Of a stretch of 64,000 nucleotides of DNA, positions 1 through 64,000 are shown piece by piece. The first letter of the stretch is position 1. The number at the start of each line of letters is the position of its first letter. A program made the translations under genes and the position numbers. This DNA is from Capsulimonas corticalis (GTDB lineage: Bacteria; Armatimonadota; Armatimonadia; Armatimonadales; Capsulimonadaceae): assembly GCF_003574315.2 (NCBI RefSeq), contig NZ_AP025739.1, positions 2,666,001-2,730,000 on the forward strand, in the 5' to 3' direction. The notes below the pieces were generated by a model. That model saw only the letters and a program-made list of their open reading frames with translations. It was not told where the DNA came from and searched no databases.

Positions 1-7
1 CGCTGCG

Positions 8-598
8 TCATGATAAACTCTCCGATGCCGTCTCAGGAATGGCGCTGGACGCCGTGTCCTGGACGTAGCCGCCCAGACAATCGCGCAGGCGGCGGAACGC
101 GTTGGAAAGCCGGCTTTTCACCGTGCCGAGGGGGACGCCGAGGATCTCGGCGCATTCGCTGTAGGTCAAACCATGCATCTCATGCAGTTCCACGATGTCG
201 CGGTGCTGCGGCGTGAGCGTCCCCAGCGCGCTCTGTACCTGGTCGGCCAGCTCGCGGCGGGCCACCCACCGCTCCGGGTCGCCCGGATGATCCGGGCCGT
301 TCGGAAGGGTTTCGTCGTAGGCGAGGGTGTCCGGCGCGCGGCGCTCTTTGTGCTTCAGGCACTGGTTGAGCGCCACCCGATAGATCCAGGTGGAGAGCGA
401 CGCCCGCCCGCCATAGCCGCCGATGCTTTTGAAGAGGCTGACGAAGATCTCTTGAGTCAGGTCCTCCGCGTCGGCTTCGCCGGCGGCGTAGGTGCGCGCC
501 AACCGATGCAAGCGCGCGCCGTAGCGGTCCAAAATCTCCGCGCACGCCGCACGTTCGCCCCGCGCCGCCCGCTCCGCCAAATGTTGATCGTTTCGCAA
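8..598 (-). CDS. ECF-type RNA polymerase sigma factor (sigma-70 family)
   Basis: The 196-residue protein has the two-domain ECF layout. Sigma region 2 spans about residues 20-86, with the DAEDLTQEIF core and the STWIYRVALNQC recognition helix. Region 4 spans about 118-173 and is a helix-turn-helix (LTYSECAEILGVPLGTVKSRL). It would direct core polymerase to a specific promoter set in the cytoplasm. The start is TTG: a GAGG Shine-Dalgarno lies 7 bases upstream and no ATG lies near the N-terminus. An anti-sigma gene would be expected immediately downstream, beyond the window edge, so the regulon cannot be inferred. The family is certain; the subgroup is not. Confidence 0.93.
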   Translation of the reverse strand: MRNDQHLAERAARGERAACAEILDRYGARLHRLARTYAAGEADAEDLTQEIFVSLFKSIGGYGGRASLSTWIYRVALNQCLKHKERRAPDTLAYDETLPNGPDHPGDPERWVARRELADQVQSALGTLTPQHRDIVELHEMHGLTYSECAEILGVPLGTVKSRLSNAFRRLRDCLGGYVQDTASSAIPETASESLS

Positions 599-702
599 AT
601 GTCCGCCTCAGTATTCGCTTTCCGAGGGGTTAGTTCCGTATTGCGGGCGAAAGGTTCACGTACGGGAAGAAGTATTTTTTGTGGGAGGCGGAGCGCCGAC
701 AA

Positions 703-1224
703 TCAATTGCCCGTCAGCGCGCGGATTTGGCGGAAGTGGTGTTCGGTGTGCGCTTCCAGCAGACGGAGGGTTTGGATGGTGTCGAGGCGGCCGGTCCAGG
801 GGTGCTGATACATGGTGAGGCCGCGCGAGTATGGGGTGAGGTGCTTGAGATGCATGTGGAGCAAGGTCCGCGTGGCGTCCCAGCGCGCGGTCATCTCTTC
901 CAGCGCCAGGCGTCCCGCTTCGGAGGGATCGAGGAGGTTTTCCGAAATGGGGACATCCGGGAATGCGTGCGGCGCCCGGCAGACCAGCGCGACGGTCAGT
1001 GCGGATTTGGGACTGCGCCGCTTGCGGCTTTGCGAGGGATGGGTCGCCTGACGGACGATTTCCTCGTCCGTCAATAACAAATGGTGGACATGCTGCTGTA
1101 CGGACCATGCGCCGTTACCGGGGCTTTTCATGAGCGTGTGGGGCGGCAGCGAGGAAATCGTGTAAAGCAGGTCCATGCGCAGACGTTCGAGCGTGTCGAA
1201 ATACGTCTCGTACTCCTTGGTCAT
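703..1224 (-). CDS. DinB-like four-helix-bundle protein
   Basis: The 173 residues fit the DinB/YfiT superfamily of metal-binding four-helix bundles. An N-terminal amphipathic helix leads to the WSVQQHVHHLLLTD segment (His45, His47, His48). The C-terminal helix LLEAHTEHHFRQI (His159, His162, His163) would complete the metal site. Members include thiol-dependent S-transferases and damage-inducible proteins of unknown activity, so no substrate can be given. The ATG is preceded by GGAG at 7 bases. It lies between the ECF gene and the folC pair on the same strand, with no visible functional link. Confidence 0.8.
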   Translation of the reverse strand: MTKEYETYFDTLERLRMDLLYTISSLPPHTLMKSPGNGAWSVQQHVHHLLLTDEEIVRQATHPSQSRKRRSPKSALTVALVCRAPHAFPDVPISENLLDPSEAGRLALEEMTARWDATRTLLHMHLKHLTPYSRGLTMYQHPWTGRLDTIQTLRLLEAHTEHHFRQIRALTGN

Positions 1225-1361
1225 TCGAGATCTCCAGTGTCAATTCCGTCTCCCAGGCATGGGAGGACGGATGAAGACGTTGTGGTTATTTCTTTACGAC
1301 TTGAGATTGAAGACGATCGACGACGATCCGGCGCGCATACGGCGCAGCGCGTTAGGAAGCG

Positions 1362-1490
1362 CTAGTGGTGGTCGTCGCGGTTCTTCGAAAGCTGCTCTTT
1401 CTCGAAGCGAACGCCGATGACCCACAGAGCGATGACGAAACAAATAGAGATGAGGCTGACGATCAGCGCGGTTTGTCCCTGGTAAGGCAT
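1362..1490 (-). CDS. 42-residue single-pass membrane peptide coupled to folC
   Basis: A short frame starts with ATG five bases after the folC stop codon and encodes 42 residues ending at TAG. An N-terminal segment (MPYQGQTA) is followed by a hydrophobic helix at about residues 9-24 (LIVSLISICFVIALWV) and a charged tail rich in K, R, E, D and H. An AAAGGA Shine-Dalgarno lies within the last folC codons, about 10 bases before the ATG, so translation is probably coupled to folC. This is the architecture of a small inner-membrane protein with a cytoplasmic tail. No family was recognised; reality is inferred from the coding-like layout, the ribosome binding site and the spacing. Confidence 0.6.
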   Translation of the reverse strand: MPYQGQTALIVSLISICFVIALWVIGVRFEKEQLSKNRDDHH

Positions 1491-1495
1491 GACGA

Positions 1496-2821
1496 TTATT
1501 TCCTTTCGGCGAGCAAATCCCGCCAGAGCTGCGGGGGCAGGTCCCCCACGGTGTAAAATGAGCCGGTGACACAGATGAGATCGCCCGGCGCGGCCTCGGC
1601 CAGCGCGGCGCGCGCGGCGTCCGGCACATCGGGAACGATCCGCACATCGGGCATACCGAGCGCCGCCGCCGCCTCGGCGACTTCCGTCGCTTCGCGGGGA
1701 TGGAACGCCGGCTGCGTGGCGAGGAAGATCGCCGGATGAAGCGCGGCGAGCGGCTTCAAAAACGTATCCGGCGCGTGGTTCTTCGAGAGGCCCGCGATCA
1801 GGATCAAGCGTCGTTTCCCTGCGCCGTAATCCGCGCGCAGCGCGTCCGCGAGCGCCTGCGCCGAAAGCTCATTGTGCGCCACGTCCACGACGATCGCCGG
1901 ACGGTCCGCGATCTGCTGCAAGCGTCCAGGCGCGAAGGCGTTTTCCAATCCCCATTTTACCCGATCATCGGGCAGAACCGGGCGCCGTTCATCGACAATT
2001 GCATCCAGGGCCGCCACCGCGACCGCCGCGTTCGCGTGCTGGAACGCGCCGCGCATCTTCAGCCGCACATCCGTCAGCCGCCGCCGGGGCGTGTGAAATG
2101 ATAACAGAGTCTCGTCATCCGCGACATAGGAGAACTCGCCGTCTCCCGCGACCACATGATGCAGCGGCGCGCCCTGCGCGCGGCAGATCTCGGCGATCGC
2201 CTCGTCGGCCTCGCCGTCGATGGGAACGCCGGTGACGCATGGGACGCCGGGCTTCACGATCCCCGCCTTCTCCCGGGCGATCTTGGCCAGCGTGTCGCCC
2301 AGCAGCTCCACATGATCGTAGCCGATATTGGTGATCGCCGTGACAAGGGGATGAGGAATGACGTTGGTCGCGTCCAGCCGCCCGCCCAGTCCTACTTCCA
2401 AGACGGCGTAATCGACCTTTTGTTCAGCAAAATAGCAAAGTCCCACGGCGGTTTTTAATTCAAACTCGGTCGTGGCGCCCAGCTCCGTCGCTTCGATGGC
2501 TTCGATGTGGGGCTTCAGCACGCCGACCCAGCGCGCGAAGTCGTCCTGCGGGATCATCACGCCGTTGATCTGGATCCGTTCGCGGACATCATACACAAAG
2601 GGGGACATATACGAGCCGACCCGGTACCCGGCGGCGGTCAAGATACTGCTGACAAAAGACGCCGTGGACCCCTTGCCCTTGGTGCCGGCGATGTGCACCA
2701 CCGCTAACTGTTCCTGCGGACTCCCGGCCCGCTCCAAAAGCGCCAGAAAACGCTCATTGCCCAGCTTCACGCCCAGCCGAAGTCGTCCCTGCATATAGAG
2801 AAGCGCGTCGTTGAAGTTCAT
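1496..2821 (-). CDS. folC: Bifunctional folylpolyglutamate/dihydrofolate synthase
   Basis: The 441-residue Mur-ligase-family enzyme adds glutamate to dihydropteroate or tetrahydrofolate in the cytoplasm. From the chosen ATG, the P-loop GTKGKGST falls at residues 46-53. It is followed by the family motif YMSPFVYDVRERIQING, a GLGGRLDATN segment and the C-terminal ligase domain with VVDVAHNE. An in-frame start 19 codons upstream would add an unconserved leader. The chosen ATG gives the usual family N-terminus (MNFNDALLYM). There is no Shine-Dalgarno, and a TATACT element lies 9 bases before the ATG, which suggests a nearly leaderless mRNA. The 42-residue membrane peptide follows in the same transcript. 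Confidence 0.95.
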   Translation of the reverse strand: MNFNDALLYMQGRLRLGVKLGNERFLALLERAGSPQEQLAVVHIAGTKGKGSTASFVSSILTAAGYRVGSYMSPFVYDVRERIQINGVMIPQDDFARWVGVLKPHIEAIEATELGATTEFELKTAVGLCYFAEQKVDYAVLEVGLGGRLDATNVIPHPLVTAITNIGYDHVELLGDTLAKIAREKAGIVKPGVPCVTGVPIDGEADEAIAEICRAQGAPLHHVVAGDGEFSYVADDETLLSFHTPRRRLTDVRLKMRGAFQHANAAVAVAALDAIVDERRPVLPDDRVKWGLENAFAPGRLQQIADRPAIVVDVAHNELSAQALADALRADYGAGKRRLILIAGLSKNHAPDTFLKPLAALHPAIFLATQPAFHPREATEVAEAAAALGMPDVRIVPDVPDAARAALAEAAPGDLICVTGSFYTVGDLPPQLWRDLLAERK

Positions 2822-2830
2822 ACGGGCGTT

Positions 2831-2860
2831 AGTATACCCGGTAGAACACGCGGGTATGAA
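2831..2860 (-). promoter_or_regulatory. Candidate folC promoter giving a nearly leaderless mRNA
   Basis: On the minus strand TATACT (2831-2836) follows TTCATA (2855-2860) at 18-base spacing. Initiation about 7 bases downstream would place the transcript start 2-4 bases before the folC ATG, consistent with the missing Shine-Dalgarno. The stretch also contains a TATGAAACCCGGG motif shared with the large palindromic repeats elsewhere in the window. Confidence 0.45.
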
Positions 2861-2889
2861 ACCCGGGGATATGCGCAATACCCGGCGGG

Positions 2890-3675
2890 TTAATACTTCT
2901 TCTCGCTCTTCAAAATCTCCATCACCGGACTCGCGAGCGCCGCGTTGGTCGCGACGGCGTCGGCGCCGTGGATCGTGGCTTTGCCGCTCCAGTCGGAGAA
3001 GTGGCCACCGGCTTCGCGCATGATGGGGAGCATGGGGGCGCAGTCCCAGGGGTTCATGGCCGGGTCCAGCATCACTTCGGCGCGGCCGGTGGCGATCATG
3101 GCGTAACCGAAGGCGTCGCCCCAGGTGCGCTGGATTCGCGTGCGCGAGACGAGCTGGTCAAAGGCGTCGGAGCGCTTCTGGCAGCTCGATACGGACGTGG
3201 TGAGGACCAGGGCGTTTTCCATTCTGTCCACGTCCGAGACGCGACAGGAGCGGCCGTTCCACGTGCAGCCCAGGCCCGTGGCGGCGGAGATCATATCGTT
3301 GAGGGCGGGGATGTAGATGACGCCGACCGACGGCTCGCCGCGCACTTCGACGCCCACGAGGACGCCGTAGAGCGGCACTCCGGCGACAAACGATTTGGTG
3401 CCGTCGATGGGGTCCACAATCCAGCGGTAGTCCGCGTCGCCTTCACTCGCGCCTTCTTCTTCGCCGAGAATGGCGTGGGTGGGGAAGTCGCGCAGAATGC
3501 GGGCGCGCAGGATCTTCTCGGCCTCTTTATCCGCGATGGTCACGGGAGTATTGTCGGCCTTAAGATCGGGGCGCAGGCCGGTCTGGAAGTGGCCGAGAGT
3601 GCTGCGGCCCGCGAGGTAAGCGGCGTCCACGGCGACGTCCAGCAGCTCGCGCAGGGTGGGGGCGGTCATGGTCAT
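2890..3675 (-). CDS. Inositol monophosphatase family phosphatase, likely histidinol-phosphatase
   Basis: The 261-residue protein is a Mg-dependent phosphatase of the IMPase fold. Metal-site motifs are GEEEG (71-75), WIVDPIDGTKSF (85-96) and WDCAPMLPIMREAGG (210-224). The RTWGDAFGY segment (183-191) resembles HisN-type histidinol-phosphatases more than inositol phosphatases, so a role in histidine synthesis is likely but not proven; no his gene lies nearby. An in-frame extension of 26 residues exists, but GGAG at 5 bases supports this ATG; a second ATG lies two codons on. The gene is divergent from gap. Confidence 0.85.
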   Translation of the reverse strand: MTMTAPTLRELLDVAVDAAYLAGRSTLGHFQTGLRPDLKADNTPVTIADKEAEKILRARILRDFPTHAILGEEEGASEGDADYRWIVDPIDGTKSFVAGVPLYGVLVGVEVRGEPSVGVIYIPALNDMISAATGLGCTWNGRSCRVSDVDRMENALVLTTSVSSCQKRSDAFDQLVSRTRIQRTWGDAFGYAMIATGRAEVMLDPAMNPWDCAPMLPIMREAGGHFSDWSGKATIHGADAVATNAALASPVMEILKSEKKY

Positions 3676-3785
3676 TTCTTCTCCGAATTCGGGTTTCCGC
3701 AATCCGCCTCGCGGGACGAGGCTGGGAACACGCCGCTTAGTTTGGCTACACACGGCCTTATCTCCTGCGCGAAACCTGGTGTTTA

Positions 3786-4887
<1,102 letters not shown>

Positions 4888-4906
4888 GGGTTATCCTCGA
4901 TCCCCG

Positions 4907-4945
4907 AAAAAACGGGCGCGGCCGATCGGCTGCGCCCGTTTTTTC
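4907..4945 (+). terminator. Rho-independent terminator of gap
   Basis: A GC-rich stem (ACGGGCGC-GGCC paired with GGC-TGCGCCCGT) with a GATC-containing loop is preceded by an A tract and followed by TTTTTTCTTTTC. The flanking A and T tracts make it potentially bidirectional. Confidence 0.92.
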
Positions 4946-4969
4946 TTTTCGGAAATTTGAAGGATCGCG

Positions 4970-6118
4970 ATGACGCCTCAAGCCGCCCTCCCACGCTTTC
5001 TAACTCTGTGCGCCTTCCTGGTTACCATGATGAATGTTTCCATTACCCCCGCGTCGTCCGCAGAGATGTTCGTGTACTTTGGCTCGCACGGCAAAGGACC
5101 AGGAATCGGCTTCTCGCTGGCGCGCTTCAACACGGACACCGGCCAGCTCACCATCCCCACGTTTCTCCAGGAATGCGTGGCGCCGTCCTATTTCGTGATC
5201 AGCCATGACGGCAAGCGCCTATACACCTGCAACTCGGACCCCGGCAGTTCCGTGAGCGCCTACGCCATCGATCCCGCCACGGCGAAGCTGACCCTTCTCA
5301 ATGAGCAACCCAGCGGCGGCGGCGAACCCTGCTACATCAGCCTGGACGCCACGGGGCACACGCTGATGGTCGCGAACTACGGCCCAGGGAACGTCGCCGC
5401 ATTCGCCCTCAAAGACGACGGAAGCATTGGCGAGCGCACGGCGTTTTCGCAGCACACGGGAAGCAGCGTCAACCCACAGCGGCAAGAAGGCCCGCACGCG
5501 CATTCGATCCATGTGGACCCCACAAACAAATTCGTCCTATCCGCCGACCTCGGCGCCGACAAGCTCTTTGTCTATCGCCTCGACCCCAAGACCGGCGCGC
5601 TGACGCCAAACGACCCGCCCTTCGCCGCCGTCGCGCCCGGCTCCGGCCCCCGCCATTTTGCATTTCATCCCGACGGCCACGATGTCTACCTCATCAACGA
5701 GATGGGAAACAGCATCGTCCACTTCGGCTGGGATTCCCATCACGGCGTTCTGACCCCACACGAAACCGTCTCCACGCTTCCCGAAGGATTTCAAGGAACG
5801 AGCTTCGCGGCGGAAATTCTCATCCACCCCGACGGGAAATTTCTCTACGCCACCAATCGCGGAGACAACACGGTGGCCGTCTTCTCCATCGAGGCAAAAA
5901 CCGGCCGCCTCACCCTCATCCAAAACATCCCGACCCAAGGCAAATTCCCACGCAACTGCGAACTCGACCCCACCGGCCGCTGGCTTCTTGTCAGCAATCA
6001 CGACAGCAACAACGCCATCGTCTTCCACATCGATCCGAAGACTGGGAAGCTGACGCAAACCGGAGAGCCCGTCGCCGTCCCCGCGCCGTTCTGCGAGCGG
6101 TTTCTGCCGATCCGATAG
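4970..6118 (+). CDS. Secreted lactonase-family beta-propeller protein
   Basis: The 382-residue protein has a signal peptide (hydrophobic core about 8-27, probable cleavage after Ala31 in ASSA). The rest is a seven-bladed propeller of the 6-phosphogluconolactonase (Pgl, YbhE) / muconate cycloisomerase-like family. Repeating blade motifs such as HPDG, LDPTG and NRGDNTVAVF are visible, as is the conserved GPGPRH-like segment (GSGPRHFAFHPDG). Cytoplasmic members hydrolyse 6-phosphogluconolactone. An exported version is more likely to act on another lactone or have no Pgl role. It follows the gap terminator, so it probably has its own promoter. Confidence 0.85.
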   Translation: MTPQAALPRFLTLCAFLVTMMNVSITPASSAEMFVYFGSHGKGPGIGFSLARFNTDTGQLTIPTFLQECVAPSYFVISHDGKRLYTCNSDPGSSVSAYAIDPATAKLTLLNEQPSGGGEPCYISLDATGHTLMVANYGPGNVAAFALKDDGSIGERTAFSQHTGSSVNPQRQEGPHAHSIHVDPTNKFVLSADLGADKLFVYRLDPKTGALTPNDPPFAAVAPGSGPRHFAFHPDGHDVYLINEMGNSIVHFGWDSHHGVLTPHETVSTLPEGFQGTSFAAEILIHPDGKFLYATNRGDNTVAVFSIEAKTGRLTLIQNIPTQGKFPRNCELDPTGRWLLVSNHDSNNAIVFHIDPKTGKLTQTGEPVAVPAPFCERFLPIR

Positions 6119-6155
6119 ATCTTTCCTGCCGATTGTTCGGAATGAGGATGCCTAA

Positions 6156-6440
6156 ATGTCTGAAATTATTGCGGAAAGAATTTTTGATCTTAACCAAGAC
6201 GGGATCGCCCGCAACATACGGATTAGCATGGAGAAGCCGTGCAGATGTGAGACGGGACAAGATTGGGTGTGCCATATCGTGATAGAAACGCCAGATGAAG
6301 TCGTGAAACGACCAGCATATGGAGTCGATTCTTACCAGGCGCTAGAGATTGGTCTTAGCAAAATGCAAGTATTAATCGAAAATCTAGCCTTGCATTACCG
6401 GGGAGAAATCACGCTTTATGGAAGCGCCAACATTCTATAA
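6156..6440 (+). CDS. Small conserved-looking protein of unknown function
   Basis: The 94-residue protein has no signal peptide or membrane segment. It reads as one mixed alpha/beta domain with a CRCETGQDWVC segment (three Cys, residues about 29-39) and a helical stretch SYQALEIGLSKMQVLIENLAL. It is somewhat like small domains of the DUF6968 type, but this is only an impression. The gene is plus strand, 37 bases after the lactonase-like gene, and base composition is slightly poorer in G+C than its neighbours. Confidence 0.6.
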   Translation: MSEIIAERIFDLNQDGIARNIRISMEKPCRCETGQDWVCHIVIETPDEVVKRPAYGVDSYQALEIGLSKMQVLIENLALHYRGEITLYGSANIL

Positions 6441-6598
6441 GCACTAATCTGCTGTCGTGAACGGAATAATGCCAAACCGCCGGTCTCAGCCTGACTCGTG
6501 ACTTTCTTTAGTATAATCATGATTGTGTTATAGACAAGATGCAAAGACCATGCTATACTGGTGGCGACAAGCACGCGGAGAAATGAGAAATGTTAATA

Positions 6599-6645
6599 GT
6601 AAGCTTATGAAAAGCTTACAAAAGTTAACGCCTCCGTGCTATACT
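6599..6645 (+). promoter_or_regulatory. Candidate promoter and operator of the sugar operon
   Basis: A perfect 8-base inverted repeat, GTAAGCTT (6599-6606) and AAGCTTAC (6612-6619), overlaps a possible -35 element TTACAA (6616-6621). An extended -10 (TGC-TATACT, 6637-6645) follows 18 bases later. A second TGCTATACTGG copy lies at 6551-6561. The arrangement suits a repressor controlling the aldolase-led operon starting at 6683. No regulator is encoded next to it. Confidence 0.45.
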
Positions 6646-6682
6646 GGCGTAAGCAATTATCCTGATGAAATGAGATTCCTTT

Positions 6683-7525
6683 ATGACGCGCTCCGCTCGC
6701 TTTCACCGTCTCTTCGCTGGGGATGGACGCTGCTTCGATGTGGCGATTGACCATGGATTTTTCAACGAACGGTCGTTTCTAGGCGGCATTGAGGATATGC
6801 GGTCGGCGGTGACGACCATTGTGGACGCCGCCCCGGACGCTATTCAATTGACGGTGGGACTTGCGCCACTATTGCAAGACATTCCGGGCAAGCAGAAGCC
6901 ATCGCTGGTGCTGCGGACGGATATCGCGAATGTCTATGGCAAGGAACTGCCGCGCGTGCTGTTTAGCCGCATGATCGCCAATCCCGTGGAGCAGGCGCTG
7001 GCGCTGGACGCCGCGTGCGTCGTGGTGAACCTGCTGCTGCTCCCGGATCAGCCGGATCTGCATGCGCAGTGTGTTGAGAACATCTGCCGCATCAAGCCGG
7101 ATTGCGTTCGTTATGGGATGCCGCTGATGGTGGAGCCGCTGGTGATGCAGGCGAACGCGGCCGGCGGTTATCTGGTGGATGGGGATATCGATAAGATCAT
7201 GCCGCTTGTCCGGCAGGCCGCCGAGCTGGGGGCCGATATTATCAAGGCCGACCCTTGCGACGACGCGCGGGAATATCACCGCGTGGTGGAGGTGGCGTCG
7301 GGCGTCCCCGTGCTCGTGCGCGGCGGCGGCAAGGCGAGCGAGGCGGAGATCTTCGCGCGGACCGAAGAATTGATCCGGCAGGGCGCCTCGGGAATCGTCT
7401 ATGGGCGCAATGTGATCCAGCACGCGCGGCCGGCGCAGATCACGCGCGCCCTGATGGCGATTATCCACGATGGCGCGACGGCGGAGCAGGCGCAGGCGAT
7501 CCTGGGTCACGACACACAGGCATAA
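6683..7525 (+). CDS. Class I aldolase of the DeoC/LsrF/DhnA type
   Basis: The 280-residue TIM-barrel protein resembles class I fructose-bisphosphate aldolases of the DhnA/LsrF group. AIDHGF (21-26) marks the first strand, a Schiff-base lysine is expected at Lys188 in GADIIKADPC, and phosphate-binding glycines are in VRGGGKAS and GASGIVYGRN. It would cleave or form a keto-sugar phosphate. As first gene of the operon with an oxidoreductase, PfkB kinase and aldose-ketose isomerase, it probably performs the carbon-carbon cleavage step of a sugar pathway. The exact substrate is not shown by the sequence. Confidence 0.82.
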   Translation: MTRSARFHRLFAGDGRCFDVAIDHGFFNERSFLGGIEDMRSAVTTIVDAAPDAIQLTVGLAPLLQDIPGKQKPSLVLRTDIANVYGKELPRVLFSRMIANPVEQALALDAACVVVNLLLLPDQPDLHAQCVENICRIKPDCVRYGMPLMVEPLVMQANAAGGYLVDGDIDKIMPLVRQAAELGADIIKADPCDDAREYHRVVEVASGVPVLVRGGGKASEAEIFARTEELIRQGASGIVYGRNVIQHARPAQITRALMAIIHDGATAEQAQAILGHDTQA

Positions 7526-7538
7526 GGGAAGACACGCA

Positions 7539-8687
7539 ATGGCGCAGCGAGAAATACGATTTGGTGTGATTGGGTGCGGCCTGATGGGCCGCGAATTCGC
7601 CAGCGCGGCGGCGCGCTGGTCGCATCTGCTGGAGATGGACGTGCGTCCGCGAATCGTCGGGATCTGCGACGCCGATCCGAAGACTTTCGGCTGGTTTCAA
7701 GACAGTTCTCCGGACATCAAGATCGCGACGGGAGATTATCAGGACCTGCTGAACAGCTCTGAAATTGACGCGATTTATTGCGCCGTGCCGCACAATCTAC
7801 ACGAGCGGATTTATATCGACATTATCAATGCCGGTAAGCATCTGCTGGGCGAGAAGCCGTTTGGGATCGATTTAGAAGCGAACGCGCGGGTCATGGACGC
7901 CGTGCGCGCGCATCCCGAAGTTCTGGTGCGATGCTCTTCGGAATTCCCGTTCTATCCCGGCGCCCAGCGGGTGATCCAGGCCATACAAGAAGAGCGCTTC
8001 GGGCGCATTTTAGAAGTGCGCGCCGGGTTCCTCCACAGCAGCGATTTGGACCCGCGCAAGCCGATCAACTGGAAGCGCCGGATCGCCACCAACGGCGCCT
8101 ATGGCTGTATGGGCGATCTGGGCCTGCACGTTCTGCACGCGCCATTGCGTGCGGGGTGGGCGCCGCGCAACGTGCGCGCGATGCTCACCAATGTGGTGAC
8201 GCATCGGCCAGGCCCAGACGGCGCCCCCGCCCTCTGCGAGACCTGGGACAATGCGCTGCTGTCGTGTGAAGTGGCTTCGGGCGAGCAGGCGTTTCCCATG
8301 CTGCTGGAAACCAAGCGCATCGCGCCCGGCGAAACTAATACCTGGTATCTCCAGGTGTACGGCACGGAGTTTTCGGCGGAGTTCAGCACGAAATATCCCA
8401 AAACCCTGCGCACTCTGCCCTACGCGCCGGGCGACGAGCAGGCGTGGCGCACCCTCGATCTCGGTCCGGCGTCGTGTTATCCCACGATTACCGGGGGAAT
8501 CTTCGAGTTCGGATTCTCGGATTCGATCTTGCAGATGTGGGCGGCCTTTTGCGATGAAATCGCGCACGGCGACGCGATGCGTCAGCCGTTCCGCTGCGCC
8601 ACTCCCAACGAAACGGCGCAGAGCCATCGTGTGTTCACGGCGGCGCTGGCGTCCCAGGCGCAGGCGCAGGTAATCGCCATTGACTAG
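7539..8687 (+). CDS. Gfo/Idh/MocA-family oxidoreductase
   Basis: The 382-residue protein has an N-terminal Rossmann domain (GVIGCGLMG, 9-17) and the signature GEKPFGID (104-111), where the EKP lysine is the usual catalytic or cofactor-contacting residue. A C-terminal alpha/beta substrate domain follows. The family oxidises or reduces sugars, inositols and sugar derivatives with NAD(P). The ATG at 7539 lies 13 bases after the aldolase stop, and the longer in-frame start would overlap that gene. The stop is one base from the next start, so the genes are almost certainly co-transcribed. Confidence 0.9.
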   Translation: MAQREIRFGVIGCGLMGREFASAAARWSHLLEMDVRPRIVGICDADPKTFGWFQDSSPDIKIATGDYQDLLNSSEIDAIYCAVPHNLHERIYIDIINAGKHLLGEKPFGIDLEANARVMDAVRAHPEVLVRCSSEFPFYPGAQRVIQAIQEERFGRILEVRAGFLHSSDLDPRKPINWKRRIATNGAYGCMGDLGLHVLHAPLRAGWAPRNVRAMLTNVVTHRPGPDGAPALCETWDNALLSCEVASGEQAFPMLLETKRIAPGETNTWYLQVYGTEFSAEFSTKYPKTLRTLPYAPGDEQAWRTLDLGPASCYPTITGGIFEFGFSDSILQMWAAFCDEIAHGDAMRQPFRCATPNETAQSHRVFTAALASQAQAQVIAID

Positions 8688-8688
8688 C

Positions 8689-9873
8689 ATGCCCAATCAC
8701 GAAAACGACCGCTCGGCGGATGTCGTCGTGGCGGGACACATTTGCCTCGACATTATCCCGCAGATCCGCGCGGACGATTTTCAGTTTGTCCCCGGCGGCT
8801 TGCTGGAAACGGGGCCGGCGGTTCTGGCGACCGGCGGCGCGGTGGCGAACACGGGGCTTGCGCTGCATCAACTGGGAGTGAATGTTCGGCTCGTGGGGAA
8901 GATCGGCGACGACGTGCTTGGCGGCGCCCTGCGCGATTTAGTATCCGGCGACACACTCGATCTCGCCGCGAACATGGTCGTCGCCCACGGAGAGCACACG
9001 TCGTACAGCGTGATCCTCAGCCCAGAAAATCGCGACCGTATGTTTCTGCACTGCCCTGGCTGCAACGCCACGTTCCAAGCCGCCGATGTTTCGGACGAGG
9101 TCTTGGCGTCTTCGCGCCTGTTCCATTTCGGCTATCCGCCCTTGCTCCCTCGCATGTACGCGAACGGGGGCGAAGAATTGAGCGCACTGATGCGGCGCGC
9201 GAAATCGCTGGGCGTGACCACTTCGCTGGATCTCAGCATGCCCGATCCAAACGGTCCCTCCAGCGCCGTCGACTGGCCGGCGATCCTGGCGGCGGTTCTG
9301 CCGTACGTGGACGTGTTTCTGCCAAGCGCCGAAGAGATCTTCTGGATGCTGGACCGCGCCGCTTACGAGCGTATTTCGTCGGGCGGCGGTGAATTCCCCG
9401 CTCATGTCGGCGCATTAGACCTGCGCCATATCTCCCAGGTGCTGCTCGACATGGGCTGCGCCGTCGCGGGCGTCAAGCTCGGAGAACGGGGCCTTTATTT
9501 GCGCACCGCCTCATCCGCTCGCTTTGGCGACGCCGGCCGAGCCTTCCTCAACCCCATGGCATCCTGGTTCGACCGTGAATTCTGGTCTCCCTGCTTCGAC
9601 GTCCACGTTGTCGGCGCGACCGGCGCCGGGGACGCGACCATCGCCGGCTTCCTGATGGCCCTTCTGCGCGGGGACGATCCCGCCCAATGCCTCGTCGCCG
9701 CCTGCGCCGTCGGCGCATGCAGCGTCGAAGCCGTGGACGCCTTCAGCGGCGTCCGCTCCTGGCCCGAAACTTCCGCGCGTCTCGCGCAGGGCTGGAAACG
9801 ATGCGCCACGCACTCCGGCGACGGCTGGGTGTGGGACAAAACGCGTGGCGTGTTTGAGCCGCAGGCAGGATAA
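8689..9873 (+). CDS. PfkB-family carbohydrate kinase
   Basis: The 394-residue ribokinase-like enzyme would phosphorylate a sugar using ATP. N-terminal motifs include GHICLDI and ATGGAVANTGLAL (47-59). The C-terminal PfkB signature GATGAGDA (about 309-316) carries the catalytic Asp. An internal insertion around 225-250 makes it longer than the common 300-330 residues. The ATG one base after the preceding stop is preferred; an in-frame TTG at 8680 overlapping the oxidoreductase gene is possible. Operon context suggests it phosphorylates the ketose made by the downstream isomerase. Confidence 0.9.
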   Translation: MPNHENDRSADVVVAGHICLDIIPQIRADDFQFVPGGLLETGPAVLATGGAVANTGLALHQLGVNVRLVGKIGDDVLGGALRDLVSGDTLDLAANMVVAHGEHTSYSVILSPENRDRMFLHCPGCNATFQAADVSDEVLASSRLFHFGYPPLLPRMYANGGEELSALMRRAKSLGVTTSLDLSMPDPNGPSSAVDWPAILAAVLPYVDVFLPSAEEIFWMLDRAAYERISSGGGEFPAHVGALDLRHISQVLLDMGCAVAGVKLGERGLYLRTASSARFGDAGRAFLNPMASWFDREFWSPCFDVHVVGATGAGDATIAGFLMALLRGDDPAQCLVAACAVGACSVEAVDAFSGVRSWPETSARLAQGWKRCATHSGDGWVWDKTRGVFEPQAG

Positions 9874-10442
<569 letters not shown>

Positions 10443-10443
<1 letters not shown>

Positions 10444-11246
10444 TGGGGTTTTCGATGAAGAAGACGACCTGGATCGTTCAGGCTAGTAAAGGCGCGACAT
10501 CGCCGACGCTGACGGCTCTGAAGAACGCCTGCGCCGCGTGTGACGCTCCTCTGGTGGAAGTGCGGGTCATCCCGTTTCTCGAAGAGATGCCGGACGTGCC
10601 GCCGGAGGTCGAGTGGCCGTTTTTCATTTATGGATTTACGACGCTGATCTTGAGCGCGCTTCGTTCGGATCGATGGCGCAAAGGCGTCTTCTTCGATCCC
10701 GCGCTGTTTACCCCGACGGCCTACCATCAGTATTACGGCGATCGAATGCTCAATGATGGGATGACGGTCGCCACGCCGTCCGAAATCGAAGCCTGGGGCT
10801 GGGCCGCCGAACGCAAGCTATTCATTCGCCCTAACGACGATCTGAAGCGACTGGCCGGGCAGGTGATGACGTACGCCGAATTCTGTTCGTGGTTCGATGG
10901 GTTCCGAGACGCTACGGACACCGAGATCCAGGCGGACACGCCGCTGATCGTGGCGCCCTACCGACAGATCACCGCCGAATGGCGCCTATTTCTGCTCGAA
11001 GGCCGCGTGATCGGATCGTCCCAATATCAGCCGGAGGCCGCGCCCTTCACTCCTCCGGAAGTGTTCGCCTACGCGGAGGCCGCCGCCGCTGAGTGGTCGC
11101 CCGCGCCCGCCTTCGTCATGGACATTGCGAGTTCCGAGGGAGCGCTGAAGATCATCGAACTGAACTGCATCAATGGGAGCGGCTTTTATCAGGCGAACGT
11201 CGGCAATATTGTCCGGGAGATTTCCCGTTATCAGGAAATTCGCTGA
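10443..11246 (+). CDS. ATP-grasp domain protein (DUF4343-like)
   Basis: The 267-residue protein ends in an ATP-grasp fold. Visible parts are a nucleotide-binding strand (KLFIRPNDDLK), an EWRLFLLEGRVIGSSQY segment and the metal-binding end FVMDIA...IIELNCINGSGFY, where Glu and Asn would bind Mg-ATP. The family joins a carboxylate to a nucleophile through an acyl-phosphate; the substrates are unknown. The ATG overlaps the isomerase stop, so it belongs to the operon although a ligase is not expected in a simple sugar catabolic route. A second ATG four codons on is an alternative start. It ends tail-to-tail with the Uma2-like gene. Confidence 0.75.
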
Positions 11247-11250
11247 TGGT

Positions 11251-11844
11251 TTAGGGGAAAAGGTCGGTGACGGCGATCACCGCCTCGGGAGCGGACAGGG
11301 GCGTGATACTCTGCGTATCGTAATAGACGCTTGCCTCTTGATACGATCCCGCCTGCGGCGACCGCCGAACTTCCAGCTCCCGCGCCGCTACATTGACGAT
11401 CCAATACTCGCCGACGCCGGAGGCGGCGTAAAGCGCGGCTTTTCGGGTGCGGTCGTAGGTCAGCGTGCTGTCGGAAATCTCAACCAGCAGAAGCGTGTCC
11501 GCAGGGCCGGGATGGCGGTCTTTATAGTCGTGGAAAGTACCGCGTGCGACGAGGATATCCGGCTCTGGCTCCGAGGTATCCGCAAGTGTCATGGGAGACT
11601 GTTCACGGATATAAGTGTCGCCGCCAAAAGCGGAGCGAAGCGCATGGACGACAGCGTGCAGCGTGACGGTGTGCGGCGTCTTCTGAGGGCTCATGGTCTC
11701 AATGATCTCTCCGTCAATTAATTCGACGCGTATTTCAGGCGGAAAGAAACCGAGATCGCCGAGGCGGTAGTAGTCGTCCCGAGTCCAACGATGCGGAGAG
11801 GGCATGGCGGCTTCGGATGTTTCGGTAATTGTATTCGGCGTCAT
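11251..11844 (-). CDS. Uma2-family (DUF820) restriction-endonuclease-fold protein
   Basis: The 197-residue protein shows the Uma2 layout: an N-terminal helix (WTRDDYYRL), VELIDGEIIETMSP, and the PD-(D/E)XK-like core EPDILV followed by LLLVEISDST and KAALYAASGVGEYWIVN. Such proteins occur in many copies in cyanobacteria and deep-branching phyla; nuclease activity is predicted from the fold but their role is unknown. GGAGG lies 7 bases before the ATG. No modification gene or partner lies nearby, so a restriction role is not supported. Confidence 0.88.
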   Translation of the reverse strand: MTPNTITETSEAAMPSPHRWTRDDYYRLGDLGFFPPEIRVELIDGEIIETMSPQKTPHTVTLHAVVHALRSAFGGDTYIREQSPMTLADTSEPEPDILVARGTFHDYKDRHPGPADTLLLVEISDSTLTYDRTRKAALYAASGVGEYWIVNVAARELEVRRSPQAGSYQEASVYYDTQSITPLSAPEAVIAVTDLFP

Positions 11845-11929
11845 TAATCAGCCTCCGGAACAAGTGCGTCGGTATATCATGTATTGTACGGCGCCATTTC
11901 CGCTAAGTCAATGTGCTTTGCGCCCTGCC

Positions 11930-12163
11930 TTATGTAACGCGCAGATGTGGCAGCTTTGTCCTGACGTCTTCGAGGTGCTCTTGAGGAACAAAGAGCCGGT
12001 AACTGCCGCAATCGACGCAAATATAGGCGCGCAGACAGGAACTGTTGGTAACTCCACTGACGCCGGGCAGCAGGTCGACGCCTTTATTGCTGAAGATGGG
12101 ATGGAGGTCAAGCTTGGCGACGTGGATTTTGTGTTCGCCGCATTCCGGGCATGTGTTTTTCAA
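11930..12163 (-). CDS. Small zinc-ribbon protein
   Basis: From a TTG start (AGGAG about 11 bases upstream) the frame encodes 77 residues. Two knuckles, CPEC near the N-terminus and CVDC about 40 residues later, would bind one zinc ion. A short tail, FVPQEHLEDVRTKLPHLRV, follows. Single zinc-ribbon proteins of this size often bind nucleic acid or partners, but no function is assigned. A longer in-frame start at 12283 would add a leader of unconvincing composition. The gene is minus strand, upstream of the Uma2-like gene. Confidence 0.6.
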   Translation of the reverse strand: MKNTCPECGEHKIHVAKLDLHPIFSNKGVDLLPGVSGVTNSSCLRAYICVDCGSYRLFVPQEHLEDVRTKLPHLRVT

Positions 12164-12305
12164 TGCGAATTCTTCTCCTCGGCGATGAATTTCGCCGCTT
12201 GCCGGCGGCTGACCGGCAAGCGGCGTGGGAACATTGACTTTGACACAGACTCGGGCGTTTTGTTGCGCTGTCGAGCGGCGCAATTACGATCGGACTGGCG
12301 CAGCG

Positions 12306-13028
12306 TTATGCGCCCGAACCTTCCGTCACAACCTGCATTACGGTGTCACGAGCGCCTCTGGACTTATTGACGGCGTAGATCATTACTCCCAGTGTGTCCC
12401 CGCGATGCGAGCCGACATGGCAGCTGATACAGGCGGAGTGTTCGGCGCGGATCGGGCGGAGCGCGACGAACCAGCCGCCGTAATCGACGTTGATTACCTT
12501 CCCGCGCTTTACAACAGGCGCGTATGGCGTCAGCACTCGGGTCAGATGCTGCTCCGCCCAATTGATGGAATGATCGACGCGCTCGTAGGTGGAGTTGACG
12601 GCGAACAGCACATCCGTGGACGGTTTGGGATCGATTTCAACATGCGAGGCGTCGTGCGTGTCAAGGTGGGAGCCCGGTTTGTGGACGACATGCAGAATCC
12701 CGACGACATAAGATCGTCTCGCCTCGCGCAGTTTCAGGAACTTTCGGCGCTCTGACGGCGTCTCGCCATCGATCTCATCGATGCTGGTGTGGCCTGAGGG
12801 GAGCATGACAATTCGGTCGGGACCGAATTGCCCGGCGTTTCGCTGGAAGCGCGGCTGGACGATCTTATCGAGCGCGTCCGCCACTTGGAGCGGGGTGGAG
12901 AGAGTGGGCGCGTCCGCCCCCGCAGGCGGAGTGCGCAGCGTCGCCGCAAGGCAGACGGTAAAGATTACGGCTCCGGCGCCGATGACACGGCTCCGAGTAA
13001 ACACACGTGGCGAATACAGCGACCGCAT
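12306..13028 (-). CDS. Secreted monoheme c-type cytochrome-like protein
   Basis: The 240-residue protein has an N-terminal hydrophobic export segment (about 15-33) followed by AGADAP, which could be a signal-peptidase site or an anchor. A single heme motif, CISCH (200-204), lies near the C-terminus and is followed by GDTLGVMIYAVN. The middle region resembles sensor-like heme domains of the DUF3365/Tll0287 type, which is tentative. It would act outside the cytoplasmic membrane in electron transfer or redox sensing. AGGAGG lies 11 bases before the ATG. No cytochrome maturation genes are nearby. Confidence 0.65.
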   Translation of the reverse strand: MRSLYSPRVFTRSRVIGAGAVIFTVCLAATLRTPPAGADAPTLSTPLQVADALDKIVQPRFQRNAGQFGPDRIVMLPSGHTSIDEIDGETPSERRKFLKLREARRSYVVGILHVVHKPGSHLDTHDASHVEIDPKPSTDVLFAVNSTYERVDHSINWAEQHLTRVLTPYAPVVKRGKVINVDYGGWFVALRPIRAEHSACISCHVGSHRGDTLGVMIYAVNKSRGARDTVMQVVTEGSGA

Positions 13029-13122
13029 TTTGTGGCGCCCTCCTAAGGCGCCGTTCGTACAATGGCTTGCGACGGATCGGGAAGATCCCGATGGTGGTGG
13101 TCACGCCGAAACGGAGGAGCTC

Positions 13123-13599
13123 CTATTCGGCAGTGTGGGAGGAATCCGCCGCCGGCTGAGGGCGGCGGGGGGCGCGCAGCAGGCGGCGCCTTCGGGCGGC
13201 GAGACGGCGGGCGTTGCCCAGCGCGATCGTTTCGGCTTCGCCCACCAGCTTCTCCAGCTCGGTGAGTTCGGCGGCGGTCAGACCGGGGCCGGAGCGCTCG
13301 CTGTGGCGCGCCATCAGGGCGTCCATACGCGCCTGCTTCGCCGCTCCCAGGTCCTCAACGATCGTCGGTTCGTCAAACGTAAGGATATCGGCGATCCCGA
13401 TCCCCAGCGCCTGACAGACCGCCCCAATGACCCGCATGTCCACCTTCTCCAAAGGCTCCTCGGGATCCGCAAGGCGATAGATGCTCTTGGCGTTGATCCG
13501 ATCTCCCTGCTCCGCCACGCGGCGCACCAGGTCGGCCGTATTCAATCCTTGAGCGTCCAGCACCCGTTTCAGCCGAGAAAACGCTTCCTGCATGTCCAT
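13123..13599 (-). CDS. XRE-family helix-turn-helix regulator
   Basis: The 158-residue protein carries a Cro/C1-type helix-turn-helix over about residues 3-75, including INAKSIYRLADPEEPLEKVD and VCQALGIGIADILTFDEP. A helical, basic C-terminal tail follows (LAARRRRLLRAPRRPQP). AAGGGG lies 5 bases before the ATG. It starts 9 bases after the fatty-acid hydroxylase stop, so the two are probably one transcript and the regulator may control that unit. No ligand domain is visible. Confidence 0.8.
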   Translation of the reverse strand: MDMQEAFSRLKRVLDAQGLNTADLVRRVAEQGDRINAKSIYRLADPEEPLEKVDMRVIGAVCQALGIGIADILTFDEPTIVEDLGAAKQARMDALMARHSERSGPGLTAAELTELEKLVGEAETIALGNARRLAARRRRLLRAPRRPQPAADSSHTAE

Positions 13600-13608
13600 C
13601 CATTCCCC

Positions 13609-14223
13609 TTAAGGAGATTTTACCGTATGCGCGGGTTTTTTCGCATGTTTTGCCTTTTCGATTTCTTTGCTCCGATCGGCGCGAAGTTTGGGAAAAAGGA
13701 CGATCCGGCGGCCGTCGGCGCCGCGCAGCGTGCCCAGCGTCAGGTCCGCCAGCGGGAACAGAACATTTAAGTTGCTGAGCATGAATTTGTGATGCACGCG
13801 GTGGTGCGCGTCGAGAAAGCGATAGTAGCGAAAGCGGCTCAGAAAAGCCGACGCCTTCGGCACGTGCATCGCCCAATGGAACGTCTCATAGCATGTGTAA
13901 TAAATGGAAATCGCCGCAACGCCGCCCCAGAGGCTGGGAATCTTCGTAAAGTGCTGAACCAGCAGAAACAGCGGCAAATGAAAGCCTACCATGGCCGGCA
14001 GCGCCCACCAGTCCATGGGGACCTTCGCCGGATGGTCGTCGTGCGTGTGGTAAGTCTCATCGCCCTTGTAGATCTGATGATGCACCAGCGTGTGTTCGCG
14101 AAACGTGCGATAGATATATTTGGGAGAGTGAAACAGGTACCGGTGGAAGAACCACTCGAAGTAGCTCCCGTAAACGAAATACAGTGCGAACGCCGCCAGT
14201 TCGCACAGAAGAATATGCGTCAT
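13609..14223 (-). CDS. Sterol desaturase/fatty acid hydroxylase superfamily membrane protein
   Basis: The 204-residue integral membrane di-iron protein has the expected histidine clusters: His27 and His32 in FHRYLFH, His44, 48 and 49 in HTLVHH, His116 and 120 in HWAMH, and His140, 141, 144 and 145 in HHRVHHK. Hydrophobic helices lie between them. It would hydroxylate or desaturate a lipid using O2. It is shorter than sterol desaturases and closer in size to carotenoid or fatty-acid hydroxylases. The chosen ATG has AAAGGA about 10 bases upstream; an ATG six codons earlier lacks one. Confidence 0.85.
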   Translation of the reverse strand: MTHILLCELAAFALYFVYGSYFEWFFHRYLFHSPKYIYRTFREHTLVHHQIYKGDETYHTHDDHPAKVPMDWWALPAMVGFHLPLFLLVQHFTKIPSLWGGVAAISIYYTCYETFHWAMHVPKASAFLSRFRYYRFLDAHHRVHHKFMLSNLNVLFPLADLTLGTLRGADGRRIVLFPKLRADRSKEIEKAKHAKKPAHTVKSP

Positions 14224-14281
14224 GATCAGTTTTCCTTTCATACAGCCAAAATTCAGCTAATATTGAAAATATGAATCAATA

Positions 14282-14299
14282 TTACCATATAAATGGTAA
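14282..14299. promoter_or_regulatory. Candidate operator upstream of the hydroxylase-regulator pair
   Basis: A perfect 7-base inverted repeat, TTACCAT and ATGGTAA, with a 4-base centre lies in an unusually AT-rich stretch (14250-14340). That stretch also contains a repeated AATATT. It sits about 60 bases upstream of the hydroxylase start and could bind the XRE regulator encoded in the same unit. Confidence 0.4.
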
Positions 14300-14407
14300 A
14301 AATAACGCAATGTGTAAAAAATACATAATAACCATTTTGGCGGTGGAGCGTTAAGCGGGGAGCGCGGGAGCGGAGGGGCGCGGGAGCGGAGGGGCGGCGC
14401 GTAACAC

Positions 14408-14438
14408 AAAAAAGGGAGCGCCGTCAGGCGCTCCCTTC
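14408..14438 (-). terminator. Rho-independent terminator of the first chemoreceptor gene
   Basis: On the minus strand, GGGAGCGCC and GGCGCTCCC form a perfect stem with a 4-base loop, followed by a T run of six. It lies about 30 bases past the stop. Confidence 0.93.
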
Positions 14439-14466
14439 AAGGTTGATATGTGTTTTGGGCGCAGTG

Positions 14467-16431
14467 TTACGCCGCCTGAAGCAAGACCAGGTCCGGGCGG
14501 GACGATCCGCCGTGAGCGGCTGTCTTGCTGACGCGGAACTGGGAAATGGCTTCCTCCAGCGTCTGCGCGATGCCCGACAATTCGGCGGCGCTGGCGACCA
14601 GCTCCTCGACGCTCGCCGTCTGCATGGCCGCCGTGTCCGTCACTGTCTGGATCGACGCCGACACTTCCTCCGCCGAAGCGCTCATTTCTTCCGCCGCCGC
14701 CGAGCTTTCCTCGACCACTGCCGCGATGTCGTTGATCGACTGCGACACGTTGTCCGCCGAAACGCTCATCCGAACCGACGCCGCGCTGATCCCCATCACA
14801 CGCTCTGTCACGCCCTGGACCACCGACTGGATCTGAAGCAGCGCCGCGCCTGCTTCTTCCGCCAGCGCCGTGCCCTTGGCTACTTCCTGAGTGCCCGTCT
14901 CCATCGTCTTGACCGCCTGGCTGGTCCGCGTGAGCACCTGAGCGATCAGGCCGCCGATCTCGCGGGTGGCGGCGCTGGAGCGTTCGGCGAGCTTGCGCAC
15001 TTCATCGGCGACGACCGCGAAGCCGCGTCCGGCTTCTCCGGCCCGCGCCGCTTCGATGGCGGCGTTGAGGGCGAGGAGGTTGGTCTGCTCGGCGATCTGT
15101 TCGATGGTGGCGACGATGCTTCCGATCTGCTCGGAGGAGCTTCCGAGAGCCTGAATGACCTGTGCGGACTGGGAGACGCTCTTGTGGATGCTTTGCATTC
15201 CTTCGACGGCGAGCGCGACGGTTCTTCCTCCGGCGGCGGCGCTTTCGTTGGCGAGGTTGGCGGCCTGGGTGGCGGCTTCGGCGTCCTTGGCCACGTCCTG
15301 AACGGCGTGGGCGAGCTGCTTGACCAGCTCCGCGCTGTCGGCGACGCTGCGGGCCTGCATGGTGCTGCCCTGCGCGACTTCGCCGGCGCCGGTTGCCGAC
15401 TGCTCGGAAGCCTGGGCGACTTCCAGCATCACGCTGCCGATCTCTTCCGTCGCCTCGCCAATGCTCTGGCTGACTTCCGCGACGGTGTTGGAGGCGGTGG
15501 CGACCTGCATGGCGTTGACCTGCAAGTCGGAGATGAGGCCGCTCAGGGCGTCCTGACAGTGCCGGAAGGAATCCACGGTGGCGTGGATCCGGCCCAGCAT
15601 TGAGTTAAAGGTGCCGGCCATCGCGCCGAACTCATCGTGCGTGGTGATATGGAGAGGCTTGGCGGCGGTCGCGATCTCGGCGGTCAGATCGCCACGCTCC
15701 AGGGCTTTGACGGCGTGGCCGAGATTTGTGATGCAGACGCTGTCCAGCGTTTCCAGGCCATCGGAGACTTGCGACAGCACGCGCACCATGTAACGGGTGA
15801 TCAGGCTGCCGATGGCGATTCCGCTGAAGGCCGCCACGGCGATCAGCAGCAGCGAGAGGCGCAGGCCGTTGGCGGACGCGCTTTTGATCTGCTGGCTGTA
15901 CCAGAGGCCGTGTGCGTGGTTCCAGGCGGTCATGGCGTCGACAACATCCATGACTTTGTGGACCTGATCGCGCATGGGGCCGTTGAGCTGCTTGACCGCC
16001 GCCTTATGGTCATTGGTATCCATCAATTGGATCAAGGTCGTATGGCCGGATAGATAATCGGTCCAGGTCGTTTTCAGCGTCTCGTAGTTCTGGCGGTCGG
16101 CGGGATCGTCGACGCCGGCGCCGTATGCGTCGAGACCTTCCTGCGCCTTCGCCTGCGCGGTATCGCTGTCCTTGACGAACTTGGCGCGGCCCGCGGCGTT
16201 CTCGGCGAGGGCCATCTGGAATTCCATCGTGCGCATGCGCCGCGCATTGACATGGAACTGCGCGAGGTGCTCTGTGCTCGTCAGGGAATCGGTAACGATG
16301 CTTTCGCCAAGATGCGTCATATGCGTCATCAGGGCGATGCCGACGATTCCCATGATTGTCGTCAGCAGCACGCAGAGGCCGAAGCCTATGGAAAGTTTAT
16401 GAGCCGTCTTGCGGTTTAAGAACCATTGCAT
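14467..16431 (-). CDS. Methyl-accepting chemotaxis protein (first copy)
   Basis: The 654-residue receptor has a first membrane helix at about 14-36, a periplasmic four-helix sensor region to about 185, a second helix ([19 protein letters not shown]) and a HAMP-like linker. A long cytoplasmic coiled coil follows, with the hairpin tip [20 protein letters not shown] and [13 protein letters not shown]. It would signal through CheW/CheA to flagellar or pilus motility. The ATG giving [14 protein letters not shown] matches the start of the neighbouring paralog and has GAAGGA upstream; an earlier in-frame start adds 18 residues. The signalling domain is almost identical to the next gene while the sensor domains have diverged. 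Confidence 0.95.
14591..15295. repeat. 705-bp near-identical block, copy 1 (in first chemoreceptor gene)
   Basis: This block matches 16759-17463 at a constant offset of 2168 bases. I counted three mismatches by eye and no gaps; the encoded residues do not change. It covers the cytoplasmic hairpin and adaptation region. Similarity drops abruptly at both edges. Confidence 0.95.
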
Positions 16432-16576
16432 CCTTCGGTCTCCAAAATTCAACAGTAGGGGTGACGTGACCGTCTCCCTATTCATATTGCCACTTTAGAA
16501 CGATCTCTGTAGGGTGAGAATGTGATGGGAATGCGCGGGATTGGCCGGGCGCGCGCAAAAACATGGCGAGAAACAC

Positions 16577-16609
16577 AAAAAACGCGGAACGGACAGTGTC
16601 CGTTCCGCG
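16577..16609 (-). terminator. Rho-independent terminator of the second chemoreceptor gene
   Basis: On the minus strand a 13-base perfect stem (CGCGGAACGGACA and its complement) with a very small loop is followed by a six-T run and TGTGTTT. Confidence 0.93.
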
Positions 16610-16640
16610 CCATCGATCGATTGAGTTGGTCGTTGTTTCG

Positions 16641-18599
16641 TTATGCGGCTTTGCTCAGCGTGAGGCGGGGGAGCTGCTCGGAAGGCCGATCTTCGAGGAC
16701 GTGAAACTGAGAGATCGCCTTTTCCAGCGTCTGCGCGATGCTGGCGAGCTCCTCGGCGCTGGCGACCAGCTCCTCGACGCTCGCCGTCTGCATGGCGGCC
16801 GTGTCCGTCACCGTCTGGATCGACGCCGACACTTCCTCCGCCGAAGCGCTCATTTCTTCCGCCGCCGCCGAGCTTTCCTCGACCACTGCCGCGATGTCGT
16901 TGATCGACTGCGACACGTTGTCCGCCGAAACGCTCATCCGAACCGACGCCGCGCTGATCCCCATCACACGCTCTGTCACGCCCTGGACCACCGACTGGAT
17001 CTGAAGCAGCGCCGCGCCTGCTTCTTCCGCCAGCGCCGTGCCCTTGGCTACTTCCTGAGTGCCCGTCTCCATCGTCTTGACCGCCTGGCTGGTCCGCGTG
17101 AGCACCTGAGCGATCAGGCCGCCGATCTCGCGGGTGGCGGCGCTGGAGCGTTCGGCGAGCTTGCGCACTTCATCGGCGACGACCGCGAAGCCGCGTCCGG
17201 CTTCTCCGGCCCGCGCCGCTTCGATGGCGGCGTTGAGGGCGAGGAGGTTGGTCTGCTCGGCGATCTGTTCGATGGTGGCGACGATGCTTCCGATCTGCTC
17301 GGAGGAGCTTCCGAGAGCCTGAATGACCTGTGCGGACTGGGAGACGCTCTTGTGGATGCTTTGCATTCCTTCGACGGCGAGCGCGACGGTTCTTCCTCCG
17401 GCGGCGGCGCTTTCGTTGGCGAGGTTGGCGGCCTGGGTGGCGGCCTCGGCGTCCTTGGCCACGCCTTGAACGCCGTACGCAAGCTGCTTGACCAGTTCGG
17501 CGCTGTCGGCGAGGGAGCGCGCCTGCGACGTGCTGCCCTGCGCGACTTCGCTCGCGCCTCGCGCCGATTGATCGCTGGCCTGGGCGACTTCGAGCATCAC
17601 GCTGCTGATCTCTTCGGTTGAGTTTCCGATCTGCTGGCTGGCGTCCGCGACAGTCCCGGAAGCCTGGGAGACCTGCGCGGCGTTTTCCTGAAGACCGAGG
17701 ATCAAGCGGCTGAGCGCGGCCTGGGATTTACGAAACGATTCGACGGTCGAGTGGATCTGCCCGAGCATGGCGTTGAACGTGCGCGCCATCGAACCGAACT
17801 CGTCCTGCGCCTCGATCTCAAGCGGCTTGGTTTGCGTGATGATGGCGACGGTCAAGTCTCCCCGCTCCATCGCGGTGACGGCGGCGCTCAGATTGGTGAC
17901 GCATACGGATTCCAGCGTCTCCAGCCGATTCGACATTTGCGACACGACGCGAACCATATATCGCGTGATGAAGCTGCCGACGGCCACGCCGGCCAACGCG
18001 GCGCAGAAGATGAGCGCGAGGGTCGTCCGCAGGCCCTCATTGGACGCCTTGGTGATCTGGCCGCTATACCAAACGCCGTGCGCGTGGTTCCAGGCCGTCA
18101 TTGCCGAGACCGTGTCGCTGATCGCGTGGAACTGCGAGCGCATCTCCCCGTTCAGCAGGTCCGCGCTCCGATCTTTCTCGCCGCGCATCAGCATCGGCGT
18201 CCATGTTTGCTGCTGAGTCTGATAGCCGGTCCACTGATCTTTGAGTTTGTCGTAGTTTTGCTTGTCCGCCGTGTCGGTCGCGGCCTGCCCATAGGCGTCC
18301 AGCGCCGAATCCGCCTCCGACTGCGCTTTGGCGGCGTCGGTCAAATATTTGTCGCGATCCTTCGGAGTGCGCGAAAGAATAGCCTGGAATTCCAATGTCC
18401 GGACATGACGGGCCCCGACATGGAACTCCGCAAGACGCTCGGTGCTGGTGAGCGAATCCGAGACGATGCTTTTCGCGATTTTGCTCATGTGCGCCATCAA
18501 ACCGATGGCCGCGCCGCCAAGCACCGTCGTCAAGAGTATACAAAGGCCGAAGCCGATCGAAAGCTTATGGGCTGTTTTGCGGTTGAGAAACCAATTCAT
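16641..18599 (-). CDS. Methyl-accepting chemotaxis protein (second copy)
   Basis: The 652-residue receptor has the same architecture as its downstream neighbour: [18 protein letters not shown] and first membrane helix, periplasmic four-helix bundle, second helix (about 190-210), HAMP-like linker and signalling hairpin. About 235 residues of the signalling domain are the same as in the other copy; sensor regions share only scattered residues. Different ligands feeding the same kinase array is the natural reading. Each gene has its own terminator, so they are separate transcripts. No che genes are in the window. Confidence 0.95.
16759..17463. repeat. 705-bp near-identical block, copy 2 (in second chemoreceptor gene)
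   Basis: This is the partner of 14591-15295 in direct orientation. The repeats could support deletion or exchange between the two receptor genes. Confidence 0.95.
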
Positions 18600-18758
18600 G
18601 GAGCGTATCCTAAACAGTGGGAATTTTGACGATGAGTCATTATCTTTTCGGCGCTTTGGGAGCTCCTCCTTAGGGCGCCGGGATTCTCTCGCACTTCCGG
18701 GAGGAGCGGCATCGGGTATACTGTGACCGATTTTCGATCATCACTAGCGAGGGACACC

Positions 18759-19955
<1,197 letters not shown>

Positions 19956-19996
19956 TACGGTTCAGACTCACATGTCGTGAGCCGCTCTCGGCGCTC

Positions 19997-20044
19997 AAAG
20001 GGCGCTGCTGTTCTTGAAAGACCAGCAGCGCCCTTTGTGTTTTT
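19997..20044 (+). terminator. Rho-independent terminator of pgk
   Basis: A 14-base perfect stem (AAAGGGCGCTGCTG and its complement) with a 12-base loop is followed by GTGTTTTTT. Confidence 0.93.
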
Positions 20045-20180
20045 TGCTGATCCGAACAAGCGGCTGCAACCAAACCCGCCCCCTCCGTGTCTCATGGTTT
20101 GAGCGCTTCTGAGAGTTCTGGCGACAAAGCGATTATGCTTCCGCCCGCGCGACGACAGAGCGAAGCATTGAGGGGGATCG

Positions 20181-20981
20181 ATGAGCATGGCGAATGGCGA
20201 TGGGAGTGAGATCTCGTCCCGAAGAGTGAATTATGGCTGGATCGGCGAATCCTGGGGATTGCTGGGGCAGGCGGCGAGTCCGTGGATCATGTCTCAGCTG
20301 CTCTACGGCGTCTTGGTGTTTCTGTTGTCGCTGGCGCTGAATGTCCTGTGTTTTGGTGTTCCGCCGCTCAATCTCGCGGGCTTTTCGCGATGGGCGGACC
20401 ACCAAACGCCGGTCTCCAACACGGCGTCCTATGCGCTGAGTTTCGCGTTCAATGTCTTTCAATCATCGGCGTACTACGCGATGGCGGTGAAGCAAGTGCG
20501 CGGCGAGCAGGTCTCTTTCCACGACGCGTTTCGCGGCGGGGAAGGATTCTGGCGTATGGCGGGCGCCGTCCTGCTGATCGGCGTGCTGAGCCTGCTGGGC
20601 GTGGCGGGATTGGTAATCGGCGTGTTTTTCGTCGCCGGTCTGCTGCTGCCCGCATGGGCGATGGTCGCCGATGGCGAAAGTCCCACCGAGGCGATTACGC
20701 GGTCAATTCGGGCGATGAAGGGCGATTGGCTCAAAGCCGGCCTCTTCTGTCTGCTGTTTACCGCGCTGATGGGAGCGAGCGCGCTGCTCTGTGGTCTGGG
20801 CCTGCTCGCGACCACGCCGATGCTTTATCTCGTCTCGGCGCTCGCGTATCGGGACATGGCGGGCATGCCGATACTCACGACGCAGCCTTTCGAATATGGC
20901 GCGGGGCAGCCCGGCGTCTGGCCTCCTCCTCCGCAGGCGACGCGGCCGCCGGACGAGCCGACTTGGGGCGCCGGACAATAA
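20181..20981 (+). CDS. Membrane protein of a four-gene paralog array, member 1
   Basis: The 266-residue protein begins with a cytoplasmic RRVNYGWIGESWGLL motif. About six hydrophobic helices follow, two of which flank a conserved AVKQVRGEQVSFHDAFRGG loop. The last helix runs into LAYRDMAGMP and then a Pro-rich tail (QPGVWPPPPQ). The same motifs recur in the next three genes. The fold is reminiscent of DUF975/DUF4013-like or GDPD-type membrane domains, but I do not recognise a characterised family. GAGGGGG precedes the ATG. Confidence 0.75.
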   Translation: MSMANGDGSEISSRRVNYGWIGESWGLLGQAASPWIMSQLLYGVLVFLLSLALNVLCFGVPPLNLAGFSRWADHQTPVSNTASYALSFAFNVFQSSAYYAMAVKQVRGEQVSFHDAFRGGEGFWRMAGAVLLIGVLSLLGVAGLVIGVFFVAGLLLPAWAMVADGESPTEAITRSIRAMKGDWLKAGLFCLLFTALMGASALLCGLGLLATTPMLYLVSALAYRDMAGMPILTTQPFEYGAGQPGVWPPPPQATRPPDEPTWGAGQ

Positions 20982-21041
20982 TTGAGAGCCAACGGGCGTA
21001 ATTTTGGGGATATTGATCGTGATTGAGAGTGGAGGATAAGA

Positions 21042-22070
21042 ATGAGCGTACCCATGGGCGGCGGTTACGCCGCGCCCCGCCGTGTGAATTATGGATGGAT
21101 CGGAGAATCGTGGCAGTTGTTCACGCAGGCGGCCGGAGCGTGGATTCTCCTGCTCCTGGCGAACGTCGTTGTCAGCTTGATCATTAGTTTTGGGCTTCAG
21201 GCGATGTTTCCCAACACTAATTATACGCCGCCTACTCCCGGCGCGTCGCCGTGGCAGGTGATGGCGACCAGCCAAAAAATGTCTTCCTTGGGGCAGTTTC
21301 TGTCGTATGTGATTAGCTGGCTGACTGGCGGCTTTTTCGCCGCTTGCTTCTACGGACTTGCGGTGAAGCAGGTTCGCGGTCAGGCGGTCGGCGTCGGCGA
21401 CGCTTTTGGCGGTGGTCCGTACTATGGGCAGATGCTGCTGGCGACGCTGGTGCTGGGGCTTCTGGCGGGCGGCGGCGCTCTGGTCTTTTGTCTTGGCTTT
21501 TTTGTTGTACTAGGCCTGATGCTGCCCATGCAGGCGATGGTCGCCGACGGCGTTCCCGCAATGGAGGCGATTTCACGAAGTTTCGAAGCGATGAAGGCCG
21601 ATTGGCTGAGCGCCGCTTTGTTCTACATTGTCATGTTCCTGCTGATCCTCGTGAGCGCTATTCCGTGCGGCCTTGGCCTGCTCGCCACCGCTCCGATGAC
21701 TTACCTCATCGCCGCGCTTGCGTATCGCGATATGGTCGGAATGCCGGGGGCGAATAGCGGCTTTACGCCGAACTACGGCGCGCCGCAGCCGGGCGTGTGG
21801 CCGCCGCCGCCGGGAGCGGGGAACGCCCCTCCCTACGGCGGGCAGCCGGGGAATTATCCGCAGGGCGGTCAGCCGGGAGCGTGGCCCCCTCCGCAAGGCG
21901 GTCAGCCCGGAGCTTGGCCTCCGCCGCAGGGCGGGCCTCAGTTTGGTCAGCCGCCTCAGGGCGGTCCCCAGTTTGGGCAGCCGCCTTCGTCGCCGGGAGC
22001 TCAGCCGCCGGGCCAGTGGCTCGGCGGCTCGCCGCCTGACGATCCCAATCGCCCGCAGGGCGGCGCATAG
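21042..22070 (+). CDS. Membrane protein of a four-gene paralog array, member 2
   Basis: The 342-residue paralog shares RRVNYGWIGESWQLF, AVKQVRGQAVGVGDAFGGG, EAMKADWLSA and LAYRDMVGMP with member 1. Its roughly 110-residue tail is highly repetitive: QPGVWPPPPGAGNA, repeated GGQPGAWPPPQ units and repeated GGPQFGQPP units, ending PPDDPNRPQGGA. Such Pro/Gly/Gln tails are usually disordered and may bind partners or span a wall-like layer. GGAGGA precedes the ATG. It lies 60 bases after member 1. Confidence 0.75.
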   Translation: MSVPMGGGYAAPRRVNYGWIGESWQLFTQAAGAWILLLLANVVVSLIISFGLQAMFPNTNYTPPTPGASPWQVMATSQKMSSLGQFLSYVISWLTGGFFAACFYGLAVKQVRGQAVGVGDAFGGGPYYGQMLLATLVLGLLAGGGALVFCLGFFVVLGLMLPMQAMVADGVPAMEAISRSFEAMKADWLSAALFYIVMFLLILVSAIPCGLGLLATAPMTYLIAALAYRDMVGMPGANSGFTPNYGAPQPGVWPPPPGAGNAPPYGGQPGNYPQGGQPGAWPPPQGGQPGAWPPPQGGPQFGQPPQGGPQFGQPPSSPGAQPPGQWLGGSPPDDPNRPQGGA

Positions 22071-22148
22071 TGTTCTGACGGATCGGGAAACGGCGTGTCC
22101 GGCGCGACGTCGATCGGACACGCCATCTTTGAGAATGGGAGGGCATAT

Positions 22149-23225
22149 ATGAGCGTACCAGAGGGAAGGAGTTATCAATCAACTCCCGAGGTTAGTCTGG
22201 ACTGGATCTCAAAGGCGTGGTCTCTGTTTACTCAACGGGCGACATCGTGGATCGGAACAATGTTTCTATTCGCTGTCGCGGTCTGGGTCTTGGAGCTGAT
22301 CATCATCGTTCCGACGGGGCTTCTCGGAGCTATGCAGAACAGCGCTGCTCGTTCCAATCCCGGATCAATGGGACCATGGGCGATCTTTTCATTACTGGCG
22401 CCCGCGCAACTTGGAGTGTTCTTTCTCTTGGGTATCGCGCTGAGTGGCGGGATGTACATCGTTTTGGGTGGAATTCTCAAAATGGCGCTAAAACAGGTTC
22501 GCGGTGAAGAGATTGCCCTGGCCGATATTTTATCGGTCGGAGATGTCGCGATGCCGCTGTTTGTTTCTGGTTTGATCATTTCTATTGTAGGATCTCTCGC
22601 CATGCAGGTATTCGTGCTGCCGGGGATCGTGGTTTATGCCCTGCTCATGTTTACGCCGCTACTAATCGTCGACCAGAAGCTCGGAGCAATCGACGCCATT
22701 AAAGCCAGTGTGGACATGCTCAAGTCTCAATGGTTGATGGCCAGCGTTTTCTTTTTTGTTTCGTATTTGGTTGCGTGCCTCGGAGCGATCTTATGCGGCA
22801 TTGGGATGCTGGCGACGTTCCCTGTGTTTTTGATTTCCATTGCCTACGGGTACTGGACATTCACCGGCTCGACGATGTCTGTGGCGGGACAGCCGAATTA
22901 CGGCGTTGCGCAGCCGGGCGTGTGGCCTCCTCCGCCCGGCGCGGGGAATGCGGCTTCGTTTGGTCAGACGGGCGCCGGCCCGGCTTTTGGGCAGACCCCA
23001 AGCGCGCCGGCGTCGACGCCGGATCAGACGGGCGCCTGGCCGCCTGCGCAGCCGGCTCCGGAGCCTCCGCAGCAGCAGCCGGGAGCCTGGCCGCCCACGC
23101 AAAGCGGCGCGCCGGCTGAGCCTCCGGCGGCTCCGTCGCCGTCCGAGTGGCCCGCGCAGACCACGCCTCCGCCGTTTGGGCAGACGCCGCCCGAAGATCC
23201 GAACCGTCCGCTGGGCGGCTCCTAG
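22149..23225 (+). CDS. Membrane protein of a four-gene paralog array, member 3
   Basis: The 358-residue paralog begins MSVPEGR with GGGAGGG upstream; an earlier in-frame start is not supported. It keeps SLDWISKAWSLF near the N-terminus, ALKQVRGEEIALADIL in the middle loop and about six membrane helices. The final AYRDM motif has changed (IAYGYWTFTG), so this copy has diverged most. Its Pro-rich tail repeats the family motif QPGVWPPPPGAGNA and ends PPEDPNRPLGGS, close to member 2. Function is unknown. Confidence 0.75.
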   Translation: MSVPEGRSYQSTPEVSLDWISKAWSLFTQRATSWIGTMFLFAVAVWVLELIIIVPTGLLGAMQNSAARSNPGSMGPWAIFSLLAPAQLGVFFLLGIALSGGMYIVLGGILKMALKQVRGEEIALADILSVGDVAMPLFVSGLIISIVGSLAMQVFVLPGIVVYALLMFTPLLIVDQKLGAIDAIKASVDMLKSQWLMASVFFFVSYLVACLGAILCGIGMLATFPVFLISIAYGYWTFTGSTMSVAGQPNYGVAQPGVWPPPPGAGNAASFGQTGAGPAFGQTPSAPASTPDQTGAWPPAQPAPEPPQQQPGAWPPTQSGAPAEPPAAPSPSEWPAQTTPPPFGQTPPEDPNRPLGGS

Positions 23226-23395
23226 CCACAACGATCGCACATTTATTCGGCCGGCGGCGCGAAGGGCCCGCCGGCCACGCTGCGTTACCCACGAGAAACT
23301 GTCGTCCGCCGCTTCTTCCATGGGAGGAGTCGCTTGCTTGCTTGGTGAATAATTCTTTGGTCATCACTCTTCGTTGTCCAATGGAGGATCGGTCC

Positions 23396-24262
23396 ATGAG
23401 CACGGGTTATATCGGCGCGGGTGGGCGCCATCCGCATAAAGTGAGTTTCGATTGGCTTGGCGAGGCCTGGAAGCTGTTTGCGTCCAGCGCGCCGGTGTGG
23501 ATCGCCGCGATTATCGTCGCGGTGTATGCTCCTCTGTGCATCGATGCGTTCGTAGTGGGCGCCATCAGTGTATCGCAGAAGATCGCCGGTTCCGGCGCCG
23601 GTGGCGCGGTTCAGGCACTGATGCATATGGGCGGGCTGACGTTCGGACTTGGCCTGCTGAACGCGGCCTATTCGGCGTTTGTGCTGGGCGGTCTTGCGCA
23701 GATGGCGCTCAAGCAGGTGCGCGGCGAGCCTGTCTCGTTCCGGGACATTTTCTCCGGAGGGCCGTCGTTCGGGCGGATGCTAGTCTTCGGCATCGTCGCC
23801 TCTCTGATGATCGGCGTCGCTTCCGGCTTCATCTTGCTGCCGGGCGTTTTCCTCGCCGGACTGCTGCTGCCGTCACTGGCGCTCACGGCGGCGGGCGCGC
23901 CGCTGAGCGACTCCATTTCGCTCAGCGTGAAAGCGATGTGGCCCGATCGGGCGATCGCGATGGGGTTGGCGTTTGTGCTGGGCGTGCTGACGGTGATCGG
24001 CTCCGGCTTCTTCACCATCGGTCTGCTGGCGGCGCTGCCGCTGTGGTTCCTGGTGTCCGCGCTGGCGTATCGCGATATGATCGGCTTCCCGGAGACGGAA
24101 GTCTCCCTGGACGATATTTTAGGAACCGTGGAGCCGGGGCGCGGCGTATACCTGGGTGGCGACGCTCCGTTTGGCTATTCGCCGGGGCAGACGCCGCAAA
24201 ATTCATTGAACGGCGAGCCGCTCGATAACGGCGTGGATTCGTCCGCGCCGCCGAAACCATGA
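23396..24262 (+). CDS. Membrane protein of a four-gene paralog array, member 4
   Basis: The 288-residue paralog keeps SFDWLGEAWKLF, ALKQVRGEPVSFRDIFSGG, SVKAMWPDRAIA and LAYRDMIGFP but lacks the Pro-rich repeats. Its tail is acidic and neutral (SLDDILGTVEPGRG...). GGAGGA lies 7 bases before the chosen ATG, and the much longer in-frame start upstream would overlap the preceding gene. Its stop overlaps the ATG of the next small membrane protein by four bases. Confidence 0.75.
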   Translation: MSTGYIGAGGRHPHKVSFDWLGEAWKLFASSAPVWIAAIIVAVYAPLCIDAFVVGAISVSQKIAGSGAGGAVQALMHMGGLTFGLGLLNAAYSAFVLGGLAQMALKQVRGEPVSFRDIFSGGPSFGRMLVFGIVASLMIGVASGFILLPGVFLAGLLLPSLALTAAGAPLSDSISLSVKAMWPDRAIAMGLAFVLGVLTVIGSGFFTIGLLAALPLWFLVSALAYRDMIGFPETEVSLDDILGTVEPGRGVYLGGDAPFGYSPGQTPQNSLNGEPLDNGVDSSAPPKP

Positions 24263-24609
24263 AATCTTCCATAAAGCAAATCGCCGTTGTTGTCTGCGCC
24301 GTCGTCATCGCCGGCGCGGCGCTGCTGAAAATCTATGCTCTCGCGCTGATCGTAGGGATCGTCGCGGGAGCATATCTTTTGGTCGCCGGGATGTCGAGCG
24401 GCGGATCGCTGGGCAACGCGCGACGGTACGGGCAGACGCCCGCCGATAACTCCACCCGCATTGGCGTGGGGCTCGCCGCCGCCGGAATCGCCGCCGCTTC
24501 GATCGGCCAGCCCCACTTTCCCCTGTCGTTTCGCGTGTTTTACGGCCTGTGTCTCGTCGCCGGCTGCGTCCTCGCAATTGTACTGGCTTTTCTCCCCGCG
24601 AAAAAATAG
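24259..24609 (+). CDS. Small membrane protein translationally coupled to the paralog array
   Basis: The 116-residue protein has four hydrophobic stretches (about 8-22, 27-45, 68-84 and 93-113) separated by a polar loop (GNARRYGQTPADNSTR). It starts inside the end of the preceding gene (ATGA overlap), so the two are very likely translated together. No family was recognised. Its position suggests a role in the same membrane complex as the array. Confidence 0.7.
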   Translation: MKSSIKQIAVVVCAVVIAGAALLKIYALALIVGIVAGAYLLVAGMSSGGSLGNARRYGQTPADNSTRIGVGLAAAGIAAASIGQPHFPLSFRVFYGLCLVAGCVLAIVLAFLPAKK

Positions 24610-24696
24610 TTTTCTGAAACAAACGTATTGCACATTACTGCCGGGATATGGAACAACTTCGATGGAGGCGTCATAGACGCGCAATGAAGCGCGCTT

Positions 24697-25674
24697 ATGA
24701 TTATGTGCATTATGAAAAGCGTTATTGGACCGATTTCGACGCAAAAGGCTTATTTATTCTCTCCTATTCTCGTCGCGCTGACCACCTGGCTATTATTTGT
24801 CGCGCAGCGTTATACCATGGAAGCGGAAGGGGCTCCCTACATTCGCCCATACGCAATCGTTTTCGTTCTTCCGATCGCACTATTAACTCTTCTGGGCGGG
24901 CGCGGCCCGGGAGTCCTGACCCTGATCAGCGCCTGCCTTTCTCTGATCTACATCGTGTGCGAGCCCCACTTTTCGTGGCGTGTCAGCCACCATCGGGATT
25001 GGGTGGAGATGCTGCTGCTGCTGCTGATCGGCGCGATCCTGATCTATGCGCTGGAATCGGTGCGGCAAAACGGATATCTGCTCGCGGACGCCGCCGAGGC
25101 GCGCAGCCGGCTGGACGCCAGCGAGGAGCGGCGGCTGGCGTTTAACCGCGAGGTGCTGCTGGCGGTGACGGGCGGGCGTCTGCTGCTCTGCGGCGAGGAG
25201 GAGCTGCGCGGAATGGTGAGCGGCGAGCCGGAGCTGCGCGCGTCGCTCGGCAGCGCCGCCGACGCGGCCCATCTGCGCGGGGATCTCAGGACTCATCTCG
25301 AAGCCCAGGGGATGGCGAATCGGGTGCGCACCGACGATCTGATGACCTGCGTGATGGAGGCGGCGACCAACGCCGTGAAATACGGGCGCGGCGGCGAAGC
25401 CGCCTTCTGGACCGCCGAAGACCATGTCGCCGTCCTGATCACGGATCGCGGCGACGGCATTCAGCCGTCCGACCTCGCCCGCGCCACCCTGGAAAGCGGC
25501 TACTCCACCCGCGCCACCCTCGGCATGGGGTACACCCTGATGCTGCAAACGGCGGACCTGCTGGCGCTGTGCACCTCGGACGCCGGCACTTCCCTCTTGA
25601 TACGCGTCGGCAACCAGCCGCTGCAAACGGCGCAGGACGAATTCCTCGCGCGCTATACATCGATCGCCGCCTGA
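24697..25674 (+). CDS. Membrane-anchored HATPase protein (DUF4118-like sensor, anti-sigma/histidine-kinase-like)
   Basis: The 325-residue protein has an N-terminal membrane region of about four helices (residues 17-125) resembling the KdpD-type DUF4118 domain. A linker and a C-terminal GHKL ATPase domain follow. ATPase motifs are CVMEAATNAVKYG (N box), ITDRGDGI (G1) and TLGMGYTLMLQTAD (G2). No phospho-accepting H box is visible, so it resembles RsbW-type serine kinases or anti-sigma factors more than an autophosphorylating histidine kinase. Three in-frame ATGs (24697, 24703, 24712) are possible. It is not followed by a response regulator. Confidence 0.75.
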   Translation: MIMCIMKSVIGPISTQKAYLFSPILVALTTWLLFVAQRYTMEAEGAPYIRPYAIVFVLPIALLTLLGGRGPGVLTLISACLSLIYIVCEPHFSWRVSHHRDWVEMLLLLLIGAILIYALESVRQNGYLLADAAEARSRLDASEERRLAFNREVLLAVTGGRLLLCGEEELRGMVSGEPELRASLGSAADAAHLRGDLRTHLEAQGMANRVRTDDLMTCVMEAATNAVKYGRGGEAAFWTAEDHVAVLITDRGDGIQPSDLARATLESGYSTRATLGMGYTLMLQTADLLALCTSDAGTSLLIRVGNQPLQTAQDEFLARYTSIAA

Positions 25675-25689
25675 CGAAAACTGTTCCCA

Positions 25690-26304
25690 TCAGCGTTTGG
25701 AGGCGCCTGCGAGTCCATCCCAGGCGGACATCGCACAGTCCGCAACATCGGTCAACGTCGCGCGGGAGTCTCCATCGCGGGCCTGAATGGAGAGGCCATG
25801 CAAAACCGTGGTATAGAATGACGTCATGGCGCTCACGTTGGCGCTTGCGGGGACATCACCCTCGGCGATCCCGCGCTCCAGTCGCTCCCGAATGATGTCT
25901 TGCGTTCGGCGGCGCAGCACTAAGAGATGCTCTTGAGCGCCCTTGCTCGCGGGGGAGCAGTTCATCGTTCCCAGCACAATTAAGCACCCTGGCGGCGAAG
26001 ATCCGTCCGTGAAAAGCTGGACCGCGTCCCGCAGTATCGTTGCAATCGCCGCGCGCGCGGTCGGCTGCTCGGCGATCGCGCGCGCCGTTCCCGATCCCAC
26101 TCCCGTCTGATACAGCGCCACTGCTTCCTGGAACAGCGCTTCCTTGGAACCGAACGCGGCGTAAAAGCTGGGCGCGTTGATTCCGATGGCGCCGGTCAAT
26201 TCCGACAGGGAAGCGCTCTCGTACCCAAGCCGCCAAAATACTTCCATTGCCTGCTGAAGCGCCGCATCACGATTGAATTCTCGCGGTCTCCCTCGCTGTC
26301 CCAT
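25690..26304 (-). CDS. TetR/AcrR-family regulator of the divergent MFS exporter
   Basis: The protein is 204 residues from the chosen ATG (MGQRGRPREF); an ATG seven codons upstream is an alternative. The N-terminal helix-turn-helix includes ALQQAMEVFWRLGYESASLSELTGAIGINAPSFYAAFGSKEALFQ-type sequence, typical of TetR. The C-terminal helical domain carries PPGCLIVLGTMNCSP, seen in the C-terminal TetR_C_16-like group. It is divergent from the MFS gene with a long palindrome between them, the standard arrangement of a drug-responsive repressor and its pump. Confidence 0.9.
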   Translation of the reverse strand: MGQRGRPREFNRDAALQQAMEVFWRLGYESASLSELTGAIGINAPSFYAAFGSKEALFQEAVALYQTGVGSGTARAIAEQPTARAAIATILRDAVQLFTDGSSPPGCLIVLGTMNCSPASKGAQEHLLVLRRRTQDIIRERLERGIAEGDVPASANVSAMTSFYTTVLHGLSIQARDGDSRATLTDVADCAMSAWDGLAGASKR

Positions 26305-26355
26305 TGTCTTTTCCCATCTTTCCATTGTGATTTTTATATCGAGTGCTACAAAAAT

Positions 26356-26387
26356 AAATCATACCCGAAAAATCTCAGGTATTATTT
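26356..26387. promoter_or_regulatory. TetR-type operator palindrome between regulator and exporter
   Basis: Arms of 13 bases (26356-26368 and 26375-26387; AAATCATACCCGA and TCAGGTATTATTT) match as an inverted repeat at 11 of 13 positions around a 6-base centre. A TATAGT -10-like element for the exporter begins two bases after the right arm, so binding would block that promoter. Confidence 0.65.
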
Positions 26388-26425
26388 CTATAGTGATTGA
26401 TACAGAAATTGGAGGGAAGTGTTTT

Positions 26426-27997
26426 ATGAAGAAACAAGATCGTGTCACAAATCCGGTTTCTGTTCACGGCGCGGCGGATCGCGTCGTAGTTTTGGGAGCG
26501 GTGTGTCTGGCGGGGTTGGTGCTGCCCCTGAGTTTTGCGGGCGCCGCCGTGGCGACGCCCGCCATTGGCCGAGAACTGGGGGGAAGTCCCACGGCGCTGA
26601 ACTGGATCGTCAACGCCTTCATGCTGAGTTTTGGCAGTACGCTGATGGCGGCGGGCGCATTGGCCGATGAGTACGGTCGCCGGAGAATATTCGCCATCGG
26701 TGTCGCGCTGTTCGCGGCGATCTCGCTGGCGATCGGCTTTGCCCCCAACGTGGTTTGGCTTGATTTTCTGCGCGCGGGTCAGGGGACCGCCGCCGCCGCA
26801 ACGCTGGCCGGGGGGGCGGCGGCGCTCGCTCAGGAGTTTTCCGGTTCCGCGCGGACGCGCGCTTATAGTCTTCTCGGCGCGACGTTTGGCGCGGGGCTGG
26901 CGTTTGGACCGGTGCTCGCGGGCTTTTTGATCCACGCTTTCGGCTGGCGCTCCATCTTTTTAACTGGCGTCGTGATCGGAGCCGTCGCCTTGATCTTCGG
27001 TGTTCCGCTCATGCGGGAGTCGCGCGATCCGGACGCCGCCGGTTTGGATGCGCCGGGCGCGGCGGCCTTTACCGGCTTTCTCTCGCTTCTCATTTGCGGA
27101 GTTTTGCAAGCGCCGTCGAGCGGATGGGGAAGTCCCGCAGTCACCGCATTTTTTATGGGCTCGGCGCTGATGCTGGCGTTGTTTATCGTGGCGGAGCGCC
27201 GCTCCCCTCGTCCGATGCTGGATCTCTCGCTGTTCCGATATCCGCTGTTTTTGGGCGTGCAGGTTCTGCCTCTCGCCACTGCTTTTTGCTACGTAGTGCT
27301 GTTAGTCTTGCTCCCAGTTCGATTGATTGGCGTTGAGGGACGCAACGAGGTCGAGGCGGGTGCGATAATGATCTCGCTGTCCACGCCGCTGCTGGCTGCG
27401 CCTCTCTGGGCCTGGCTGCTGGCTCAGCGCTTCTCGGCGGGCGCCGTGTCAGGAACAGGATTATTAATTGCATCGGCCGGCTTGGTTTGGCTGAGTCATG
27501 TCGGACCGGGGAGCCCCGGCGGCGCGCTCATACTTCCCATGCTGCTGATCGGCGTGGGGGCGAGCATTCCGTGGGGGCTAATGGATGGACTTTCCATTAG
27601 CGTTGTTCCCAGGGAAAGGGCAGGCATGGCGACGGGGATCTTCAGCACGACGCGCATCGCCGGCGAGGCCGTCATGATCGCGCTCGTTGCGGCTCTGATG
27701 GCGACTTTGACACAGGCGCAATTGGGAGGAGCCTTTTCGGGGGATTCGCCGGAGCATATTGCGCGCGCCGCGCAGTATATCGCCGCCGGAGATCTGACGC
27801 ACGCCGCGCGCTTTCTCCCAGCTGTCAGTCACACGCGTCTCGTCCAGGTTTACGGCAATGCGTTTCGGGTTCTCATCCTTCTTCTGGCGGCGGCCACATT
27901 CGCCTCGGCTCTGACTGTGTTTGCGTTTCTTGGGCGCGTGCGCGCGCCCGCCGAGCCCAAGTCCGAGGAAGCGCCGGAACTGGCGGCGCGTGCCTAG
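26426..27997 (+). CDS. MFS transporter, DHA2 (14-helix) drug efflux type
   Basis: The 523-residue integral membrane protein has the DHA2 features. SFAGAAVATPAIGRELGGS forms helix 1, NWIVNAFMLSFGSTLMAAGALADEYGRRRIF carries motif A (ADEYGRRR) between helices 2 and 3, and motif C-like glycines (GATFGAGLAFGPVLAGFL) follow in helix 5. About 14 hydrophobic segments can be counted. It would export small toxic compounds by proton antiport. GGAGGGAAG precedes the ATG; longer in-frame starts overlap the operator. Control by the divergent TetR is inferred. Confidence 0.92.
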   Translation: MKKQDRVTNPVSVHGAADRVVVLGAVCLAGLVLPLSFAGAAVATPAIGRELGGSPTALNWIVNAFMLSFGSTLMAAGALADEYGRRRIFAIGVALFAAISLAIGFAPNVVWLDFLRAGQGTAAAATLAGGAAALAQEFSGSARTRAYSLLGATFGAGLAFGPVLAGFLIHAFGWRSIFLTGVVIGAVALIFGVPLMRESRDPDAAGLDAPGAAAFTGFLSLLICGVLQAPSSGWGSPAVTAFFMGSALMLALFIVAERRSPRPMLDLSLFRYPLFLGVQVLPLATAFCYVVLLVLLPVRLIGVEGRNEVEAGAIMISLSTPLLAAPLWAWLLAQRFSAGAVSGTGLLIASAGLVWLSHVGPGSPGGALILPMLLIGVGASIPWGLMDGLSISVVPRERAGMATGIFSTTRIAGEAVMIALVAALMATLTQAQLGGAFSGDSPEHIARAAQYIAAGDLTHAARFLPAVSHTRLVQVYGNAFRVLILLLAAATFASALTVFAFLGRVRAPAEPKSEEAPELAARA

Positions 27998-28011
27998 GGC
28001 GAAGCCTCGCA

Positions 28012-28049
28012 GGGGGAACTCGTACTCTCCTGAGGAGTTCCCCTTGCCT
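28012..28049 (+). terminator. Terminator-like hairpin after the MFS gene
   Basis: AGGGGAACTC-type arm (28012-28021) pairs with GAGTTCCCCT (28035-28044) around a 13-base loop, followed by the weak tract TGCCTTTT. It overlaps the -35 element of the next gene. Confidence 0.6.
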
Positions 28050-28072
28050 TTTCCCCCACCACCGGTTATACT
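28044..28072 (+). promoter_or_regulatory. Promoter of the phosphatase-kinase pair with a very short leader
   Basis: TTGCCT (28044-28049) and TATACT (28067-28072) are spaced by exactly 17 bases. The predicted start site near 28079 leaves about six bases before the phosphatase ATG and no Shine-Dalgarno. Confidence 0.6.
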
Positions 28073-28084
28073 ATCCTTACAACG

Positions 28085-29557
28085 ATGAATCTGCTGATAG
28101 GCGCGAAAACGGATCTCGGTAAACGAGCCAACAACGAAGATTTTTATGCGGTCGTGGATGTACAGCAGAGCCACCTGCGCGCCGACGGAGTGCTGATTGT
28201 CGCGGACGGCATGGGCGGGCGCAACTTTGGCGAAACGGCCTCCACGGCGGCGGTGGAAGCGGTCGCGGAGACGCTGGTGGATCTGCTCGACGCACAGCGC
28301 GGCGACCGGGTCCATGTCGAGGACGCGCTGGATTCGGCCCTGCGCAAGGCGAACGCGCGGGTCTATGAGCTGTCGCGCGAAGGCGAGCACGCCGAGGGCA
28401 TGGGGACGACATGTGTCGCCGCCGTGATCGAGGGCGGCCGGCTGTTTATCGGCCATGCGGGCGACAGCCGCGCGTACGTCATCCGAAACCACAAGCTGGA
28501 GCAACTGACCAACGACCACTCCTATGTGGCCGAGCAGGTGCGCGCCGGCGTGATCTCTGAGGAAAGCGCGCGCAAGTCCCGCTTCCGAAATGTCATCACG
28601 CGCGCCGTGGGCATCGAGCCGGCGATCTCGCCGGATGTTGTGGGCTACCCCCTGGATGGGATCGACGCCGTGCTGATCTGCACCGACGGCCTGACCGGGC
28701 CGGTGCGCGATCCGGACATCGAGCGGATCCTTCTGGCGGCCCCGAGCGCGCAGATCGCCGCCGACAAGCTTGTGGGACTGGCGAAGAACAACGGCGGCAG
28801 CGACAACATTACCGCGGTCGTTGTCCGTTTTTCCGAAGGGGCGATCGCGCCGGACACCGTCATGCCTGAGGTCGACGATCAGAACGATTTTCTCAACACG
28901 CGCAAATGGAGTCCTCCGAGCTCGCCGCGTCCCGTGGGACAATCGATCCTCGTGGGCCTGCTCCTGCTGTTTCTGTGCAGTACGATCTATCTCGTCAGCG
29001 TCGCCAATGAGGCGGGATATGAGTGGCGCTTCGGCGTTCCTCCGCTGGTGAAGCCCGATCCGCCGCCCGTCCATGTCCGCGATTTCCAGCATCTGAGCTA
29101 CGGCGCGCCGGAGACGTTTTACGAAACTTCCGTCCGCAGCGGCCCGCTGACGCATAGCGAGGCGGACGACACGATCACAGCGGTGACGCAGGAAGGCGAC
29201 ATCGTCACGCTGGCGACGGACGGCAAGACGAGCTATAAATTCCCGCTGTCGGACGGCGCCGCCCCCGCCACGGCCGAAGGCGAGACCCCCCGGAAGGCTC
29301 CGGCGGAAGGAAATGTCCACTTCGCCGTCGACTCTCAGGGAAACCTGTATGTTTCCGACGCCGCAGCGCACAGCATCGTCAAGTTCAAGTCCTCGGGCGA
29401 GAAGATCGGTCCCATCGCGAAGGGACAGCTCAAGAACCCCGAAGCGATCGCCGTTTCCGATGACGGCACGGTTTACGTTGTTGACGGCGGACACTTGATG
29501 GCGATCCATCCCGCCAAGTCCGCCGCGTCCGGCGGCTCTGTGACGGAAACCCCATGA
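28085..29557 (+). CDS. PP2C-family Ser/Thr phosphatase with transmembrane helix and extracytoplasmic NHL-like region
   Basis: The 490-residue protein starts with a PP2C domain (about 1-255). Metal-binding motifs are NNEDF (16-20), ADGMGG (40-45), HAGDSRAY, ICTDGLTG and GGSDNITAVVV. A transmembrane helix (about 285-305) is followed by an outside region ending in NHL/propeller-like strands (FAVDSQGNLYVSDAAAHSIVKF, PEAIAVSDDGTVYVVDGG). It probably reverses phosphorylation by the adjacent kinase, eight bases downstream, while the outer domain senses or anchors. This topology is less usual than the soluble Stp-type phosphatase. Confidence 0.9.
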   Translation: MNLLIGAKTDLGKRANNEDFYAVVDVQQSHLRADGVLIVADGMGGRNFGETASTAAVEAVAETLVDLLDAQRGDRVHVEDALDSALRKANARVYELSREGEHAEGMGTTCVAAVIEGGRLFIGHAGDSRAYVIRNHKLEQLTNDHSYVAEQVRAGVISEESARKSRFRNVITRAVGIEPAISPDVVGYPLDGIDAVLICTDGLTGPVRDPDIERILLAAPSAQIAADKLVGLAKNNGGSDNITAVVVRFSEGAIAPDTVMPEVDDQNDFLNTRKWSPPSSPRPVGQSILVGLLLLFLCSTIYLVSVANEAGYEWRFGVPPLVKPDPPPVHVRDFQHLSYGAPETFYETSVRSGPLTHSEADDTITAVTQEGDIVTLATDGKTSYKFPLSDGAAPATAEGETPRKAPAEGNVHFAVDSQGNLYVSDAAAHSIVKFKSSGEKIGPIAKGQLKNPEAIAVSDDGTVYVVDGGHLMAIHPAKSAASGGSVTETP

Positions 29558-29564
29558 GCCGCTG

Positions 29565-31760
29565 ATGTCTCTCGGAATGCTTGGAAAATATGAACGCCTG
29601 GATGTGCTGGGGCATGGGGCGTCGGGAATCGTCTACCTCGCCAAGGATACGCTCCTGGGCAAACTGGTCGCGATCAAGCACATCGCCGCGCAGGGCGAGG
29701 ACCGCGATCGGTTCCTTGAAGAAGCGCGCGTGCTGGATCGTCTGCGCCACCCGAACATCGTCCAGGTGAACAGCGTCGACTTGATCGACGGCAAAGTCGT
29801 GCTGGACATGGAGTATGTCTCCGGCAGCAATCTCCAGGACGTCCTGCGCCGCACCCCGCAGCTGCCCGTGGCCGACGCCGTCGGCATCGCCGCGCAGATT
29901 TGCGACGGCCTCGCCTTCGCCCACGCCAACCGCACCGTCCACCGCGACGTCAAGCCCGCCAACATCATCATCTCCCACGACGGCGAGGTCAAGCTCGTCG
30001 ACTTCGGCCTGGCCGAAGTCCTCGGCACTAACTCCTTCGCCGGCGGCGCCGGCACCTACGCCTATATGGCGCCCGAGGATTTCCACGCCGAGGAGCTTTC
30101 GGACCGCCAGTCCGATATCTGGGCGGCGGGCGTCATCCTTTACGAGATGCTCGCAGGGCGTCGGCCCTTCCGGGTCGCGCGCCCGAAAGATCCCTTCGCC
30201 TGGAAGCGCGCCGTGGATGAAGATCCGTACGCGCCGATTCCACAGGAGCGTCCCGAAGTCCCCGAGGCGCTGGACCGGATCGCCGCCAAAGCCCTGGCCC
30301 GCGACAAGGGCGAGCGCTACGCCGACGCCGCCGAGATGGCCCGCGATCTGCGCGCGCTCGGCCTCGCCGCCACGCGCTCGGCGCTGGCTGAGGATCTGTC
30401 CGCCACGTCCTTCGCCGACGCGCCTCACGACGGGGAAGAGCCCACCATCGCCGCGATCGATTTCCGCGCGGGCCGCCTGGAGCAGGCATGGGAAGAGAAC
30501 GAGGAAGCGCCGACCGTCGCCGCCGGCGCGCTTCCCGGATTCCCCTTTCTCCCGGATATCGACGCCTTCCTGGCGCTGGCGCCCGAGCAGTGGGACGCCG
30601 CCCGCGCCGCCCTGCGTAGCGGGGATCTCGCCCGCTGGCTGCGCTCCGTCGGCGAGGACCCGCTTGCCGCGACCGCCGATGAGATTTCCCGCGACCTTGC
30701 CCGCGATCCCGATGACGCCCTGCGCGACTTCCTCTACCGCTCCGGCCTGGACACCTCCACGGAGGCGCGAAACGGCTTTGAAGAAGGAAGCCGCCGGATC
30801 AAAGAAGGGCAGTTCGCCGAGGCCGCCGGCCTGCTGCGCCGCTCCACGCGTCTGGACCCCAGCCGCCCCGCCGCCTATGAGCGGCTTGCGCACGCCCTGC
30901 GCACGCAGGGCGACGCGTCCGGCGCGCTGCAAGTTTTGGAAGAAGCCGTGACGCGTCACCCCGGCGACCGGACGCTTTCGCGGGAGCTGACGAGCCAGGC
31001 GGGGGCGCGGCTGACGCTGAGCACGCAAACGGTGAGCTTCGGCGTGATGCGCAAGGGCGAAAAGCGGACGCAGCGCGTCTCGCTGCGCAACGCCGGAACC
31101 GGCGTCGTCCAGGGCCGTGTCGGCGCCGCGCCAGGCTGGGTGGAGATCGAGCCGCGCACCTTCACCACGCGCCAGCGCCAGCAGCTTTTGTTTACCGCGC
31201 AAACCGACAACGTGTGGCAGACGCCCGCCGAATACCGCGAGACGGTCGTTCTTGAAACCAGCGCCGGTCGCCACGAGATCGTCGTTCAGGCGACGGTGCT
31301 GCCTGCCCGCCTCGGCTTCGCCCAGATCTTCTACTGGTACATCCCCGTTCTGATCTGCGCCCTGTTGCCGCTGCTCGCCGGCCTTGCCGCCCCGCACACC
31401 TTCGCGCCCGGCGTCCGCCACCTGTGGGAGCCCGGCGCGGTCGCCAGCGGCCTGCTCTGCGGCTCTTTGTTCGTGCTCGCGACCGCCGCCGACACCGTTG
31501 GGAAGTATCGCTTGATCCCATTATTACTGCTCTCGCTGAGCATTCTCGGCGCCACGGCGATCGGCCGGGGTTTGGGCAGCTACGAAGACCACGCCGCGCG
31601 CGAAATGCTCGTCCGCGCCACGCCGCCGATTTTGATCGTCTTGGTCATGCAGGCCGCCATCCAGGCCCGCGACCCGCGCGGCTGGGGCCGCTGGCCGATC
31701 TGGGCGTTCATCATCTGCGCCCTGGGCGCGGCGGTGGCTTATGTGATTGGGCATGGGTAG
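29565..31760 (+). CDS. Membrane Ser/Thr protein kinase with TPR-like, Ig-like and multi-helix C-terminus
   Basis: The 731-residue protein has a complete Hanks-type kinase domain (about 9-275): glycine loop GHGASGIVY (16-24), Lys38 in VAIKHI, HRDVKPAN (127-134), DFGLAE (146-151) and MAPE (168-171). An acidic linker follows, then TPR-like helices (about 400-475). A bacterial Ig-like segment comes next (SFGVMRKGEKRTQRVSLRNA, about 490-580), and about five membrane helices complete the C-terminus. Unlike PknB, the membrane part is C-terminal and polytopic. The upstream phosphatase makes a kinase-phosphatase pair on one transcript. Confidence 0.92.
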   Translation: MSLGMLGKYERLDVLGHGASGIVYLAKDTLLGKLVAIKHIAAQGEDRDRFLEEARVLDRLRHPNIVQVNSVDLIDGKVVLDMEYVSGSNLQDVLRRTPQLPVADAVGIAAQICDGLAFAHANRTVHRDVKPANIIISHDGEVKLVDFGLAEVLGTNSFAGGAGTYAYMAPEDFHAEELSDRQSDIWAAGVILYEMLAGRRPFRVARPKDPFAWKRAVDEDPYAPIPQERPEVPEALDRIAAKALARDKGERYADAAEMARDLRALGLAATRSALAEDLSATSFADAPHDGEEPTIAAIDFRAGRLEQAWEENEEAPTVAAGALPGFPFLPDIDAFLALAPEQWDAARAALRSGDLARWLRSVGEDPLAATADEISRDLARDPDDALRDFLYRSGLDTSTEARNGFEEGSRRIKEGQFAEAAGLLRRSTRLDPSRPAAYERLAHALRTQGDASGALQVLEEAVTRHPGDRTLSRELTSQAGARLTLSTQTVSFGVMRKGEKRTQRVSLRNAGTGVVQGRVGAAPGWVEIEPRTFTTRQRQQLLFTAQTDNVWQTPAEYRETVVLETSAGRHEIVVQATVLPARLGFAQIFYWYIPVLICALLPLLAGLAAPHTFAPGVRHLWEPGAVASGLLCGSLFVLATAADTVGKYRLIPLLLLSLSILGATAIGRGLGSYEDHAAREMLVRATPPILIVLVMQAAIQARDPRGWGRWPIWAFIICALGAAVAYVIGHG

Positions 31761-31772
31761 GAGCCCCATCCC

Positions 31773-32010
31773 CCCGCCGAAGCAAGCTTCGGCCTCCCCC
31801 CTTCCCGGCTTCGGCCCTTCGGGCGGGAAAGGGGGTGCTGACAACTTTGGACGACATAGATCTGAGTGTGGGCTACGAAGAAATACAGTTCTTCTCAACA
31901 CTACGCCAAGATCTATGTCGGTTGTAATTACGAACGCCCCCTTTCCCGCCCGAAGGGCCGAAGCCGGGAAAGGGGGAAATCGAAGCTTGCTTCGATGGGA
32001 GGATGGGGAT
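31773..32010. repeat. Palindromic intergenic element, type B
   Basis: Nested inverted repeats fill the whole gap between the kinase and FGGY genes. Main arms of about 40 bases lie at 31795-31835 and 31937-31976. An inner 12-base pair lies at 31852-31863 and 31909-31920 (CGACATAGATCT), and outer arms contain GAAGCAAGCTTCG / CGAAGCTTGCTTCG. No coding frame spans it. It has the look of a non-autonomous MITE-like element or a very stable RNA hairpin. Confidence 0.85.
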
Positions 32011-32020
32011 CCAATAGAAC

Positions 32021-33499
32021 ATGCCAAAACCCAACATCATCCTTGCGCTCGATATGGGCACCTCCTCGGTGCGCGCCATGCTGTTCGACCGGCGCGGGCG
32101 CGAATTGCCCGGGCATGAGCAGCAGATGCCGTATGTCCAGCAAACCACGTCGGATGGCGGCGTGGAGACGGACGCGGAGTCTCTGATCGAGCGCACGGTG
32201 GAGTGCATTCGGCGGCTGATGCGCGGCGCGGACAAAGAGACGAAGGCCAAAATCGCCGGCGTCGGCATTTCGTGCTTCTGGCATAGCCTGGTCGGCGTGG
32301 GGGAAGACAACCGGGCGGTGACGCCGGTCTATTCGTGGGCGGATATGCGGTCGGCGCCGTATGTCGCGAAGCTGCGTGAGACGCTGGACGCAGACGATTA
32401 CCATGGCCGGACGGGCTGCGTGCTGCATCCGTCGTTCTGGCCGGCGAAGCTGCTCTGGCATGCCGCCGCGCATCCCGAGCAGGCCGATAAGGTGACGCGC
32501 TGGATGTCCTTTGGCGAATATCTGGCGCTCCGGCTGTTCGGTTCGGCGACGTGTTCGATCTCCATGGCGTCGGCCACGGGGCTGTTCAATCAGCACACGA
32601 CGGACTGGGACGGGGCGACGCTCGCCGCGCTGCCGATCCGTCACGAACAGCTCAATCCGCTCGGAGATCTGAGCGCGACGCAATCGGGGATCGTCGCGGA
32701 GTTCCGTCGCGGCCTGGGACCGGTCGCGCAGATTCCCTGGCTGCCGGCGGCGGGCGACGGAGCGTGCTCCAATCTCGGCGGCGGCGGAACGGACGACACA
32801 CGGATCGCGCTCAATATTGGAACGTCGGCGGCGATGAGGATCGTTGTCCCCGCCGAAAATCTGACGATCCCCAGCGCGCTCTTCTGCTATCGTGTGGACC
32901 GCAAGCGCGCCCTGCTCGGCGGCGCCTTCACGGGCGGCGGTAATATCTACGCCTGGCTGGGCAAGACGCTGACGCTGAGCGGGGACGCGAAGTCCAACGA
33001 GAAAACCCTGGCGGCGATGGCGCCCGATTCGCATGGCCTGACCGTGCTCCCGTTCTGGGCGGGCGAGCGTTCTCCCGGCTGGCACGCGTCCGCGCGCGCC
33101 TCGATCGACGGCATGAACCTGCACACGACGCCCCTGGATATCCTGCGGGCCAGTCTGGAATCAGCGGCTTATTGTTACGACACGGTGCGCGACCAGATCC
33201 AGCGCTCGTTCCCGCAGGCCCGCGAGATCGCCGCTTCCGGCGGCGCCTTGCAGCACGATCCGGTCTGGACCCAGATCCTCGCCGACGTCTTCGGTGTTCC
33301 GATCAACGTCAGCAAAGCCTTCGAAGCCTCCAGTCGGGGCGCGGCGCTGCTGGCGCTGGAGACTCTGGGACTGATCCCGGACGTCGAGTCCGTGTCGGCG
33401 GCGAAGGGGAAGACGTTTCCGCCTTCGGAAGCGAACCATCAAGTATATCAAGAAGCACGGCGGCGGTACGACGCGCTGTATGCGCGGGTGCTGGGATAA
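32021..33499 (+). CDS. FGGY-family carbohydrate kinase, gluconokinase-like
   Basis: The 492-residue ATP-dependent sugar kinase starts with the actin-fold phosphate loop DMGTSSVRAM (10-19). It also has the second-domain motifs AAGDGACSNLGGGG (about 245-258) and NIGTSAAMR. SMASATGLFNQHTTDWD resembles bacterial gluconokinases (SGTGLLN...WD), so D-gluconate or a related acid is the best guess; xylulose or glycerol are less likely. GGAGG and GGGG lie just upstream in the tail of the type B repeat. No transporter or gluconate pathway gene is adjacent. Confidence 0.87.
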   Translation: MPKPNIILALDMGTSSVRAMLFDRRGRELPGHEQQMPYVQQTTSDGGVETDAESLIERTVECIRRLMRGADKETKAKIAGVGISCFWHSLVGVGEDNRAVTPVYSWADMRSAPYVAKLRETLDADDYHGRTGCVLHPSFWPAKLLWHAAAHPEQADKVTRWMSFGEYLALRLFGSATCSISMASATGLFNQHTTDWDGATLAALPIRHEQLNPLGDLSATQSGIVAEFRRGLGPVAQIPWLPAAGDGACSNLGGGGTDDTRIALNIGTSAAMRIVVPAENLTIPSALFCYRVDRKRALLGGAFTGGGNIYAWLGKTLTLSGDAKSNEKTLAAMAPDSHGLTVLPFWAGERSPGWHASARASIDGMNLHTTPLDILRASLESAAYCYDTVRDQIQRSFPQAREIAASGGALQHDPVWTQILADVFGVPINVSKAFEASSRGAALLALETLGLIPDVESVSAAKGKTFPPSEANHQVYQEARRRYDALYARVLG

Positions 33500-33556
33500 G
33501 CGATTGGCGATCGCGCATCAGAGTGAGTCGATAGACATCACATCCGCCGATGATCC

Positions 33557-33700
33557 CCCGGTTATGAAACCCGGGTCTGGGAGCGGCAAGAGCCGCTAAC
33601 CGTCCGTGCCGGACGGAAGATATTTGTGATCGATTACTGGCATTTGCGTCCGGCACGGACGCTTAGCCGAAGGCTCCCAGACCCGGGTTTCATAACCGGG
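33557..33700. repeat. Palindromic intergenic element, type A, copy 1
   Basis: Perfect 28-base inverted arms (33557-33584 and 33673-33700, each containing TATGAAACCCGGG or its complement) enclose a second perfect 15-base pair (33601-33615 and 33647-33661, CGTCCGTGCCGGACG). It lies between the FGGY kinase and cobA-hemD genes. A diverged copy lies at 38524-38675. Confidence 0.9.
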
Positions 33701-33787
33701 GCGCGCCGGGGTTCATTCCCGTAGGCGCATCAGGTTTTATCACCTGGGATGTGGGAATGCCAGCCTAGAAAAAACGAGCAACGAATC

Positions 33788-38489
<4,702 letters not shown>

Positions 38490-38523
38490 TTCATGCGGAT
38501 GTAAAATCCACACGTTTGCCCCA

Positions 38524-38675
38524 TGGGTATAAAACCCACGTCTGGGAGACGCTTCGCGTCTAACGCCCCGTGCCGGGCCGACAAATAAGCTTTCCGACAA
38601 TAGCCTATTTTGTCCGTCCGGCACGGACGGTTAGCGGCTCTAGCCGCTCCCAGGCCCGGGTTTCATAACCGGGAG
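38524..38675. repeat. Palindromic intergenic element, type A, copy 2 (diverged)
   Basis: The right arm (about 38646-38675) keeps the GCTCCCAGGCCCGGGTTTCA-type sequence of copy 1. The left arm has drifted (GGGTATAAAACCCACGTCTG). The inner CCGTGCC / GGCACGG pair is present. It lies between the GH2 and G8-domain genes, which converge here. Confidence 0.85.
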
Positions 38676-38724
38676 CTTTGGCATAGGTTTTATCCCTGCG
38701 ACTCCTCTCCGTCATAAACGCTCC

Positions 38725-41151
38725 TCACTCGCCCTCCCGCACCTCCGCCACCGCGCGGTCTTCTCCCGCCGGCACAACCAGCCGCAGCCTCATCTTGCCT
38801 TGACTCACGAAATATCCCGAAGCCGACCCGTCAAGCGCGGCCGTGTCTGCGGCGGGCGCGATGGGGTGGGTGAAATCGTTGTGGGCGTAGACGGCGAAGG
38901 GGCCATGGGGCGCGGGGAGGGTGAGGGTTACGAAGTCGCCGGGCATGCGGTGGCGCAGGGTGAAGCGCAGGTCGCGGGAAGCGCCTTTGGGGAATCGCAG
39001 CGTGTAGCCGTGGTTGGCGACCACTATGGTTTGGAAGCTCGCGGGGATGGCGTCGGGACTGCCCCAGAGCGTTTGTGATGTGGAGTTGGCGCCGGTGACG
39101 ATCACCGGCGCGATTTTTTGCCGGGGCTGTTCGCGGTTGTCGATGAAGAGGCGCCCGTAAGGGGCGTTCGTGATGTAAGCGTTCCAGGCGGGAATAAAGC
39201 GCGCGTGGGCGTCCGCGAGGAATGGGTTGCCCATCGCGACGGAGACGCCGGGGCGGCCGGTGACGGCGCCGTCGGTGTCTACGAAGGTGGCGGTGCGGTA
39301 TCCGTCGCCGGGAACGGCGGGGCTGGCCGTGGGCATCGGCTGGAAGTAGACCGGGTTCGCATCGTCAAAGCGCAGGGCCTCGGCGCTGTTGCGGGGATCG
39401 ACGAAGAAGGGCGAGTATTGCAGATAGCCGAGCGCGCCGGCGCCTCGCTGGGTGTTCGACTGGAAGTGCGCGAACATGGTGCGCCGGACGCTCACGCGGC
39501 CATCGTAGAACTCAAAGCCGCGGATCGGAAAGGATGGCTCCCAGGGCTTGGGGAGCGAGCGTCCGGTCAGGCCGCTTTGTTCGCCGGGCGCGACAAAGCC
39601 GACGTTTTCCGTCTCGCCGACGATCAAAGAATCTTCCACCATCGAAAGCGAAGACGCCAGCGTGACGCCGATGGCGTTGTCCGCGAGCCGGGCGTGGGAC
39701 AGATGGAGGCGCAGGCCGCGCATCCAAACGCCGCGCCGCCGGTTTTTGTATCCGACAAAGCCGTCGAAGACGGCGTCCGCCGCGTGCGCGCCGGGGCCGA
39801 AGATCGCTTTGCCCGCGTGCGGATCGTAATCGGGCGCTTCGGTGACGCCGGGCGGGTTCGGCGGTCCGTCCACGAAAAGGCCGTCATGCTCGTTGGAGTG
39901 CGATACGTTGCCCGAGAACACGCCCAGCGGCGCGCGGCGCGGCCAGACATCGCGGTCATTGCGTGCGTTTTGGGACGCGCCGGTCGGGTGCTTGGGGAGC
40001 GCGTACCAGAAGCCGAACTGCTCGGAGCCGGCGGCGGCGTTGCCGCGCAGGATATTGTTAGGATTGGTGACCCAGAACGTGGCGGGCGTCAGGTCCGTCG
40101 GCAGCACTTCTTCGCCTTTGCGCGCCTTGCGCGTCATCATTCCCAGGTTATGCGTGACGATGTTGCCGGTTTCGTTTCCGTCTTCAAAAAAGTAACAGTG
40201 GCCGATGGTGTCAAAACAGACGTTGCTGTCGAGGCGCACGCGCCGCGTTCCATGGATCGCAATACAGCGATTGTAGCAATGATGTACGGATGTATCGCGG
40301 ACATAAGACCCAAACGCGTCGCCGAGCAAATGGAAGTGAACGGGATAGCTGCGCAGGCGTCCCTTCTGTCCCATCCGGGTGACTTCCGCCCCTTCGATGT
40401 GCGCGACGGCGTGATCCATCATCATGATCTGGCCGCCGTACCCGTTTTGCTTAGACGGCTCGTCGCCTTCGATGACGATATTTCGCGTCAGCAGGCCGAC
40501 CTCGGCGCGTTCGGAAACGCCGTCCTCATCGCGTCCCCAGTGCGTATAGCGAAGCGGCGTGTCCAGCTGGATCTCATCGGCCTGCCGGGCCAGAACGCGT
40601 TTCATCTCGCACTGCGCGGGGTCGAAGTCGGTGGAGGCGACGGCGATCCAGTCTCCCGGCCGCCAGTCGGCGGTGTCCGCGAGCCGCAGCCGGTCCGACC
40701 CGGCAGGCGCGTTTTCCGCAAGTCGCGTCCAGCTTACCCGGCGCCGCTCGCCGTGCAGCTCCAGCACGCCGCCCATCACGCTCAGCATCTTCGTCTCATT
40801 GGGCTGGTTCCTGGAAGGCTCGGCGCCGGTGAGAATAATCGCGGCATGCTTTTGAAACGGCGCGGCCTCCGTCCCGATTTGCAGCTTTCCCGCGACTGTA
40901 ATGGATTCGGCGGTCAGAGTCAGGTCTTTGTCCGCGAATACCAGCGCGCCGTCGATCTGAAGATGGCGCAGCGGCGGCGGGCTGACATCGAGCACGACGG
41001 TTGTTCCTTTGGGGATCCTCACATCGCCGCCGGCTCGCGCCGCGTACAGTGACGACCAGGGTTTCGGGGCTTTGCTATGAGCCGCCCATCCCAGGCAGGC
41101 GGCGGTGAGAGTGAAGAGAAGGACGGCACAGAAAAATTTACGCGTTCGCAA
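38725..41151 (-). CDS. Secreted G8-domain beta-helix protein (CEMIP/TMEM2-like)
   Basis: From a TTG start the protein has 808 residues: signal peptide (RTRKFFCAVLLFTLTAACLGWA), G8 domain at about 40-125 (DVRIPKGTTVVLDV, LQIDGALVF, ITVAGKLQIGT), then a long right-handed beta-helix with SYPVHFHLLGD, VHHCYNRCIAIHGT and HSNEHDGLFVDG. The order G8 then beta-helix is that of vertebrate CEMIP and TMEM2, linked to hyaluronan depolymerisation. A polysaccharide-acting role is likely but its substrate is unknown. AGGGAG lies 7 bases before the TTG; an ATG pair 15 codons upstream overlaps the predicted -10. Confidence 0.82.
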   Translation of the reverse strand: MRTRKFFCAVLLFTLTAACLGWAAHSKAPKPWSSLYAARAGGDVRIPKGTTVVLDVSPPPLRHLQIDGALVFADKDLTLTAESITVAGKLQIGTEAAPFQKHAAIILTGAEPSRNQPNETKMLSVMGGVLELHGERRRVSWTRLAENAPAGSDRLRLADTADWRPGDWIAVASTDFDPAQCEMKRVLARQADEIQLDTPLRYTHWGRDEDGVSERAEVGLLTRNIVIEGDEPSKQNGYGGQIMMMDHAVAHIEGAEVTRMGQKGRLRSYPVHFHLLGDAFGSYVRDTSVHHCYNRCIAIHGTRRVRLDSNVCFDTIGHCYFFEDGNETGNIVTHNLGMMTRKARKGEEVLPTDLTPATFWVTNPNNILRGNAAAGSEQFGFWYALPKHPTGASQNARNDRDVWPRRAPLGVFSGNVSHSNEHDGLFVDGPPNPPGVTEAPDYDPHAGKAIFGPGAHAADAVFDGFVGYKNRRRGVWMRGLRLHLSHARLADNAIGVTLASSLSMVEDSLIVGETENVGFVAPGEQSGLTGRSLPKPWEPSFPIRGFEFYDGRVSVRRTMFAHFQSNTQRGAGALGYLQYSPFFVDPRNSAEALRFDDANPVYFQPMPTASPAVPGDGYRTATFVDTDGAVTGRPGVSVAMGNPFLADAHARFIPAWNAYITNAPYGRLFIDNREQPRQKIAPVIVTGANSTSQTLWGSPDAIPASFQTIVVANHGYTLRFPKGASRDLRFTLRHRMPGDFVTLTLPAPHGPFAVYAHNDFTHPIAPAADTAALDGSASGYFVSQGKMRLRLVVPAGEDRAVAEVREGE

Positions 41152-41191
41152 TGATCGTCTCCCTGGTTCGCCAAGCGGGGGAACCAGGGAC

Positions 41192-41221
41192 ATCATAACA
41201 TAAAACTACATTTGTAGTCAA
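41192..41221 (-). promoter_or_regulatory. Promoter with BlaI/MecI-like operator upstream of the G8-domain gene
   Basis: On the minus strand TTGACT (41216-41221) and TATGAT (41192-41197) are spaced 18 bases apart. Between them lies a perfect palindrome, ACTACA-TT-TGTAGT (41205-41218), with the TACA/TGTA core typical of BlaI/MecI-family operators. No such regulator is encoded in the window. Confidence 0.55.
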
Positions 41222-41289
41222 TAGGCGCGCCTCAATGAGATTCGCCTCTGAACTCGCGAGCCCAGGGGCAAAATCGAATCGGACGGCGT

Positions 41290-41679
41290 TTACGCCGCCA
41301 GCGCCCGCAGCATCGCCGGCGTGTCGATATACGCCTCAAAGCGTGTTACGAGGCCGTCCCGCACCGTCCAGATGTGGACAATTCTGAGGGTGAACTCATG
41401 TCCGGTCGCCCGGACTTTCCCCTGGATATGGCCGAGCACCGCGACCTGCTCGCCCGCCTCCACATACTCCTCCGGAACGACCTGCGTCTCAATCCGCGCA
41501 TTGAGCTTCCCGAAGAACTCGCGGACGCCTTCGTGGCCGTGGTGCGATCCGCCCCACGGCACAAGGTCCGTTTGTACGAACTCGACCTCGGGATGCAGCG
41601 TGGCGAAGATGGCGGCGAAGTCCCGGCGGGCGTGGGCGTCGTAGCCTTGCCGGATGACCTCTGTATTATCGATGGACAT
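41290..41679 (-). CDS. SnoaL/NTF2-like protein
   Basis: The 129-residue single domain has the cone-like NTF2 fold pattern. An N-terminal helix pair (NTEVIRQGYDAHARRDFAAIFATL) is followed by strands HPEVEFVQTDL, TQVVPEEYVEAGEQVAVLGHIQGK and FTLRIVHIWTVRDGLVTRFEAYIDTPAML. This is the SnoaL-like polyketide-cyclase or ketosteroid-isomerase-related group; most members have no known substrate. AAGGGAG precedes the ATG. It diverges from a TetR gene around a perfect 10-base-arm palindrome and is the likely target of that regulator. Confidence 0.88.
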   Translation of the reverse strand: MSIDNTEVIRQGYDAHARRDFAAIFATLHPEVEFVQTDLVPWGGSHHGHEGVREFFGKLNARIETQVVPEEYVEAGEQVAVLGHIQGKVRATGHEFTLRIVHIWTVRDGLVTRFEAYIDTPAMLRALAA

Positions 41680-41718
41680 CGGATTTTCTCCCTTGGGTTG
41701 ACAAAGAACAGAACGTTA

Positions 41719-41739
41719 TTCTATAATTCAATTATAGAA
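41719..41739. promoter_or_regulatory. TetR-type operator between the SnoaL-like and TetR genes
   Basis: Perfect 10-base arms, TTCTATAATT (41719-41728) and AATTATAGAA (41730-41739), flank a single C. A related TTCTAAA half-site lies at 41745-41751. It is central in the 107-base divergent intergenic region, so one repressor could control both genes. Confidence 0.7.
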
Positions 41740-41786
41740 CTGGATTCTAAATTTGTCAAGACGTGACGGTCAGGAAGTGTTTCGCG

Positions 41787-42407
41787 ATGGCGTATCGATC
41801 GACGGCGAAGACGGAAGCGAAGAAGGCGGCGATGCGCGCGCATCTGCTGGCGGCGGGGCGCGCGTTGTTCGCGTCTCAGGGCTATGAGGCGACGACGCTC
41901 CAGCAGGTGGTGGCGGCGGCGGGGACATCCATCGGTAACTGCTACTTTTACTTCGCCGACAAAGAAGCGCTGCTGCTGGCGGTGGCCGAGGCGGTGCGCT
42001 CGGAGCTGGCGGCGGCGGTGGATATCGCCGTGGCGGGCCTTGAAGGCCCGCCACGAATGGCGGTCGCGCTCTACACGGCGATGCGCGTGATCCTCTCCGA
42101 CACCGGCGCGGCGGCGATCACGCTCGCCCAGCCATCGGCGCGCGCCGCGACGGTGGCGTACTTCACCGACCGCGCGGAGCGGATGTTTTCAGCCATCCCC
42201 GTTCCCGCCGGCCCGCCGCTTCTGGCGGCGCACGCGTGGCAGGGAGCGATCTTTTTTATCGCCGAGGGCGTGATCGCCGGCCGGTTCCCCGAAGACCACG
42301 ACACGGTCGCGCGCTTTCTGGTGCGCTGGAATCTGCGCGCGATTGGGCTGTCCGAGGAGGAAATCGATCGCACCCTGCTTGCGGTGAATGCGCGGATGGA
42401 AAAATGA
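41787..42407 (+). CDS. TetR-family transcriptional regulator
   Basis: The 206-residue protein has an N-terminal TetR helix-turn-helix: HLLAAGRALFASQGYEATTLQ then VAAAGTSIGNCYFYFADKEALLLAV, where the usual YxHFxxKE is FYFADKE. The C-terminal ligand domain is helical and Ala-rich. The ATG at 41787 has GGAAG upstream; an in-frame GTG eight codons earlier lies beside the operator. It probably represses itself and the divergent SnoaL-like gene. The VOC gene starts 31 bases downstream and may share the transcript. Confidence 0.9.
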   Translation: MAYRSTAKTEAKKAAMRAHLLAAGRALFASQGYEATTLQQVVAAAGTSIGNCYFYFADKEALLLAVAEAVRSELAAAVDIAVAGLEGPPRMAVALYTAMRVILSDTGAAAITLAQPSARAATVAYFTDRAERMFSAIPVPAGPPLLAAHAWQGAIFFIAEGVIAGRFPEDHDTVARFLVRWNLRAIGLSEEEIDRTLLAVNARMEK

Positions 42408-42438
42408 TGTCGTCGAAATTCGCCACAAGGAGAACACA

Positions 42439-42867
42439 ATGAAGATCCAATGGACGCACCTGGCGCTGCATGTGCGCAGCCTGGAGGCCAGCATGGAGTT
42501 TTACGGGCGCTACACGGGAATGCGCCCAATCAAGCGCCACTCGGACGCCGCGAGCACGGGCATGGAGGTCGTGTGGCTGAGCGACCGTCCCGCAGGACGG
42601 GAGTCGGAGTTCGTGATGGTGCTGCAGCAAGGCGAGCCGCATATCCTGCCCGGCGCGCAGCCGCAAACGCCGATCGGGCCGCTGAGCCACCTGGGATTTA
42701 GCGCCCCGTCGCGCGACGCGGTGGACTGCGCCGCGGTCGCCGCTCGGGAGCAGGGAATCCTGCGCTACGGACCGGCGTTTTTAAACGAGAACGCCGGATA
42801 CATGTGCGTCATCTCCGACCCCGACGGTCACAACGTGGAGTTATCATACGGCCAGTCGCTCGGGTGA
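42439..42867 (+). CDS. Glyoxalase/bleomycin-resistance (VOC) superfamily protein
   Basis: The 142-residue protein has paired beta-alpha-beta-beta-beta modules. The first contains WTHLALHVRSLEASMEFYG (metal His near residue 7) and the second LSHLGFSAPSRDAVD and ISDPDGHNVELSYG with the usual metal-binding Glu. The family includes lyases, dioxygenases and binding proteins that confer drug resistance. AAGGAG precedes the ATG. It follows a TetR gene and may be controlled by it. It converges with the AraC gene. Confidence 0.9.
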   Translation: MKIQWTHLALHVRSLEASMEFYGRYTGMRPIKRHSDAASTGMEVVWLSDRPAGRESEFVMVLQQGEPHILPGAQPQTPIGPLSHLGFSAPSRDAVDCAAVAAREQGILRYGPAFLNENAGYMCVISDPDGHNVELSYGQSLG

Positions 42868-42890
42868 GGCGCGCCCGATGGGAGCTTTTA

Positions 42891-43763
42891 CTAAGGCGCG
42901 ACGGACCACCGGGCGCGGAGCCGATAGTCGCGGGGCGTATGGCCGTACTTTTTTCGGAAGCGGCGATAGAAGTAGGAGAGGTTGTCGAAGCCGCAGTCGC
43001 CGGCGATGTCGATGATCTCGTCGGGGGTGGTCGCGAGCAGAGTGGCGGCGCGGGCGAGGCGCAGGTCGTTGACAAACTCCGTCGGCGTCTGTCCCCGGTG
43101 CTGTTTGATGGTGCGGGAAAGGTGCGCGGGGCTGACGCCGCTCAGAGCCGTCAGGCGCGGCAGACCGTCGATCAGGTTCTGCGTTTCCCGCATGGCGCGG
43201 CAGGAGCGCCGCAGCCAGTCGGGGCCGGAGTCGGCGGTCGTGTCGGCGTCGGCGTGCTGGAGCAGGGGAAGGGCGCTGGTCCAGAAGCGGCAAAGCTCCA
43301 GGCGGCTGGGGTTGTCCTGAAAGGCGCTGAGCGCGCGTCGGAACGCCGCCAGAGCGGTGTCGCGCCGGACGCCGGCGTCCACGCGCGCCGAGGGCGGCTG
43401 AGCGCCGGAGGTCCACGCTTGCGCTTCGGACATTAACCCGGCGACCGGCAGAAAATCGGCCCATGCCCCGGCGCGAAAGGCGACGTTGATAAAGAGCAGG
43501 CTGGCGCCGGGCGATGCGGCGATCCGGTGGATGTCGCTGGGCCGGATCAGCAGCAGGTCGCCCTCGCCCAGAGTCCGCGCCGCGCCGTTCACAACATGAA
43601 GTCCATCCCCAGAAACGACATACATCATCTCCCAAAAATCGTGCGTGTGATCTACGCCCCCGCCGCTGGTGAAGTGGACGAGGGCCGCATGGAAATCGCG
43701 GCCCGGAGCCGTCTCGTCCCATCGCAAGTGCAGCGCCGGCTTTCGCAAAGAATTTTCGTGCAT
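42891..43763 (-). CDS. AraC-family regulator with cupin sensor domain
   Basis: The 290-residue protein has an N-terminal cupin-like sensor domain (HTHDFWEMMYVVSGDGLHVV, GDLLLIRPSDIHRI). The C-terminal double helix-turn-helix includes LTALSGVSPAHLSRTIKQHRGQTPTEFVNDLRLARAATLL and CGFDNLSYFYRRFRKKYGHTPRDYR. Such proteins typically activate sugar utilisation genes in response to a sugar. It diverges from the GH47 gene with 101 bases between starts, so regulation of GH47 is a reasonable guess. The ATG is chosen over an upstream in-frame TTG. Confidence 0.9.
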   Translation of the reverse strand: MHENSLRKPALHLRWDETAPGRDFHAALVHFTSGGGVDHTHDFWEMMYVVSGDGLHVVNGAARTLGEGDLLLIRPSDIHRIAASPGASLLFINVAFRAGAWADFLPVAGLMSEAQAWTSGAQPPSARVDAGVRRDTALAAFRRALSAFQDNPSRLELCRFWTSALPLLQHADADTTADSGPDWLRRSCRAMRETQNLIDGLPRLTALSGVSPAHLSRTIKQHRGQTPTEFVNDLRLARAATLLATTPDEIIDIAGDCGFDNLSYFYRRFRKKYGHTPRDYRLRARWSVAP

Positions 43764-43864
43764 GGCATTATAGTACAAGAAACGTCACCGAAAGACAAGA
43801 CTCTGCACCAAGAACCCGATATAATCGATGCAATTCTGGTGTTAAGCGAGTTTGGGAGGGTTCC

Positions 43865-45271
43865 ATGAAAAAGGCAGCCGTGGTGACGGCTTTGTTGATC
43901 GCGGGGTTCGGGACGGCGGCGGCGACCCGCCCGGTATGTGCGGAGAGCGTCAAGCCGAAAACGCCGCAAAAGTGGACGGAGGCGCGAAAGCGCGAGACGG
44001 CCCAGCGTGTGCGTCAGGAGTGCCTGCGCGCCTGGAACGGCTACAAGAAGTACGCCTGGGGCCATGATGAGGTCAAGCCCGTCACCAATCAGCCGCAGGA
44101 TTGGTACGGCGTGTCGCTTCTGATGACGCCCGTCGACGCCCTGGACACCCTCCATCTCATGGGCTTGAACACGGAAGCCGACGAGTGCCGCGCGCTGATC
44201 GACCAGAAGCTGTCGTTCGATCAAGACGTCAGCGTCAAGGCCTTCGAAATCTCCATTCGCCTGCTCGGCGGCCTGAACAGCGCCTACCAGCTTACCGGCG
44301 ACAAACGCCTGCTGGCGCTGGCCGACGATTTGGGAACCCGCCTGCTCCCGATTTTCGACTCGCCGACCGGTTTGCCCTATGTGAACGTCAACCTCAAAAC
44401 GGGCAAAGTGAGCGGCGTGGACAGCTGTCCCGCCGAGGCCGGCTCCTATCTCTTCGAGTTTGGGACACTGAGCAAGCTCACGGGCAAGAAGATCTATTAT
44501 GAGAAGGCGAAGCGCGCCGTGGTCGCCGTTTACGATCGCCAGTCGTCCCTCGGCCTGGTCGGCGCGACGATGAATATCGAAACGGGCCAATGGACGAGCG
44601 ACACCTGCCAGGTCGGCGCGCTGCTCGACGCCTACTACGAATACCTCCAGAAGTGCGCCATTCTCTTCGGCGACAAAGATTGCGAGCGCATGTGGAAGTC
44701 GAGCATCGCCGCGCTCAACAAATACGTCGCCGATGGCGCCCACGGCGGCCTCTGGTACGGCCAGACTAACATGAACACCGGCGCTCGCCAATCCACGAAT
44801 TACGGCGCTCTCGACGCCTACTTCCCCGCCGTTCTCGTCCTCAACGGCGACATGCCCCGCGCCAAGGCGCTCGAAGCCTCCTGCTATCAAATGTGGACCC
44901 TGGCGGGAATCGAACCCGAACAACTCGACTACAGCACGATGAAGATCACCTCGCCCGGCTACGTCCTGCGCCCTGAGATCATCGAATCGGCCTACTACCT
45001 CTCTCAAACAACCCACGATCCCCAGTACTTAGATATGGGCGACACGTTTCTGAACAGCATCGTCCAGTACTGCCGCACCGACACGGCCTTCACCGCTTTG
45101 GATAACGTGGAGACAAAGAAGCAGGGCGACGACATGGAGAGCTTTTTCTTCGCGGAGACGCTTAAATATCTCTACTTGCTTTATGCGCCGAGCAAGACGC
45201 TGGATTTCCATCAGATCGTGTTCAACTCGGAAGCGCACCCGATCCGGCGGGATAAGAGGTGGCGGGAGTAA
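43865..45271 (+). CDS. Secreted GH47 alpha-1,2-mannosidase
   Basis: The 468-residue protein has a signal peptide (about 1-26) and an (alpha/alpha)7-barrel GH47 domain. Conserved family landmarks are AWNGYKKYAWGHDEVKPV, DALDTLHLMGL, Glu128 in FEISIRLLGG, LRPEIIES (Glu371), and DDMESFFFAETLKYLYLLY (Glu425, Glu431). The C-terminal Ca-binding motif reads NSEAHP (454-459) where most members have NTEAHP. GH47 enzymes invertingly remove alpha-1,2-mannose from high-mannose N-glycans and are mostly eukaryotic. GGGAGGG precedes the ATG. A palindromic repeat and a hairpin follow the stop. Confidence 0.92.
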   Translation: MKKAAVVTALLIAGFGTAAATRPVCAESVKPKTPQKWTEARKRETAQRVRQECLRAWNGYKKYAWGHDEVKPVTNQPQDWYGVSLLMTPVDALDTLHLMGLNTEADECRALIDQKLSFDQDVSVKAFEISIRLLGGLNSAYQLTGDKRLLALADDLGTRLLPIFDSPTGLPYVNVNLKTGKVSGVDSCPAEAGSYLFEFGTLSKLTGKKIYYEKAKRAVVAVYDRQSSLGLVGATMNIETGQWTSDTCQVGALLDAYYEYLQKCAILFGDKDCERMWKSSIAALNKYVADGAHGGLWYGQTNMNTGARQSTNYGALDAYFPAVLVLNGDMPRAKALEASCYQMWTLAGIEPEQLDYSTMKITSPGYVLRPEIIESAYYLSQTTHDPQYLDMGDTFLNSIVQYCRTDTAFTALDNVETKKQGDDMESFFFAETLKYLYLLYAPSKTLDFHQIVFNSEAHPIRRDKRWRE

Positions 45272-45278
45272 GTAAAGC

Positions 45279-45338
45279 CTGGCGAATGAATACCCGCAAG
45301 CGGGTGTTCATTCGCCAGCCGCTTGCGCAAAGCGCAAG
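45279..45338. repeat. Palindromic intergenic element, type C, short copy, plus adjacent hairpin
   Basis: CTGGCGAATGAA (45279-45290) and its exact complement (45307-45318) enclose a smaller ACCCGC/GCGGGT stem. A separate perfect hairpin CTTGCGC-AAA-GCGCAAG follows at 45322-45338. A longer element with the same GGCGAATGAA ends lies at 50801-50922. The hairpins could also end GH47 transcription. Confidence 0.8.
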
Positions 45339-45373
45339 AATTGAGTTCACATGACGATCAAGGCGCGATCTCG

Positions 45374-46324
45374 CTACTTCTCCCCATAAACCACACTCGA
45401 CACCACTTCGCCCGTCACTTGTAAACTCTCCGGACGGCAGTGCTCCGGCGTGTCGCCCAGCGTGTGCCAGTAGGCGTAGTCGAAATCGATTAGGTCGATG
45501 GCGGGAATGCCGGCGGCGTTGAAGGAGTCGTGGTCGTCGGTGATTTCGTACTTGGCGTCATTGGGGAACTGGGCGCTGTAGCCGAGGGCGGCGGCGGCGT
45601 TCCAGACTTTGTCGTTGAGCTCGGGATGAAGCTTCTGGGAGGTGGTCTCGCGATGGACTTCCAGGTGGTCGTCGCCGATCATGTCGAGCAGAATGGCGTA
45701 GTCGGGCTTGTAGGGGCCGGGGTGGGCGGCGAAGTACTTGGCGCCCAGGTACATCTTGTCGTCGCCCGGACCCCAGTCTTCGCCGTCGACGAACAGCAGC
45801 ACGACGCCGATGTCGGGCTTTTTGTCATGGAACTGATGCGCGAGCTCCAAGAGAACCGCCGTGCCGGACGCGCCGTCGTCGGCGCCGACGATTGGCTTCT
45901 TCTTATCCGCTTCGTCCAGTTCCTGGTCCGCCGTGGGGCGGGTGTCCCAGTGCGTGAACAGGACGATCTTACGCTTTGCGTCGGGATTGATCACGCCGAT
46001 GATGTTCGTCAGCGACAGGCGTACGCCGCGCGCGTCGTCCCGATATGGGAAGATCTGCGTGTCGACTTTGTCCACATACGGCGTCAGTTCTTTAAGAATA
46101 TAGTCCCTGCACTTCTCATGCGCGGCCGTGTGCGGGGGACGCGGGCCGAAGTCGCACTGCGCCTTCAAAAAACCGAAGGCGCGCTGGCCGTCGAACGGCG
46201 GATGCGCGAGGGCGGCGGGCGGCGGGGGAGTAGCCGCGCTGGATGGGCCGGATTTGGAATGGGAGACGCAGCCCGGCAGCATCAGCAGGGCGAGGGCGGC
46301 GGCGGTGCGCGTGAACGGCTTCAA
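45374..46324 (-). CDS. M28-family lipoprotein, glutaminyl-cyclase-like
   Basis: The 316-residue protein starts with a lipoprotein signal (lipobox LPGC, Cys19) and has an M28 alpha/beta zinc-hydrolase domain. Landmarks are LFTHWDTRPTAD, IVGADDGASGTAVLLELAH, LLFVDGEDWGPGDD and DFDYAYWHTLGDTPEHC. The spacing resembles bacterial glutaminyl-peptide cyclotransferases more than aminopeptidases. It would sit on the outer face of a membrane and act on peptide N-termini. The start is TTG with a canonical AAGGAG 6 bases upstream. It is convergent with GH47. Confidence 0.85.
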   Translation of the reverse strand: MKPFTRTAAALALLMLPGCVSHSKSGPSSAATPPPPAALAHPPFDGQRAFGFLKAQCDFGPRPPHTAAHEKCRDYILKELTPYVDKVDTQIFPYRDDARGVRLSLTNIIGVINPDAKRKIVLFTHWDTRPTADQELDEADKKKPIVGADDGASGTAVLLELAHQFHDKKPDIGVVLLFVDGEDWGPGDDKMYLGAKYFAAHPGPYKPDYAILLDMIGDDHLEVHRETTSQKLHPELNDKVWNAAAALGYSAQFPNDAKYEITDDHDSFNAAGIPAIDLIDFDYAYWHTLGDTPEHCRPESLQVTGEVVSSVVYGEK

Positions 46325-46439
46325 ATAGAACTCCTTGGCGCTGGGTCCATGGACACATGGGACGGGCGGCGTCGATGATTTCTATTATAGCCCCGATCGT
46401 CCGAAGACGGAAGAGAACGGCGCCGTTAAAAAAGAGAGG

Positions 46440-46493
46440 TTGACAGGAAAGAGTGCGCGTGATACAATAAAACCGGTTTTATGATACCGGTTT
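46440..46493 (+). promoter_or_regulatory. Near-consensus promoter and tandem LacI-type operators
   Basis: TTGACA (46440-46445) and TACAAT (46463-46468) are spaced 17 bases apart. The predicted start site near 46475 falls in AAACCGGTTT (46470-46479), a perfect palindrome, followed by ACCGGTTT (46486-46493). LacI-family proteins bind such CG-centred palindromes, so the adjacent regulator probably represses its own operon. Confidence 0.75.
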
Positions 46494-46506
46494 CAGCAGC
46501 GTGACC

Positions 46507-47508
46507 ATGCTCAAAAAGAACGTCAACATCAGCGAACTCGCCGCGCGGCTTGGGCTTTCCAAAGGGAGCGTGTCCCGGATTCTCAACGATCCGCAGGCGC
46601 CGTTCGCACCGGAGACGCGCCGGCGCGTGATGGCGATGGCGGCGGAATTGGAGTATCGCCCCAACGCCATCGCGCGCGCTCTGGCGACCGGTCAGACGGG
46701 GAGCGTCGCCTTCTGGCTGCGCGATCTCAGCACGACCTACAACGCGCACGTCGCGCAGGCGTTTGAGACGCAGATTGAGGCGGCGGGTTACCATCTGTTC
46801 ATTCGCCTTTATGGCGGGGGCGGCGAGGACGACGGCAAGCCGTTTCCGCAGATGACGCCCGAGAACGCCGATGGGATCGTGACCCACGGCGCGCCGCCAA
46901 GAGGCTGGACCAGCATGGCGCAGAGCGCGTCGCGCCCCGCGCCGCTGGTGCTCACGGGCGCGATCATGGACCCAGAGGCGATCGATTGGGTGGGGATTGA
47001 TTTCTACGGCGTCTCCCGCGCGGCCGTGGAGCATCTGCTCGCGCCGGGCCGTAAGCGCGTCGCGCTGCTGACGCCGCATAACATGCGCGATGACCGGCGG
47101 GTGGCGTACATGGATGTGATGGCCGAAGCCGGCCTTCCGCCGGAGGTGATCGAAGCGGGCGGCGAATCCCGCTCGGATGTGCGCCGGTCGCTGGCGGAGT
47201 ATATCGACGCGCACGGATATCCCGAGGCGATGTTCTGTCATAACGATGACGCCGCCATCGCCGCCTGCCGCGTGCTGCGCGATCTGGGGCTTCAGACCCC
47301 CGGGGATGTCGCGCTCGTCGGCTGCGACGGCATTGAAGACATCGAATACCTGACGACGCCGCTCAGCACGATCGTGCTGCCGATCGACGAGATGTGCGCG
47401 CTCGCCTGGCGATACTTGAAGCGGCGGATGCAGGAGCCGGACGCGCCACCGCAGCGCATCACGCTCCAGCCGGCGCTGGCGCTCCGCGCTTCGTCGGGAG
47501 TCTCATAG
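46507..47508 (+). CDS. LacI-family repressor of the sugar ABC importer operon
   Basis: The 333-residue protein has an N-terminal LacI helix-turn-helix and hinge helix (NISELAARLGLSKGSVSRIL, YRPNAIARALATGQ). A periplasmic-binding-like effector domain follows (VGIDFYGVSRAAVEHLLAPGRKRVALL, MFCHNDDAAIAACRVLRDLG, ALVGCDGIEDIEYLTTPLSTI). It would respond to an imported sugar. An in-frame GTG two codons upstream is possible. It is the first gene of the unit with the binding protein and two permeases, and tandem operators overlap the predicted start site. Confidence 0.93.
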   Translation: MLKKNVNISELAARLGLSKGSVSRILNDPQAPFAPETRRRVMAMAAELEYRPNAIARALATGQTGSVAFWLRDLSTTYNAHVAQAFETQIEAAGYHLFIRLYGGGGEDDGKPFPQMTPENADGIVTHGAPPRGWTSMAQSASRPAPLVLTGAIMDPEAIDWVGIDFYGVSRAAVEHLLAPGRKRVALLTPHNMRDDRRVAYMDVMAEAGLPPEVIEAGGESRSDVRRSLAEYIDAHGYPEAMFCHNDDAAIAACRVLRDLGLQTPGDVALVGCDGIEDIEYLTTPLSTIVLPIDEMCALAWRYLKRRMQEPDAPPQRITLQPALALRASSGVS

Positions 47509-47535
47509 ATGAGAATGCAAGACAGAGATGATGTT

Positions 47536-48789
47536 ATGAATTTGTCCATCAGTCGCCGCCAGTTTTTGAAGACGGCGACGTTCGCCGCCGGCGCGCTGCT
47601 GGCCGGCTGCGGCCCGAAGGGCGCGCCCGGCGCGCGCGTCACGCTGACCCAGTGGTACCACCAATATGGCGAGACCGGCACGCAGGACGCCGTGCTGCGC
47701 TACGCCCGCGAGTACACAAAACAGCATCCCGGCATCGCCGTGCGCGTCATCTGGATCCCCGGCGACTACAGCACCAAGCTCGGGACGGCGCTGCTGACGC
47801 GCAACGGTCCGGATGTCTTCGAAAGCACTCTGTCCGAGCCGATGGTCACGGCGGGCGAGGTCGCGCCGCTGGATGATCTCTTCACGCCGGAGATCCGCGC
47901 GGACTTCAACCCTAAGGACCTGGAGATCAACTCCGTCGGCGGCAGGATCTACGGCGTGAAGATGTTCGATGACACCGCCGCGCTCTACTACCGCAAAAGC
48001 CTGCTGGAGAAGGCGGGCGTGGACCCGCCGCGGACGATGGATGCGCTGATCGCCGCCGTCAAGAAGCTCAATACGGACGACCGTAAGGGGCTGTTCGTCG
48101 GCAACGACGGCGGCGTCGGCTCGCTGATCAATATCGCCCCATGGTCGGCCGGCAGCGATTTTCTCGTGGACGGTCATATTGTGTTCGACAACCCACGCAC
48201 GGCGGCGGCTTATGAGAAAGTACTGGAGCTGAACGCGACAGGCGCTCTCTTACTTGGCGCCCCGACGGACTGGTACGACCCATCCGCGCTCACCCAGGGC
48301 CTCGCCGCCATGCAGTGGACTGGCCTTTGGGCGTACCCGGCGATCCGCAAGGCGCTGGGCGACGACGTCGGCGTCCTCCCCTGGCCCGCGCTCGACGCGC
48401 AGGGGACGCCCGCCACCTTCCTGGGCGGCTGGTCCTCCATGGTGAACGCGCAAAGCCCGAATGTCGACGAGGCGAAGAAGTACGTGAAGTGGCTCTGGAT
48501 CGAGCGCGCCGATCTCCAAAAAGACTGGTGCCTCTCCTACGGCTTCCACGTGCCCGCGCGCCCCAGCGTGGCGCGCACCGCCGACGCCCTGCGCGCCACG
48601 GTCCCACAGACGGCGGCCCACAACATGACCGTCTACGGCCACGCGTTGCCGCCCTCTTGGAACAGCGCCATGAACACCGCGCTTACCGACGCCGCGACCC
48701 ACATCCTCAAGGAAGGCCGCCCCGCCGCCGGAGAGCTTGCGAACGCGGCGCGAAAATGCGAGATCGTGCTGCGGCGGATGCAGGAGTAA
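47536..48789 (+). CDS. ABC transporter sugar-binding lipoprotein
   Basis: The 417-residue family 1 solute-binding protein has a combined twin-arginine and lipoprotein signal: SRRQFLK at 6-12 and lipobox LAGC with Cys25. The mature part has the two-lobed fold with WYHQYGETGTQDAV, GPDVFESTLSEPMV, YGVKMFDDTAALYYRKSLLEKAG and LGGWSSMVNAQSPN. It would deliver an oligosaccharide to the two permeases downstream. An earlier in-frame ATG would put nine extra residues before the signal. Context suggests a manno-oligosaccharide. Confidence 0.92.
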   Translation: MNLSISRRQFLKTATFAAGALLAGCGPKGAPGARVTLTQWYHQYGETGTQDAVLRYAREYTKQHPGIAVRVIWIPGDYSTKLGTALLTRNGPDVFESTLSEPMVTAGEVAPLDDLFTPEIRADFNPKDLEINSVGGRIYGVKMFDDTAALYYRKSLLEKAGVDPPRTMDALIAAVKKLNTDDRKGLFVGNDGGVGSLINIAPWSAGSDFLVDGHIVFDNPRTAAAYEKVLELNATGALLLGAPTDWYDPSALTQGLAAMQWTGLWAYPAIRKALGDDVGVLPWPALDAQGTPATFLGGWSSMVNAQSPNVDEAKKYVKWLWIERADLQKDWCLSYGFHVPARPSVARTADALRATVPQTAAHNMTVYGHALPPSWNSAMNTALTDAATHILKEGRPAAGELANAARKCEIVLRRMQE

Positions 48790-48900
48790 CAATGATGCTG
48801 GAGACCACGCGCCGGGCAATGAATGTAGAGCCATTCTTGATGTCGCGTTTCGAGACGTGGAAATTTTGACTCATCTTAACCCAATGCGAGACAACCAACG

Positions 48901-49860
48901 ATGGCCGTAACCGCTCCGCTTTCAAAAATCAAAACCGCCGCGCCCGCGCGGCCGCGTCCTAAACCAGGAGCGAACCTGGCGTTCTGGGCATTTGTCGCGC
49001 CGTCGCTGATCGGCTTGATCGTGTTTACGCTGGTCCCGATCGGCTGGGGATTTCTCCTCAGCCTGTCGCATGCGCAGAACACCATTCATCCGGGGCACTA
49101 TGTCGGGCTGCGCAACTATACCGATATGCTCACGGATGAGGCGTTTTTACGATCGCTGGTGACGATGGTGCTGTACTCGCTGTTCATCGTGCCGCTGACC
49201 TGGGGAATGTCGCTCGGGCTGGCGCTGCTGGTGGATAAGGCGGGGTGGGGGAAATCGTTCTGGCGGACGGTGTTCTTTATTCCCTCGGCGGTCTCGTACG
49301 TGGTGGCGTCGCTGATCTGGCGCATCAGCCTGTTCAATGGGCTCTCGTTCGGATTCGCCAATCACCTGCTCGCGCCGTTCGGAATCCATCCGATCGCCTG
49401 GGTGGGAACGGTGGACCCGCCGTGGTACTGGCTTGTGCTGGTGACCGTGCGTCTCTGGCTGCAAGTCGGCTTCTACATGATCATCTTCATCGCCGGGCTT
49501 CAAGAGATCCCAAAATCGCTGTACGAGGCGGCGGCGGTGGACGGCGCGGCGCCGGGATGGCAGACACTGCGCTATATCACGCTGCCGCAGCTGCGCAATA
49601 CGTCGTTTTCGGTGCTGATGCTCAATCTCATCGCCGCGTTTCAGGCGTTCGACGAGTTTTACAATATTCTGGGCGGCGGCGGGCAGTCGGCGGGGAACGC
49701 CTCCCTGGCCCGTCCGCCGCTGGTCTACCTGTACTCGACGGCGCTGGGCGATCAGGACTTCGGACGCGGCGCGGCCGGCGCGTTTATTCTGACGGCGCTG
49801 ATCTGCGCGGTCACGCTGATCCCCGGAAAGCTCTTTGGTCTGGGGCGAGCGGACAAGTGA
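48901..49860 (+). CDS. ABC sugar transporter permease, MalF/UgpA type
   Basis: The 319-residue permease has six membrane helices, the first at about 25-48. The cytoplasmic EAA loop reads SLYEAAAVDGAAPGWQTLRY and contacts the ATPase. It pairs with the following MalG-type permease. No ATPase gene is present, so a shared MsmX/UgpC-type ATPase elsewhere in the genome is expected. It starts 111 bases after the binding-protein gene. Confidence 0.93.
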   Translation: MAVTAPLSKIKTAAPARPRPKPGANLAFWAFVAPSLIGLIVFTLVPIGWGFLLSLSHAQNTIHPGHYVGLRNYTDMLTDEAFLRSLVTMVLYSLFIVPLTWGMSLGLALLVDKAGWGKSFWRTVFFIPSAVSYVVASLIWRISLFNGLSFGFANHLLAPFGIHPIAWVGTVDPPWYWLVLVTVRLWLQVGFYMIIFIAGLQEIPKSLYEAAAVDGAAPGWQTLRYITLPQLRNTSFSVLMLNLIAAFQAFDEFYNILGGGGQSAGNASLARPPLVYLYSTALGDQDFGRGAAGAFILTALICAVTLIPGKLFGLGRADK

Positions 49861-49882
49861 TCGTGCGGGGGAAAGGTAAGCG

Positions 49883-50722
49883 ATGAAGACGCGCTCTCAA
49901 AATTTTTGGTCGAACGCCCCGCGTTATGTCGTGCTGACGGCGCTGGCGGTGCTTTTCGTGCTGCCGTTTTACTTGATCGTGCGCAACGCGCTGATGACGG
50001 ATGCGCAGATCACGGCGCCGGGCTGGATCTGGCTCCCGCCATCGCCGCACTGGGAAAACTTCCGGGCGCTGTTCGACGATCACGACAACCAGATGCGCAC
50101 CGGGCTGATCAACTCCGCCGTGATCGCCGTCGTCACGCTCGTCTTCCAGACGCTGTTCTCGTCAATGGCGGGTTACGCGCTGGCCCGCATTCCCGCGCGC
50201 GGCAGCGGCTTCGTCTTTGGACTGGTCCTGGCGACTTTGATGATCCCCGGCGCGGTGACGTTTGTGCCCGCCTTCGCGGTCATGGCCTATCTGGGCGGCG
50301 TCAACACCCAGTGGGGCGTCATCGCGCCGGGTCTGTTTAGCGCCTTCTCCATCTTCTTGTTTCGCCAGTTCTATCTGCGCTTCCCGGCGGAGATCGAGGA
50401 AGCGGGGCGCCTGGACGGACTCGGATACTTCGGCGTTTACTGGCATTTGCTGCTGCCCAACTCCACCAGCATCATGACGGCTCTGGGCGTGCTGACATTC
50501 ATCGGCAGCTGGAACTCATTCCTGTGGCCCCTCGTGATCGGCCAGGACCCCAGTTCCTGGACAGTCCAGGTCGTGCTCTCGACCTTCCTGACGGCCCAGA
50601 CCATGCACCTCGCCCAGCTCTTCGCCGCCGTCGCCGTCGCGGTTCTGCCGCTGATCGTCGTCTTCCTGGTGATGCAGCGCTCGATTGTGGAAGGGGCTAC
50701 GTTTTCGGGGGGGAAAGAGTAG
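49883..50722 (+). CDS. ABC sugar transporter permease, MalG/UgpE type
   Basis: The 279-residue permease has six membrane helices and the EAA loop EIEEAGRLDGLGYFGVYWHL. Extracytoplasmic segment DAQITAPGWIWLPPSPHWENF between helices 1 and 2 is typical of this group. It starts 22 bases after the first permease stop, with GGGGGAAAGG upstream, and ends the operon before a type C palindrome. Confidence 0.93.
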   Translation: MKTRSQNFWSNAPRYVVLTALAVLFVLPFYLIVRNALMTDAQITAPGWIWLPPSPHWENFRALFDDHDNQMRTGLINSAVIAVVTLVFQTLFSSMAGYALARIPARGSGFVFGLVLATLMIPGAVTFVPAFAVMAYLGGVNTQWGVIAPGLFSAFSIFLFRQFYLRFPAEIEEAGRLDGLGYFGVYWHLLLPNSTSIMTALGVLTFIGSWNSFLWPLVIGQDPSSWTVQVVLSTFLTAQTMHLAQLFAAVAVAVLPLIVVFLVMQRSIVEGATFSGGKE

Positions 50723-50800
50723 GATGTCCCCGGCCCCTGTGAGCCTCTACAGGGGGCGCTCATTGGGGAGGTTTTCGATTGCGTAGTTCGTCAGAAGGCC

Positions 50801-50922
50801 GGCGAATGAATTCGCGCCTAAAAGTACGGTCGTCCCCCTTCGGGGACTTCAGAACGTCTACGATCACGTTTCTGAACCCGCGGAGGCGGGTGACCGTACT
50901 TTTAGGCGCGAATTCATTCGCC
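50801..50922. repeat. Palindromic intergenic element, type C, long copy
   Basis: Perfect 31-base inverted arms lie at 50801-50831 and 50892-50922, beginning GGCGAATGAATTCGCGCC. The interior contains CCCCTTCGGGG and further pairing. It separates the importer operon from the convergent GH125 gene. Its ends match the short copy at 45279-45318. Confidence 0.85.
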
Positions 50923-51001
50923 AGGCATTCTTAATATTCGCTAGGCTCTTGAGAGCTGATGTCGAAAAAACTACCCCAGCGAACTGTGGGGGCGGGGCAT
51001 A

Positions 51002-52444
51002 TTACCCCAGCGCCCCCGGGAACCGGTCCGCTGTCTGGATCACGAATTCCCCAAAGAGCGAGTTGGCCCAGGCGAACCAGGGGCGCGTGTAGCGGCTCGG
51101 GTCGTCTTTGTGGAACGACTCGTGCATGAATCCCGTTTCCGCGTGCGTTGCCTTGAGGGTTTTCAAGCACATCGCGACCTCGGACTCCGATGTGCTGGTC
51201 AGGCCGTACATCATCAGGCCGATCGGCCAGATTAAGTCCGGGCCGGTGTGTGGGCCGCCGACGCCCGTGTATTTTCCTTCGAAGAACCAGGGGTTGTCCT
51301 TGCTCCAGACGAGGCGACGGGTCGCCTGGTAGGTCTTGTCGGACGTTTTACAGGCGCCCAGATACGGAAGCGAGAGCAGGCTGGGGGTGTTGGTGGCTTC
51401 GTCCGTCAGAATCGAGTGGCCGAGGCCGTCCATCTCGTAGGCGTAGACCTTGCCGCGCGTTGGGTGTTTCTGTGTGGCGTGCTTGCGCAGGGCGTGCTCG
51501 ATTTCGTTCGCCAGATCGTTTGCCTGGGCTGCCTTTTGGGGATTATGACGGACTTTGTCCAGCATCGTCGCCATCTGGCGCAGGGACACCATGGCGAAGA
51601 AGTTGGATGGGATCAGGAATTGGTAGGTCGTCGGGTCGTCCGACGGCCGGAAGCGGGAGCAGATCAGGCCGTTTGGTTTGATCGGAGAACCGTAGGCCGA
51701 GTCGGGGATCGGGTCCTGCGGGCCGGGCTTAGCGCCGTCCCGCTGGAAGTAGTAGCCGCCGCGCCCGTCTTTGCGCTGCTGATCCCGGAAGGTCGCCACG
51801 ACGCTGTCCATGGCCTGCTCCCACTGGGCGTCGAACGGCGCTGTGTCGCCGGTCGCGGTCCAGTATCCGTAGGCCAGTCGGATGGGATAGCAGAGGGAAT
51901 CGATCTCCCACTTGTGCTCGTGGACGCCGGGCTTCATGATCGTGTAATCGCTCAGCCACTCGCTTTTTTCATTGGGATCTTGCAGAAAAGCGTTCGCATA
52001 AGGATCGAGCAGGATGCACTGCGATTGGCGGAGGATCACACCTTGCAGCAGGCGCAGCAGCTTGAGGTCGGTTTTGGCGAGCGGCAGATACGGCCAGACT
52101 TCGGCGGAAGAGTCGCGCAGCCACATCGCGTTGATATCGCCCGTGATGACGAACGTGTCGGGATTGCCGCCGGCATCCTGGAAGTTGACGGCGGTGTCCA
52201 GGGTGTTCGGATAGCAGTTCTCGAACATCCACGCCAGCTCGGGATCCGCGATCCGGCCGCGCATCTCACCGATCTTCTGCTCGACGGCCTCGGATTGAAA
52301 CCGGCGGTCTCCGAGCGGGGGACGTTTGGAGGCGAACTGCGGCGCGCGGACGGCGTCCGCCCCAAACAGCGGCAGCTCGCGGCCGGCGGCGATCAGCGCC
52401 GCCGCCCCGAGGCCGGCTTTGAGAAAATGTCGTCGTGTCTGCAA
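51002..52444 (-). CDS. GH125 exo-alpha-1,6-mannosidase with Tat signal
   Basis: The 480-residue protein starts with a twin-arginine signal (TRRHFLKAG, then a hydrophobic AALIAAG stretch). The (alpha/alpha)6-barrel GH125 domain follows, with WMFENCYPNTLDTAV, TGDINAMWLRDSSAEVWPYL, HEHKWEIDSLCYPIRLAYGYW and NPWFFEGKYTGVGGPHTGPD. Characterised members are inverting alpha-1,6-mannosidases acting on N-glycan cores and mannan backbones. The start is TTG with GGAG upstream. It starts 34 bases after the GH92 stop, so GH92 and GH125 form one transcript. Confidence 0.92.
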   Translation of the reverse strand: MQTRRHFLKAGLGAAALIAAGRELPLFGADAVRAPQFASKRPPLGDRRFQSEAVEQKIGEMRGRIADPELAWMFENCYPNTLDTAVNFQDAGGNPDTFVITGDINAMWLRDSSAEVWPYLPLAKTDLKLLRLLQGVILRQSQCILLDPYANAFLQDPNEKSEWLSDYTIMKPGVHEHKWEIDSLCYPIRLAYGYWTATGDTAPFDAQWEQAMDSVVATFRDQQRKDGRGGYYFQRDGAKPGPQDPIPDSAYGSPIKPNGLICSRFRPSDDPTTYQFLIPSNFFAMVSLRQMATMLDKVRHNPQKAAQANDLANEIEHALRKHATQKHPTRGKVYAYEMDGLGHSILTDEATNTPSLLSLPYLGACKTSDKTYQATRRLVWSKDNPWFFEGKYTGVGGPHTGPDLIWPIGLMMYGLTSTSESEVAMCLKTLKATHAETGFMHESFHKDDPSRYTRPWFAWANSLFGEFVIQTADRFPGALG

Positions 52445-52478
52445 GTACGTTCACTCCATCATTCGGTTGGAATTGGAG

Positions 52479-54764
52479 CTACGGCGCCGGAGCGAGCGGT
52501 CCTTCGGACGGCGGCGCATCTTCCGGCGCGGCGCCCCAGTCTTTGTTCGGGCGATTTCCCATCACCAGCACCAGCGCGCCGCCCTTGGCGATGTCGCTGT
52601 GGCGGAACCATGGCTTGTTCCAGTCTACCCCATTGAGCTTCGCCGATTGAATATACTTGTTGTCGCGGGAGCAATGGATCGCCTCCACGACGAATGTTTT
52701 CCCATCGCCCAGGTCCATCACGCTGCGTGTGAATATCGGGCTGCCAATGTTGTAGACCGGCATGCCCGCCGTGACGGGGTAAAAGCCCAGGGATGAGAAC
52801 GCGGCGAAGGCGGAGAGACCGCCGCCGTCCTCGTCGCCGGGGACGCCCTGCAGGTCGTTTCGAAACCACATGTCCAGGAGTGAGCGGACTCGCTTTTGCG
52901 TCTTCCAGGGCGCGCCGGCGTAGTTGTAAAAATAGGGAATGGGCATGCTCGGCTCGTTCCCCATGGAGAACTGGCCGACATTGCCCGTGCCGTCCGGGAA
53001 GCTGGCGTAGACAGTGTACCGGTTGTCGCCGAGATCCTCCCGAAAGAGCTGATCCAGGTTTTCGACAAACTTGGCGCGCCCGCCCATCAGATCCACCACG
53101 TCGGCGATGTTGTGCGTGACGCCCCAGCGGTATGTCCAGCCGTTGTTTTCGTCGTAGTAATCGCGTCCGCCCAGTCCGCCCGAAAACTTATAATCGAGCG
53201 GTTCGATGAACGCGCCCGATTCGTCCTTCGGATGGAAGAAGCCCGTCGCGGGATTGAACAGATTGCGGTAGTTGTAGGAGCGCTTTTCGAAGAACGCGTA
53301 GTCGTCCTTCTTGCCCAGCGCTTTCGCCATCTGCGCCAGGCACCAGTCGGTGTAGCTCGCCGCGAGGGTGATCGCGACCGACTGCCGGCGCTCGCCGCGA
53401 TTCACGACGGGGATGGTCTCTGGCTCGCCGGGTTTGAGCGCGGGGTAATACCCGTGGACCTGATAGAACGCGTCGATGCTATTGGCGGGGCCAAGCACCC
53501 ATGGCAGGGCGGTCGACTCCAGCACGGTCTTCTTCGCATGCGCGTAGGCCGCCGCGAGATCGAACCCGCGCAGGCCCTTGTTATAAGCGTCCCAGATAAT
53601 GGCGGCGCTATAAAGACCGTTCATGCAGTGCCCGTCGCCGCTCAGCTCGGGAAAGGTCGGCAGCCAGCCTTCGGGCGACTGCTCGGCCATGCGGATGTAC
53701 GAGGCGATCTTCTGCGATTCTTGTTTGGGATTGATCAATACGCCGAGCGGATGGTCCGCGCGATGGGTGTCCCAGCTCCAGTCGTCGTTGTAGAAATCGA
53801 CGCCGTTGTCGTCGTGGACCTTGCCGTCGAACCCGCTATAGTACTTGCCGTCTTCAGAGACGTCCACCATCCGCTCGTACGTCCGATAGAGCGCCGTGTA
53901 GAAAACGGTCTTTTCGTTCTCGGAGCCGCCGGTTACCTGGATCTTGCCCAGCGCGTCATTCCAAGCCTTGTGGCCGGCGGCGGCGGTTTTGTCCAGATCA
54001 AAGTCCGGGGTTTCGCTCTCCAGGTTCTTCTTCGCCTGATCGACGCTGATGTACGAGACGCCGTACCGAACGGCGGCGCGCGCCTGGGAGCTTCCGAACG
54101 ACAGCACCAGCGCCGCGTCGCGTCCCGCCGCCGAAGCCGCTCCAAAGCGCGTGGTCCCATTGTCCAGCACCCCGATCTTCTCCGGCGCGGCGCTCGCCAC
54201 CAGATACAGATAGACCGACGCATGGCCGTAGCGCTGGAAGCCCGTCACCACATTCCCGTCCGCCTTCAGCTCGCCGTCGCCGCTGCTCAGCACCAGATAT
54301 CGCAGCCCTGGCTTGCCGAACGCGAACGTATAGATGGCCGACCGTCGCGCCGGCGCAAAGGCCACATCGATATCCTGCTCGTCCAAAGACACCGAGTATC
54401 GATACGGCAGCGTCTTCTCCAGATCGTAGGTATACGGAATGACTGGAGACAAGCGCGTCCGCGCGTCCAAGACCGGGCTGATATGAAACACTTGCCCGCC
54501 ACGATGCGCGGGCAGCAGAAGCGGCAATCCATCGATCTGGTCGGAGATATAACTCGGGCGCTCCGGATGGATCCGCATCATTGCGTTCGGCAGGGACACC
54601 GTCGGGAACGTCGGGACCAGCAGCTGGCTCATGTTGCCGATGTTCGGATTTACATACGAAACCGGATCGCTGGCGGCGGCGTGAAGAGTTCCCGCCGGCA
54701 GCAGCAGACCAAATGCTAGGGCCTGGCGCAGCGGCGTATGCAGAAGTGAACGTGATTTTCTCAT
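52479..54764 (-). CDS. Secreted GH92 alpha-mannosidase
   Basis: The 761-residue protein has a signal peptide (about 10-31, ending LHAAA) and the GH92 N-terminal beta-sandwich (YVNPNIGNMSQLLVPTFPTVSLPN). The (alpha/alpha)6 catalytic domain has WSWDTHRADHPL, GWLPTFPELSGDGHCMNG, SMGNEPSMPIPY and GVPGDEDGGGLSA (about 640-650). GH92 enzymes are Ca-dependent inverting exo-alpha-mannosidases, mostly alpha-1,2 or alpha-1,3. Typical members read GNEPSHHIPY; this one has Met-Pro after NEPS, so specificity may differ. It precedes GH125 in the same unit. Confidence 0.92.
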   Translation of the reverse strand: MRKSRSLLHTPLRQALAFGLLLPAGTLHAAASDPVSYVNPNIGNMSQLLVPTFPTVSLPNAMMRIHPERPSYISDQIDGLPLLLPAHRGGQVFHISPVLDARTRLSPVIPYTYDLEKTLPYRYSVSLDEQDIDVAFAPARRSAIYTFAFGKPGLRYLVLSSGDGELKADGNVVTGFQRYGHASVYLYLVASAAPEKIGVLDNGTTRFGAASAAGRDAALVLSFGSSQARAAVRYGVSYISVDQAKKNLESETPDFDLDKTAAAGHKAWNDALGKIQVTGGSENEKTVFYTALYRTYERMVDVSEDGKYYSGFDGKVHDDNGVDFYNDDWSWDTHRADHPLGVLINPKQESQKIASYIRMAEQSPEGWLPTFPELSGDGHCMNGLYSAAIIWDAYNKGLRGFDLAAAYAHAKKTVLESTALPWVLGPANSIDAFYQVHGYYPALKPGEPETIPVVNRGERRQSVAITLAASYTDWCLAQMAKALGKKDDYAFFEKRSYNYRNLFNPATGFFHPKDESGAFIEPLDYKFSGGLGGRDYYDENNGWTYRWGVTHNIADVVDLMGGRAKFVENLDQLFREDLGDNRYTVYASFPDGTGNVGQFSMGNEPSMPIPYFYNYAGAPWKTQKRVRSLLDMWFRNDLQGVPGDEDGGGLSAFAAFSSLGFYPVTAGMPVYNIGSPIFTRSVMDLGDGKTFVVEAIHCSRDNKYIQSAKLNGVDWNKPWFRHSDIAKGGALVLVMGNRPNKDWGAAPEDAPPSEGPLAPAP

Positions 54765-54783
54765 AGTGAAGGGGTTTCTGTCC

Positions 54784-55029
54784 TCAAGCCGCGTATTCCG
54801 CTGTTTCTGGATACTGCTCGGTCGCTTTCCAATGTTTTACTACCGCCCACAATCCACATCGGGCGAATCTTTCATCCAGATCTCGTTCAGGAGGCGCGGC
54901 AATGACAATTTCTCGGGTCGCTTTATTGATCTTGAAGGTTCCCTCGCCGCTTTTCCAGGCGCTATCCGCGTAAGCGTACTCCACGGAAAGATCATCTTCG
55001 GCAAGTTTTCGGACGACAACATGGTACAT
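54784..55029 (-). CDS. Small protein of unknown function upstream of GH92
   Basis: The frame encodes about 81 residues from the internal ATG (MYHVVVRKLAEDDLSVEY), or 89 from a TTG eight codons earlier; neither has a clear Shine-Dalgarno. It has no signal peptide or membrane segment and is rich in charged residues. The stop lies 19 bases before the GH92 start on the same strand. No family was recognised. Confidence 0.5.
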   Translation of the reverse strand: MYHVVVRKLAEDDLSVEYAYADSAWKSGEGTFKINKATREIVIAAPPERDLDERFARCGLWAVVKHWKATEQYPETAEYAA

Positions 55030-55145
55030 CGCTGTTTTCTGATGCGTGGTCAATGGCGGGGCAGGCGCAGTTATGGCTGTGTTTCCGAACGTGATTTATC
55101 GTTAACTCTTCGCGTCATTTTTCTATGATACTCCCAATATGGTCA

Positions 55146-56069
55146 TTACTGCCACTCGCCGGGCTGAAGAGTCACAATTTCTCCCGATCGCTCGGCGGCG
55201 GTTTTCTTTTTTGGGGGCTTGTGGCCAGAGTTCGCCATGATGAAATCGACAGCCAGCGTGGGGTTTGAGAGGCCATGCGGGTGGTGGGCGCAGCCATGTT
55301 TGACGACCGTGAAGAATGCGCCGCCGAGTTTGAGATATCGGCCGCGGGCGATCAGCGTGTTGTCGTCCGGGATGCAGTCGGTATCGGCGTCGCCGTAGAC
55401 ATGGATGATCGGGATGTGCGCCTTGGCGATCGGCGTCAAGATGTCGATGGGGTTGCCTTTGAAGGCGAGGGCTTCGGCTTCCGTGTTGAAATGGTAGTCA
55501 CGCATTAGCTCCGCCCAGTCGCCGGGACTGCCCGGGCCTTTGTTTTTTCCGCCTGGCCAGTTTTTGAAGTCGCACACGGCGGCGTCGCCGTAGATGCATC
55601 CGACCTTATCGGTATTGACGGCGGCCCAGCGATAGATATACAGTCCGCCCCGGCTCAGCCCTTCCAGCGCGGGATATTGGGAGAGACCATAGGTCTCGGT
55701 GAGAAGCTTATAGAACGGATCCCAGTGCGCCATGGCGTCGGGAGCGCCGAAGGTGTTCCCCACTTCGATGTACGCCAGATGGAAGCCCTTGTCCAGCAGC
55801 GCGAGATCGACGCTTGGGAAGGCGTCCCAAAACATCGCGCGCCAGATCCAGGGCTTACCCGGCGCCGCCGTCTTCGGCTCAACCACCACGGCTTCGCAGC
55901 CATCCACGGTCAAATGATGGCAAATGTAGCCATGGTAATCTGTCGGCTGTCCCGGCCACACGGCGGTCGCCGCCGTCGTTTGCGCATCCGCCGCCCTCGC
56001 GGGCGCCGTGGAAATCATGGGCAGCACGGCCAGAGCTCCGGTCAGAAAAAGGAGGTTCAATTTCGTCAT
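55146..56069 (-). CDS. Secreted alpha/beta hydrolase (esterase-like)
   Basis: The 307-residue protein has a signal peptide (about 1-26, APARA) and an alpha/beta-hydrolase domain. The nucleophile elbow is GLSRGG, the acidic residue is likely in YGDADTDCIPDD and the catalytic His in KHGCAHHPHGL. This pattern fits carbohydrate or acyl esterases and prolyl-oligopeptidase-like hydrolases. AAGGA precedes the ATG. Adjacent to GH92 and GH125, it could remove acyl groups from the same glycan; that is inference. Confidence 0.82.
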   Translation of the reverse strand: MTKLNLLFLTGALAVLPMISTAPARAADAQTTAATAVWPGQPTDYHGYICHHLTVDGCEAVVVEPKTAAPGKPWIWRAMFWDAFPSVDLALLDKGFHLAYIEVGNTFGAPDAMAHWDPFYKLLTETYGLSQYPALEGLSRGGLYIYRWAAVNTDKVGCIYGDAAVCDFKNWPGGKNKGPGSPGDWAELMRDYHFNTEAEALAFKGNPIDILTPIAKAHIPIIHVYGDADTDCIPDDNTLIARGRYLKLGGAFFTVVKHGCAHHPHGLSNPTLAVDFIMANSGHKPPKKKTAAERSGEIVTLQPGEWQ

Positions 56070-56181
56070 TAGGGATCGTCCTTGTGTGAAATTTCGCTAT
56101 CGGCAGTTTCCGGGAAAGGTGACTAGATCACGATTACGCTTTCCGGACCGCCGCTTTCATTATAGCTGAAATCCTTGTGGT

Positions 56182-56667
56182 TTACCCTAGTACGATGCGC
56201 CTTTTCTTTATAAGACCTTTTAGATCTATGGCAATCATGACGAGAAAAAAGAGCGCGAACGCCAGGAATATGCCCCCCGATATCCAGAACTCCGTCATCT
56301 GCTGGGCATGATATGCGCGCGCAAGGCCTCTTCCGCCCTGCTCCAACGTTATGCCGAGAAGGAAGATCAACCGATAGAGGCCCTCACGAGATAACGCGGA
56401 TGCCTGGCGTAAACGCCACGCGCTGGCGCGCCAGCCTGCGGTCATGGCAATAACGAGGGCGATGCTCGAAGTATGATGAAGCGCTCGCTCCACAGAAGAT
56501 GCGCCTTGCGGATGTAGGATCTCCTGTATCTCAAAAATACAGGAGATGAGGATGATGAGCGGCAAAACCCTGGCTGCAACGCGCAGCCATTTCTCCGACT
56601 TTTGCTTTTCTTGTTCTATCCGCGTGTCATACGCATCATCACTGGCGAATCGGGGTGGAGTTGTCAT
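56182..56667 (-). CDS. Small membrane protein, tandem cluster member 3
   Basis: The 161-residue protein has a polar N-terminus (FASDDAYDTRIEQEKQKSEKW) followed by four hydrophobic stretches and a basic end (KGLIKKRRIVLG). The DD-Y-RI-Q motif is shared with the neighbour at 56700-57266, so the two are paralogs. GAGGAG lies just before the chosen ATG. The function is unknown; it is the last gene of a probable four-gene unit. Confidence 0.7.
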   Translation of the reverse strand: MTTPPRFASDDAYDTRIEQEKQKSEKWLRVAARVLPLIILISCIFEIQEILHPQGASSVERALHHTSSIALVIAMTAGWRASAWRLRQASALSREGLYRLIFLLGITLEQGGRGLARAYHAQQMTEFWISGGIFLAFALFFLVMIAIDLKGLIKKRRIVLG

Positions 56668-56699
56668 GGTGTCTCCTCGCAATCAATTGTGATGGATCT

Positions 56700-57266
56700 T
56701 TATTCTCGCGTATCCATATCAGCATCCGATATGACAAACCCACGTTTTTCCTGCCGCGCTCGTTCAGTCATATGGATTTGCAGCAAGATCCCCAATTTTC
56801 TCAGGATCATTGCAAAGAGAGCGAGAAGGATTGCCGCAGCGAAGACGTCTGCCGCGAGAAACGCAGGTGTCTGCGGAGTCTGATGCATGTTCGCGATTAT
56901 TTTGCCGGCAGGATTGAGCAGGATACTCATGAGGCCAGAAATCAGCGCCATTGGTTCCAATGATCCGTCCGATTTCTTTTTCTGTAGCCGATCTACGGCG
57001 TCCATCCAAGACACGAGTATATAGAGGGTTGGAGCAAAGATCAGCGCCTGAAGCAAAAAATTCTCGATCGGTGAGCCAGAATGTGGCTGCATCACGTGCG
57101 GCGCACTGACTACACAGGAAATCAGGGTAAGGAATGGGTAGATTTTAGTGAAAAGCCGCAGTTGATTGAGCTTCTTAAGCTCCTTTTGTGCGATCCGGGC
57201 CTCATACAAATCATCGCAAGAGAATTGCGGCGTCGATGGTGTGATATTGCGATCCGGTGTATTCAT
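56700..57266 (-). CDS. Small membrane protein, tandem cluster member 2
   Basis: The 188-residue protein begins with a polar segment containing FSCDDLYEARIAQKELKKLNQ, paralogous to the 56182-56667 protein. It has four predicted membrane helices (about 43-58, 68-88, 108-125 and 135-160) and a charged tail (ERARQEKRGF). It starts 3 bases after the preceding gene's stop. No family was recognised. Confidence 0.7.
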   Translation of the reverse strand: MNTPDRNITPSTPQFSCDDLYEARIAQKELKKLNQLRLFTKIYPFLTLISCVVSAPHVMQPHSGSPIENFLLQALIFAPTLYILVSWMDAVDRLQKKKSDGSLEPMALISGLMSILLNPAGKIIANMHQTPQTPAFLAADVFAAAILLALFAMILRKLGILLQIHMTERARQEKRGFVISDADMDTRE

Positions 57267-57269
57267 GAT

Positions 57270-57701
57270 CTATTCACGGATGACCTCCACCACTTGAACG
57301 CGTCCACGCCGGCCAAGCGCGAAGAGGAGATCGCTGACTCCCCACCAGATGAGCACGAGGGATACGCTTCCAAGGACCACGAAATTCTCCATGAGTGTAT
57401 GACGGGCGTCATATTTTGCCCCATGTGGGTGGATCTGCACATACAACATCGCGGCGAACACAAGCATGCCGGCCAATATACTGGCGGAAGCGGAGGTTTT
57501 TGACCGAAACGTCGGCCGCTTCGATTGGCGGGCTCGGTAAGCATCGTTGGCGATTTTGAGATATACGATATCTCCCAGCACCGTGTAGAGCCAGGGGAAA
57601 TTTTGCTTCATTGGGGCGTCGAAACATGAGTGCAACAGCATCCATAACGCAACGAGCATAAGAAGCGGGAAGTGAAGCTTTTTGGAAAGTTCGTTGATCA
57701 T
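57270..57701 (-). CDS. Small membrane protein, tandem cluster member 1
   Basis: The 143-residue protein has four hydrophobic segments (about 11-25, 36-50, 72-90 and 106-130) with a central basic stretch (RARQSKRPTFRSKTS). Its size and helix spacing resemble the next two genes, though the N-terminal DD-Y-RI motif is absent. It follows the 5'-nucleotidase-C-like gene by 18 bases. Unknown function. Confidence 0.65.
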   Translation of the reverse strand: MINELSKKLHFPLLMLVALWMLLHSCFDAPMKQNFPWLYTVLGDIVYLKIANDAYRARQSKRPTFRSKTSASASILAGMLVFAAMLYVQIHPHGAKYDARHTLMENFVVLGSVSLVLIWWGVSDLLFALGRRGRVQVVEVIRE

Positions 57702-57719
57702 GGCGTGGCGTCCATCGGA

Positions 57720-58478
57720 TTACTTCAGCGGCGCGACGCGGCCTTCGACGGTGGCGGTGAGGGTGGCGCGGCCGGTGAGGTAGTCGGTCAGGGCTTTGGT
57801 GACGGAGATTTTTGTCTCGTCGTCGGCGTCCGATTTCTTCCACACTTTGAAGTAGCCGAGGCCGCCGCCGGCGAGTGTCCGGGTGGTGGCGACTTTATAG
57901 GTTTTGGCGGAGGAAATTTCGGAGCTGTCCGCGCCGGCGAGCTTGACGCGCTTGCCGACGGGCTGGGCGGGATCGTAGCGGACCTGGAGGCCGCTGACTT
58001 GAAGAAAGCCGGGGAAGGGCTGGGGGAGATGGGATACGGAGCGCTCGGCCGCCTGGAGGATCTGCGCGCCTGTCAAATCGAGCACGACGATTGTGTCGCT
58101 GGGGTCGTTGGTGTAGCGCAAGGCTTTGGCGAGCTCGGCGGGTTTGACGTCGCCGACCGGAATGGTCGTTTCCGAAATCTCGTCCGCTGGAAGAAAGGCG
58201 ATGTCGGCGTGGCTGGCCTGTCGGATGGCGTCGGCAACCAGATTTCCGAGGTTCGTTTCGTGTTCGGAGGCGCCCTCGCCGACGAGCGGCTGAGCGATAT
58301 GGACGGTGTCTTTTTCTTTCGCCGCGAGGTTCGATTCGCTGCGCGCCCCTTGCTTGGCGGCGTCTCCATGTGTTTCGTTCTTCGCCTGCGCCGAGCGGGC
58401 GGCCGCGGCGAACGCCGCCGTCAGCCCGAGGCCGACCAGGGACAGGATCACCGTCTTCCGAAATGGGTTATTCTTCAC
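57720..58478 (-). CDS. Exported stand-alone 5'-nucleotidase C-terminal domain protein
   Basis: The 252-residue protein starts with GTG (GGAGAG upstream) and a signal-anchor or signal peptide (about 8-32, SAQA). The remainder matches the C-terminal substrate-binding domain of UshA-type 5'-nucleotidases: ETNLGNLVADAIRQA, ADIAFLPADEI, GDVKPAELAKALRYTND, LDLTGAQILQAAERSV and VSGLQVRYDPAQP. The N-terminal metallophosphoesterase domain with the catalytic metal site is missing. It is therefore probably a nucleotide-binding or scaffold protein, or part of a two-protein enzyme. Confidence 0.85.
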   Translation of the reverse strand: MKNNPFRKTVILSLVGLGLTAAFAAAARSAQAKNETHGDAAKQGARSESNLAAKEKDTVHIAQPLVGEGASEHETNLGNLVADAIRQASHADIAFLPADEISETTIPVGDVKPAELAKALRYTNDPSDTIVVLDLTGAQILQAAERSVSHLPQPFPGFLQVSGLQVRYDPAQPVGKRVKLAGADSSEISSAKTYKVATTRTLAGGGLGYFKVWKKSDADDETKISVTKALTDYLTGRATLTATVEGRVAPLK

Positions 58479-58563
58479 GGTCTCTCCATGCCCATGCGAG
58501 CGGGAACTGCGGTCTCGGAAGGTGCCCCCCGCGCCCCCTGTGGGGGCCGGGGGAATCCTCTTC

Positions 58564-59685
58564 CTAATCTTCCTTTTGATTGCGCTGCGCGTGCTGCCAG
58601 CGCAAGTAGGCGTCGATGAAGTCGTCGAATTCGCCGTTCATGACGCGCAGGATATCGCCGGTTTCGTGGCCGGTGCGGACATCCTTGACGAGGGTATAGG
58701 GCTGGAAGACGTAGTTGCGGATCTGGGAGCCGAACTCGATGCCTCGGCGCTCGCCGCGCAGTTCGTCGATGCTGGCTTTGTTCTCTTGACGCGCCAGCTC
58801 CAATAGCTTGGCCTTGAGGACCTTGGTGGCGAAGGCTTCGTTCTGAGTCTGGCTGCGCTCGTTCTGGCAGCTAACGACGATGCCTGTCGGAAGGTGGGTC
58901 AGGCGGACCGCCGAACTGGTCTTGTTGACGTGCTGGCCGCCGGCGCCGGACGCTCGGTAGACATCGCGACGGATATCCTTGTCGGGAATATCGACTTCGC
59001 CGACTTCCTCGACTTCCGGGACGACGTCCACGGAGGCGAACGATGTTTGACGCTTGTTGTTGGCGTTGAAGGGGGACAATCGGACCAGTCGATGGACGCC
59101 GCGCTCGCCCTGCAAAAGGCCGTAGGCGCTTTTGCCTTCGATGCGCAGGGTGCTGCTCTTGATGCCGGCGACATCGCCTTCGACTTCATCGACGATCTCG
59201 ACTTTGTATCCGTTGCTCTCGGCCCAGCGCAGGTACATACGCAGCAGCATGGAGGCCCAATCGTTCGCCTCGTCGCCGCCCGCGCCCGCGTTGATTTCCA
59301 GCAGCGCCGGCGCGCCGTCGTGCGGACCCGAGAGCAGAGTGTCGATCTCCAGCTTGTCCAGCGTCTGCGTGACGGCGGCAAGCTCGGAGGTCGCCTCGGC
59401 CTCATAGGTTTCGGGATCGTCTTCGAGCTGCGCCAGCTCCAGCAGCGTGCCGACGTCTTCCAGACGCTTGCGTACGGCCTGCCAGGGCGCGATGCTTTCC
59501 TTGATCGCGTTGAGGCGCTGCATCTTTTCCTGGGCGGACGCAGGATCGTCCCAGAAGCCTTCTTCGGCGGTCATCGCCTCCAGCTCCGCCGCCTGCGCGC
59601 GCTTGCCTTCTAAATCCAGCGGTCCGCTCAGCTGATCCAGCCGCGCGCCGATCTGCTCGCTTATTTTGACGACGTCGTCGATCAA
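58564..59685 (-). CDS. prfB: Peptide chain release factor 2
   Basis: The 373-residue RF2 recognises UGA and UAA stop codons and triggers release at the ribosome. The tripeptide anticodon SPF is at 204-206 and the catalytic GGQ at 249-251 (SGAGGQHVNKTSSAVRLTH). The frame is continuous, with no in-frame UGA at the usual position, so the programmed +1 frameshift of many prfB genes is absent. The start is TTG with AAGGA upstream, which places the N-terminus where family alignment expects it. Confidence 0.96.
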   Translation of the reverse strand: MIDDVVKISEQIGARLDQLSGPLDLEGKRAQAAELEAMTAEEGFWDDPASAQEKMQRLNAIKESIAPWQAVRKRLEDVGTLLELAQLEDDPETYEAEATSELAAVTQTLDKLEIDTLLSGPHDGAPALLEINAGAGGDEANDWASMLLRMYLRWAESNGYKVEIVDEVEGDVAGIKSSTLRIEGKSAYGLLQGERGVHRLVRLSPFNANNKRQTSFASVDVVPEVEEVGEVDIPDKDIRRDVYRASGAGGQHVNKTSSAVRLTHLPTGIVVSCQNERSQTQNEAFATKVLKAKLLELARQENKASIDELRGERRGIEFGSQIRNYVFQPYTLVKDVRTGHETGDILRVMNGEFDDFIDAYLRWQHAQRNQKED

Positions 59686-59689
59686 TGGG

Positions 59690-60286
59690 TTCCTTGCTCC
59701 GGTGTCAGGGGGCCGGGCGGCATCGTCTGCGCGCCCGGCGGGTATGTTAATCTCCCCTTATTTTACCGAATGCCGCCCACTTTTTGTTCTTTGTGGAAGC
59801 ATACAAAATTCTTATGATAACTATTGGGCGAATACATAGGATCGTAGTGTGATTGACGCCCATCGTTGCCTACTGTAACACATGGATTGTGAAAAGTTAA
59901 CTGGTGCCACTGGACAGAGTACGGTAACGGATGACTCTTCGACTGGGAAATTCGAAATAGAACATAAGGTTAAGAGCGAGAAGGCATATTACACAAAATT
60001 GGACGGCAAGCTTTAAAACTGATGGCCTGCGGTAGCAGAGTCGATTGGTTCTGCCGCCACAGGCCATTTTGATGGCTTCTATCAAGGTTGGCTCAGGATG
60101 GCCGCCCACTAATAATAAAACGATGTTGAGATGGTCGAAAAAGCGATTAACATCGAGTAATACGAAGCTTATTTCAATTGTAACTACCGCACGAACGGAC
60201 AGATAAGCAACTCTGCAATTGCCGAATCCACGATGCTTGAACCATTTATTCTGTTTTCAAATTTAGAAACGGCTCGCTTGAACAAA
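59690..60286. other. AT-rich intergenic region without a convincing gene
   Basis: About 600 bases downstream of the secreted unknown gene and upstream of prfB are visibly poorer in G+C than the flanks. A possible hairpin with ATGGCCTG and CAGGCCAT arms (60021-60070) is followed by TTTT. Short frames at 59897-60109 and 60184-60435 lack ribosome binding sites and coding character. Confidence 0.6.
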
Positions 60287-60964
60287 TCAATTGACGACAC
60301 TAGCAGAATATACAATTTGACCAAAGCCATGCATCGTGTGGTAGATGTCAACACCGCCATACTGCAAATTTGCGTTAAAAGGCGGAAGCGTTGCTGTTGC
60401 AGAATAGTGAGTACTCGTACCTTGAATAACTCCATTTCCTAATGTTGTCGATATATATTGTACATTATATCCATAACCATCCGGGGATAACAACTGTGTA
60501 ACGGAAGCCGCCGGAGAATCGTTATATTCATCATAGTCATTGTAGTCCAATGCCATAGGAGTAAGCCCCCTGCCGACATTTATAGAACCTGACATTGGGT
60601 TGTGAGAATAGTCGTTGGATGCACAATACCAGTCTGCGAAAATGGTCTCCTTGACAGAAATTCTTGTTGGGGGGAGATCGTTATTTGCGGGAATCCAATA
60701 CAATGTGGGTGTGCAGTTTAAGGTTATTGGAATATTTGCCGTTCCGTTATCGAGATCCAATCTGCCCGTCGTGTACGCCTGCCCGCCTTGTTGAAAGATT
60801 GGCCCAAAGCTTTGAGATCCATTAGGGTATGACCAGTTTGTGCCACTATATGTGTAAGCTACCACCCAGCTGCCAGCGTTGGCGCATTTTGATGCCGCTA
60901 AAGACGAGATTGTTAGCGCTAATGTTGACAATGCCAACAGTGAGTGAGTAATGGACTTTTTCAT
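60287..60964 (-). CDS. Secreted protein of unknown function in the AT-rich region
   Basis: The 225-residue protein has a clear signal peptide (MKKSITHSLLALSTLALTIS, cleavage near ASKCANA). The mature part is rich in Tyr, Asn, Ser, Thr and Gly, with no charged clusters and an all-beta look. Four Cys residues (one in the export region, others in NCTP and WYCAS) could form disulfides. Codon use is much more AT-rich than in neighbouring genes, which suggests recent acquisition. No family was recognised. Confidence 0.7.
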   Translation of the reverse strand: MKKSITHSLLALSTLALTISSLAASKCANAGSWVVAYTYSGTNWSYPNGSQSFGPIFQQGGQAYTTGRLDLDNGTANIPITLNCTPTLYWIPANNDLPPTRISVKETIFADWYCASNDYSHNPMSGSINVGRGLTPMALDYNDYDEYNDSPAASVTQLLSPDGYGYNVQYISTTLGNGVIQGTSTHYSATATLPPFNANLQYGGVDIYHTMHGFGQIVYSASVVN

Positions 60965-61353
60965 GTAAGCTTAGCCTTCTTTAAAATCGCTTCGTTGCAT
61001 TGCGTCGAAGTTACCCGACTCGGATTGATGCGGTAGTCTTGCTTTTAATGATGCTTATCACGCGGACCGAATTGGTTAGAGGCTTTATTCATTTCGACTG
61101 TTTCTCGACTGTGTGTTTCAAGATAAGAATTCATATAGCTAAATCCGAAGATCCATTTTCATCATTTTCTGCTGTCATGATGAACTTAGATAAATTGTAA
61201 ATAGCTATAAAAATTTTCTGTAGCTCAGTTGTCGAAATGAATAGAATTTGCCTGATAAGCATAAGTCGTAAACGTCCATCTCTGCGATTATAAAGTTTTC
61301 CGAAAATTAATCTCCTCTTATTACCTCCTATCTGCTAATATTACTATTTTAGA
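60965..61353. other. AT-rich intergenic region
   Basis: Nearly 390 bases between the secreted unknown gene and the phosphoesterase gene contain no frame with coding character. It probably holds the minus-strand promoter of the secreted gene and the 3' end of the phosphoesterase transcript. I see no strong terminator. Confidence 0.55.
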
Positions 61354-62547
61354 TTAGCGATTCGAGATGGAACTTATCGTAACCTCAGTCGTCCGGTCTG
61401 CCGGGAGCGTTGCCGCGACGACGACTTCCAGGCTTTTGCCGTCCGCGGACGGGTGAGTGGAGACGATCTGGGCGGGGACGATCTTGCCCTTTTTGTAGCT
61501 GACCTTCGCCGAAACCGTCACGCTTGCGCCGGCGGCCGGCGGGGCGATGTGGAAGACGATGCCGCGCGCGGGGACTTCCGTGTTGTTGGTGTTCTCGACA
61601 AACGCGGTTTCGGTGGTCAAACCCTTGGCGTCGCCTTGAGGATACGTTGTCAGCAGATGCCAGGGCTGGAGGATTTCGCTCGTGACTTTGTCGCCATCGA
61701 CGTGGAAGACGACGTAGTGCAGGTAGCCGCCCTGCTCCGGAGAGGCGTCGAGCGGCGCGCCGGCGCCGCCGGAGATATAGTAATCGACGCCGTCATGGGC
61801 GGCATGCCAGTAAATGTGGTTGTGTCCGCAGAAGACGGCGCGGACATGGTTCTGGACGAAGAGTTTGTGCAGGCTATCCCGGTCTTCGGTGCTCTTGAAG
61901 CCCGTGTCGATGGTCGAGCCCGTGTCGGGCGGGCCATAAACGTAGTGGTGCAGGAAGATGAATGTATTCTTCGCCGAGGCGTTCGCTTTTAGGTCCGCTT
62001 CGAGCCATGCGCGCTGCTCGGCGTCGATCTCGCCGCCGGCGCTGATCTTGCCGTCCGGAAGCACGGGGGTCGTGTTGAGAGCGATGAAGTGGCTGTCGCC
62101 ATAATCAAAGGAGCCGTACAGCGCGCCCATGCGCTTCTGGTAGATCGGCAGCAGCGCGGAGTCCAGACTGAACTCATGGTTCCCCGGCGCCATGAACATC
62201 GGCGATTGCGTGAGTGCGGCGGAGGCAAAGAAGGTGTCGTACTCGGCGTTCGCCTCGGCCGGCGTGTCGCCGTAGCCCTCGATCGCATCGCCGGTCCAGA
62301 GCGTGAACGCCGGACGGACCGAGCCGATCTCCAGGCAGATCTGGTTCAGAGCCGGCGGCATCGGATAGCCGTGGCCCGTCGAGCGGTTATCGCCGCTGAC
62401 GACGAAGGTAAAGTGGTCGGGATCGGCGGGGGCGGCCAGCGTCGTGAACAGCGTCGGGATCGGCGGCAGCGGCTTGGTGGTCGCGGCGAACGCCGGGATG
62501 GCGCACAGAGCGCTGGTCATGGAAAGTGCGAGTGTGAATTTGTTCAT
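61354..62547 (-). CDS. Secreted calcineurin-like metallophosphoesterase
   Basis: The 397-residue protein has a signal peptide (about 1-21, AFA-A) and a metallophosphoesterase domain with all metal motifs: SGDNR, WTGDAIEG, APGNHEFS, FLHHYVYG and FCGHNHIYWH. A C-terminal beta-sandwich region of about 100 residues (VSAKVSYKKGKIVPAQIV) follows. It would hydrolyse a phosphoester outside the cytoplasmic membrane; nucleotide, phosphodiester and purple-acid-phosphatase-like roles are all possible. It is one of several exported hydrolases in the window. Confidence 0.9.
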   Translation of the reverse strand: MNKFTLALSMTSALCAIPAFAATTKPLPPIPTLFTTLAAPADPDHFTFVVSGDNRSTGHGYPMPPALNQICLEIGSVRPAFTLWTGDAIEGYGDTPAEANAEYDTFFASAALTQSPMFMAPGNHEFSLDSALLPIYQKRMGALYGSFDYGDSHFIALNTTPVLPDGKISAGGEIDAEQRAWLEADLKANASAKNTFIFLHHYVYGPPDTGSTIDTGFKSTEDRDSLHKLFVQNHVRAVFCGHNHIYWHAAHDGVDYYISGGAGAPLDASPEQGGYLHYVVFHVDGDKVTSEILQPWHLLTTYPQGDAKGLTTETAFVENTNNTEVPARGIVFHIAPPAAGASVTVSAKVSYKKGKIVPAQIVSTHPSADGKSLEVVVAATLPADRTTEVTISSISNR

Positions 62548-62640
62548 CGTGCTGGTAATCTCATAAAGACAGCACGCCCACGATAAACATGAGCGTGCTG
62601 GATCGAAGTCTGCGTTTCGAGCGGGAAATTCCGCGCCCGA

Positions 62641-63522
62641 TTATCCGCGCTCTTGACCGGCGGAGTTGCAGGAGCCGTCGCCATATCCTGGCGCTACATA
62701 ACCAGGCTGGTCGCTGTTACGCAGAGGGGATGACGTCGGGCCGTCGCAGAAGCTGTCATACTGCTGCTTGCTGATGACGGTTTTGACGTGACCGTCGGCG
62801 AACGCCATAATGTCAACGCCCTTATGCATGTAGTTAGGGTTGGCGCCGGAAACTGTAGCGGGATTTGCATCCCAGGGAGCCACATAGCAGCGCATCACTC
62901 GCGTCTGGGAGGGAAGCGCGAAGTAGCTGACCGGCATCGGGAAAGGTGGATTTTGAGTATGCGTTGACGCTGGTCCGGGAGGGCCTACTTGGCTGCCCGA
63001 GCCACAAATAGAGTAAGCGGAGTCCGCCGGAAAAGCTGGGGTGCCTTTAGGAAATAATCCTAGATTTTCCTTGGTGAACTTGTACGACGTTCCCCATGCT
63101 TGGTAAACGGGGGTGCCGATCGGCATAGTGTGAGATCCAGAAGCCACAGTCGATGCGTTGCCCGAACCACCAGAGAAGCCGGCGTCGTCGGGGCAATGGA
63201 ATACTTCGACGCTTTTGACGTACGGCATAATCTGAGCGTGAACTCCGAACTGCTGAACTCCGGGGTAAGCAGCCGCTGTCGCGGAGCCAATCTGTGCGCC
63301 GTTACTGACCGAGATCGGCATACAGTCGTCATTGTCCTGGTTGTACTGGAGAATGGCGAGCATGAAGCCCTTCAAATTCGACTGGCAGGTGGTCTGGCGA
63401 GCCTTCTCGCGAGCCTGGGCGAAAACCGGGAAGAGGATAGCTGCGAGAATCGCGATAATGGCGATGACAACGAGCAGTTCAATTAGCGTGAAGCCGGAGC
63501 GCATCCGACGATTAATCATCAT
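62641..63522 (-). CDS. DUF1559-type prepilin-like secreted protein
   Basis: The 293-residue protein has a type IV prepilin leader: basic [10 protein letters not shown], cleavage before FTLIE (Glu five residues after the Gly) and a hydrophobic helix [18 protein letters not shown]. The family-specific [18 protein letters not shown] follows. The globular C-terminus has paired Cys and the FADGHV motif near its end. Such proteins occur in large paralog sets in Planctomycetota, Verrucomicrobiota and Armatimonadota; they are pseudopilin-like, but their role is unclear. Two ATGs one codon apart are possible. Confidence 0.93.
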
Positions 63523-63771
63523 AGTGTCTTTACCTTTCGATCATCAATATCGTTACTGAATGAGAATACAACGATTATGGGAGCCAAATGTTAAGAGAAT
63601 GTTAAATCTTTAATTATTAGTGAAAATTAATATAAAAACCGAAACTTACCGGTCGGGATTTCCGTTCTAGCGCCGAAAACGCTGCATTAAGGATTCCGAA
63701 CGAGACAAAGAAAAACTGGGCTTCCCGCAAACCAGAAAGTCCGATGTTGTAACAACGATCGGCGGCGCCGA

Positions 63772-64000
63772 TTAATCCTGCGCGCGCTGAATGCCGGACG
63801 CGTTGCCGGTCTGGTTCGGGCCCCAGGACCAGTCGACGCCGTCGTAGCCGGATTCGCACTGCGAGACACGAGTCAGGAACTTCGCGTATTTATAAGCGAT
63901 TGGCGCCGTCTCTTCGGAGTCCTGCGAATACTGAAGGATCCCAGCATGAACTGCTTGCAGCTGGAAACGCAGGCGGTCTGGCAAGCCTTCTCGCGGGCCT
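63772..64000 (-). pseudogene. Frameshifted prepilin-like (DUF1559) remnant, cut by the window edge
   Basis: Entering from the window edge, one frame reads AREKACQTACVSSCKQFMLG, matching the post-helix segment of prepilin-like proteins. The similarity then moves to another frame as ILQYSQDSEETAPIAYKYAKF, ending at TAA. One base appears lost in the codon after CTG (GCG expected before ATC). The C-terminus is much shorter than in the intact neighbour. It could also be a sequencing error or a short diverged gene. Confidence 0.6.

Follow-up and report, generated by a model that had tools for sequence, protein, structure and literature searches.

A tandem array of YciC-like membrane proteins in Capsulimonas and a family-wide GVWPPPP tag that suggests an intracellular docking signal

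The membrane proteins grouped as YciC/UPF0259 (PF06790), GPDPase_memb (PF10110), DUF7847 (PF25231), DUF975 (PF06161) and BPSS1780 (NF041043) belong to a widespread, uncharacterised superfamily; in literature searches, the matches listed for UPF0259 and GPDPase_memb said nothing about function. Small modules such as DUF2510, GYF_2 and zinc ribbons are common to unrelated bacterial membrane proteins. Short proline-rich ligands are described in eukaryotes, where EVH1 and WW ligands of the FPPPP/WPPPP type place an aromatic residue before four prolines, and studies of FBP21 WW domains and of EVH1 domains mention WPPPP peptides. A further comparison concerns fold: the solved structure of CysZ is a hexamer made up of antiparallel dimers (PMC5967866), and the resemblance of PNS1 to CysZ has been noted in work arguing that the CTL fold is non-transporting (PMC13160678).

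The window analysed here, a stretch of 64,000 nucleotides from the single-contig, 7.6-Mb genome of the soil bacterium Capsulimonas, holds four neighbouring duplicated membrane-protein genes, m1 to m4, followed by the small gene m5 (Table 1). The cores of m1–m4 share 27–45% pairwise identity (82–181 bits; E <= 1e-22), far above the best score of 36.6 bits reached in shuffled-sequence comparisons (n=200). This bears out the proposal of the first-pass annotation that four tandem paralogues are coupled to a fifth small membrane gene, the coupling of m4 and m5 being an ATGA overlap, although two starts had to be corrected: m3 begins at the conserved ATG 22149 (the listed ORF begins at GTG 22095), and m4 begins at 23396, the mechanical ORF from 23147 being over-long. 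The signatures named in that annotation are likewise present, namely the W-(I/L)-(G/S)-(E/K)-(A/S)-W start and the KQVRG loop in all four proteins, AYRDM-x-G in m1, m2 and m4 with divergence in m3, and QPGVWPPPP in m1, m2 and m3. Gaps of 60, 78 and 170 nt within the array, together with the m4/m5 overlap, fit a single transcript from which m1–m5 are probably made, and m1 is set apart from pgk upstream by a strong terminator. Against their sister-species orthologues, m1, m2, m4 and m5 have omega of about 0.2, which indicates purifying selection; these are therefore real genes.

Table 1. Features of the array and its conserved neighbourhood (positions in the window).
Feature	Positions	Strand	Remarks
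Intrinsic terminator between pgk and array	19996..20052	+	RNA hairpin -32.1 kcal/mol, z -7.0, then T run
m1, membrane protein with predicted YciC/CysZ-like fold, one tail tag	20181..20981	+	266 aa
GVWPPPP tag in m1	20913..20933	+	
m2, paralogue, three tag-like repeats in tail	21042..22070	+	342 aa
GVWPPPP tag in m2	21792..21812	+	two more QPGAWPPPQ copies downstream
m3, diverged paralogue, Pro-rich tail	22149..23225	+	358 aa
GVWPPPP tag in m3	22917..22937	+	
m4, paralogue without tag	23396..24262	+	288 aa
m5, four-helix membrane protein, coupled to m4	24259..24609	+	116 aa; ATGA overlap with m4
PP2C-family phosphatase with NHL repeats, in conserved block	28085..29557	+	
Ser/Thr protein kinase with TPR repeats, in conserved block	29565..31760	+	

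The duplication is old. In the tree, m1, m2 and m4 each pair with one gene of the sister species (genome G001, ranked in the same genus as the window genome, G000) and m3 falls with copies of another genus; the array is therefore older than the genus. Tandem duplication with divergence of the tails, as first supposed, is right. The gene order array, m5, PP2C and Ser/Thr kinase is kept in G001, G003 and G004; pgk lies beside the array in G000, G002 and G006, and m5 is present in four genomes of the family. As for the array in relatives, shorter linked arrays exist in other genera of the phylum, and many relatives outside the family are single-copy, most genomes with a match there having one or two copies, some of them linked. 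A heteromeric complex of the array proteins, also proposed in the first-pass annotation, is possible. Between m5 and the PP2C gene, the window (24697-27997) holds DUF4118/HATPase (sensor-type ATPase), TetR-like and MFS-like genes, none of which stands there in the sister species. In f6, another family of the phylum, a DUF2752 protein follows the array gene (L049, L054), and groES/groEL-like genes lie near some f5 and f6 loci (L054, L055, L056). Elsewhere in the window's genome, a distant UPF0259-like protein adjoins a DUF4129 protein (L007, G000:C1:5589461).

The array proteins had been taken as not described, which stands for this subgroup only: judged from its sequence, the core of m1–m4 is no new family and lies in the uncharacterised superfamily of YciC/UPF0259, GPDPase_memb, DUF7847 and DUF975. 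The profile searches gave a divided outcome, in that the window proteins all fall below the curated cut-offs (UPF0259 20.7 against 31.4; DUF7847 18.1 against 28.7; BPSS1780 23.8 against 90), whereas remote homology to the superfamily is significant for the family as a whole, with E down to 5e-8 among 33 Armatimonadota relatives. Among these, GPDPase_memb matched 11 (best 5e-7), UPF0259 nine, DUF7847 five (best 5e-8), and DUF975 and DUF7544 four each; an hhalign comparison with E. coli YciC gave 93% over 97 columns. The array thus shares with the YciC superfamily a six-helix hydrophobic core and weak but recurrent profile matches, and differs from it in its four tandem genes, its tagged Pro-rich tails, its m5 partner and its PP2C/kinase neighbours. 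Sequence profiles returned no relative of solved structure for the core.

An AlphaFold2 model of m2, built from 12 sequences, has 181 residues at pLDDT >= 90; its six-helix core is confident and its tail disordered. Submitted to Foldseek and VIA-align 2, this model matched CysZ with Z scores of 14.3 and 13.8 and CTL1 and PNS1 at about 11.7, the next row falling to 4.0; the CysZ alignment at Z 14.3 covers 203 residues and displays the six-helix tripod fold, on a predicted model. As modelled, the core would resemble CysZ (EI24 family; PDB 3TX3, 6D9Z) and CTL1/PNS1 in its short helices, in its three helix pairs and in the placing of both termini on one side. No sequence relation to E. coli CysZ was detected by hhalign (probability 0.2%), so that CysZ membership by sequence is not supported, and an EI24 match was obtained in one of the 33 relatives, at 0.0012. 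Unlike CysZ, the array lies among pgk, PP2C and kinase genes, with no sulfur genes nearby. The fold search with m5 gave no useful match.

Clusters of K/R residues recur in all four paralogues at the N-terminus, in the KQVRG loop, in an AISRSxxxMK segment and at the end of the last helix. Read by the positive-inside rule, they suggest that m1–m4 most likely share one orientation with the N- and C-termini and the KQVRG loop facing the cytosol; an automated K/R count gave an ambiguous orientation for several array members.

The Pro-rich tail, first regarded as a feature of the array, proved to be more widespread, its core motif being common to many membrane proteins that are unrelated but come from one bacterial family. 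QPGVWPPPP exemplifies a broader motif, G(V/A/I/S)WPPPP, borne by about 20 unrelated proteins across the seven genomes of a GTDB family (f1) that we take to be Capsulimonadaceae. Pattern searches of sequence, each with a reversed-motif control, underlie the following figures. Among nine genomes searched for G-x-W-P-P-P-P, the sites numbered 14 in G000, 9 in G001, 20 in G004 and 10 in G006, with 0 or 1 reversed control each. Across the phylum, G(V/A)WPPPP has 39 sites against 0 reversed controls in the seven family genomes, and the 284 remaining genomes yield 40 against 33, which is background; with valine alone, the hand count is about 31 against 5. Two family sites are in a frame that is probably not coding, and some sites come from contig ends or from short ORFs in MAGs. 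In G005, also of this family, G(V/A)WPPPP is absent and only two looser sites occur. The array is the richest carrier, with three copies or near-copies in each of m2 and m3 and seven in one array member of the sister species.

Outside the array, the tag is found terminally on numerous small membrane proteins of unrelated kinds (...KGVWPPPPRIGG, ...EGVWPPPPRIGG, ...EEGVWPPPPRR, ...QEGVWPPPPTTGRDE, ...TGVWPPPPSGQIFWS) and also at the N-terminus of DUF4328 proteins. Both Capsulimonas genomes possess a tandem DUF4328-type pair with N-terminal GVWPPPP (G000:C1:740086 and 740812, L104; G001:C542, L112). A transmembrane segment was predicted in 37 of the 39 collected tagged ORFs, by hydropathy in place of a topology predictor. 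When the representatives are taken as independent (one pair is weakly related, which leaves about 20 kinds), 19 of 21 have a predicted transmembrane segment, against a background that the same crude rule puts at 44% (P about 1e-5); in 13 of 21 the tag lies within 12 residues of a terminus, where 4.1 would be expected (P about 8e-6). Most short tagged proteins bear juxtamembrane K/R residues on the tagged side, beside the last helix, which supports a cytosolic position of the tag. Taken together, the presence of one tag on unrelated membrane proteins suggests an undescribed intracellular docking signal.

In Pfam and NCBIfam, no model, and hence none for a known bacterial terminal sorting tag of the PEP-CTERM type, covered the motif in the tagged proteins scanned; a literature search for it returned only WW and EVH1 ligand work plus unrelated papers. 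The likeness to those ligands, an aromatic residue followed by PPPP, is one of form only, the family having no WW domain above cut-off, so that a WW reader was set aside. GYF_2 was ruled out as a universal reader as well, being found in two of the seven family genomes (weakly in G000, and in G001) and absent from the other five. The initial candidate for a reader had been a protein of the window's genome that has a transmembrane segment and a weak likeness to GYF_2 (L062, 1474-2358). Like the DUF2510, GYF_2 and zinc-ribbon modules, the tag is short, hydrophilic and carried by DUF4328 and other small membrane proteins; unlike them, it is a heptapeptide only, occurs in one family and in most cases lies no more than a dozen residues from a terminus. 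Tails of other clades have motifs of their own: in the sister family f2, array orthologues (L052, L051, L059) carry a conserved (M/I)PLPP shortly after the last helix, and array tails of f6 end in PPP(P)I(A/P)xP, as does, with APPPIANP, an unrelated zinc-ribbon-like ORF (L189, G060:C202), which hints at another clade-specific tag. A search for PPPI(A/P)xP as such a second tag gave array matches and one convincing unrelated protein only, and no generalisation is claimed.

Several other accounts of the motif and of the array deserve consideration. Among 35 copies of the tag DNA, 33 differ, third codon positions vary freely and between unrelated genes the flanks have 29% identity, near the chance level; selection therefore acts on the peptide. 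These observations largely refute, and make very improbable, the idea that the tags descend from a DNA repeat that entered many genes in frame, an idea that could otherwise appeal to the same heptapeptide in many unrelated genes and to DNA tandem repeats in some array tails (33 and 30 nt in that of m2). The motif might instead be a convergent low-complexity habit of a high-GC lineage, accompanying an ordinary family expansion with no common tag function. GC is indeed about 61% in the sampled loci, and Pro-rich tails are common in high-GC genomes. We nevertheless find this explanation unlikely, in view of the reversed control of the same composition (0 against 39), of the lack of excess in other families of the phylum, and of orthologous pairs from the two Capsulimonas genomes (DUF4328, Clp_N and others) in which the tag is kept.

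Polyproline ribosome pausing is established, and the four prolines of a tag placed at the end of small membrane proteins could slow the ribosome in an EF-P-dependent manner and so time membrane insertion or expression. A pure proline pause would have no need of the conserved G-(V/A)-W context, the reversed order shows no excess, and N-terminal and C-terminal tags would pause translation at different stages, all of which makes a role in translation or insertion decidedly improbable. The remaining proposal bears on the array itself: by analogy with the CysZ sulfate permease, m1–m4 might be duplicated YciC-like transport or channel subunits assembled as a hetero-oligomer, the Pro-rich tails being incidental flexible linkers. 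It draws on how strongly the predicted fold matches that of CysZ, whose antiparallel dimers form a hexamer (PMC5967866). It is made doubtful by the hhalign result and the lack of sulfur genes described above, by the same fold in CTL1/PNS1, argued to be non-transporting (PMC13160678), and by K/R positions that suggest one orientation for all four proteins and hence do not indicate a CysZ-like antiparallel pair, while the recurrence of the motif on unrelated proteins speaks against incidental linkers.

The explanation that we prefer, plausible though short of an even chance as a whole, is that of six-helix paralogues with a CysZ-like fold whose tails bear a cytosolic docking tag, the array forming a multivalent platform. 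The disordered tails of m1–m3 would extend into the cytosol and present the W-PPPP segment, and G(V/A/I/S)WPPPP would dock on a shared hypothetical reader. With one to three tags per protein, and up to seven in the sister species, the array would gather this reader and other tagged proteins at the membrane, possibly under the control of the neighbouring PP2C/kinase pair. That m4, in the same array, has no tag stands against the docking reading, and so does the lack of a fitting reader among GYF_2 and WW domains. The tail of m4 is acidic, and the sister species conserves it. In its most general form, which we put forward tentatively and as a possibility, GVWPPPP would be, in Capsulimonadaceae, a dedicated cytosolic docking tag on dozens of unrelated membrane proteins, read by a hypothetical, undescribed bacterial polyproline-binding domain, with the YciC-like array as a multivalent hub.

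Taken alone, the array is of moderate interest, as an expansion within an uncharacterised superfamily. What adds to this interest is the family-wide tag, which is specific and testable and was found neither in the literature nor in the family libraries searched. GVWPPPP provides a concrete peptide for fishing out the reader, and the tag links the uncharacterised, widespread YciC/GPDPase_memb superfamily with a PP2C/kinase pair and with a network of partners that can be tested. If true, the sharing of a short linear motif at the termini of unrelated integral membrane proteins within one bacterial family would be a rare counterpart, in bacteria, of the polyproline docking networks of eukaryotes.
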